Below, in pieces: positions 1 to 36,669 of a DNA stretch of 36,669 nucleotides (within the stretch, counting starts at the first letter, position 1; the number at the start of each line of letters is the position of its first letter). The position numbers were made by a program, and so were the translations under genes. The notes beneath the pieces were generated by a model. It made no database searches and was not told where the DNA came from. It saw nothing but the letters and a program-made list of their open reading frames with translations. Source of the stretch: an uncultured Pseudomonadota bacterium (GTDB lineage: Bacteria; Pseudomonadota; Gammaproteobacteria; Enterobacterales; Succinivibrionaceae); contig ONIT01000014.1 in NCBI GenBank assembly GCA_900317945.1, positions 1 to 36,669 of the forward strand. The letters are read 5' to 3'.

Positions 1-27
1 ATTGGGATTAGCCTATTCAAACTGGAA

Positions 28-57
28 ACGCCGTATGCGGATCCGCACGTACGGTGT
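28..57 (+). ncRNA. group II intron domain V (catalytic hairpin)
   Basis: The lower stem pairs 28-36 with 49-57, including G-T wobbles at 30/55 and 36/49. The two-base AC bulge at 47-48 and upper stem 37-39/44-46 follow the family plan. The catalytic triad position reads CGC (29-31), a known alternative to AGC. The upper stem has only 3 bp and the terminal loop is GATC, whereas I expect about 5 bp capped by a GNRA loop. The element is therefore recognisable but shortened. Confidence 0.78.
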
Positions 58-60
58 TGT

Positions 61-92
61 GAGAGGTGTGATGCTAAAACATCCGCCTACTC
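61..92 (+). ncRNA. group II intron domain VI with branch-point A
   Basis: GAG (61-63) pairs with CTC (90-92) and AGG (64-66) with CCT (86-88). This leaves A89 bulged between the two helices, seven bases from the inferred 3' splice site after T95, as expected for the lariat branch point. The upper stem is GATG (70-73) with CATC (80-83) around a six-base loop. Confidence 0.78.
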
Positions 93-99
93 GATTTTT

Positions 100-123
100 C
101 TGCCTCACATGCGTGACAGGCAG
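100..123 (+). other. hairpin in the 3' exon upstream of glmS
   Basis: CTGCCT (100-105) can pair with AGGCAG (118-123), with CAC/GTG (106-108/113-115) stacked inside. The hairpin begins five bases after the inferred intron end. A T5 run appears only at 131-135, so it is a poor intrinsic terminator. It may be part of the intron target site or of the glmS leader. Confidence 0.4.
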
Positions 124-226
124 TACAGCCTTTTTCCCCTGCGGCTGTTATTATTCCGTGAAAGTGCTGTGGAAAATTATCCTGCTGCAGGTGATAATGA
201 AATCATTGTTCAGATGAGGACCAATT

Positions 227-2056
227 ATGTGTGGAATTGTCGGTGCTACCGCCCAGCGTGACGTAACGGATATCCTGATTGAGGGACTGAGGCGGCTTGA
301 ATACCGCGGCTATGACTCCGCGGGCGTTGCTGTCGTCTCCGGAGGCGTGCTGAAGCGCGAGAGAAGCGTCGGAAAGGTGCAGAAGCTTGCGGAGCTCGTT
401 GCCGAGAAGCAGGTCAACGGCCCTCTGGGCATTGCCCATACCCGCTGGGCAACCCACGGCGAGCCTTCCGTCAGGAACGCGCATCCCCAGGTCTCCGGCA
501 ATATCGCGATTGTCCACAACGGCATCATCGAGAACTTCATGGAGCTCCGCGAGATGCTGAAGAAGGAGGGCTACGAGTTCACCTCCGACACCGACACCGA
601 GGTCATGGTCCACCTGGTGAACTTCTACAGGAGGACGGAGCCCAGCCTCATAAAGGCGGTGCAGCGCGCGGTGCGCGACATCAGGGGCTCCTACGGCGCC
701 GCGCTCATCAGCTCAGATGAGCCCGGGCATCTCGTCGTCGCGAGAAAGGGCTCGCCGCTCGTCATCGGACTTGGCATCGGGGAGAACTTCGTCGCGTCCG
801 ACCAGATCGCGCTCCTTCCCGTAACAAGAAGGTTCATCTACCTCGAGGAGGGCGATACCGCCGACATCACGAGGACCTCTGTAAAGATATTTGACAGCGA
901 GGACCGCGAGGTCAGAAGAGAGGAGCAGGAGTCAGAGATCGTTACTGACAGCATCGACAAGCGCGGCTACCGCCATTTCATGCTCAAGGAGATCTATGAG
1001 CAGCCAGAGGCCGTGCGCCGCACGGTTGAGGGCGGCTTCAGCAGCGAGCATTTCCTGCCGGCTGTATTCGGGCATGACGCAGCCGCTACCCTCCCGAAGG
1101 TCCGCCATGTGAAGATTGTGGCCTGCGGAACCTCCTACCACGCGGGACTCGTCGCCAGGTACTGGCTCGAGAAGTACGCCGGTGTTTCCTGCAGCGTTGA
1201 GATTGCCTCGGAGTACCGCTACAGGCAGTCAGTCACCATGCCGGACAGCCTCTTCGTCGCCATATCCCAGTCCGGAGAGACCGCCGACACGCTCGCAGCG
1301 GTAAGGCTCGCGAGAAAGCAGGGCTATATGTCGGTCGCCGCCATCTGCAACGTTCCGGGCTCAACGCTTGTGCGTGAGTCAGACCTCTGCTTCCTTACGA
1401 GGGCCGGAGTTGAGATAGGCGTCGCCTCCACCAAGGCCTTTCTCACGCAGCTTGCTGCCCTCATGATGCTGACGGGCGCTCTCGGATCCGCGAACGGCCA
1501 CCTTGACGCTGCCACTGAGAAGCAGCTCATCGAGGCGCTGAAGTCCCTGCCTTCAGACATCGAGAAGGCCCTGAGCCTCGACGGCACCACCGAGTCAATG
1601 GCCGCCAGGTTCCTGCAGAAGCCGAGCTGCCTCTTCCTCGGCAGGGGTGTGCATTTCCCCATCGCGCTCGAGGGCGCGCTGAAGCTCAAGGAAATAAGCT
1701 ATATCCATGCCGAGGGCTACGCCTCCGGCGAGCTCAAGCACGGCCCCATCGCGCTCATTGACTCCAACATGCCGGTCGTAGTCGTCGCTCCCTCTGACGA
1801 GCTCCTCGAGAAGCTCAAGTCCAACATCGAGTCAGTAAGGGCAAGGGGCGGCGAGCTCTATGTCTTCGCTGACGACGAGAGCGCCGTAACCGGCACTCCG
1901 ACCTGCCACATCATCAAGATGCCGAAGGTCAACAGCATCAACACCCCGCTGGTGTTCACCGTTCCCCTGCAGCTCCTTGCCTATCATGTCGCGGTCATCA
2001 AGGGCACCGATGTTGACCAGCCGAGGAACCTCGCGAAGAGCGTTACTGTGGAATAA
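227..2056 (+). CDS. glmS: glutamine--fructose-6-phosphate aminotransferase (isomerizing)
   Basis: This cytosolic enzyme makes glucosamine-6-phosphate from fructose-6-phosphate and glutamine, the first step toward UDP-GlcNAc for peptidoglycan and LPS. The protein has 609 residues, the usual length. The N-terminal glutaminase domain starts MCGIVG, so Cys2 becomes the nucleophile after Met removal, and contains the HTRWATHG motif. Two SIS (sugar isomerase) domains follow, with a CGTSYHAG motif near residue 300 and SQSGETADT near 349. The C-terminus ends KSVTVE, as in E. coli. The start is supported by GAGGA at 216-220. It is followed by its own strong terminator. The upstream neighbour is an intron end; glmU, the usual partner in enterics, is not visible. 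Confidence 0.98.
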
Positions 2057-2084
2057 TTCCGCAGAGAGGCTTTTTTCACCCATG

Positions 2085-2113
2085 AGGCCTGCCCTGGCGG
2101 CAGGCCTTTTTGC
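2085..2113 (+). terminator. intrinsic terminator of glmS
   Basis: A 9-bp perfect stem, AGGCCTGCC (2085-2093) with GGCAGGCCT (2099-2107), has a five-base loop and is followed by a T5 run ending at 2111. It lies about 30 bases after the glmS stop. Confidence 0.88.
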
Positions 2114-2127
2114 AATTCTCCACAGCT

Positions 2128-2862
2128 ATGCCCAATAGACTTTTCACAGATGGCGATCTCGCCGCGGTCAGCTCCGGCTCTGTGCTTGCCGCATTCTTCC
2201 GCATTTCCGCGGTCACAGCTTTTTCACCGGATGATCACAGGCTTGTCCACCATGCGGAGGAGCTTATCGGGAAAAGTGAGAAATTCCGGAGGGAAAGGCT
2301 TGCCTCCAGGATAATGCTCGCTGATTTTCTCCGCTCAACGGCCGGGAATCCCCTTCCTCCCTTCAGCTTCGGCAGGTACGGGAAGCCCTGTTTCACAGGG
2401 GCTGATATGCCTTTCTTCAGTATTTCACACTCCGGTGAGCATATTCTGTTGACGCTGTCCCAGAAGCCAGTCGGGGCGGACGTTGAGGCGATCCGTCTCC
2501 GGAAAGGTGCACAGGGCGTGGCGGACCGGTTCTTCACAGAGAATGAGGCCGGGTATGTGAGGAAATACGGCCAGAGGGCTTTTTTCCGGCTGTGGACAGT
2601 ACGTGAGGCCGTGTCGAAATTGACCGGCGGCGGTATACAGGATTTCTCCAGGATCACGGTCGATCCCGTGAGCTTCTACGTCTCTGCTGACGGCTGTGGT
2701 AGCCATCCTCTCGTGCTTCTCTGCGAGACAGAGGAGCTCACTGCCGCCATCGCCGTTCCGGTACAATCAGAGGTGAGAAGCGTCATTATTGATGAGGCCG
2801 GCAGGCATGACGCAGTGCTCAAATGGCGTGTACCGGAAGCGGAGGGCTCAGATGAACCTTAA
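2128..2862 (+). CDS. 4'-phosphopantetheinyl transferase (Sfp/AcpT type)
   Basis: The protein is predicted to transfer 4'-phosphopantetheine from CoA to a serine of a carrier protein. Family motifs are the ISHSGEH segment in the middle, then VGADVEAI, which supplies the metal-binding Asp and Glu of the GxDxE motif. After that comes LWTVREAVSKLTGG, matching WxxKExxxK except that the first Lys is Arg. I prefer ATG 2128 (244 aa) because the upstream TTG at 2110 falls inside the glmS terminator; no strong ribosome site marks either. The 3' end overlaps rep by 11 bases, so the two are probably co-transcribed and translationally coupled. The carrier-protein substrate cannot be told from the window. 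Confidence 0.85.
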   Translation: MPNRLFTDGDLAAVSSGSVLAAFFRISAVTAFSPDDHRLVHHAEELIGKSEKFRRERLASRIMLADFLRSTAGNPLPPFSFGRYGKPCFTGADMPFFSISHSGEHILLTLSQKPVGADVEAIRLRKGAQGVADRFFTENEAGYVRKYGQRAFFRLWTVREAVSKLTGGGIQDFSRITVDPVSFYVSADGCGSHPLVLLCETEELTAAIAVPVQSEVRSVIIDEAGRHDAVLKWRVPEAEGSDEP

Positions 2863-4900
2863 TGAGAGACAGCTTGAGGCGGTGAAGTACATCTCCGGCC
2901 CGTGCCTGGTGATTGCAGGCGCGGGATCCGGCAAGACCAGGGTAATCACCAGCAAGATAGAGTACCTTCTCGACACCTGCGGCTATCCCGGCTACTCGGT
3001 TGCGGCCGTTACCTTCACCAACAAGGCGGCTCGCGAGATGAAGGAGAGAGTATTCCGGAGCGTCTCGCCGGAGGCTGCGGAGGGGCTCATCGTAACGACG
3101 TTCCACTCGCTTGGCCTCAGGATCATCAGGACTGAGAGCAGCCGCATCGGGCTCAGGAGCAACTTCATGCTCTTTGACGAGCGCGACAAGGAGATCCTGG
3201 TGAGGTCCATTCTTAGCGAGATCATGCCCTCCGCCGACTCCGATGACTTCTCAAAGGACGACGTGGAGAGGCTCCTCAGCTTCATCTCCTCGTGCAAGAT
3301 GGACATGGTCGAGCCGGAGGACTCACAGGCAAGGGCAGAGGATGCCTCAGGCATTCTCGCCTCAAGGGTCTACTCCCGCTACGCGGCGATGATGCAGTCG
3401 TACGGGGCGCTTGATCTTGATGATCTCATTTATCTCCCGGTCATCTTCTTCAGGAGCCATCCTGACGTCCTCGCCAGGTGGCAGAGGAGGCTCCGCTACA
3501 TCCTGGTTGACGAGTACCAGGACACCAACTCCTGCCAGTACGAGCTCCTCAAGCTCCTCGCGGGGGAGAGGCAGGCGTTCACGGTCGTGGGCGATGATGA
3601 CCAGTCTATCTACTCCTGGAGAGGCGCAAGGCCGGAGAACATCGATCTCCTCATCAGGGACTTCCCTCAGACGAAGGTAATCAAGCTCGAGCAGAACTAC
3701 CGCTCGACAGGCAGGATCCTGAAGTGCGCCAATGCCCTTATCTCGGCAAACAGCCACACCTTCGGGAAGAAGCTCTTCTCGTCAGCCGATTTCGGGCCCA
3801 AGGTGAACGTGTTCGTAACTAAGGATGACGAGCGGCAGGCCGAGCTCCTCTCTGGCGAGATCCTGGGGAGCACCTACATGCACCACGCGCGCTGGAAGGA
3901 CTATGCCGTGCTCTACCGGAGCAGCCATCTCTCGAGAGTCATCGAGAAGGCCTTCGTGAGGAACAGGATCCCCTACCGCATCTCGGGGAGCGTCTCGTTC
4001 TTTGACCGCTCTGAGGTGAAGGACTTCCTCTCCTATTTCAGGCTGATCCTGAACCATGACGATGACAACGCCTTCCTCAGGGTGGTTAACACCCCGAGGC
4101 GAGACATCGGCGCGGCGACGACGGAGAAGCTCGGCATCTTCGCGAGGAAGCACGGCATGTCGATGTTTGACGCCGCGCAGTCCGCCCTGTTCCAGAAGGA
4201 GGTAGGCGCAGGCACCTTCAGGTCGCTCGGTGAGTTCTGTGAGTTCATCAGCGACAGGACCTCGCAGGCCGAGGATGACGCGAGGGGCATGGCCGAGTCC
4301 CTCGCTGATGATCTGGGCTACGGCGCCTATCTCTCGGCAAGCTCAAAGAGCGAGGACATCGCCGGCATCAGGATGAGGAACGTGGAGCAGCTGGTCTCCT
4401 GGCTTACCGAGAAGCTTGACGGCAATCCGCGCGAGCACCTTGAACCGCAGAGCTTTGAGGCCTCGGTCCACTCGCTCTGCACCCGCGACATGCTCGAGCA
4501 CTCGAGCCTCGGCGAGGATGACGAGGAGCTCGACCAGGTGCAGCTGATGACGCTCCACGCGTCAAAGGGGCTGGAGTTTCCCTATGTCTACATTGTCGGA
4601 ATGGAGGAGGGCGTGCTTCCCCACCAGAGCGCCATTGACAATAAGGATGTAACTGAGGAGAGGCGCCTCTGCTACGTTGGGATCACCCGTGCCATGCGTG
4701 AGCTCAACCTGATGGAGGTGAGGAACAGAAGGGGATCGCAGGGCAATGCAAAGCTCCAGGAAAGCCGGTTCATCTCTGAGCTCCCCGCGGAGGATCTCGA
4801 TATCCACAACGAGACCCGCCCCAAGACCGAGGACGAGAAGATGGCCGAGGCGAAGAACGTCAGCATGCTCCTTAAGGAGTTCCTGCAGAGCGGAGGCTGA
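2852..4900 (+). CDS. rep: ATP-dependent DNA helicase Rep (UvrD/Rep superfamily 1)
   Basis: This is a 3'-5' DNA translocase that helps forks pass protein roadblocks. The protein has 682 residues, close to E. coli Rep (673). Seen in order are an N-terminal Q-motif region (MNLNERQ), Walker A GAGSGKTR near residue 29, VTFTNKAAREM, the DEYQDTN Walker B, GDDDQSIYSWRGA, QNYRS, and the late motifs LMTLHASKGLEF and VGITRA. The opening residues and the C-terminal SLxELP region match Rep rather than UvrD. The ATG at 2852 is chosen for its GGAGGG (2841-2846) and its agreement with the family start. It overlaps the upstream transferase gene by 11 bases. Confidence 0.95.
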   Translation: MNLNERQLEAVKYISGPCLVIAGAGSGKTRVITSKIEYLLDTCGYPGYSVAAVTFTNKAAREMKERVFRSVSPEAAEGLIVTTFHSLGLRIIRTESSRIGLRSNFMLFDERDKEILVRSILSEIMPSADSDDFSKDDVERLLSFISSCKMDMVEPEDSQARAEDASGILASRVYSRYAAMMQSYGALDLDDLIYLPVIFFRSHPDVLARWQRRLRYILVDEYQDTNSCQYELLKLLAGERQAFTVVGDDDQSIYSWRGARPENIDLLIRDFPQTKVIKLEQNYRSTGRILKCANALISANSHTFGKKLFSSADFGPKVNVFVTKDDERQAELLSGEILGSTYMHHARWKDYAVLYRSSHLSRVIEKAFVRNRIPYRISGSVSFFDRSEVKDFLSYFRLILNHDDDNAFLRVVNTPRRDIGAATTEKLGIFARKHGMSMFDAAQSALFQKEVGAGTFRSLGEFCEFISDRTSQAEDDARGMAESLADDLGYGAYLSASSKSEDIAGIRMRNVEQLVSWLTEKLDGNPREHLEPQSFEASVHSLCTRDMLEHSSLGEDDEELDQVQLMTLHASKGLEFPYVYIVGMEEGVLPHQSAIDNKDVTEERRLCYVGITRAMRELNLMEVRNRRGSQGNAKLQESRFISELPAEDLDIHNETRPKTEDEKMAEAKNVSMLLKEFLQSGG

Positions 4901-4929
4901 TCCGTTACCTGAGCTTTACCGCAGTGCAC

Positions 4930-4958
4930 TTATTTCAGCACGCGTCTGATGGTATCAT
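4930..4958 (+). promoter_or_regulatory. candidate promoter for the MBL hydrolase gene
   Basis: An extended -10 element, TGG plus TATCAT (4953-4958), has a weak -35 TTATTT (4930-4935) at 17-bp spacing. It lies in the 136-base gap between rep and the next gene. The evidence is base pattern only. Confidence 0.35.
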
Positions 4959-5036
4959 GCCGTATGGCATTCAGCGCGCGCTCCGGTAAGCATCAGAGAG
5001 CGGCGCACCGGGGCAGACAGTCAGGCGGCTCATTAT

Positions 5037-6200
5037 ATGAAGATCAATGTAATCAGGGGAACCCATCAGTTCGGCGGAAACGCGGTAAAGGTCACATCGG
5101 ACAGCGGCTCTGCCATTGTCCTTGATTTCGGCGCGGAGTTCGCGGTGAACGGCGGCAGGGCAATTGCCGCTGACGGCATCACGAGAGGAAAGCCCGGAGT
5201 GCTGGGAGTCCTCATCAGCCATTCCCACAAGGATCACGCAGGCCTCATCCATACGATCCTCCCGGGAGTCCCGGTGTACATGGACCGGATTGCCGGCAAT
5301 ATCTACCGCACCTACAGCGAGGTTACCGGTCGCCCCGAGGCCGTAGCGGCAGGTAAAATGAAGGCCTTGCCTCCGCTTGGAGCGAAGATCGCGTTCGGTG
5401 ACATCACTGTCACTCCGTTTCTTTCTGATCACGGCACCTACCGCTCGGAGATGTTCCTCGTGGAGGCTGACGGGAAGAGGCTGCTCTACACAGGAGACTT
5501 CAGGCTTCACGGCCTGCTCCGCAGTGAGCTGCTCTCAGGGCTTGAGCCTCTGCGCGGCGGCGTTGATCTCCTCATCACCGAGGCGACCTGCGCCGGGCGC
5601 GCCGAGGAGTACTCGACCTATGTCCCGTCCGAGAGGACACTAGAGAAAAGCGTTCTGGAGTTCCTCGGGAAGTCCCCGGTGATCCTCTTCTGCTCCATCA
5701 TCAACATCGACCGCATCGCGGGGCTCTCGGGGCTGGTGAGGGACAGGGGAGGGCGGGTGTTCGTCTCCTGGGCGGAGAAGCGCGTCATTGACGAGGCTGC
5801 AGCGGACGATGCGCCTCCCGCAGCGTTCTACAGCAATCTCTCCATCCCGGAGACTTATGACAGCAGCCTCTTTTCGGATGTGAGGGCTGGCGATCTGATC
5901 TTCACTTCCTCATTCGAGGACTTCAGAATCCTCTCAGGGATGATCCCCTCTGCCGAGCTGGTATTCACGGAATGGCCGGGGAACCTTGCCCATATGAACA
6001 GTGCGTTCCGCGAGGATCCGAGGTTCCATGTGATGCATGTGAGCGGACACGCGCATCCCGCAGAGCTCAGGGAGTTTGCTGAGTTTCTCTCGCCGCGCGC
6101 AGTGCTGCCGGTTCACACCTCAAGCCCGGAGAAGTGCGCTGAGCTCCTTGAGGGATTCAGAGTGCTCCCGCTTCAGGACGGAGAGGACTTCACTCTCTGA
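5037..6200 (+). CDS. MBL-fold metallo-hydrolase, RNase J/beta-CASP-like
   Basis: The protein has 387 residues with the metallo-beta-lactamase metal-site order. HSHKDHAG near residue 62 is HxHxDH, followed by a DHGTYRSE segment, then GDFRLHG with the bridging Asp. VSGHAHPAEL and VLPVHTSS near the C-terminus resemble the late His motifs of the nucleic-acid-processing MBL proteins. That architecture suggests a nuclease, but I see no direct proof, and it is shorter than RNase J (about 550 residues). The start is ATG 5037, with AGGCGG (5023-5028) as a moderate ribosome site. It stands alone between rep and a convergent tadA only 15 bases downstream. Confidence 0.75.
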   Translation: MKINVIRGTHQFGGNAVKVTSDSGSAIVLDFGAEFAVNGGRAIAADGITRGKPGVLGVLISHSHKDHAGLIHTILPGVPVYMDRIAGNIYRTYSEVTGRPEAVAAGKMKALPPLGAKIAFGDITVTPFLSDHGTYRSEMFLVEADGKRLLYTGDFRLHGLLRSELLSGLEPLRGGVDLLITEATCAGRAEEYSTYVPSERTLEKSVLEFLGKSPVILFCSIINIDRIAGLSGLVRDRGGRVFVSWAEKRVIDEAAADDAPPAAFYSNLSIPETYDSSLFSDVRAGDLIFTSSFEDFRILSGMIPSAELVFTEWPGNLAHMNSAFREDPRFHVMHVSGHAHPAELREFAEFLSPRAVLPVHTSSPEKCAELLEGFRVLPLQDGEDFTL

Positions 6201-6215
6201 GGTCGGCTTGGAGGC

Positions 6216-6902
6216 TCAGCCAGGCCTCCCATGCCTTCTTGACTCAAAGAACTCCTGCAGGATCCTGCCGCACTCCTCTGCCATGACGCCTCCGGTGATG
6301 TCCCTGAAGCGGTGGTTCACGAGAGGGCTTCCCGCGATGGTGAAGACCGAGCCGCAGGATCCGGTTCTGGGATCCGCCGCTCCGAACACTATCCGGTCAA
6401 CCCTCGAGTGCACCAGCGCACCCGCGCACATGTAGCAGGGCTCCAGCGTCGTGTAGAGCGTGCAGCCGGTGAGCCGCATGGTGTGAAGCACTCTCGCCGC
6501 GTCACGGATGGCGAGCACCTCGGCGTGCGCGGTCGGATCGGGGAGCTCCATGACACGGTTGCGCCCGCGGGATATGATTTTCCCGTCCTTAACCACTACA
6601 GCTCCGACAGGCACCTCGCTACCGTCAAAAGCCTCGCGTGCAAGGAGCAGCGCCTCCCTCATGAATACGGAGTCAAGCTTCCGCTCCTCAGCGCTCACCG
6701 TTACGGCCGCCCTCTGCTCCGGGATCCGGCGGAGCCTCAGAGGAACGGTCCTGCCGGTTAGGAAATCCCTGAAGGTGAGGGCGGTGGTAACTGTTTTATC
6801 CGTGCTCCCGTCGTTCCTCAGGAACACCTCGTCCTGCACCAGGTACTCACCTTCCTCTGTGCTGAACCTCCTTACGGGAGGCTTTGTGCTGCTGTCAGGC
6901 AT
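6216..6902 (-). CDS. tadA: tRNA-specific adenosine deaminase with N-terminal extension
   Basis: TadA converts A34 to inosine in the anticodon of tRNA-Arg(ACG). The C-terminal part, from about residue 80, has all deaminase motifs: HAEVLAIRD (zinc His and catalytic Glu), then LEPCYMCAGAL (two zinc Cys), ending near FFESRR as in E. coli TadA. In front is an unrecognised stretch of about 75 residues (for example EEGEYLVQDEVFLRND) not present in E. coli TadA. The start is set at ATG 6902, with AAGGAG just upstream. A TTG at 6932 is in frame but overlaps a TATAAT box, so it would lie upstream of the transcript. The gene converges with the MBL gene. Confidence 0.92.
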   Translation of the reverse strand: MPDSSTKPPVRRFSTEEGEYLVQDEVFLRNDGSTDKTVTTALTFRDFLTGRTVPLRLRRIPEQRAAVTVSAEERKLDSVFMREALLLAREAFDGSEVPVGAVVVKDGKIISRGRNRVMELPDPTAHAEVLAIRDAARVLHTMRLTGCTLYTTLEPCYMCAGALVHSRVDRIVFGAADPRTGSCGSVFTIAGSPLVNHRFRDITGGVMAEECGRILQEFFESRRHGRPG

Positions 6903-6931
6903 GCTGCTCCTTGTCTGCTTGAATGCGGCCA

Positions 6932-6937
6932 ATTATA
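6932..6937 (-). promoter_or_regulatory. candidate -10 box of tadA
   Basis: The minus strand reads TATAAT 30 bases before ATG 6902. No convincing -35 element is visible. Its position supports the 6902 start over the upstream TTG. Confidence 0.4.
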
Positions 6938-6964
6938 GACTGCCTGCTGATAAGGCCTCATTTA

Positions 6965-6999
6965 AAACAAAAAAGCCCGGCGGGGCAGAGCCCCGCCGG
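6965..6999 (-). terminator. terminator of the RND efflux operon
   Basis: A 10-bp GC-rich stem, CCGGCGGGGC (6977-6986) with GCCCCGCCGG (6990-6999), has a 3-base loop. On the minus strand it is followed by a T-rich run (complement of 6965-6974). It lies about 30 bases after the last gene of the operon. Confidence 0.92.
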
Positions 7000-7026
7000 A
7001 CCTGTTCAGCAAAGAAGACAGCAGGA

Positions 7027-8451
7027 TCAGAGCTTCTTCCTGATCTCCTTTGCTGATGCGTCATCACCCTGATGCCAGCCGCCGCCCAGAGCCTTGTAAA
7101 GGGTCACGTCGTTGATGAGCTGGGCAAGCTTGGTGCCGATCTCGCCGGTCTGCGCGGAGAAGAACGCCCTTTCCGCGTCAAGCCTGGTGAGGTAGCTGTC
7201 TACACCGTTTCTGTAGCGGGTGTCAGCCAGGTTGAAGTACCTCTCGGTTGACTTCCTGAGGCTGCTTGCCGCATTGAACTGATCAGTGTAGGCCTTCTGG
7301 GAGACGATGGAGTCATAGACCTCCTTGAATGCGTCCCTGATGGTCTTCTGATAGGTTACTACGGCAGCTTCCTTCTGGATCTTGGCGAGATCAAGCGAGC
7401 CCTTGAGCCTTCCTCCGTTGAAGATCGGAACCGTGATGGCAGGCCCGATTGACCAGTAGCCGTTTCTCGAGGTGCCGAAGAGCTCGTTCATCTCCGGGGA
7501 GATGGAGCCGACGCCCGCATTAAGGCTGATCGAAGGGAAGAAGGCCGCGCGCGCCGCGCCAATCGAGGCGTTGGCTGCCCTGAGGTTATGCTCTGCGGCC
7601 ATGATGTCAGGACGCCTCTCGAGGAGCGATGACGGAGCCGCAACCGGGAATGCGGGGAGCGACAGATCAAGGAGACTGACGCTGCTTCCGGTGTCAGACG
7701 GGATCTCGGCTCCGACCAGTACGGACAGGGAGGAGAGATCGATGCTCACCAGCCTCTCGTAGTTCGCGGTGTTGATCCTTGCCTGGTCAACCGCGGTCTG
7801 GGCCTGGACATAGGTCAGGTCAGAGACGGCGCCGCTGTCGAGCTGCTGCTTCACGAGCGCGCTGCTCTCCTCCTCAGTCTTAAGGGTCCTCTTGCTGATC
7901 TCAAGGAGGTTCCTGTCAGCGACCAGTGTGTAATAGGCGTCAGCGACAGCCGCGATGATGCTCATCTGTGCTGACTTCCTGTTCTCCTGCTCGGCGAGGT
8001 ACTGCTCTACGGCAGCCTCCTTCTGGTTCCTGATCTTGCCGAAGAAATCAAGCTCCCACCCGACATTGAGCCCGACATTGTACTGTGTCGAGTAGATGTT
8101 GGTCATGTTGGACTGGGAGTCCGAGACCTTGGAGCGGGTCGATCCTGCAGCGCCGTTGAGCGAGGGCAGGAGATCAGCCCTCGTGATGCGGTACTTAGCC
8201 TCATAGGCGGCGACGTTCAGGATGGCAAGCTTCAGGTCGCGGTTGGTCTTCAGCGCCTGGTCAATAAGGCGGCTGAGCTCAGCGCTGCTGAACTGCTTCT
8301 GCCAGTCAGGGATGCCTGCGGCCGTGTCGCCGGACCAGAAGGCGCCCTCCGGCATGGACGGCCTCTCATAGTCAGGCGCAAGCGAGCAGCCTGAGATGAG
8401 GGCCGCAGCGGTTACCGCCGCAGCGGCGGTAAGCCTGAAAGCCTTAAACAT
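7027..8451 (-). CDS. outer-membrane efflux lipoprotein (OprM/NodT family)
   Basis: This is the outer-membrane channel of a tripartite drug or toxic-compound pump. The protein has 474 residues with a signal peptide ending in the lipobox ISGC (Cys about 22), then SLAPDYERPS, typical of the NodT/OprM family. Two outer-membrane-factor repeats follow, with alternating coiled-coil segments and RRPDIMAAEHNLRAANA in the middle. The start ATG 8451 has a perfect AGGAGG eight bases upstream. It is the third gene of the operon and overlaps the pump gene stop by 8 bases. E. coli instead uses an unlinked, non-lipoprotein TolC, so the arrangement resembles Pseudomonas mexAB-oprM. Confidence 0.95.
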   Translation of the reverse strand: MFKAFRLTAAAAVTAAALISGCSLAPDYERPSMPEGAFWSGDTAAGIPDWQKQFSSAELSRLIDQALKTNRDLKLAILNVAAYEAKYRITRADLLPSLNGAAGSTRSKVSDSQSNMTNIYSTQYNVGLNVGWELDFFGKIRNQKEAAVEQYLAEQENRKSAQMSIIAAVADAYYTLVADRNLLEISKRTLKTEEESSALVKQQLDSGAVSDLTYVQAQTAVDQARINTANYERLVSIDLSSLSVLVGAEIPSDTGSSVSLLDLSLPAFPVAAPSSLLERRPDIMAAEHNLRAANASIGAARAAFFPSISLNAGVGSISPEMNELFGTSRNGYWSIGPAITVPIFNGGRLKGSLDLAKIQKEAAVVTYQKTIRDAFKEVYDSIVSQKAYTDQFNAASSLRKSTERYFNLADTRYRNGVDSYLTRLDAERAFFSAQTGEIGTKLAQLINDVTLYKALGGGWHQGDDASAKEIRKKL

Positions 8452-11400
8452 TCTGGATTCCTCCTGTCTTTGCCGCAAGCTTCTTGGCGTGAGCCTCTCT
8501 TACCTGCTTGGGGATGTATTTGGTGCAGTAGCGCATGACGAACACGAAGAATACCGGGACGAACACTATCGCAAGAAGCGTTGCGCTCAGCATTCCGCCG
8601 ATAACGCAGATTCCGATCTCATTCTGGCTGTTCGAGCCTGCGCCTGAGCTGAGGGCAAGCGGGAGCACACCGAAGATGAAGGCGAGCGAGGTCATCAGGA
8701 TCGGGCGGAGTCTTATCCTTGCGGCCTTTACAACCGCGTCGGTAAGCTTGGCGCCGCTGTCATAGATGTCCTTCGCGAACTCGACTATCAGTATTGCGTT
8801 CTTCGCGGAAAGTCCGATGGTGGTCAGCAGTCCTACCTGGAAGTACACGTCGTTGTATACCGAGTGGATGTTCGGGTTGACGAACTGCGCCCACCACTGG
8901 GTAATCATGGCTGCGATAACCGATCCGCAGACTCCGAGTGGCACAACCAGCATTACCGCGAACGGGATGCTCCAGCTCTCATAGAGGGCGGCAAGGCTCA
9001 GGAACACGACGACGAGGGAGATGGCGTACAGGAACGGAGCCTGATCGCCAGACTGCTTCTCCTGGAACGAGGTGCCGGTCCACTCAACCTCATAGCCGTT
9101 CGGGAGCTGCTTGGCGAGGCGGACGATCTCATCCATTGCCTCACCGGTGGAGTGTCCGGTCTTCGGCTGTCCGGTGATCTCGACTGCCGGGAAGGCGTTG
9201 AAGCGCTCGAGACGCGGCGAGCCGTAGGTCCATTCCTTGGTGGCGAAGGCGCTGAACGGAACCATCTCGCCCTTGGTGTTGGGAACGTACCACTTGTTGA
9301 GGTCAAGCTCTCTTGATCTGAACTGCTTGTCGGCCTGGACCATTACCTTCTTTACCCTGCCGCGGTCAACGAAGTCATCAGTGTAGGACGAGCCCCACGC
9401 GGTTGACATGGTGCTGTTGATTGCCGATGCTGTTACGCCGAGCGCCGCAGCCTTCTGGTAGTCGGTGTTGATCCTGAGCTGAGGGGTATCGTCAAGTCCG
9501 TTGGCGCGGACGTTCTCGATGATCTCGCTGTTCCTGGAGGCGGCAAGGATCTTGTTTCTTGCCTTGATGAGCTCCTCGTGGCCGTATCCGCCGCGGTCCT
9601 CAAGGAACATGTCGAAGCCCTGCGCGGTTCCGAGCTCAGGTATTGCCGGAATATTGAAGCAGTAAGCGAGAGCGTCCCTGACAGCGCCGAGCTTCGGGGA
9701 GGTCTCCTTGATGAGGTTGTATACGGTCTTCTCGTAGCCCTCACGCTCTGACCAGTCCTTGAGCTTGACGAAGAACATGGAGTTGTTCTGTCCGACGCCG
9801 GAGAATGACCAGCCGATGACGGCCAGGACCTGCTCGATGACGTCCTCGTGTCCCTCGCGCATCAGGTCGGTCACCATGCCGGCAATTTTCCTGTTCTGCT
9901 CAATGGTGCCGCCGGCGGGCAGGGTGATCATGGTGAACATGGTGCCCTGGTCCTCCTCGGGGAGGAAGGATGAGGGAAGCTTCATGAAGCCCCAGACCAG
10001 CACTGCGCAGATGACCGCGTAGTAGAGGAAGTACCTCGGCAGGTGGTGAACGACCTCCCTGACGTGGTTCTCGTATGACTCGGTCATCCAGGTGAAGAAC
10101 CTGTTGAAGAGATTGAAGACAGGCGAGAGCAGGATATCGGTGATCTTCTCGAAGGCCTTCCTGAGGGCGCCCTTCTTCCTCTTCTCGATGAGCCTCGGAT
10201 CGGCAGCCTCCTCCTCAGCCTCCTCTATTGCGGCAAGCTCCTCATCCTTCTTGCCCCTGAGCATGCTCGCGCAGAGCGAGGGGGTAAGGGTAAGCGCGAT
10301 GAATACCGAGAGCGCCATCGCGGAGACGATGGTTATGGAGAACTGGCGGTAGATGACACCGGTCGAGCCGCCGAAGAAGGCCATCGGGATGAACACAGCG
10401 GAGAGCACCATGGCGATGCCGATGAGGGCGCCGGTGATCTCGTTCATCGACTTGATGGTGGCCTCGCGCCCCGTAAGGTTCTCGGTCGTCATGACTCGCT
10501 CGACGTTCTCGACGACGACTATCGCGTCATCGACCAGGAGTCCTATCGCGAGCACCAGTCCGAACATGGTGAGGGTGTTGATGGAGAATCCTGCGGCATA
10601 CATTATCGCGAACGTTCCGAGCAGCACGACAGGCACCGCTATGGTCGGAATGATCGTGGCGCGCAGGTTCTGCAGGAACAGGTACATGATGATGAATACG
10701 AGGATGATTGCCTCATAGAGCGTATGGGTAACCGAGTTGATCGACACGGTGATGAACGGTGTCGTGTCGAACGGGTAGACGATTGCCATTCCGTCAGGGA
10801 GGGCCTTCTCGAACTCGGCCATCTTGGCGCGCACCAGCCTTGAGGTCTGCAGCGCGTTGGCGCCGGTGCTGAGCATTATGCCGAGGCCGGATGCGTTCTT
10901 GTGGTCAACGAAGGCGGTAGTCGAGTACTGCTCGATTCCCATCTCGACGCGGGCAACATCCTTGAGCCTGATGATGTGTCCGTCAGCGTCGCCGCGGAGG
11001 ACGATGTTCCGGAACTGCTCAGGCGTGTTGAGACGCGACTGTCCGACGATGGTGAAGTTGTACTTCTGCGCCTCGACTGAGGGCGCGCCGCCGAGGGCGC
11101 CGTAGGTTACCTGGGCGTTCTGCGCCTTGATGGCCGCGTTGACCTCGTCGGTCGAGATGCCGTAGAGGCTCAGCTTGTCCGGGTTGAGCCAGACTCTCAT
11201 CGAGTACTGTCCGCCGAACACGATGATGTCGCCGATGCCGTCAAGACGGGAAATCGGCTCCTTGAAGTTCGAGACCACGTAGTCCGCAAGGTCGCCAGAC
11301 TCGTACTTGTTGTTCGGGGAGATGAGCGCAACGGCCATCAGGAATGAGGAAGTGGACTTTTGCACGGTGATTCCGTACTGCTGCACTTCCTGAGGCAGCT

Positions 11401-11752
11401 GGGTCGTGGCCTGCTGCAGCTTGTTCTGCACCTGGACCTGGGCGATATCAGGATCGGTTCCGGCCTCGAAGGTGATGGTCACATGCGCGCCGCCGTCGCT
11501 GTCAGACTCCGAGTTCATGTACATGTAGCCGTCAAGGCCGGTCATGTTCTGCTCGATAATCTGGGTGACGGTGTTTGACACGGTCTCGGCCGATGCTCCC
11601 GAGTAGGTAGCTCTGATACTTACTGAAGGAGGCGCGATGGTCGGGTACATGCTCACGGGCAGTCCCGAAATTGCGAGAGCTCCTGCCATCATGATGACGA
11701 TGGCGATAACCCATGCGAAAATCGGCCTGTTTATAAAGAATTTAGATAGCAT
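8444..11752 (-). CDS. acrB: RND multidrug efflux pump, inner-membrane subunit (HAE1/AcrB family)
   Basis: This proton-driven inner-membrane pump works with the adjacent adaptor and channel. The protein is 1102 residues, longer than E. coli AcrB (1049). It starts MLSKFFINRPIFAWVIAI and shows the RND plan of two six-helix bundles and two large periplasmic loops. LVDDAIVVVENVER carries the paired Asp residues of the proton relay, and FFGGSTGVIYRQF follows. The extra length is mostly in the central cytoplasmic loop, where a highly charged segment (KKDEELAAIEEAEEEAADPR and following) is about 30 residues longer than in E. coli. It begins 17 bases after the adaptor stop. Substrates are unknown. Confidence 0.95.
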   Translation of the reverse strand: MLSKFFINRPIFAWVIAIVIMMAGALAISGLPVSMYPTIAPPSVSIRATYSGASAETVSNTVTQIIEQNMTGLDGYMYMNSESDSDGGAHVTITFEAGTDPDIAQVQVQNKLQQATTQLPQEVQQYGITVQKSTSSFLMAVALISPNNKYESGDLADYVVSNFKEPISRLDGIGDIIVFGGQYSMRVWLNPDKLSLYGISTDEVNAAIKAQNAQVTYGALGGAPSVEAQKYNFTIVGQSRLNTPEQFRNIVLRGDADGHIIRLKDVARVEMGIEQYSTTAFVDHKNASGLGIMLSTGANALQTSRLVRAKMAEFEKALPDGMAIVYPFDTTPFITVSINSVTHTLYEAIILVFIIMYLFLQNLRATIIPTIAVPVVLLGTFAIMYAAGFSINTLTMFGLVLAIGLLVDDAIVVVENVERVMTTENLTGREATIKSMNEITGALIGIAMVLSAVFIPMAFFGGSTGVIYRQFSITIVSAMALSVFIALTLTPSLCASMLRGKKDEELAAIEEAEEEAADPRLIEKRKKGALRKAFEKITDILLSPVFNLFNRFFTWMTESYENHVREVVHHLPRYFLYYAVICAVLVWGFMKLPSSFLPEEDQGTMFTMITLPAGGTIEQNRKIAGMVTDLMREGHEDVIEQVLAVIGWSFSGVGQNNSMFFVKLKDWSEREGYEKTVYNLIKETSPKLGAVRDALAYCFNIPAIPELGTAQGFDMFLEDRGGYGHEELIKARNKILAASRNSEIIENVRANGLDDTPQLRINTDYQKAAALGVTASAINSTMSTAWGSSYTDDFVDRGRVKKVMVQADKQFRSRELDLNKWYVPNTKGEMVPFSAFATKEWTYGSPRLERFNAFPAVEITGQPKTGHSTGEAMDEIVRLAKQLPNGYEVEWTGTSFQEKQSGDQAPFLYAISLVVVFLSLAALYESWSIPFAVMLVVPLGVCGSVIAAMITQWWAQFVNPNIHSVYNDVYFQVGLLTTIGLSAKNAILIVEFAKDIYDSGAKLTDAVVKAARIRLRPILMTSLAFIFGVLPLALSSGAGSNSQNEIGICVIGGMLSATLLAIVFVPVFFVFVMRYCTKYIPKQVREAHAKKLAAKTGGIQNV

Positions 11753-11769
11753 CTGCTTTGCCTGCTTCC

Positions 11770-13029
11770 TTACTTTGAAGCCTTTTCACTGCCGGCCTTG
11801 GCTCCATCAGCTGCGGCTGCGTTGAGAAGAGCGGGATCGTCATCGGTTCCGGTAAAGTCAATCTTGAACTCCTGCTTCTCAGGCTTTACCGGAGTTCCGG
11901 GCTGCAGGAACAGCTGGAGCTTCTGGATATTGTCGATGGCTACAAGATCCCCTGCCTTGAGGCCGCTCGTTACCACGTAGGCGTTGCCGTACTCGCGTCC
12001 GAGGGTAACGGGAACTGAATAGTACTTGTCGCCCTCCTCGATGCGGTATACGGAAACCTCTCCCTTGTTGCCCCTGATGGCGGCAACCTGGGGGATGAGT
12101 ACCGCGTCGTCAATCTCGCCCTGCACGAGCCTTGCCCTCATGAACATTCCGGGAAGCAGGAGCCCGTCCTTGTTGTCAACGGTGGCGCGGACGGTTACCA
12201 TGCCGGTGCTCTTGTTGACGTCAACGCCGGTGAAGTCCAGGTAGCCGGGGACAGGGTAGAGAGCGCCGTCCTCGAAGTAAATCTGGATTGCCGCGCGGTT
12301 CTTGCTGTCAAGCTTGATCTTGCCTGCCTTGACGGCCTGCTTGAAGTTCCTTAGGTCAACGTCCGACTGACCGAGATCAACATACATGGGATCGATCTGC
12401 TGGATGATTGCGAGCGCTGAGCCCTGGTTTGCGGTGACCAGCGCTCCCTCGGTTACGGAGGACTTGCCGATGATGCCGGAAATAGGAGCGTAGACCCTGG
12501 TGTACTCAAGGTTGATCTTGGCGTTCTTGAGTGCTGCCTTCGCTGAAAGAACCTGGGCTGCGGCTGCCTTCTCCGCAGCGACTGCGTCATCGAGGTCCTG
12601 CTCGCTGATGGCCTTGGAGTCAATGAGCTTCTTGTAGCGCTCGGCGCGTGCCTTTGCCGAATACTCATTTGCCTCGGCCTGCGCGAGTGCTGCCTTTGCG
12701 GAGTCTACTGCGGCCTCATAGGTCCTGGGGTCGATCTGATAGAGCTGCGTTCCCTTCTTGACGAATGATCCTTCGGTGAACATGCGCTTCTGGATTATTC
12801 CGGAAACCTGGGGACGTACCTCTGACTCCTTGTAGGCGCTGGTGCGTCCGGTAATCGTTGAGACGTCAGGCACATCAGCGGTTATGGCCGCTATGCAGCC
12901 GACGGGAAGGAGCTGCTGGGCCTGCTGGGCAGGAGCTTCGGATTTCTTTCCGAACAGATCGCAGCCGGTTACTGACACTGCTGCGGCCGCAGCGAGGATC
13001 AGCACGCCGAGTTTGGAAATTTTCATCAT
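11770..13029 (-). CDS. acrA: RND efflux periplasmic adaptor lipoprotein (AcrA/MexA family)
   Basis: This membrane-fusion protein links the pump to the outer-membrane channel. The protein has 419 residues with a signal peptide and lipobox VTGC (Cys about 23). The order is a biotinyl-lipoyl half (RPQVSGIIQKRMFTEGSFVK), an Ala/Glu-rich coiled coil (about 110-170), the second lipoyl half (YAPISGIIGKSSVTEGALV), beta-barrel and membrane-proximal domains. The Met at 13029 is followed directly by a second Met; an AAGG lies about 10 bases upstream of the first. It is the first gene of the minus-strand operon and is divergent from an AcrR-like repressor with a palindromic operator between. Confidence 0.95.
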   Translation of the reverse strand: MMKISKLGVLILAAAAAVSVTGCDLFGKKSEAPAQQAQQLLPVGCIAAITADVPDVSTITGRTSAYKESEVRPQVSGIIQKRMFTEGSFVKKGTQLYQIDPRTYEAAVDSAKAALAQAEANEYSAKARAERYKKLIDSKAISEQDLDDAVAAEKAAAAQVLSAKAALKNAKINLEYTRVYAPISGIIGKSSVTEGALVTANQGSALAIIQQIDPMYVDLGQSDVDLRNFKQAVKAGKIKLDSKNRAAIQIYFEDGALYPVPGYLDFTGVDVNKSTGMVTVRATVDNKDGLLLPGMFMRARLVQGEIDDAVLIPQVAAIRGNKGEVSVYRIEEGDKYYSVPVTLGREYGNAYVVTSGLKAGDLVAIDNIQKLQLFLQPGTPVKPEKQEFKIDFTGTDDDPALLNAAAADGAKAGSEKASK

Positions 13030-13052
13030 GGGAACAAGACCTTCAGTTTATT

Positions 13053-13070
13053 ACATCCATTAATGTATGT
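13053..13070 (+). promoter_or_regulatory. palindromic operator, likely bound by the AcrR-like repressor
   Basis: ACATCCATTAATGTATGT is an 18-bp palindrome with one mismatched pair (13057/13066). Its half-sites TACATcCATT and AATGTATGT match those of the known E. coli AcrR operator (TACATACATT and AATGTATGTA), but here they abut instead of being separated by four bases. The site is centred about 32 bases upstream of acrA. A possible minus-strand -10 (TATAAC, 13075-13080) lies beside it, so binding could block the operon promoter. Confidence 0.7.
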
Positions 13071-13290
13071 TTGTGTTATAGTGTGATTGTAAACGATCCG
13101 CGTTTTTTTTGTAATAGCTTTCACGTTTATTTAAAGAGCATTTTATCTGCGTGTTACTTACAGGATAACGGATTGCGCCTCAGTCCTGACGTGAAGTGTC
13201 TGATTAGGCACCAATGCGGAGCTGAAAGGCAGCGAAGGTGCCTCCGGAAACGGAATAGGCAGTTCCTTACTATAAGAATCAGATGGCAGC

Positions 13291-13926
13291 ATGGCAAGAA
13301 GAACCAAGGAACAGTCGGAACAGACCAGAAAGACACTGATCGATACCTCCTTCAGGCTGTTCTGTGAAAGAGGATACTCCAAGACAACGCTCGAGGAGAT
13401 CGCGGCCGCGTCAGGAGTCACCAGGGGCGCGCTCTACTGGCATTTCAAGGGCAAGGAGGACATTCTTGTCACCATCTTCAATGAGCAGACCAAATGGCTG
13501 ACTGACGAGCTAAGCAGTACTGTTCCTGATGGCATGACCATGTCACAGGCGATAAAGGGCTTCATCCTGAAGTTCATAGGGCCGGAGGGCGGGGCCGGTA
13601 CGACAGCCGTCAGGGACCGCTTCGGCGTACTGTGCGTAACCATGCTTTTTTCCCACAAAATCGCGCCGCAGCTCGTCTATGAGATGCTCGCAGGAATTGA
13701 CAGGCGCCTCTGCGAGAGGCTATCCGAGCTTATCAGGCGCGGGCAGGCAAGCGGCGAGTTCTCCTCTCACATAAACCCGGCTGATGCCGCGAAGTTCATC
13801 AAGCTCTCCATCGACGGGTTCATCATCAACCGGCTCGGGAATTCCATTGCAGGCAAGAAATTCGGGATGGATCCCGAATCGATTGCCGGCATGGTCATAG
13901 GCAGCCTGAAAGGCCCTGCCCCGTGA
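13291..13926 (+). CDS. acrR: TetR/AcrR-family transcriptional repressor
   Basis: The protein has 211 residues. The N-terminal helix-turn-helix (about residues 10-55) includes TLEEIAAASGVTRGALYWHF, a strong match to AcrR. The C-terminal ligand-binding and dimerization half includes FGVLCVTMLFSHKIAP and LSIDGFIINRLGNS. Members of this family repress an adjacent efflux operon and are released by pump substrates. It is divergent from the RND operon, with 261 bases between, and the AcrR-like palindrome there supports local control. The ATG 13291 has no clear ribosome site. The symbol is assigned by family and context. Confidence 0.88.
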   Translation: MARRTKEQSEQTRKTLIDTSFRLFCERGYSKTTLEEIAAASGVTRGALYWHFKGKEDILVTIFNEQTKWLTDELSSTVPDGMTMSQAIKGFILKFIGPEGGAGTTAVRDRFGVLCVTMLFSHKIAPQLVYEMLAGIDRRLCERLSELIRRGQASGEFSSHINPADAAKFIKLSIDGFIINRLGNSIAGKKFGMDPESIAGMVIGSLKGPAP

Positions 13927-14198
13927 AAAAATCATCCTGACTGAACGCGGCGGGCAGCGTCAGCGCTCCATTGCAGCCGCCGGGCTTGCGGTCTTATTGG
14001 CTGCTCTCTGCTGTATCCGGCCGAATCAAGCCCCGCAGGATGGCAGATGTTCTGGAACCCAATGTCCGGCTGGAGTGTCTTTCAGGCGGCGTGATTCTGA
14101 GGCTTCTTTCCTCATCGGCTGCCTGGAAGACGCCGAAGCCGTGCTGCGGTATGGCGGCTTCTCTGCCGGCAGCCAGGCAGGGCTGTCCTCTGTAGTTT
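13927..14198. other. intergenic gap without recognised feature
   Basis: This region separates the AcrR-like gene from the convergent hydrolase. I see no credible gene, RNA or strong terminator. Short open frames here have no start signals or recognisable composition. Confidence 0.5.
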
Positions 14199-15041
14199 TC
14201 ACTCCTTTTTCCTTAAGCTCCCGAGCTCCCCGGCAAGAAATTCAGCGGCGGAATCAACTGCCTCTCTGAGATTCTGCGTGTACGAGTGATTGAGTCCCGG
14301 AAGCAGCACGAGCTCGCTTCCCGCTATGGACTCATGCACCCGCTTCGCGCAGGAGACCGGCACCAGGCTGTCGCCGGTTCCCTGGATGATGCGGACGGGA
14401 CCCCTGTAGGCACCTGCCGTTTCGTAAAAAGGCAGCGTCATTGCTGTCCTGAGGTATTCACGGCCGACAGGGTGGCCAAGCGCCATTATGCGATCGGGAA
14501 GATTCGATGGATCGAACCTTGCCTCAAACCATCTGCCGTTCCGTATCTCATCCTGCAGCATTGCGGCCGGGGAGAGCAGAACGGCTGCCCTGATCTTCCC
14601 GTTCCCGAGCTCGCCTGCGAGCATGGCTGCTACAACTCCTCCCTGGGAGTGTCCGGCAACTGCAACACCGGTGACTCCGGGAAGCGACGCAGCGTAGGAG
14701 AGTGCCTTTTTCGCATCCTCTGTCTCGTTAGGGATGGTCATGTCCTCAAAGCGCCCCTCGCTTTCACCGTGCCCGTTGAAGTCGAAGCGGAGCGAGGCGA
14801 TGCCGCGCGCCTCAAGCTCATCGGCAAGGCCCCTGATGACGAAATCATCCTTTGACGAGGTGAATCCGTGAAGGAGCAGCACCACCGGATAGCTTTTAAG
14901 TCCGGCTGGATACTGCACTGCCGCGGAGAGCATGCCGTGGTCCCCTTCAAATCTTACATTCTCCGTCCTGGCCGATGCCGCTCCGGCTGCCAGGGCGGCT
15001 GCCAGCAGCGTGCCCTTCAGGGCCGTGCCGATTCTGCTCAT
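14199..15041 (-). CDS. secreted alpha/beta hydrolase (esterase/peptidase-like)
   Basis: The protein has 280 residues with a signal peptide (MSRIGTALKG, then LLAAALAAGAASA). The fold motifs are VVLLLHGFTSSKDDF (oxyanion region), AVAGHSQGGVVAAML (nucleophile Ser in GxSxG), GTGDSLVPV (acid Asp) and GLNHSYTQN (catalytic His). It resembles the cinnamoyl-esterase/YjfP type of small hydrolases, but the substrate cannot be assigned. The start 15041 is chosen for GGAGAG a few bases upstream and because it begins at the signal peptide; an in-frame ATG eight codons earlier lacks these. It is monocistronic and convergent with acrR. Confidence 0.85.
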   Translation of the reverse strand: MSRIGTALKGTLLAAALAAGAASARTENVRFEGDHGMLSAAVQYPAGLKSYPVVLLLHGFTSSKDDFVIRGLADELEARGIASLRFDFNGHGESEGRFEDMTIPNETEDAKKALSYAASLPGVTGVAVAGHSQGGVVAAMLAGELGNGKIRAAVLLSPAAMLQDEIRNGRWFEARFDPSNLPDRIMALGHPVGREYLRTAMTLPFYETAGAYRGPVRIIQGTGDSLVPVSCAKRVHESIAGSELVLLPGLNHSYTQNLREAVDSAAEFLAGELGSLRKKE

Positions 15042-15419
15042 GTTTTTCTCTCCGCTTCTCTTCATCTCTGAATGCTTTCAGTTTACTCCCATGACAGAGG
15101 CAGTGACTCTCAGGTGTTTTGCCGCCATGGCAGATGAGCATGGCGTAACCCGTGCGGCTTTTCTGGCGCTGCCGCCAAAGCATGGTGCTTACAGATTCGT
15201 GCGCGGTTTTTCTTGAGGCGGCACGCCAGCGCCGCAATCAGCTGCATCTCGCAAGAGGCACAAGCGCATGCGAGCCGGAGGTGATCCTGAGTGATTCAGG
15301 GAGCGGCCGGAGCATGTGCCGGGCCGCACCCGTTTGCGGACTGTCTGTGCGTCAGCGCCGGAAACAGCATCCCAGCTCCAAGGTATGGCGGCCTGAAGCC
15401 AGGTGTCCTTTCTTTTCAC
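15042..15419. other. 378-base non-coding gap
   Basis: No gene, RNA, repeat or strong terminator was recognised on either strand. It holds the divergent upstream regions of the hydrolase (minus) and of the next gene (plus). Overlapping open frames here lack start signals. Confidence 0.45.
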
Positions 15420-15448
15420 TTTCTACCAAGGTGCAGATAATCTATAAT
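15420..15448 (+). promoter_or_regulatory. candidate promoter for the 15487 gene
   Basis: A consensus -10 TATAAT (15443-15448) is preceded by a poor -35 TTTCTA (15420-15425) at 17-bp spacing. It lies about 39 bases before the start codon in an A/T-richer patch. Confidence 0.5.
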
Positions 15449-15486
15449 TATGCACTGATGTCAGTAAAAGCTGGAGCAGTGCTGCA

Positions 15487-16263
15487 ATGCAGGAAATCAT
15501 GCAGGATAACAAATTTGCCATCCCGGTTGAGCTTATCGGAAAGTTTTACCAGGAGAACCGTGAGGAGTCCGTGCGCTTCCTCAACACTGCCGCTGACTTT
15601 CTGCACCGCAACCCGGAGGCTTTCGGCGAGCAGTCTGCCCCCTATGTAGATTTCCTCTACTCTCTCTGGATGACGAACGTAATCGACGAGATCGCGGCCG
15701 GAAGGCTCTTCATCTCCGAGGAGACACTCAACCGCATGGCCTCGTCCCTCATCACCGGGTACAACGTCAAGTTCGTTGACATCAACTGCTACGGGAGCGG
15801 AGTGCTTGATCTTGAGGTCGAGCATGCGATGATCGGAAAGTTTCTGCTGAGCGGCAGGATCCTCTCATGGCGCCACAACAGCTCCGAGTCGCAGGCAGTA
15901 ATCTCCGTGGACAGCATCCGCTCCTCCGGCGCGGATCACGGCATCGGGAAGCTTTTCGCCAACGTGACCATGTCGGTAATCTCAGGATTCCTCTCCAGCT
16001 TCCTCAACCGTGTCATCAGGGGAGTGAAGCTTTCCTACTCATCAAATGTCCTTACCCTCGACTTCTCCGGGCTTATCCGCAGCTCGGCATTCGGCAGAAA
16101 GCAGATCGGAGGCCATCCTCTCAGTGACTATTTCACTGTTGAAGGAGCGAAGGTTGTCGAGAAGGGCATTGAGCTCAGCGTAGGGCTCAACCGCGCCATA
16201 GTTCCTTTTCTCCGGTCTGAAAGCGCGCCGGAGGACGCCGATTTTTCCGATTCAAACCATTAG
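15487..16263 (+). CDS. uncharacterised protein, 258 aa
   Basis: I do not recognise this protein. It has no signal peptide or obvious membrane helix. The N-terminal third looks helical (LIGKFYQENREESVRFLNTA, then DFLHRNPEAFGEQ). The C-terminal two-thirds alternates hydrophobic and polar residues like a beta-rich domain (VKFVDINCYGSGVLDLEVEH, VISVDSIRSSGADHG, VKLSYSSNVLTLDFSG). A weakly amphipathic stretch SVISGFLSSFLNRVIRGV lies near residue 165. GGAG (15473-15476) lies about 10 bases before ATG 15487; an in-frame ATG at 15499 is an alternative. Codon use matches the neighbours. A lipoprotein gene follows 54 bases later, so the two may be one operon. The function is not assigned. Confidence 0.75.
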   Translation: MQEIMQDNKFAIPVELIGKFYQENREESVRFLNTAADFLHRNPEAFGEQSAPYVDFLYSLWMTNVIDEIAAGRLFISEETLNRMASSLITGYNVKFVDINCYGSGVLDLEVEHAMIGKFLLSGRILSWRHNSSESQAVISVDSIRSSGADHGIGKLFANVTMSVISGFLSSFLNRVIRGVKLSYSSNVLTLDFSGLIRSSAFGRKQIGGHPLSDYFTVEGAKVVEKGIELSVGLNRAIVPFLRSESAPEDADFSDSNH

Positions 16264-16317
16264 CTCTGCGCCATGCCGCCGGCTGCAGAGGCCGTTTACA
16301 CCCTGGAGAAACTGTTT

Positions 16318-17013
16318 ATGATCAAGAATTTCAGAAAGACAGCTGTTCTGACGCTCATTGCCGCGTCGCTCTCTCTCCTCGGCGGCTGCATAGCCGTCCA
16401 TCCGGACGGAACCAGGGCAAGCGCAACGGAAGTCGCTGAGTTCGAGAACAGCCTGAAGAGAAGCGAGGCTCAGTCAGAGTCATCATTTGTACCGCAGGGC
16501 GAGTTCTCGGCGCTTCCTACCGGACAGACCTCAATGATCGTCAGATCCATCAAGGAGGGCAACGAGAACACCTTCAATGCGGTGCTGAAGAGCCCCAATG
16601 ACTTCACTCCTCCTGTGCTCATGGCCCTTGCCGACAGGATCTACGAGATGGGGGACTACCGCGCCGCCATGTTCTGGTTCTACACCGCGCAGCTCAGGGC
16701 CCGCTCTGACGCCAACAAGTCGCTCGATCCGTCAGTCAAGGACGGCGTTACCGGGCTTTCCATGCAGTTCGGGCAGAGGATAGGCGAGTACGCGAAGTCA
16801 CACCTTGCGGAACTCCATGAGGCGATGGCGCTGGTCCTGGAGTGGGACGGCATGTCGAAGCGCCGCTATGAGCCGCGCTGGGTCGCGATCCTCGGCAATG
16901 ACGCGAAGACCGAGACGCGCATCAGGTTCCGTCCGGAGAGCGAGTGGAAGAAGATCGACACTGACACCAGGGACGGGTTCGAGAAGGGATACCGCGCCAT
17001 GACCGCAAACTAG
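16318..17013 (+). CDS. uncharacterised lipoprotein, 231 aa
   Basis: This is a predicted membrane-anchored lipoprotein: a basic start (MIKNFRK), a hydrophobic core and lipobox LGGC with Cys about 24. The mature part begins IAVHPDGTRA. The middle (about 90-140) has helix-pair character like a TPR or Sel1 repeat (LADRIYEMGDYRAAMFWFYT), but only one clear unit is visible. The C-terminus is rich in Arg, Trp and Glu. GGAG about 10 bases upstream supports ATG 16318; an in-frame ATG at 16273 would destroy the signal peptide. It follows the unidentified 15487 gene at a short distance. The function is not assigned. Confidence 0.75.
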   Translation: MIKNFRKTAVLTLIAASLSLLGGCIAVHPDGTRASATEVAEFENSLKRSEAQSESSFVPQGEFSALPTGQTSMIVRSIKEGNENTFNAVLKSPNDFTPPVLMALADRIYEMGDYRAAMFWFYTAQLRARSDANKSLDPSVKDGVTGLSMQFGQRIGEYAKSHLAELHEAMALVLEWDGMSKRRYEPRWVAILGNDAKTETRIRFRPESEWKKIDTDTRDGFEKGYRAMTAN

Positions 17014-17059
17014 CGGGTATTTTTCAGGATCACCCGCTTTCACAGCCAAAGGAGTTCAG

Positions 17060-17317
17060 GTGTCATTTACAGCAGCCGTTATCCTGCTTGCCGTCAACTT
17101 TGCGGTCATGCTCCTTTACGGGGCTGACAAGCTGAAGGCCCAGCGCGGGATGTGGCGCATACCCGAGAGTGTTCTCATAACCGCCGCAGTTTTCGGCGTG
17201 TTTGGCGCCGCTGCCGGCATGCTGGTGTTCCATCACAAGACCAGGAAGCTCAAGTTCAGGATAGCGATTCCTGTCATCATGATTTCCGAGATAATCCTCC
17301 TCGCGGCTTTTGTCTGA
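17060..17317 (+). CDS. DUF1294 family small membrane protein
   Basis: The protein has 85 residues with three probable membrane helices. The family hallmarks are YGADKLKAQRGMWRIPESVL followed by FGAAAGMLVFHHKTRKLKF. The family function is unknown. The start is GTG 17060 with AAAGGAG five bases upstream, a strong ribosome site. It lies 46 bases after the lipoprotein gene on the same strand and converges with the interrupted ATPase gene 25 bases away. Confidence 0.88.
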   Translation: MSFTAAVILLAVNFAVMLLYGADKLKAQRGMWRIPESVLITAAVFGVFGAAAGMLVFHHKTRKLKFRIAIPVIMISEIILLAAFV

Positions 17318-17342
17318 AAATCCGGACATTCAGTCTCAACAC

Positions 17343-18569
17343 TCAGGTCAGAAACAGATCCCTCTTCCCGAGCAGGAAATCGATAATATTCAGGTGGACA
17401 ATGCCGTCATGGCTCAGGTCGAACCGATCGAGGGACATTACATATCTCGGAGAGGCATCAGTGATTCTGCTGTACGCGCCGAACTCTCTCCTGATGCTTT
17501 CCTCTGAGTCAAGCAGGTATGCCACCTGGATAAGGCACTTCCTGCCGTCTCTTACTGCTGCAAAATCCACCTCACCGCTTCGCGTTTTCCCGGTGAAAAC
17601 GGAAAATCCCCTGGAGATGAGCTCGCTGAATACGGCATTTTTCAGAAGGAATTCATAATCCGGATCCTGATTGCCGGCATTTGCGGAAATGAACCCTGTA
17701 TCAGCTGCATACAGCCGCTCCTTATAACAGGAGAGGGAGCAGCTCCTCCTCGCTATGTCATACCGTCCCGCGGAGCGAATCAGGCAGGCGTTCTTCATTC
17801 TCCCGAGGTAGTTGTAGACAGTCCTCCTCGAGACACCGTCAGGCGCGGCGGATATTTCCGCGGCAATCACACTTGGATTCTTTACCGCGATGCCGGCCAT
17901 GATCCGCTTCGGAATTTCCCGGAAGTCCTTTCCTCCGGCGCTTCCTGAGATTCCGGTTACGTTTCGTCTGACTATGCCCATGAAGATGTTTGAGAGATAC
18001 CTCTGAGCCTCGGCATCGCTGCCGCAGAAAAATCTCCCAGGAAGGCCTCCCCATCTGAGGTAGCTGAGGAACATTCTGTTATCGTCCGGCCATGCCCACC
18101 CTCTCTGGCTGAACAGTTCCCTCATCTCGCTGAACGAGAAAGGAAGGAGCTCAAATTCGACAGTCCTGCCGGTAAGAAGTGTGGCGGGATCCCCGGAGAG
18201 CAGTGTGGAGCAGCCTGCGGTGACGAAGATGGATACATTGAGAGTTGCCATGAGCGAGGCCAGAGCCTTCTCGAATTTACTGACATGCCGGATCTCATCA
18301 AGGAAAATGAAGTATTTCCTGTCATCATGAAGACGTGATTTGATCTCGCTGTCCAGGTCACTGGCATCGGCGATACAGGCCTATTCAGGATCCTCAAAAT
18401 TGAGATAAATGATGTGATCTGAACAGATGCCTTCTGCAGAGAGCTCATCCATGACAGACTGAAGAAGTGCTGACTTCCCTGCTCCGCGCACTCCGGTGAT
18501 CACCTTGATGATATCTGAGCTGTAGAACGGCCTGATCTGCCTGAGGTACTTTTCACGTTTCAGAATCAT
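17343..18569 (-). pseudogene. AAA/DUF4143-type ATPase gene with an in-frame amber codon
   Basis: Read as one frame this encodes a typical AAA_14 plus DUF4143 ATPase of about 408 codons. It starts MILKREKYLRQIRPF, then Walker A TGVRGAGKSALL, the NFEDPE segment, Walker B KYFIFLDEI, a helical middle, and a C-terminal domain ending GKRDLFLT. One TAG (18381-18383) interrupts it after NFEDPE, where relatives usually carry Tyr (NFEDxEYA), so one base change from TAC or TAT would explain it. The frame is intact on both sides (18384-18569 and 17343-18380), suggesting a recent mutation, amber suppression or a sequencing error. Any restart would lack Walker A. These proteins are common mobile-island or toxin-like ATPases of unclear role. 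A palindromic repeat array lies just upstream. Confidence 0.85.
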
Positions 18570-18633
18570 TCAGCGTATCCCTGACATAAGTGTCATTCAA
18601 TCTGTAGCTGCCTTGCGCAGTTCCTGAAATTTC

Positions 18634-18777
18634 CGTCATCTGTGCAAGTAGTCTTGCACGAGTTCTTAATTTACGCATTTTGTGCATGAAGTCATGCACG
18701 ATTTCCAGAAATTCCGCATTTTGTGCATAAGGTCATGCACGATTTCACGAAACGCCGCATTTTGTGCATGCCATGCC
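18634..18777. repeat. 41-bp tandem repeat array, 3.5 units, each with an 18-bp palindrome
   Basis: Units begin at 18634, 18674, 18715 and 18756 (periods 40, 41, 41); the last is truncated. Each full unit carries an 18-base palindrome at 18642-18659, 18682-18699 and 18723-18740, with overall form GTGCAwgwAGTCwTGCAC. In unit 1 both arms change together (GTGCAAG with CTTGCAC) relative to unit 2 (GTGCATGA with TCATGCAC), so pairing or twofold symmetry is kept. Unit 3 keeps GTGCAT/ATGCAC only. The array starts 65 bases upstream of the interrupted ATPase gene and is not within any gene. It may be an operator or iteron-like array. Confidence 0.9.
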
Positions 18778-18837
18778 TGAATGCCGGCAGGTGCATTCTT
18801 GAGCATTCCACAGCGCATCATCCCGTATGAAGCCTGA

Positions 18838-18876
18838 AAAGAATAACGGCGGAACCCTTCACAGGATCCCGCCGTT
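18838..18876 (-). terminator. probable terminator of trxA
   Basis: An 8-bp stem, AACGGCGG (18845-18852) with CCGCCGTT (18869-18876), encloses a 16-base partly paired loop. On the minus strand it is followed by an interrupted T run. It lies about 50 bases after the trxA stop. Confidence 0.7.
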
Positions 18877-18926
18877 CTCAGAATCTGAGACTGCTCTCTC
18901 TGCGGTCACACGCCGTTCTGTGAGGA

Positions 18927-19250
18927 TCAGCCGAGATTTGACTTGATAAAGTTCTTCAGCTCGGTTGCGGAGATGAGTCCGGTGTTCTTGGCTACCATCT
19001 TGCCGTCCTTGAACAGGGCAATGGTCGGAATGCTTCTGATGCCGCATGCGGCAGAGAACTCCTCATTCTCGTCAACGTCTACCTTGGCGAATACCACGCC
19101 GTCAGTCTCCTTTGCGACTTCCTCGAATATCGGCCCCATCGCGCGGCAGGGACCGCACCAGGTTGCCCAGAAATCGATGACGGCAGAGACGCCTTCCCTT
19201 ACGGCCTTGTCCTTGTAGTCAGCGTCTGTGATATGGATGATTTCGCTCAT
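18927..19250 (-). CDS. trxA: thioredoxin 1
   Basis: This is a cytosolic disulfide reductant. The protein has 107 residues, the normal length, with the active site FWATWCGPCRAM around residue 32 and the cis-Pro loop IRSIPTIALFKDG. It starts MSEIIHITD at ATG 19250 with AGGAGA six bases upstream; longer in-frame starts lack homology and a ribosome site. It is monocistronic, with its own terminator. In E. coli trxA sits next to rho; here rho is not seen. Confidence 0.96.
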   Translation of the reverse strand: MSEIIHITDADYKDKAVREGVSAVIDFWATWCGPCRAMGPIFEEVAKETDGVVFAKVDVDENEEFSAACGIRSIPTIALFKDGKMVAKNTGLISATELKNFIKSNLG

Positions 19251-19434
19251 TTTCTGTCTCCTGTATGGTTGGACGCATCCGGATCCGGCATGAGCGCATG
19301 CCTGTGGCTGATTTCCTGGATCTTTTACAAACAGGTGCGTCAGTATCCATATAATGATGCTTTGGAGGATGTTTATCAAGTCATTTCACCCAAAAATGGA
19401 ACAGGACACTGCCTGCCGCGGCAATCATGGCGCT
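19251..19434. other. left part of the trxA-ppx intergenic region
   Basis: The full gap spans 350 bases between the divergent trxA and ppx/gppA genes. The left part probably holds the trxA promoter (an A/T-rich TATAAT-like patch near 19350), but no confident -35/-10 pair was found. The parS site occupies 19435-19454. Confidence 0.4.
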
Positions 19435-19436
19435 GA

Positions 19437-19452
19437 TGTTCCACGTGGAACA
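19437..19452. promoter_or_regulatory. parS centromere site (ParB binding site)
   Basis: TGTTCCACGTGGAACA is the well-known chromosomal parS sequence used by ParB/Spo0J. Here it sits inside a perfect 20-bp palindrome (19435-19454), in a gap between divergent genes. ParB loads at such sites and spreads to organise origin segregation with ParA. Sites are normally clustered near oriC. Only one copy was seen in this window, and parA and parB are not here. Confidence 0.93.
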
Positions 19453-19600
19453 TCGCCTCAGTGCAGGATGCCAGGGCAGCTCGGCGGCATTCTGAGACAT
19501 TGATTTCAGTTTGAGCTTTTTTTCAGTAATTCTCTTCAGGCATATTCAGCGCCAGGCTGTTTGTGAGTTATTATCGGCAGAGGATCCGGAGGTAAATGTT

Positions 19601-21118
19601 ATGGAACAGAGTCCGCTTTATGCTGCAGTAGATCTTGGCTCCAACAGCTTTCACCTGCTGATCGTCCGCAAGGTTGCCGGACAGGTCAGAATCGTCTCCA
19701 GGGTAAAGCGCAAGGTCCGCCTCGCCTCCGGGCTGGACAGCAATAACAACCTGAGCAGCGATGCGATGAAGAGGGGCCTTGACTGCATCAGGCTCTTTGC
19801 CGAGCAGCTGCAGGACGTTGCCGCCGAGAACATCAGGATAGTCGGCACTGCGACGCTGCGCCTTGCGGCCAACAGGGACTATTTTGTCGAGCAGGCCGAG
19901 AGGATCCTCAAGCACAGGGTGGAGGTCATCAGCGGCAAGCGCGAGGCCTCCCTCATCTATCTCGGCGTCTCCGTAACCTCAAGCGGCACCGGATCAAGGC
20001 TTGTCATCGACATCGGCGGAGCCTCAACTGAGATTGTGCTGGGGCATGGCTATGACGTCTCTGTCGTCAACTCCCTGCCGATGGGCTGCGTTCTCTGGCA
20101 GAGCAGGTTTTTCGGCGACGGCATTGTCGACAGCGACAGGTTCAGCCGCGCCGTCGGGGCAGCCGAGGAGATAGTCAGGACAGTTGCTGAGCAGTACAAA
20201 GGCTATTCCTGGGAGCTCTGTTCCGGAGCCTCAGGCACCATACAGGCCCTGCAGGAGATCATTATCGCAGGCGGCGGGGTGAGCGAGGAGATAACGCTAG
20301 ATCTTCTTATGAAGCTCACCGACAGGTGCATAAAGGCCGGCTCCATCTCAAATATCGATATCCCCGGCCTGGTTCCCGAAAGAAGGCAGGTGTTCCCGTC
20401 GGGGCTCTCCATCCTTACGGCGCTCTTCAGGGTGCTCGGCATCAGGAGCATGATCCTCTCGGGCGGCGCGCTCCGCGAGGGGCTTATCGCCGAGATGGTC
20501 GGCTTCGAGCAGAGGGTTGACGCGCGCGTGAGGACGGTGAGGAGCCTCATAGAGCGCTACCAGCTTGACTCAGCCCAGTCAGAAAGGGTACGGAGCGTCG
20601 CGCTCAGCATCTATGACGCGGTTAAGGACGAGTGGAAGTTCGGCCCGCCTGCCGGAAGGGCAATGCTCAAGTGGGCGGCGGTACTTTACGAGATCGGCCT
20701 CTGCATCGAGTACAAGCGGGCCCCTCAGCATGCCTGGTACATCATCAACAACATAGACATGCCGGGCTTCACCATTCCGCAGAAGCAGCTGCTCTCGGCG
20801 CTCCTCTACAACGAGAGGGACGGCTTCCACCTTGATGTCCTCGAGAAGCAGAGCGCCGTGCCGTTCTCCGAGGCCTGCCGCCTGGCGAGGATCCTCCGGA
20901 TCTCCATCATCATGTGCATGCGCCGCTCCGACGGCACGCTCCCTGACATCAAGGCCAGAGCCTCCGGAGACTCGCTTGACATCAGGCTGCCGGGCAGCTG
21001 GCTCTCCGAGCACTACCTCCGCTCAACCGAGCTGCAGCATGAGGCTGAGCTGCAGACCTCAATGGGCTGGCCCACGGTTATCTGCGACGATCAGCAGGGC
21101 TCAGTGCCTGCCCTGTAA
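19601..21118 (+). CDS. ppx: exopolyphosphatase / pppGpp phosphohydrolase (Ppx/GppA family)
   Basis: The protein is predicted to release phosphate from polyphosphate or convert pppGpp to ppGpp. It has 505 residues, as expected for the family. The N-terminal actin-like (ASKHA) domain carries YAAVDLGSNSFHLLI, then VGTATLRLAAN, DIGGASTEIVLG and SGASGTIQAL, and later ILSGGALREG. A C-terminal helical HD-like region follows. ATG 19601 has GGAGG (19588-19592) eight bases upstream. Ppx and GppA are hard to separate by eye; absence of ppk nearby gives no help. Its last 28 bases overlap the 3' end of the convergent glycerate kinase gene. Confidence 0.9.
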   Translation: MEQSPLYAAVDLGSNSFHLLIVRKVAGQVRIVSRVKRKVRLASGLDSNNNLSSDAMKRGLDCIRLFAEQLQDVAAENIRIVGTATLRLAANRDYFVEQAERILKHRVEVISGKREASLIYLGVSVTSSGTGSRLVIDIGGASTEIVLGHGYDVSVVNSLPMGCVLWQSRFFGDGIVDSDRFSRAVGAAEEIVRTVAEQYKGYSWELCSGASGTIQALQEIIIAGGGVSEEITLDLLMKLTDRCIKAGSISNIDIPGLVPERRQVFPSGLSILTALFRVLGIRSMILSGGALREGLIAEMVGFEQRVDARVRTVRSLIERYQLDSAQSERVRSVALSIYDAVKDEWKFGPPAGRAMLKWAAVLYEIGLCIEYKRAPQHAWYIINNIDMPGFTIPQKQLLSALLYNERDGFHLDVLEKQSAVPFSEACRLARILRISIIMCMRRSDGTLPDIKARASGDSLDIRLPGSWLSEHYLRSTELQHEAELQTSMGWPTVICDDQQGSVPAL

Positions 21119-22254
21119 ACCGCGGCGGCGAACGTTCTTGCGATCATGAACGCGGCGGTCTCGACATCGTGCTCGGTGAGTGCGGGATCCATCGCCTGCT
21201 CCTCAGTCATGGCCGTGCGGTGAACCGGAAATACTGATGTCAGCATGGTGTCACCTATCCCGTCTGCATCCACGCACGAGCGTCCGGCAAGCGCTATCGC
21301 AGGGACGCCGATGGCTGAGGCTCTCCTTGCAACGCCGTACGGCACCTTGCCGAGCGATGTGCTCATGTCAACGGAGCCCTCGCCTGTTATCACAAAGTCG
21401 CAGAGCGCCGCGGTCCTGTCGAAGTCAGCAGCGTCCAGGATAAGGTCGATGCCTGACCTGAGCTCAGCTCCGAGCGTGAGCAGCGCGAAGCCCAGTCCTC
21501 CTGCGGCTCCCGCGCCGGGCACTGCGCTCATGTCATTTCCGGCAGCCTCCGAGATGACCTCCGCAATATGCCTGGCAGCCTCGTCAAGCCTGCCGAGATC
21601 CTCCTCCCGTGCGCCTTTCTGCCTCGCAAAGACAAAGGCCGCGCCGTTCTCACCAAGGAGCGGGTTCATCACGTCAGAGGCCGCGGTCAGGGAGATTTTT
21701 CCTGCGAAGGCAAGAGGCGCACTGAGATCTGCCCTCACTATTCTCAGGAAGTTTTCGGGAACCGGGACGACATCGCGGCTTTCAGAGTCATAGAACCTGC
21801 CGCCCAGGGCATGGAGAAAACCGGCCCCTGCGTCGCTCGTCGCGCTGCCGCCGATGCCTATGATTATCTCGTCTGCGCCTTTCCCTGCCGCGGCAAGCAG
21901 CAGATCTCCCGTGCCTGCCGTGGAGAGTCTCCAGGGATTGCGTCTTTTTTCCTGGACCAGCGTGAGCCCTGAGGCCGCGGCCATCTCAAGCACTGCGCTC
22001 TTACCGGAGAGGCCGAACTCAGCCTCGATCACTTTCCCCTCAGGATCCCTCGCCTCGGCGGATACCGTTTCCGCCTTCATAAGCTTCCTCAGGACTGATG
22101 ACGTTCCCTCTCCGCCGTCAGCGACCGGAATTACCCGGACTGATGCGCCTGCCGAGGCCTTCCTGATTCCCCTTGCGGCCGCGCGTCCCAGTGTTTCTGA
22201 GTCAAGGGAGCCCTTGAATGAGTCTATTGCGACGGCAGCCCTTAATGTTTTCAT
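21091..22254 (-). CDS. glycerate kinase (GarK/GlxK family)
   Basis: The enzyme phosphorylates D-glycerate, feeding glyoxylate or sugar-acid breakdown into glycolysis. The protein has 388 residues, normal for the family. Motifs include the N-terminal AVAIDSFKGSLDS, VADGGEGTSSVLR, IIGIGGSATSDAGAGFLHAL, and the late CDFVITGEGSVDMSTSLGK with VPAIALAG. The start is ATG 22254, with GGAGGAG six bases upstream. It is single, with no glyoxylate or glucarate genes nearby. It overlaps the ppx/gppA end by 28 bases tail to tail. Confidence 0.92.
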   Translation of the reverse strand: MKTLRAAVAIDSFKGSLDSETLGRAAARGIRKASAGASVRVIPVADGGEGTSSVLRKLMKAETVSAEARDPEGKVIEAEFGLSGKSAVLEMAAASGLTLVQEKRRNPWRLSTAGTGDLLLAAAGKGADEIIIGIGGSATSDAGAGFLHALGGRFYDSESRDVVPVPENFLRIVRADLSAPLAFAGKISLTAASDVMNPLLGENGAAFVFARQKGAREEDLGRLDEAARHIAEVISEAAGNDMSAVPGAGAAGGLGFALLTLGAELRSGIDLILDAADFDRTAALCDFVITGEGSVDMSTSLGKVPYGVARRASAIGVPAIALAGRSCVDADGIGDTMLTSVFPVHRTAMTEEQAMDPALTEHDVETAAFMIARTFAAAVYRAGTEPC

Positions 22255-22355
22255 GCGCTTCTCCTCCCAGGTTTGCGGTGCCGTTTTCTGCTTCCCGTGC
22301 TCCGGCCCGCCGCCTGCGCCTGTGGAAATTATATGGTGATCTGATTTTGATGATA

Positions 22356-22364
22356 TGATAAAAT
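22356..22364 (+). promoter_or_regulatory. candidate extended -10 promoter of rpoZ
   Basis: TGA followed by TAAAAT (22359-22364) fits an extended -10 element 30 bases before the rpoZ ATG. The -35 region at 17-bp spacing is poor. Confidence 0.5.
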
Positions 22365-22393
22365 AGCGTTTCGTTTTCCGAAGGAGTGTATAA

Positions 22394-22768
22394 ATGGCAC
22401 GTGTAACAGTAGAAGACGCCGTATCAAAGGTGGGAAACCGTTTTGATCTTATCCTCATGGCCACCCGCCGTGCGCGTCAGCTTGCCATGCTTAACTGCAA
22501 GGCGCTTGTACCTGATGAAAACGACAAGCCCACCGTTATTGCCCTGCGCGAGATCGAGGAGGAAGGCACCGATCTCAACGGCATCATGGACAAGGTCGAC
22601 GAGATGGAGAGACTTGATCACCAGCAGGCAGAAAGCCTTCAGGGCAAGGATCTTGACGTCCGTGACGAGGATATTGCCGGTGAGACCGGTGACTACATTG
22701 CCGACGAGGATGATGTCAGAGCCGGCGGCTTCAGCGATGTAAGCGATTCCGCTGGTGACAACGAGTAA
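22394..22768 (+). CDS. rpoZ: RNA polymerase omega subunit
   Basis: Omega promotes beta-prime folding and forms one ppGpp site on RNA polymerase. The N-terminus [20 protein letters not shown] and the following RRARQL segment are the conserved core; [10 protein letters not shown] follows. The protein has 124 residues against 91 in E. coli, with the extra length in an acidic tail ([20 protein letters not shown]). GGAGTG lies eight or so bases before ATG. In many gammaproteobacteria rpoZ lies between gmk and spoT; here it faces gmk tail to tail across a shared terminator and spoT is absent. Confidence 0.95.
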
Positions 22769-22817
22769 CCTGCCGGAACCCTGAGCCTGCCGCTCCTGAC
22801 AGTTCAGGCAGAGCATG

Positions 22818-22856
22818 AAAAATCCCGGATTCGTTAGGATCCGGGATTATTTTTTT
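22818..22856 (+). terminator. bidirectional terminator between rpoZ and gmk
   Basis: A 10-bp perfect stem, AATCCCGGAT (22821-22830) with ATCCGGGATT (22839-22848), is followed on the plus strand by T7 (22850-22856). On the minus strand it is followed by T5 (complement of 22818-22822). It serves both converging genes. Confidence 0.92.
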
Positions 22857-22896
22857 GCCTGCCGGATGGCTGCATGAGAGCACTGACTCAGTGCGC

Positions 22897-23535
22897 TCAG
22901 CTGTTGGTCTCGTCAAGCAGCCTCTTCAGCGTCTCGGAGCTGATTATCTCCTGGCAGGAAAGCTTCTGCTGCTCGGCGAGCACGATGGAATGAAGCTTCT
23001 CGAGCGAGCTTTCGAACACGTCGTTGACTATGACATAGTCATACTCACTGTAATGAACCATCTCTGACACAGCCTTCTTCATCCTTCCCCTGATCACCTC
23101 ATCGCTGTCCTGCGCGCGGCTGCGGAGGCGCCTCTCAAGCTCCTCAAGGCTGGGCGGCAGGATGAATATCGATCTTGCCTCAGGGAAGAGCTTCCTGATC
23201 TGCCTTGCGCCCTGCCAGTCGATGTCAAGGAACACGTCGGTTCCCTTCTCAAGGAACTTGAAGATGTTCTCCCTCGATGTGCCGTAGTAGTGATCAAAAA
23301 CCCTGGCCCATTCGAAGAAGGCATCCCTCTTGATCATCTGCTCGAACTCCTCATTCGAGACAAAATGGTAGTGGACTCCGTTGATCTCGCCCGGCCTCAT
23401 GGCACGGGTGGTGTGGGAGACAGATACAGTCATCGGGTGCACTGACGAGTACTGCTTTATGAGGGCCGCAATCAGGCTTGACTTGCCTGCGCCGCTCGGT
23501 GATGAAACTATGAACAGGTTGGCGGGAAACTGCAT
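22897..23535 (-). CDS. gmk: guanylate kinase
   Basis: The enzyme phosphorylates GMP to GDP. The protein has 212 residues. P-loop [11 protein letters not shown] lies at the N-terminus, followed by [20 protein letters not shown] (GMP-binding region), then [13 protein letters not shown] and [21 protein letters not shown] 23535 has only a weak AAAAG ahead. Downstream it shares the bidirectional terminator with rpoZ; upstream lies yicC, 151 bases away, on the same strand. E. coli separates the two genes only slightly, so the neighbourhood is partly conserved. Confidence 0.96.
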
Positions 23536-23643
23536 TGTCTTTTAGCCGGAGCTGCCGGCTATCCTCCTTGTACTGGGCCGGAGACCTGTCAGGCCGGGAC
23601 CTGCTCCGCGGCGCTGATGCCTGAGTCCGGATTGTGAACAGCG

Positions 23644-23676
23644 GTCCGCACCTCTGTGCGGACTCTTTATTTTACC
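23644..23676 (+). terminator. hairpin with T-rich 3' flank between gmk and yicC
   Basis: A perfect 8-bp stem, GTCCGCAC (23644-23651) with GTGCGGAC (23656-23663), has a CTCT loop and is followed on the plus strand by TCTTTATTTT. The two adjacent genes run on the minus strand, where no T run follows. It would therefore stop antisense rather than sense transcription, unless it acts as an RNA processing or leader element. Confidence 0.5.
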
Positions 23677-23686
23677 TGAAAAGAGC

Positions 23687-24556
23687 CTATTCTATGTTCT
23701 GGATCTGCTCCCTCATCTGCTCTATGAGTACCTTTATCTCAACGGCAGAGTCTGTTACGGCAACATTGACTGACTTTGAGGCGAGGGTGTTAGACTCGCG
23801 GTTGAACTCCTGCATCATGAAGTCCAGGCGCCTGCCGACGACTCCTCCCTTCTCCAGGATGCCCTCCGTCTCGGAGATGTGGGCTGTCAGCCTGTCAAGC
23901 TCCTCGGCCACGTCTATTCTCTGGGCGGCCAGGATGAGCTCCTGCTCAAGCCTGCTCCGGTCTATCTCAACGCCTGCCGAGAGCACCGCATCCTTCATGC
24001 GGTTCTTTTCCCAGGCGACGATCTTGGGGAGCTGCAGCCTGACCTTCTGGATCTCATCGCTGATGGCCTTCATCTTGCCGAGGAGCACGTTCTTGATCTT
24101 CTCACCCTCCCTCGCGCGGAAGGCAATGAGCTCGGAGAGAGTTCTCGCGAGGGAGTCCCGCAGCGCCTTCTCGAGCTCTGTCCCCGAGTACGAGTGCCTT
24201 ATGACCACTCCCGGCCAGGAGAGAACCTGCATAGGATCGAGAGTGCCGGGACGCGCTGACATGGAGGCGATCTCATCGGCTTTCCTTACAACCTCTGCGG
24301 CGAGCTCGCGGTTCACGTCTATGACGGAGATTTCCTCCTTCGGGACAAATGACAGGGAGCACTCCACTTTTCCCCTGCTGAGCGATGATCTCACCGTCTC
24401 GTCAGCGAGGTGCCAGAAGCTCTCCATTCCGGGAGGCATGGAGACGGTTACATCCAGAAATCTGTGGTTCACCGACTTGACGGTCCAGCCGATCCTGCCG
24501 AACTTCGTGTCGGTATTACTGCAGGCGTAGCCTGTCATGCTTAATATTGCAGCCAT
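23687..24556 (-). CDS. yicC: YicC-family endoribonuclease
   Basis: YicC proteins are a conserved family reported to be endoribonucleases with a role in small RNA turnover. The protein has 290 residues (E. coli 287). The N-terminal signature is LSMTGYA, then SVNHRFLDVTVSMP. The C-terminal DUF1732 part is LDRLTAHISETEGIL and RRLDFMMQEFNRESNTLASK. ATG 24556 (MAAILSMTGYA) is favoured over an upstream start with no homology. The ribosome site is weak. It is divergent from pyrE, as in E. coli, where rph lies between them; no rph is present here. Confidence 0.93.
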   Translation of the reverse strand: MAAILSMTGYACSNTDTKFGRIGWTVKSVNHRFLDVTVSMPPGMESFWHLADETVRSSLSRGKVECSLSFVPKEEISVIDVNRELAAEVVRKADEIASMSARPGTLDPMQVLSWPGVVIRHSYSGTELEKALRDSLARTLSELIAFRAREGEKIKNVLLGKMKAISDEIQKVRLQLPKIVAWEKNRMKDAVLSAGVEIDRSRLEQELILAAQRIDVAEELDRLTAHISETEGILEKGGVVGRRLDFMMQEFNRESNTLASKSVNVAVTDSAVEIKVLIEQMREQIQNIE

Positions 24557-24803
24557 CTTATCTGTCGGCGGATCCCATTCCAGGGCTTTCCGCCGCGCTT
24601 TCCTTCTCTCAAAATCATGGCGGTGCGTCAACAGCAGCTGCTGTCTGTTTCCGCGCATGCAGCTGAATTGTAACCGCCTGATTAAGTCTGTTCAACTGAG
24701 AGCGGGGCAGGGGAGATCCTTTCCCTTGCCTGCCGTGATTTTGTAAAATGGGTGAGTTTCATTTTGCGGGACTCCGGCATTCCGGATCCCGATGGAGAGC
24801 ACA

Positions 24804-25457
24804 GTGAAGGAATATCAGAAGAATTTTATCGCCCACGCCATTTCCCGCGGAGTCCTCAGGTTCGGTGAGTTCACCCTGAAGTCCGGGAGAAAGAGCCCGT
24901 ACTTTTTCAACGCGGGGCTGTTCTGCACCGGGCGCGACCTTGCGCTTCTCGGACGCTACTACGCCGAGGCGATCAAGGAGAGCGGCATTTCCTATGACGT
25001 TCTTTTCGGACCTGCCTACAAGGGCATTCCCATCGTCTCCGCCGCCGCTGTCGAGCTCTCTGACAGGTTTGACACCGACTCTCCCTGGTGCTGCAACAGG
25101 AAGGAGGCAAAGGATCACGGCGAGGGCGGCAATATCGTCGGCTCACCGCTTAAGGGAAAGGTTCTTCTGGTTGACGACGTCATTACCGCGGGCACCGCCA
25201 TCAGGGAGTCGATGGAGATAATCAGGAAGAACGGCGCGGAGCTTGCCGGAGTGATTGTCGCGCTTGACCGCGAGGAGAAGGGGCGCGGCGAGCTCTCCGC
25301 CATACAGGAGGTCGAGAGGGACTTCGGCGTCAGGGTGAGCGCGATAGTCGGCTTCGGAGACATCATTGAGTATGTCAGGGAGAACCGCCTCCTGGATGAC
25401 GCTCTCTATCAGAAGGTGCTAGAGTACCGCAGCGCCTACGGCATTTCAGGAAAATAA
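24804..25457 (+). CDS. pyrE: orotate phosphoribosyltransferase
   Basis: The enzyme joins orotate to PRPP in de novo UMP synthesis. The protein has 217 residues from the GTG start. The N-terminal block [20 protein letters not shown] and the catalytic-loop block [16 protein letters not shown] are near-identical to E. coli, followed by the PRPP motif [22 protein letters not shown] 24804 has a GGAG six bases upstream and gives the E. coli-like start (M)KEYQKNF. ATG 24792 is in frame but lacks a ribosome site. The gene is divergent from yicC and ends in a very long hairpin. No attenuation leader was recognised. Confidence 0.95.
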
Positions 25458-25488
25458 GAAATCAGGCCTGAAGCTTTAAGCCAGATAC

Positions 25489-25520
25489 AGGAACGGCCCG
25501 CATGCGGGCCGTTCCTCTTG
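25489..25520 (+). terminator. strong hairpin after pyrE
   Basis: A 12-13 bp perfect stem runs from 25489 to 25516 (AGGAACGGCCCGC against GCGGGCCGTTCCT), with only a short C/T-rich tail. It lies between the convergent pyrE and lexA genes. The missing T run makes it a weaker intrinsic terminator than its stem suggests. Confidence 0.6.
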
Positions 25521-25569
25521 GTGCCGCTTAAGTGCGGCAGACTCACTCCGGGCATTGTCCGGAGAGCGC

Positions 25570-26250
25570 TTACTTCCTCGCGAGCGTGCTGAGGGCATTG
25601 GGCCTTACCAGGCCGACGAACAGCCCGTCGATGGTGAACTTCTCCTTGTCGAGGTCGACCCTGATGTTCTCCATGTAGCCGCAGGCAGGCTCAAGCCAGA
25701 CAATGTTTCCTTCCCTGTGGTAGCGCTTGATGGTGGCCGCGTCATTGTTGATTCTGGCGATGATGATGTCGCCGTCCTTCGCCTGCTCGGTCTTGTTGAC
25801 CGCGATGAGATCGCCCGGGAAGATCCCTGCGTCGGTCATGCTGTAGCCGGTCACGCGGATGAAATAGTCAACGTGGGCATCAAAGGCGTTCTGCGAGAAG
25901 GAGATGCTGCACTCGACGTTTTCAGCAGAGTCAGTAGGCGTTCCTGCCGCTACCTTGCCGATGATTTTGACGCGCTCGATCTTGAGCTCAGGATTGACCT
26001 GATTGATGAGAATATTGCGGGCCTTGCCGGGAGTTGAGCTGATGACTCCGCTCTTCCTCAGGGCACGGAGATATCCTTCAACGGAGTTGGGTGATTTGTA
26101 GCCGAAATGGCGCTGGATCTCAGCCTGTGAGGGTGAGCAGCCGTTCTTTTCGGTGTAGCCCTGGATGAAGTTGAGCACAGCCTCCTGCTTCTTGGTCAGA
26201 TGGTATGCTTCTTTCAGTCCCGGTACATGTTTTGAGGTATTCTCATTCAT
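25570..26250 (-). CDS. lexA: LexA-type SOS repressor
   Basis: LexA represses DNA-damage genes and cleaves itself when RecA is activated. The protein has 226 residues, with about 14 more at the N-terminus than E. coli (202 aa). The winged helix-turn-helix spans about 17-80, and the cleavage site is Ala102-Gly103 in KVAAGTP. The Ser137 nucleophile is in GYSMTDAGI, and the Lys175 base is in AATIKRY. In the recognition helix (KSPNSVEGYL) Ser53 and Asn55 keep the E. coli contacts, but Ser56 and Gly59 replace E. coli Ala42 and Glu45. No canonical CTGT-N8-ACAG box lies upstream. The ATG has no clear ribosome site. The gene is single and convergent with pyrE. Confidence 0.9.
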   Translation of the reverse strand: MNENTSKHVPGLKEAYHLTKKQEAVLNFIQGYTEKNGCSPSQAEIQRHFGYKSPNSVEGYLRALRKSGVISSTPGKARNILINQVNPELKIERVKIIGKVAAGTPTDSAENVECSISFSQNAFDAHVDYFIRVTGYSMTDAGIFPGDLIAVNKTEQAKDGDIIIARINNDAATIKRYHREGNIVWLEPACGYMENIRVDLDKEKFTIDGLFVGLVRPNALSTLARK

Positions 26251-26315
26251 ATTGCAGCAAAACCGGCGGTGCGGTCTCTCCGTAATTTCTTAAACTGTAA
26301 TAATGAAAAACTGTT

Positions 26316-26341
26316 TGTTTTCCCTGAAAATATGGAAAACA
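26316..26341. promoter_or_regulatory. inverted repeat upstream of lexA, candidate operator
   Basis: TGTTTTCC (26316-26323) and GGAAAACA (26334-26341) form a perfect 8-bp inverted repeat around ten bases. It lies 66-91 bases upstream of the LexA start. It does not match the E. coli LexA consensus. Confidence 0.45.
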
Positions 26342-26354
26342 GACAAGTGACATA

Positions 26355-26372
26355 AACTGATTTCCATCAGTT
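26355..26372. promoter_or_regulatory. second inverted repeat upstream of lexA, candidate operator
   Basis: AACTGAT (26355-26361) and ATCAGTT (26366-26372) are perfect inverted arms around TTCC. The CTG and CAG triplets recall a LexA box but are two bases closer together than the canonical spacing. Confidence 0.45.
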
Positions 26373-26655
26373 ATGGCTGTTTTTACAAGCCAATGAGCAG
26401 TTTAGCACATAATTTTTTAAAAGTGTAGATGTAATGAACAAAAGCTGATGCTTTTATACATCTGGATACAGCCGTTAAGCAGATGTTGTGATCTGATGAT
26501 CATAAATGATATTCCGCATTCATATGCCGCACCATGACGCCGCATGCGCCGGGATGTGAGGCGCGGCTGTTACGCGCTGCCCGCGCATGTTGTATCATGA
26601 GTGCCGTTTCATCATCCGGAGCAGATTTTCTGCCCCGTCTTTCCGGGAGTTTCCG
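26373..26655. other. A/T-rich intergenic region upstream of fieF
   Basis: With the preceding inverted repeats this completes a gene-free stretch of about 405 bases between lexA and fieF. It is noticeably A/T-richer than the genes. No confident promoter or RNA was identified. Confidence 0.4.
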
Positions 26656-27573
26656 ATGAGTAAGAATCAAGAGGCAAAATGCGCATGCAGCGGAAAGGGC
26701 TATGACTACCTTGTCACCTGCTCATGCGTCGCATCGGCAGTCATTACCGTGCTGCTGCTTCTTGCCAAAATCTATGTGCTGTTCGTGACCGGCAGCTCGA
26801 CCATGCTCGCCTCGCTCACGGACTCGGTAATGGATCTGTGCGTTTCCCTGGTCAACCTGTTCGCCGTGCGCTATGCCCTCATGCCGCCTGACCGCGAGCA
26901 TGCCTACGGGCACGGCAAGGCGGAGTCGCTCGCCGGCCTCATGCAGTCGGCATTCATCTGCGGAACGGCGGTTCTCCTCATACTGCACGGCTCGGAGTGC
27001 GTGGTCTCGCCCAGGAAGGTCGAGAACCTCTCCTTCGGCATATACATCACCGTGGCGACCATAGTCATCACGCTCCTCCTGGTGCTGTTCCAAATCTATG
27101 TGGTAAGGCGCACCGGCTCGCAGGTGGTGAATGCGGACTCGTTCCACTACAGGCTTGACGTGCTCCTCAATGTCGGCGTCCTCGGCAGCTTCGCCGTCAT
27201 GAAATACTATCCCTCACTTGATTTCGTCGACGGCGTCTCCACTATCCTTATAGGCCTGTACATCATATACGGGGCATCAAAAATCGGGTATGAGGCCATA
27301 CAGATGCTCCTTGACTCGGCCATATCGCCAGAGGATCAGCAGAAGATTTTCGACATAGCGGTGCGGGAGAAGGATGTGATCAACATTCATGATCTGAGGA
27401 CACGCCAGTCCGGCCGCATCAAGATCATCCAGCTTCATGCAACCATGGACAGCGCGATGTCGCTCCTCAGGGCGCACAACGCTGCCGACAGGATAGAGAA
27501 AAGCATCAGGGAGGCATTCCCGGATGCCGACGTTACTGTGCATATGGAGCCGCTTGAAGTTCCGCACGGCTGA
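26656..27573 (+). CDS. fieF: cation diffusion facilitator, FieF-type iron/zinc exporter
   Basis: This inner-membrane antiporter exports divalent metal. The protein has 305 residues (E. coli FieF 300) with six membrane helices and a C-terminal cytoplasmic domain (about 210-305). The membrane metal site is seen as TDSVMD (Asp56, Asp60) and HYRLD in helix V, and the loop HAYGHGKAESLAG is the family signature. The C-terminal domain keeps HDLRTRQSG. The N-terminus carries an unusual Cys-rich run (KCACSGKG, then CSC). ATG 26656 is supported by GGGAG six bases upstream; earlier in-frame starts lack it. Confidence 0.93.
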   Translation: MSKNQEAKCACSGKGYDYLVTCSCVASAVITVLLLLAKIYVLFVTGSSTMLASLTDSVMDLCVSLVNLFAVRYALMPPDREHAYGHGKAESLAGLMQSAFICGTAVLLILHGSECVVSPRKVENLSFGIYITVATIVITLLLVLFQIYVVRRTGSQVVNADSFHYRLDVLLNVGVLGSFAVMKYYPSLDFVDGVSTILIGLYIIYGASKIGYEAIQMLLDSAISPEDQQKIFDIAVREKDVINIHDLRTRQSGRIKIIQLHATMDSAMSLLRAHNAADRIEKSIREAFPDADVTVHMEPLEVPHG

Positions 27574-27616
27574 GCCTAGGCGCAGATGACAGACAGCAAC
27601 TGACAGGAGAACTGAA

Positions 27617-28162
27617 GTGACAACTATTATATCGGTCAGGCGTTTCGGCAAGGTGGTCATGGCCGGTGACGGACAGGTGTCTCAGGGCAATACCATCATG
27701 AAGGGCAATGCCAAGAAGGTGCAGCGCATTGGCGGAGGAAAGGTGCTCGCCGGGTTCGCCGGAGCGACTGCCGATGCCTTCACTCTCATGGAGCGCTTTG
27801 AGGGGAAGCTCAAGGAGTCCTCGGGCAACCTGCAGCGCGCGGCTGTCGCGCTCGCCAAAGACTGGAGGACCGACCGCGCGCTCAGGAAGCTTGAGGCTGA
27901 GCTCGCCGTAGCTGACGCCAGCGAGTCCTTCATCATCACCGGCGTCGGCGATGTGGTGAGGCCGGAGAATGACATCATAACCATGGGCTCAGGCGGCAAC
28001 TACGCCCGTGCCGCCGCAACGGCGCTCTTCGAGAACACGGAGCTGAGCGCCGAGGAGATCGCAACCAAGGCGCTCGCCATCGCTGCCGGCATCTGCGTCT
28101 TCACCAACAGCTTCAAGACTGTTGAAATCATAGACTATTCAGGCAGCGGGGACTCTCACTGA
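27617..28162 (+). CDS. hslV: ATP-dependent protease proteolytic subunit HslV
   Basis: This is the peptidase ring of the HslUV protease. The protein has 181 residues. The N-terminus MTTIISVRR leaves Thr2 as the catalytic nucleophile after Met removal. [19 protein letters not shown] holds the conserved Lys; [27 protein letters not shown] and [10 protein letters not shown] follow. The start is GTG 27617 with AGGAGA about seven bases upstream. It is 44 bases after fieF and 55 bases before hslU, so hslVU is an operon that may be joined to fieF. Confidence 0.97.
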
Positions 28163-28217
28163 AGCTGGTTACGCCAGGCGGCAGGGCAGACCTTTTTGGC
28201 AGATACGGGGAAACTTA

Positions 28218-29681
28218 ATGGAACAATTGACTCCGAGACAGATAGTTCAGGAACTTGACAGGCATATCATCGGACAGCATGACGCCAAGAGGGCAGTGGC
28301 CATAGCGCTCAGGAACCGCTGGCGCAGAATGCAGATTGAGCCGGAGCTCAGGCAGGAGGTAATGCCCAAGAACATCCTGATGATCGGGCCTACCGGCGTG
28401 GGGAAGACCGAGATCGCGAGAAGGCTCTCGACCATCGCAGACGCCCCCTTCATCAAGGTCGAGGCAACGAAGTTCACTGAGGTTGGCTATGTCGGCAAGG
28501 AAGTCGACTCCATAATCAGGGATCTGACAGCCATCAGCTTCAAGAAGCTGAGCGAGAGGCGCATCAAGGAGAATATGGAGAAGGCGAAGAAGATCGCTGA
28601 CGAGAAGGTCCTTGATGCCCTTATGCCGGGAAGCCACGAGGATGAGGATGATGACGATCTCGGCTTTATGCTGGGCGGCAGCGACATCGGCGATCCTGAT
28701 GATGACGCAGAGGACGCGGTCACAGAGGAGGATCCTGAGGACGGAAAGTCAGACGGCAGCAGTGAGAAGCCTCAGGAGAGCAGTGAGCAGAGCAGGGAGG
28801 ACGCAGAGACCCGTGAGATGCTCAGGAAGAAGCTTGAGGCCGGCGAGCTTGACGACAAGGAGATCGAGATCCGCCTTCCCTCGAGGAAGGTAAATGTAGA
28901 GATCATGTCCCCTCCCGGCATGGAGGACATGTCCGAGCAGCTGCAGTCCATTTTCGAGAACATTGAGAAAAAGCGCACTGAGCGCGTCAGGGTCAAGGTC
29001 GGCGAGGCGAGGGAGCAGCTGGCGAAGGATGCCGCCGAGCACATGGTTGACCGGACGGATCTCTCGAAGCAGACCATAGAGGCGGTTGAGAACAACGGCA
29101 TAGTCTTCATTGACGAGATTGACAAGATCTGCGGAGGCGGCGGGGAGAAGAACGGCCCGAACGTCTCCAGGGAAGGCGTGCAGCGCGATCTTCTTCCGCT
29201 CATAGAGGGCTGCTCGGTCAAGACCAAGTACGGCATGGTGAAGACGGATCACATCCTCTTCATCACATCCGGCGCGTTCCAGGTCTCCAAGCCTTCGGAT
29301 CTCATACCTGAGCTTCAGGGCCGCCTGCCCATCAGGGTTGAGCTCAAGGCGCTCACTGTGGAGGACTTCAAGAAGATCCTGACTGAGCCTCATGCGTCAA
29401 TCACCGAGCAGTACACCGCGCTTCTCAGGACCGAGGGCGTGGAGCTCAGGTTCACCGATGACGCGCTGCAGAGCATTGCCGAGGCTGCCTTCAAGGTCAA
29501 CGAGTCGACCGAGAACATAGGCGCCCGCCGCCTGCAGACCATCATGGAGCGCCTCGTTGACGAGATCTCCTTCGATGCCCCGGAGAGGAAAGGCGAGACA
29601 GTCACCATCGACAGCACCTATGTCCATGAGCACCTTGGGAAGCTCGTCGAGGATGAGGATCTCTCGAGGTATATCCTCTGA
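28218..29681 (+). CDS. hslU: ATP-dependent protease ATPase subunit HslU
   Basis: This is the AAA+ unfoldase of HslUV. The protein has 487 residues against 443 in E. coli. N-terminal [20 protein letters not shown] is followed by Walker [15 protein letters not shown], the pore motif GYVGKE, the I domain, Walker [13 protein letters not shown], sensor and Arg-finger regions, and the C-terminus LSRYIL that inserts into HslV. The extra length is almost all in the I domain (about residues 140-201), a strongly acidic low-complexity segment ([20 protein letters not shown]). The I domain receives substrates, so this may change substrate choice. It follows hslV. Confidence 0.97.
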
Positions 29682-29702
29682 CGCGCCAGGCTTTCCGGTG
29701 AT

Positions 29703-29738
29703 AAAAAAAGAGCCGTCTTTCTTGAGGAGAGGCGGCTC
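29703..29738 (-). terminator. hairpin with minus-strand T run after hslU
   Basis: AGAGCCG and CGGCTCT (outer stem, about 29709-29738) fold with partial inner pairing. On the minus strand a T7 run (complement of 29703-29709) follows. On the plus strand, the direction of hslU, no T run follows. It may block transcription coming from the right. The tRNA promoter -35 box lies in its loop. Confidence 0.55.
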
Positions 29739-29750
29739 TCTGTGTATAAT
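29722..29750 (+). promoter_or_regulatory. promoter of tRNA-Thr
   Basis: -35 TTGAGG (29722-29727), a 17-bp spacer and consensus -10 TATAAT (29745-29750). Transcription would start near 29757, about 20 bases before the tRNA. Confidence 0.78.
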
Positions 29751-29777
29751 ACAGCAACGTTGCCCAGGCAACAGGCT

Positions 29778-29853
29778 GCCGGCATAGCTCAGTTGGTAGA
29801 GCGGCGCATTCGTAATGCGAAGGTCGAAGGTTCGATTCCTTTTCCCGGCACCA
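29778..29853 (+). tRNA. tRNA-Thr, anticodon CGT
   Basis: A cloverleaf of 76 bases with an encoded CCA end. The D arm is GCTC/GAGC, the anticodon loop TTCGTAA has CGT at 29811-29813, and the T loop is TTCGATT. It closely resembles E. coli thrW. The acceptor stem GCCGGCA pairs with TCCCGGC except for a C-C mismatch at the sixth pair (29783 with 29844). The anticodon stem also has the G-A pair at 27:43 seen in thrW. Confidence 0.93.
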
Positions 29854-29988
29854 CTTCTTCAGAAGTTCTTAAATTCCCTTTCCTCTTAAAATCATCAAGG
29901 CGCGGTTCTCCCCGTTCTTCAGGCGAGTCCTGGCTCTACGAATTTTCTGCTCTGATCTGACGCGCGCACGTCAGCATGATTTCTGACA

Positions 29989-30022
29989 GGGCCGGCCTTA
30001 GGTCGCTGTGCCGGCCCGTTTT
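29989..30022 (+). terminator. terminator of the tRNA-Thr transcript
   Basis: GGGCCGGC (29989-29996) and GCCGGCCC (30010-30017) form an 8-bp stem with a 13-base loop, followed by GTTTT on the plus strand. It lies directly before the convergent ldhA end and may also limit readthrough there. Confidence 0.65.
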
Positions 30023-30030
30023 ACGGGATG

Positions 30031-31026
30031 CTATCTGACTTCGTTGACGAGCTCCTTGCCGTCGAAGAAGTCCCTGCAGTTCTGAAGGGTAGTCGTCGCG
30101 ATGTTCTCCATGGCCTCCCTGGTGAAGAATGCCTGGTGGGAGGTGACGAGCACGTTGGTGTAGCTCAGGAGGAGCGCGAGCTTGTCATCGGTGATGACTT
30201 CTGATGAGTGATCCTGATAGAAGTAATCCTTCTCCTCCTCATAGACATCGAGCCCGGCTGCGCCGATGTGGGCGCTCCTCAGTCCGTCAATCAGCGCCTC
30301 GGTGTCGATGAGGCCGCCTCTTCCGGTGTTGATGATCATGACGCCCTTCTTCATCTTTGCGATGGAGTCCCTGTTGATCAGGTGGTAGTTCTCCTTGGTC
30401 AGAGGGCAGTTGAGCGAGATGATGTCGGCGTTTGCGTAAAGCTCGTCAAGCGAGACGTACCTGATGCCGCTTTCCTCAGCGTACTTCGCGTCAGGGTAGA
30501 TATCGTAGGCGATGATGTTCATGCCGAAGCCCTTGAGGATGCCGATGAGCTGGCGGGCAATCTTTCCTGTTCCGACGATGCCTGCGGTCTTGCCGTACAT
30601 GTCAAAGCCCATGAGCCCGTTCAGTGAGAAGTTCCAGGTTCTGGTCCTGACCCAGGCGAGGTTGGTATGGCGGTTCAGGGCCATGATGAGGGCAACGGTG
30701 TGCTCTGCGATGGCGTGAGGCGAGTAGGCAGGGACTCTTACGACCCTGATTCCGAGATCCTTTGCGGCAGCGAGATCAACGTTGTTGAATCCTGCGCAGC
30801 GCAGGGCAACGAGCCCGACGCCATTGTCCTTCAGGATGCTGAGGACCTTCCTGTCGCAGGTGTCGTTGACGAAGATGCAGACCGCCTTTGCGCCGGCTGT
30901 AAGCGACGCGTTCTCCGCAGTGAGGTAGCTGCGGTGGTTCAGTATTTCAAAGCCGAACTTTGCGTTGATCTCCTGGAACATTTTCCGGTCATAGGAATGG
31001 GTTCCGTAAAAGGCTATTTTGTCCAA
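30031..31026 (-). CDS. ldhA: D-lactate dehydrogenase (fermentative, NAD-dependent)
   Basis: The enzyme reduces pyruvate to D-lactate with NADH, a fermentative electron sink. The protein has 331 residues (E. coli LdhA 329). It starts KIAFYGTHSYDRKMFQ. The nucleotide-binding motif is GIVGTGKIARQLIGIL, with Ala replacing the last Gly as in other LdhA proteins. Catalytic Arg is in INTGRGGLIDT, Glu in GLDVYEEEKDYF and His in VTSHQAFFT. The start appears to be TTG 31026 with AGGAG eight bases upstream. It lies 12 bases after the metal-binding protein gene, so readthrough from the ABC operon is possible. Confidence 0.94.
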   Translation of the reverse strand: MDKIAFYGTHSYDRKMFQEINAKFGFEILNHRSYLTAENASLTAGAKAVCIFVNDTCDRKVLSILKDNGVGLVALRCAGFNNVDLAAAKDLGIRVVRVPAYSPHAIAEHTVALIMALNRHTNLAWVRTRTWNFSLNGLMGFDMYGKTAGIVGTGKIARQLIGILKGFGMNIIAYDIYPDAKYAEESGIRYVSLDELYANADIISLNCPLTKENYHLINRDSIAKMKKGVMIINTGRGGLIDTEALIDGLRSAHIGAAGLDVYEEEKDYFYQDHSSEVITDDKLALLLSYTNVLVTSHQAFFTREAMENIATTTLQNCRDFFDGKELVNEVR

Positions 31027-31038
31027 CTTAAGTTCTCC

Positions 31039-31938
31039 TTATTTGCTGCCAGCTGAAATCTGGCTCTTCAGTCCTGCAAGGACCGTTGACAGGTTGTGGC
31101 TGAGATATCCGACGTATGAGACCGAGCCGTCAGGCAGTGAGTCTGAATACAGCTCACCAGCAGCCTTTGCTCCTGTTTCCCTTTCAATTGTATGCGCCAG
31201 ACGCGGATCATGCATTGTCTCAAGGAAAATCACCCGGATTCCGCTCTTTTTCACTTCACGGATAATCTTCGACACGCTGCCGGCTCCTTCCTCTGCATCA
31301 TCGCCGGTGCCGTGTATGGATTTGAGATCGAGGCTGTAGTCACGCGCAAGGTAGCCGAATGCCGCATGGCTGGTGAGCGCCTTTCGCGACTCCTCAGGTA
31401 TTGAGCTGAACTTCTCCCTGTAGCTCTCAGCAAGGGCAGAGATCTGCTCCCGGTATTTAGCGGCATTCTCTGCAAACACGCCGGCAAGATCCGGTGCTGC
31501 TGCTGAAAGTGCCTTCTCCGTTCCGTCTACGTACGAAAGGGCGCTGTACGGTGAGTTCCACGCGTGGGGATCAGTGCCTGCAGCCAGCTTTATCGGAGTG
31601 ATTCCGTCAGTTACGCAGACTGACCTGGCCCTGGTTCCTGATGCCTTTGCGAGCCTGTCGAGCCAGGGATCGAGCTCAAGGCAGTTCTTCAGAATCAGAT
31701 CTGCCTTTGCGACAAGCTTCAGATCGGACGGCTTCTCGGTATAGAAATGCATCTCGCCGCCGAAGCCGATGAGGGGATGGACACTGACATTGTCACCTCC
31801 TACGTTCTTCGCGATATCGGCGATGATGGTGCCTGACGTTACTACCTCAAGAGGCCTGCACTCTCCGGCTGCTGAGGCGGCAGACAGGAGGAGCGCTGTG
31901 CCTAGCCAGAGTAATGTCTTAAATGAACGAATTTCCAT
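31039..31938 (-). CDS. metal ABC transporter substrate-binding protein (Zn/Mn type)
   Basis: This is the periplasmic metal receptor of the adjacent ABC permease and ATPase (cluster A-1 family, such as ZnuA or MntC). The protein has 299 residues with a signal peptide ending near AASAAGE. Candidate ligands are GGEMHFYTEKPSD (first His), DPHAWNSP, TSHAAFGYLARDY (second His) and ETMHDPR near the end. The His-rich loop typical of E. coli ZnuA is absent, so metal preference (Zn, Mn or Fe) is open. The start ATG 31938 has GGAGG six bases upstream and overlaps the permease end by 37 bases, suggesting coupled translation. It is the third gene of the operon. Confidence 0.92.
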   Translation of the reverse strand: MEIRSFKTLLWLGTALLLSAASAAGECRPLEVVTSGTIIADIAKNVGGDNVSVHPLIGFGGEMHFYTEKPSDLKLVAKADLILKNCLELDPWLDRLAKASGTRARSVCVTDGITPIKLAAGTDPHAWNSPYSALSYVDGTEKALSAAAPDLAGVFAENAAKYREQISALAESYREKFSSIPEESRKALTSHAAFGYLARDYSLDLKSIHGTGDDAEEGAGSVSKIIREVKKSGIRVIFLETMHDPRLAHTIERETGAKAAGELYSDSLPDGSVSYVGYLSHNLSTVLAGLKSQISAGSK

Positions 31939-32768
31939 ATAAGTCCTCCGTTGGTGCCGAAGATGAGAGAGAAAATGTAGAAAACCCCAAGGCAGAGGAT
32001 AATCGACGAGCTTGCCGGCCAGTCAAGGTGGAACGAGAGCAGGAGACCTGCGGCGCTCCCCGCTGCGGCTGCGGTGATTGCCGCAGCGATCTGTCCGAAG
32101 AGGTGCCTGAACCACAGCTTCACCGAGGTGCAGGGCAGAATCATTATCCCGACAGCCATCAGCGTGCCGATAGTCTGGAAGCCTGAGATGAGAGAGAGCA
32201 CGGTCAGGATGAGGAAGATGATATGAACGGCCTGGCTGCTCACTCCCTCGGTCTCAAGAAAGCCCGGGTCAAAGCATTCGACAACCAGCGGCCTGATGAA
32301 AACTGCAAGGACGGCGAGCGAGACAGAGGTTATGGCTGTGAGCAGCACAAGTCCCTGATCCGTAAGGGCGAGCGGCGAGCCGAAGAGAATATGCAGCAGG
32401 TCGACGTTGCTGCCGCTAACCGAGATGATGAGCACTCCTGCCGCAAGGGAGATGAGATAGAAGGAGGCAAGGCTGGCATCCTCAGCCGTTTTTGAGATCC
32501 TTGAGGCAATGCCTGAGAGGATGATTACCAGGACTCCTGCAATGAGGCCTCCTATAGTCATGGATGAGACTGAGAGCCCTCCGATGAGATAGCCTACCGC
32601 GACGCCCGGAAGTATGGCGTGGCTCATGGCGTCTCCAGTAAGGCTCATCCTGCGGTAAACGAGGAGCAGCCCAATCACGGGTGCAGTGAGCGAGATCATC
32701 AGGCAGCCGAAGAGGGCCCTCCTCATGAAGGAGAAGTCGGCAAAAGGTGAGACAAGCAGATCAATCAT
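31902..32768 (-). CDS. metal ABC transporter permease (ABC-3 family)
   Basis: This is the inner-membrane channel for metal uptake, ZnuB/MntB-like. The protein has 288 residues with about eight hydrophobic helices. Seen are the signature RRMSLTGDAMSHAILPGVAV (family motif around the first cytoplasmic loop) and FQTIGTLMAVGIMILP near the C-terminal half. It overlaps the ATPase gene by 4 bases and the binding protein by 37, giving a tight three-gene operon. No cytoplasmic regulator is nearby. Confidence 0.94.
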   Translation of the reverse strand: MIDLLVSPFADFSFMRRALFGCLMISLTAPVIGLLLVYRRMSLTGDAMSHAILPGVAVGYLIGGLSVSSMTIGGLIAGVLVIILSGIASRISKTAEDASLASFYLISLAAGVLIISVSGSNVDLLHILFGSPLALTDQGLVLLTAITSVSLAVLAVFIRPLVVECFDPGFLETEGVSSQAVHIIFLILTVLSLISGFQTIGTLMAVGIMILPCTSVKLWFRHLFGQIAAAITAAAAGSAAGLLLSFHLDWPASSSIILCLGVFYIFSLIFGTNGGLIWKFVHLRHYSG

Positions 32769-33490
32769 TTTGTCCTCGTGCAGAGCCCTGCCGTGTAGTC
32801 AAGCTGATAGCGGCTGTTTACGGCTTTTTCAATATTCTCTGCGGTTACGCACTCGGCGGTTTTGCCGCTTGCGATGATTTCCCTCGCGAGAATAACGGTC
32901 TCAGGGAAGAACCTTCTCACGAGATCGAGGTTGTGCATCACGGTGATGATGGTCTTGCCTGCCCGGTTCCATTCCTGCAGGAGTCCTGCGAGCTCCTCCG
33001 AGGTCGGCTCGTCCATCGCGCTGAAAGGCTCGTCAAGCATGATGAGATCCGCGTTCTGAAGCCACACCCTCGCAAATACGACACGCTGGAACTGGCCTCC
33101 TGATATGTCGCCGATGTTCTCGCCGGCAAACTTGCGCATCTTCACTTTCTCAAGGGCGCTGTCGACAAGCTGCAGCATGGAACGGTCAATCCTTCTGAAG
33201 AGACCGGTCTTATGCCAGAGCCCCAGGGAGACGAACTCGCGGACGGTAATCGGGAAGCTTTTGTTGATCTGGCTTGCCTGCTGGCAGTAGGCTATCCGGA
33301 TTCCGGGCTTTTTCTCGACTGATCCCTCAAGGGGCTTCAGAATGCCCATGATCCCGTTTAGAAGAGTGGACTTTCCGCCGCCGTTCGGCCCGATTACCGC
33401 GAGCATCTCGCCGTCGGCGACGCTCATGTTCAGATGGTGGACGATGGGATGCCTGCTGTACCCCAGCGTCAGATTCTTTATTTCCAGCAT
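32765..33490 (-). CDS. metal ABC transporter ATP-binding protein
   Basis: This ATPase drives metal import with the next two genes. The protein has 241 residues. Walker A GPNGGGKST is near residue 36, then the Q-loop YCQQAS, the signature DISGGQFQRVVFARV, Walker B LIMLDEPFSAMD and H-loop VMHNLDLV. It starts MLEIKNLTLGYS at ATG 33490, with GAGG six bases upstream; longer in-frame starts lack homology. It is the first gene of the operon. Confidence 0.95.
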   Translation of the reverse strand: MLEIKNLTLGYSRHPIVHHLNMSVADGEMLAVIGPNGGGKSTLLNGIMGILKPLEGSVEKKPGIRIAYCQQASQINKSFPITVREFVSLGLWHKTGLFRRIDRSMLQLVDSALEKVKMRKFAGENIGDISGGQFQRVVFARVWLQNADLIMLDEPFSAMDEPTSEELAGLLQEWNRAGKTIITVMHNLDLVRRFFPETVILAREIIASGKTAECVTAENIEKAVNSRYQLDYTAGLCTRTK

Positions 33491-33636
33491 TTCACGCCTC
33501 AGGCCTCTGCGGTGACTGCGGCCAGAATTGCTGAGCATACGACAATAATCAGGACGGCAACTGCCATTCTTGTCCAGATCCCTGGAAAAATTACCGAGCG
33601 CAAGACTGCCTCACTTGTTTGCTTTCTGAGGATTTG

Positions 33637-33665
33637 AGGGTATGAACAAAAGGGGGAAATGTCAA
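33637..33665 (-). promoter_or_regulatory. candidate promoter of the metal ABC operon
   Basis: The minus strand reads TTGACA (33660-33665), a 17-bp spacer and TACCCT (33637-33642). The -35 is consensus and the -10 is weak. The 5' leader would be about 140 bases. No Zur or MntR box was confidently recognised. Confidence 0.55.
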
Positions 33666-33710
33666 GCGGTTTGATTTCGGTCACATTCCTTCAGCGCGAT
33701 GGAAGGTTTA

Positions 33711-33746
33711 TAAAAACAAAAAATGGAGAACCGGAGTTCTCCATTT
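33711..33746 (-). terminator. terminator of the PE-repeat protein gene
   Basis: An 11-bp perfect stem, AAATGGAGAAC (33721-33731) with GTTCTCCATTT (33736-33746), has a 4-base loop. On the minus strand it is followed by a long T-rich run. It lies about 35 bases after the stop. Confidence 0.9.
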
Positions 33747-33781
33747 CTTTGAGCTATTGAAAGGCCTGGCCTATTGACTTA

Positions 33782-34375
33782 TTACAGAGCCTTTGAGCCG
33801 CCAAGCAGTGAGGAAATAAGCTTGCGGTTGCGATCTGCTCCGGATGCAGGTGCAGGAGCAGGCTCGGGCTTTGCCGGGCGCCTAGGCTGCGGAGCGGGCC
33901 TGGGCTCGGGCTCCGGCTCAGGCTCGGGTTCCGGCTCAGGCTCGGGCTCCGGCTGACGCCTTCTGCTGAATGAAGGAGCAGGAGTCTCCTCCTTGGCAGT
34001 TGAGACGCCGTTGTCAGAGCCGAGGGCGGACATGCGGCTTACCCTGAGATGGAGGTCCTTGCATACCTCGAAGATATGGTCAAAGGTGGAATCGTCAGAG
34101 AGGAATGTAATCTCAACGTCATCTTCAGAAAGAAGCAGTCCGAGCCTCAGAGCGAACTGCATGTTGAAGTCCTCTCTGTCCTTGCTGTCGATCTGAACGA
34201 GATCGATCTGGATCTTGTACTGTGACTGGATCATGAGCAGCTGGGAGACCATCTCCATGGACATGCTGTTCTTGCCTTTGTTCACAATCATTTTCACATT
34301 TGAGAAACGATCCATCATGCCGGAGGGCATTTCCTGGGAGAAATCGCTTCCGATGATCAGAATTCTGTTGGGCAT
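33782..34375 (-). CDS. uncharacterised protein with Rossmann-like N-terminus and Pro-Glu repeat linker
   Basis: The protein has 197 residues. The first 120 look like one alpha/beta domain: NRILIIGSDFSQ (first strand), IQIDLVQIDSKDREDFNMQF, LGLLLSEDDVEITFLSDDST, then HIFEVCKDLHLRVSRM. This resembles a PIN/NYN-like fold by strand pattern and acidic residues, but I cannot confirm it. A low-complexity tract of about eight Pro-Glu pairs follows (nucleotides near 33903-33956), then a Pro/Ala/Arg-rich stretch and a basic tail (RNRKLISSLLGGSKAL). ATG 34375 has GGAG six bases upstream. The gene is single, between the ABC operon and lgt, with its own terminator. The function is not assigned. Confidence 0.75.
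   Translation of the reverse strand: MPNRILIIGSDFSQEMPSGMMDRFSNVKMIVNKGKNSMSMEMVSQLLMIQSQYKIQIDLVQIDSKDREDFNMQFALRLGLLLSEDDVEITFLSDDSTFDHIFEVCKDLHLRVSRMSALGSDNGVSTAKEETPAPSFSRRRQPEPEPEPEPEPEPEPEPRPAPQPRRPAKPEPAPAPASGADRNRKLISSLLGGSKAL
33903..33956. repeat. 18-bp tandem repeat, three units, encoding Pro-Glu
   Basis: Three copies of an 18-base unit (GGCTCGGGCTCCGGCTCA and variants) start at 33903, 33921 and 33939. Units differ by one or two bases. Because 18 is a multiple of three, gain or loss of a unit would keep frame and add or remove three Pro-Glu pairs. Confidence 0.9.
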
Positions 34376-34457
34376 ATCATTCTCCAAAAACTGGCTTTGG
34401 CGAGCCAGCAATTTCTTCAAGATGTCTAAATGAGGTCATCATTTTCATTATGGTGTC

Positions 34458-34463
34458 AGTATA
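34458..34463 (-). promoter_or_regulatory. candidate -10 of the PE-repeat protein gene
   Basis: The minus strand reads TATACT, with a weak -35 (TTCAGC) at 17-bp spacing. It is 82 bases or more upstream of ATG 34375. The 243-base gap between this gene and lgt otherwise shows only the lgt terminator. Confidence 0.35.
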
Positions 34464-34566
34464 GCGCGCAGAAAAGCAGTGCTGAAAAGAATAATGCAAT
34501 AATTTGCCAAAACTCACGGATAAATCACGTTTCCACAGGCTGTGCAGAAGGGATCCTGCTTGAAAA

Positions 34567-34600
34567 CGCAAACGCCGGAGCGCGCTGCGCGGCTCCGGCG
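34567..34600 (-). terminator. terminator of lgt
   Basis: CGCCGGAGC (34573-34581) pairs with GCTCCGGCG (34592-34600), with GCGC/GCGC stacking inside. On the minus strand TTTGCGTTTTC follows. It lies about 20 bases after the lgt stop. Confidence 0.8.
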
Positions 34601-34618
34601 CATAGATGCTTACCGGAA

Positions 34619-35692
34619 TCAGCCGTTGAACCTGTCAGGATCAAGATCCCTCGGATCCTGGACAACCTTGCCGTCATGAATCATGCCGTCGCCTGATACT
34701 GACGCTCCGCTCTTCTTGGTATCGAGCGTGATGGTGTCGGGAGAGATGATGTCGGAATAGTCTGCTCCGCTGTCTCCGGCTTTTCCGGAATCATTTCCTG
34801 CAGCGCCGTTTTCTTCCTTTGCCCTGGCAGGCTCCATTCCGAAGGCGCGCAGATCCTCATCGCTGAGCGGCGGAACCTTCTCGTTCTTGGCGATTACGAT
34901 CATGACTATGCCGACGATGACGAAAGGAATGGAGAGAAGCATGCCCATCGAGACCTGGAACGGGAAGGCAACGAAAGAGGAGATGATTCCGTTGATGGCA
35001 TTGTCCAGCGTGGTCTGGGACTGCTTGAACACCTCGAGAATCATTCTTGCGGTGAACACCAGGGTCAGGAAGATGCCGAGCGGCCTTCCTGCCTTCTTGT
35101 TCCTATTGAAGAGGTATCCCGCAAAAAGAATAAGGAATACGACTAGATAGGCCGCTGCCTCATAAAGCTGCACAGGGTGGCACGGAACGCTGTTGAACTC
35201 ATGGGCCTGGCGGAAAATGACCCCGTAGTCGGATCCGGTCGGAATGCCGACGATCTCTGAGTTCATGAAGTTGCCGCAGCGGATGAACACGGCGGTGAGG
35301 GCAGTCGGAATGCACAGCCTGTCCATCAGCCAGAGGACGTTGTTCCTCGGGTGCATGTAGATGAAGAAGGCAAAGGAGAGGAGCAGACCGATGGCGCCGC
35401 CGTGGCTTGCGAGCCCGCCTTTCCAGATCTTGAGGATCTCTATGGGCTGCGCGAGGAAATACTGCGGCTCGTAGAAGAACACATGTCCGAGGCGTGCGCC
35501 GACAATGGTGCCGATGAAAAGGTAGATCAGCAGGGAATCCAGCTCGCCTGTAGGATAGTTCTCCCGCTTGCAGATCCAGGTCATGATCCAGTAGCCGAGC
35601 AAAAATCCGGCCACGAACAGCAGGCCGTACCAGTATATAGATACCGGGCCAAGGCTGACGAGGACTCGATCCGGATTCCAGTCAAGAATCAT
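34619..35692 (-). CDS. lgt: prolipoprotein diacylglyceryl transferase
   Basis: This inner-membrane enzyme attaches diacylglycerol to the lipobox Cys of lipoproteins, such as the adaptor, channel and lipoprotein of this window. The protein has 357 residues against 291 in E. coli. The Lgt motifs are seen: GARLGHVFFYEP near residue 75, GGLASHGGAIG (His about 100), and RCGNFMNSEIVG (the conserved Arg and Asn). HPVQLYEAAAYL and RPLGIFL follow. The extra length is a C-terminal hydrophilic acidic tail of about 75 residues after the last helix. ATG 35692 has AGGAG six bases upstream; an in-frame TTG at 35731 lacks support. The gene is single. Confidence 0.96.
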   Translation of the reverse strand: MILDWNPDRVLVSLGPVSIYWYGLLFVAGFLLGYWIMTWICKRENYPTGELDSLLIYLFIGTIVGARLGHVFFYEPQYFLAQPIEILKIWKGGLASHGGAIGLLLSFAFFIYMHPRNNVLWLMDRLCIPTALTAVFIRCGNFMNSEIVGIPTGSDYGVIFRQAHEFNSVPCHPVQLYEAAAYLVVFLILFAGYLFNRNKKAGRPLGIFLTLVFTARMILEVFKQSQTTLDNAINGIISSFVAFPFQVSMGMLLSIPFVIVGIVMIVIAKNEKVPPLSDEDLRAFGMEPARAKEENGAAGNDSGKAGDSGADYSDIISPDTITLDTKKSGASVSGDGMIHDGKVVQDPRDLDPDRFNG

Positions 35693-35874
35693 GTATGGCT
35701 CCTTTATGATGCCGGAAACAGAATGAGCCAATTTTAACCTAATGGCCGGCAGTTTGTCGGTTTTGCGGCCGTGGAATGTCTGTCTGTATGGCTCGCAGGC
35801 CTTTGCTCATGGCCGTAATTGCACACCGGCACTTGTGGCATAATTGTGCCGTTCTTTGTATAGGGATATCTGTG

Positions 35875-36426
35875 ATGAAGAGAATTGTCTGGGCCGCTTC
35901 GGTATTTTTCCTGCTTTTCCCCATGTGCGCCTCGGCCGTAACAATGGATGCCTTCCTTCAGGAGACTATGTTTGAGGGAGGACTTGTTCTCTTCTTCGCC
36001 GGACTCTCGCTTCTTTTTGTGCCTAGCGTCATCAGCATAGGGATATTCCTCATGCTGCTTGGAGATGTCCTGGTATGCGGACGCCTTTTCTTTGGATCAA
36101 ACGTAACTGAGTTCCTTACGGCATTCCCGGATGTGGCAGGAGGCAATCAGGATCTTGCGGGGCTTCTTGAGGGGCTGCCGAAGCTCAGCCCGATCATAGA
36201 GAGCCTGAGCGCTGCTGAGCTCAGGATGGATACCATGCTTGCCATATCCGCTCTGATAGCCGCAGCCTGCCTTATCAGGTACATCTTCAACTGGTTCATC
36301 ATGTTTATTGCCACTCCGTCATCCGGGAAGTCGAGGCTGAAGTCAGACACCAGGCGCAGCCGGAGGAAGCTTGCTTCTTTCATGAGGAAATGGGGGCTTG
36401 AGGGATCATCCGGTACCGTGGCCTGA
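35875..36426 (+). CDS. small membrane protein, unidentified
   Basis: The protein has 183 residues, with a signal-peptide-like N-terminus (MKRIVWAASVFFLLF, then PMCASAV). Two or three further hydrophobic segments follow (GGLVLFFAGLSLLFVPSVIS, then IGIFLMLLGDVLV; later ISALIAAACLIRYIFNWFIM). A basic tail (KSDTRRSRRKLASFMRK) suggests a cytoplasmic C-terminus. ATG 35875 lies after AGGGA and a possible -10 CATAAT with upstream TGG near 35840; earlier in-frame ATGs lack these. It is divergent from lgt and followed by a terminator. No family recognised. Confidence 0.65.
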   Translation: MKRIVWAASVFFLLFPMCASAVTMDAFLQETMFEGGLVLFFAGLSLLFVPSVISIGIFLMLLGDVLVCGRLFFGSNVTEFLTAFPDVAGGNQDLAGLLEGLPKLSPIIESLSAAELRMDTMLAISALIAAACLIRYIFNWFIMFIATPSSGKSRLKSDTRRSRRKLASFMRKWGLEGSSGTVA

Positions 36427-36462
36427 GCACAAGTCGGTGCTTTAGCTGCATCAGAAGGGAAA

Positions 36463-36495
36463 TAAAGGGCGGCCGCCATGCGGGACCGCCTTTTT
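36463..36495 (+). terminator. terminator between the membrane protein gene and rrn
   Basis: GGCGG (36468-36472) pairs with CCGCC (36486-36490), with partial inner pairing and T5 at 36491-36495. It precedes the rrn promoter and would insulate it. Confidence 0.75.
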
Positions 36496-36519
36496 CATTT
36501 ATGTCTAATTATTTGATTT

Positions 36520-36599
36520 AGCAGGAACTTTCAAAAAATTTAAAAATTTTTAAAAAAACATTAAAAAACCCTTGCAATTCTCAGAAAGGAGCGTAGAAT
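36520..36599 (+). promoter_or_regulatory. rRNA operon P1 promoter with UP element
   Basis: An A/T tract (about 36520-36568) of the UP-element type precedes -35 TTGCAA (36572-36577), a 16-bp spacer and -10 TAGAAT (36594-36599). The 16-bp spacer, A/T-rich UP region and GC-containing discriminator (ACACGCC) are the marks of stringently controlled rrn P1 promoters. Start near 36606. The stable RNA genes lie beyond the right edge. Confidence 0.85.
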
Positions 36600-36604
36600 A
36601 CACG

Positions 36605-36669
36605 CCTGTTGTCGCTCAGCAAGAGCAACAGGTTCTTTAACAAGTTGGACAGGACAATCTGTGTGGGCA
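36605..36669 (+). ncRNA. 16S rRNA precursor leader with boxB-like stem and boxA (partial)
   Basis: CCTGTTG (36605-36611) and CAACAGG (36626-36632) form a stem with an inner CTC/GAG, like a boxB hairpin. A boxA sequence GGTTCTTTAACA (36631-36642), overlapping the stem end by two bases, follows. The last bases (GACAATCTGTGTGGGCA) match the conserved E. coli rrn leader just before 16S. These sites bind Nus factors for antitermination. The 16S gene would start after the window. Confidence 0.85.

Follow-up and report, generated by a model that had tools for sequence, protein, structure and literature searches.

PDC-S01 is a phage-defence candidate still awaiting validation (PMC12988326, PMC13356809), and it consists of an ATPase fused to a PD-(D/E)XK fold (PMC12988326). 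It is reported to rank fourth in abundance among prokaryotic defence candidates, with 29,494 bacterial and 9,986 archaeal copies (PMC12988326), and to be the individual locus found most often in rumen genomes (PMC13356809). In the searchable literature (subscription journals lie outside it), no array, operator, DNA site or palindrome was found in connection with PDC-S01, COG1373 or DUF4143. Site arrangements open to comparison are known from other systems. AbiEi autoregulates via inverted repeats in its promoter, and its relatives show no binding to one another's repeats (PMC7319586). Like Rv2827c, it is a winged-helix protein whose own promoter is controlled through several inverted repeats, but it is a small antitoxin that pairs with a toxin and lacks an ATPase, and its 23-bp repeats are laid out otherwise. 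Orc1/Cdc6 with origin repeats, and the Rep proteins of plasmids with their iterons, combine an AAA+-winged helix protein with repeated sites near its own gene, while REP/BIME elements are intergenic palindromes in tandem.

The locus described here lies in a window (the whole stretch of DNA analysed) of 36,669 nucleotides from an uncultured member of the Succinivibrionaceae. It contains a PDC-S01 ATPase gene with the same fusion, but this copy is a pseudogene, and the defence role of the family is itself that of a candidate. Beside the gene is a tandem array of palindromes, which is probably the surviving cognate site of the neighbouring ATPase, and an instance of a family-wide autoregulatory architecture; position, privacy, geometry by subfamily, co-divergence and domain architecture were computed here. 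The features of the locus, including those shared with the sister species G001, are as follows.

17343..18569, minus strand: AAA_14/DUF4143 ATPase gene (COG1373, PDC-S01), pseudogene; AAA+, winged helix and PD-(D/E)XK-like parts
18621..18770, no strand: tandem array of 3.7 copies with period 41, putative cognate site for binding of the ATPase
18642..18659, no strand: palindrome unit 1, 18 bp, GTGCAAGTAGTCTTGCAC
18682..18699, no strand: palindrome unit 2, 18 bp, GTGCATGAAGTCATGCAC
18723..18740, no strand: palindrome unit 3, 18 bp, GTGCATAAGGTCATGCAC
18764..18770, no strand: truncated unit 4, a single half-site GTGCATG
18845..18876, minus strand: terminator-like hairpin that belongs to the thioredoxin gene and lies between it and the array; also present in G001
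18927..19250, minus strand: thioredoxin gene, upstream of the array; neighbour shared with G001

The preliminary description had reported an array of 18-base palindromes with periods of 40, 41 and 41, lying 65 bases before an AAA/DUF4143 gene, and both statements were confirmed. TRF finds the array at 18621-18770 (score 163, period 41, 3.7 copies) with unit spacings of 40, 41, and then 41 up to the half unit; the palindrome pattern has 3 matches in the window versus a mean of 0.01 in 100 shuffles; and the ATG of the ATPase (18569, minus strand) is 65-73 bp from the array. A one-mismatch search of the 2.89-Mb genome to which the window belongs gave, beyond the array, one lone unrelated site. 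The array sequence is absent elsewhere in this genome and in 98 relatives, and a DNA search gave no plasmid match. The exact unit pattern occurs at 4 lone sites, without an array, in a genome collection, and a looser pattern in 87 stretches of viral contigs with one match apiece; both sets were taken as chance.

The array showed no consensus promoter. Neighbouring genes tested with Pfam encode a thioredoxin, a Ppx/GppA protein, a hydrolase, a glycerate kinase and two proteins without a Pfam match. A CRISPR array was rejected, as the units differ from one another (71-85% identity to the reference copy) and the spacers are alike; no cas-like match was found among these neighbours. An AbiE toxin-antitoxin system was also rejected, with no AbiEii nucleotidyltransferase among the same neighbours, as was a role for the array as thioredoxin terminator, since the thioredoxin gene has a terminator-like hairpin of its own (18845-18876). 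Elsewhere in the window, at 33902-33954, is an 18-bp tandem repeat, GGCTCGGGCTCCGGCTCA, of 2.9 copies, which has no relation to the ATPase array.

The reading frame of the ATPase is broken by an in-frame TAG at 18383-18381 (codon 63). With the TAG read through, the protein contains the AAA_14 P-loop domain (PF13173, E 1.2e-26) and matches the PADLOC profile PDC-S01 at E 2e-103, the orthologue in G001 matching at 1.5e-131. DUF4143 scores 27.9 bits against a cut-off of 28.1 in the window and 48.6 bits in G001, and its fold is also present in the model. This AlphaFold2 model (pLDDT 86, pTM 0.87), computed from the read-through protein and an alignment with viral-contig homologues, comprises what we interpret from the order of elements as an AAA+ domain (1-175), a winged helix (about 218-278) and a PD-(D/E)XK-like fold (305-395). 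Foldseek matched the model to the archaeal ATPase PABY2304, Orc1/Cdc6 on origin DNA, RFC, and Apaf-1/CED-4/NLR proteins; no solved structures related by sequence were found. The likeness to Orc1/Cdc6 and to iteron-binding proteins is structural only (TM-score only about 0.3 for 2v1u and 2qby), and these ATPases differ in having an extra PD-(D/E)XK-like domain and many paralogues with private sites. Nuclease activity of the family seems doubtful, because the catalytic-Lys position of PD-(D/E)XK enzymes is A, S or T in most members. The winged helix has a weak profile match to AbiEi (3e-4); a search of its recognition-helix columns for a specificity signal was uninformative, with nothing special there. 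As the window gene is dead, the array is presumably the relic of an ATPase-array pair.

An intact counterpart of this pair is found in G001, where the order thioredoxin, array, ATPase is the same and the ATPase is an intact orthologue, 58% identical to that of the window. The DNA of the two species is 91% identical on the thioredoxin side and 83% identical on the opposite side; between the arrays there is no blastn alignment. The TGCA half-sites nevertheless follow one ruler, the window having spacings of 12, 29, 12, 28 and 12, and G001 a recurring 12/29; the word TGCA occurs 8 and 15 times, respectively, versus about 1 expected, and only TGCA...TGCA is invariant across nine units (those of the window and six of G001). 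The preliminary description had taken the joint change of the two palindrome arms between units as a sign of selected symmetry. The co-change is literally true, but we reject it as the chief proof of selection: it comes down to roughly a single base pair (A-T to T-A at pair 6/13), kept in only about a third of the six G001 units, and is therefore weak alone. The half-site spacing common to both species is much stronger evidence of selection than the covariation of the arms. Between the two ATPases, identity is 33% in the winged-helix region, 66% in the AAA+ domain and 68% in the PD-(D/E)XK part, an unevenness, lowest in the winged helix, beyond what pseudogene decay alone would be expected to give.

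Homologues of the window ATPase number 14 in its own genome by protein search, and more by DUF4143. An upstream array or long inverted repeat accompanies 23 of the 27 assessable ATPases of this genome (counted by hand from the upstream-repeat table, with the window gene added) versus 8 of 131 control genes (Fisher 4e-17), and a tandem-repeat search upstream of homologues gave further arrays of unrelated sequence. Across a larger set, the best palindrome within 150 bp upstream has a mean z of 2.53 for 95 ATPases and 0.76 for 250 control genes (p 5e-9), and the palindrome score reaches 9 or more in 34% and 7% of them, respectively; arrays with a period of 36-44 stand upstream of 10/95 ATPases versus 1/506 controls (p 6e-8). 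Strong palindromes peak between -100 and -50 (23% of short-type genes, to which subfamily the window gene belongs, versus 2% of controls) and are nearly missing within genes. Their overlap with predicted sigma-70 promoters (17/41 versus 13.8 expected) is not significant. In an independent sample of viral contigs, upstream palindromes were found in 12 of 33 ATPases.

Among the array-bearing control genes that were inspected, two (L247, L253) are ATPases themselves and three (L250, L255 on the minus strand, L256) have an intergenic region in common with an ATPase. Near the start of contig L255 there is also a 41-bp palindromic array, GTACCCGAAAACGGCTTTCCGGGTAC, upstream of ORF 472-1303 (MlaF-like ABC ATPase), beside which no ATPase of the family is visible; such a gene may be situated past the contig end. 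L241 carries about 7 copies of an 11-bp tandem repeat, ACCGAACAAGT, upstream of ORF 9626-10502 (ketopantoate-reductase-like), with no recognised ATPase immediately adjacent. On viral contig L336, a promoter-like TTGACA...TATAAT before an ATPase has a CATAGAATTCTATG palindrome on either side, a layout resembling two operators joined by a loop.

The expectation that ATPase genes of related genomes would have upstream palindromes was borne out for most of them, each with a different sequence of its own, and failed for a few: no array is visible upstream of C107:3606 and C33, both in the window's own genome, or of L014, and a Treponema homologue is without a clear one. Because of these exceptions, the rule that an ATPase is preceded by an array of its own is strong but not universal.

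When ten different arrays were joined as one query against their own genome, all 41 matches fell on the contigs and upstream positions of the corresponding ATPases. An array standing elsewhere without its ATPase, which had been named as evidence against the pairing, was thus not found for the window array (own genome, 98 relatives, genome collection, plasmids) or for these ten sister arrays. An ordinary dispersed repeat (REP/BIME or MITE) or a chance tandem duplication would likewise be intergenic, palindromic and tandem; but the window array is unique in its own genome and relatives, control genes rarely carry arrays, and each ATPase has a different, private array found nowhere else, with no dispersed copies, so REP/BIME and MITE elements were rejected and this reading is essentially excluded. 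The array might also be bound by another host-encoded regulator or a nucleoid protein, given that palindromes could also serve other regulators of the winged-helix or HTH type. With ten arrays in one genome, each of its own sequence, and with sequence and spacing tracking the ATPase phylogeny across phyla, a pattern that a shared host factor would not give, we regard such a regulator as highly unlikely.

The geometry of the arrays was compared for 127 ATPases of a short and a long subfamily. Palindromic units of the short subfamily are spaced at 39-41 bp, with none at 30-35, whereas in the long subfamily the units are direct repeats, 32-34 or 22-23/46 bp apart, with none at 36-44. Long-type genes with 23-bp repeats are 45-59% identical to one another and stand apart from those with 32-34-bp repeats. 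Arrays of 32-33 bp were found by tandem-repeat search in 6 of 10 named plasmid records and occur in five phyla, in Collinsella (Actinomycetota), Prevotella (Bacteroidota), Fusobacterium (Fusobacteriota), Vibrio and Acinetobacter (Pseudomonadota), and Criblamydia (Chlamydiota); several of the plasmid arrays have, by eye, a GAAAAnGTGT-like core. On the Fusobacterium animalis plasmid pSB029A (L359:804-2682), the ATPase gene overlaps a gene for an RNA 2'-phosphotransferase, a possible operon partner. Arrays of this family, of 3-10 phased units and with a geometry that differs per subfamily, are in these respects unlike the repeats of AbiEi.

The repeats could act instead as RNA hairpins in the leader, through attenuation, stability or processing. 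The window array does fold better as RNA than its shuffles (z -3.9), and palindromes are near the start codon. Long-type direct-repeat arrays, however, are unstructured (z +1.8) yet alike in position, privacy and regular spacing, so that hairpins were rejected as a general account; no Rfam family reached its cut-off; and the constant spacing near whole helical turns indicates a role at the level of DNA. We consider hairpins a very improbable explanation.

Protein and site also diverge together. Among 92 short-type ATPases, 78-100% of the pairs with more than 60% protein identity have their palindromes in common (some pairs above 90% being near-identical loci), and below that value sharing is near background, the null being palindromes with permuted columns. 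The overall rank correlation between palindrome and protein is not above that of permuted palindromes, so the evidence for co-divergence is a step above 60% and no smooth trend. Palindromes are shared by such distant hosts as L033 and a Moraxella plasmid (84% identity), L019/L160 and a gut phage scaffold (62%), and E. eligens and the same scaffold (73%), and in several pairs the palindrome is the sole visibly conserved piece upstream. Sharing extends across phyla, with unrelated flanks. The Treponema saccharophilum megaplasmid pTS2 (L281:3001-4224) encodes an ATPase 62% identical to the G001 copy, which points to transfer among phyla of the rumen; upstream of it are only scattered TTGCA half-sites, without a clear array.

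A rival reading is that ATPase and array form a self-contained mobile or replicative cassette, in which the ATPase acts on the array as a site of maintenance, replication or recombination (iteron-, centromere- or end-like) and transcriptional control is secondary. The Orc1/Cdc6-like AAA+-winged helix fold, the iteron-like direct-repeat arrays of the long subfamily, and the numerous plasmid-borne homologues (238 and 59 records), together with some on phage scaffolds and the one on the Treponema megaplasmid, agree with it. Most copies, however, sit singly in the chromosome, with many in each genome; the orthologous position is kept between the window species and G001; and the array is on the promoter side only, its unit sequences occurring nowhere else. 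We judge a cassette of this kind unlikely.

The comparison favours reading the window array as the cognate site of its ATPase, a proposal of the preliminary description (for autoregulation or anchoring) that is well supported by the census of arrays upstream of their own genes, their privacy and their co-divergence. The half-site ruler kept in G001, the winged helix of the model, the fold likeness to Orc1/Cdc6 on origin DNA and the precedent of AbiEi also speak for the autoregulatory reading. Speaking against it are the non-significant overlap of palindromes with predicted promoters, the missing consensus promoter at the window array, the ATPases that have no visible array, the lack of a signal in the recognition helix and the broken window gene. 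The proposed operator sites are present in the gene's own upstream region, gene-specific, and co-evolving with its product. We infer a mechanism in which each ATPase, encoded behind a private set of sites, would bind these sites itself, the winged helix reading one half-site and the AAA+ subunits lining up, in an ATP-dependent assembly, on sites set at intervals of roughly two, three or four helical turns; the assembly would then repress (or gate) the ATPase's own promoter. Site spacing would be fixed by the subunit arrangement of the subfamily, and site sequence would co-evolve with the protein, such that roughly 30 paralogues per genome may avoid cross-talk. More tentatively, the ATP-dependent assembly of each PDC-S01 ATPase on its private phased array might be the functional core of the system, beyond a mere operator: a sensor or switch in which invading DNA would disturb the complex and release the ATPase/nuclease-like protein, present in dozens of orthogonal copies per genome, its site spacing falling into classes of about 23, 33 and 40 bp that each subfamily keeps across phyla.

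The value of the window array is that it exposes a general rule for a very abundant, uncharacterised ATPase family, in a pattern invisible from the window alone. A private, phased and co-evolving array is a natural candidate ligand for each PDC-S01 member, with which binding, assembly, specificity and regulation become testable together, and the many diverged protein-site pairs could expose a recognition code and provide orthogonal DNA-binding switches.
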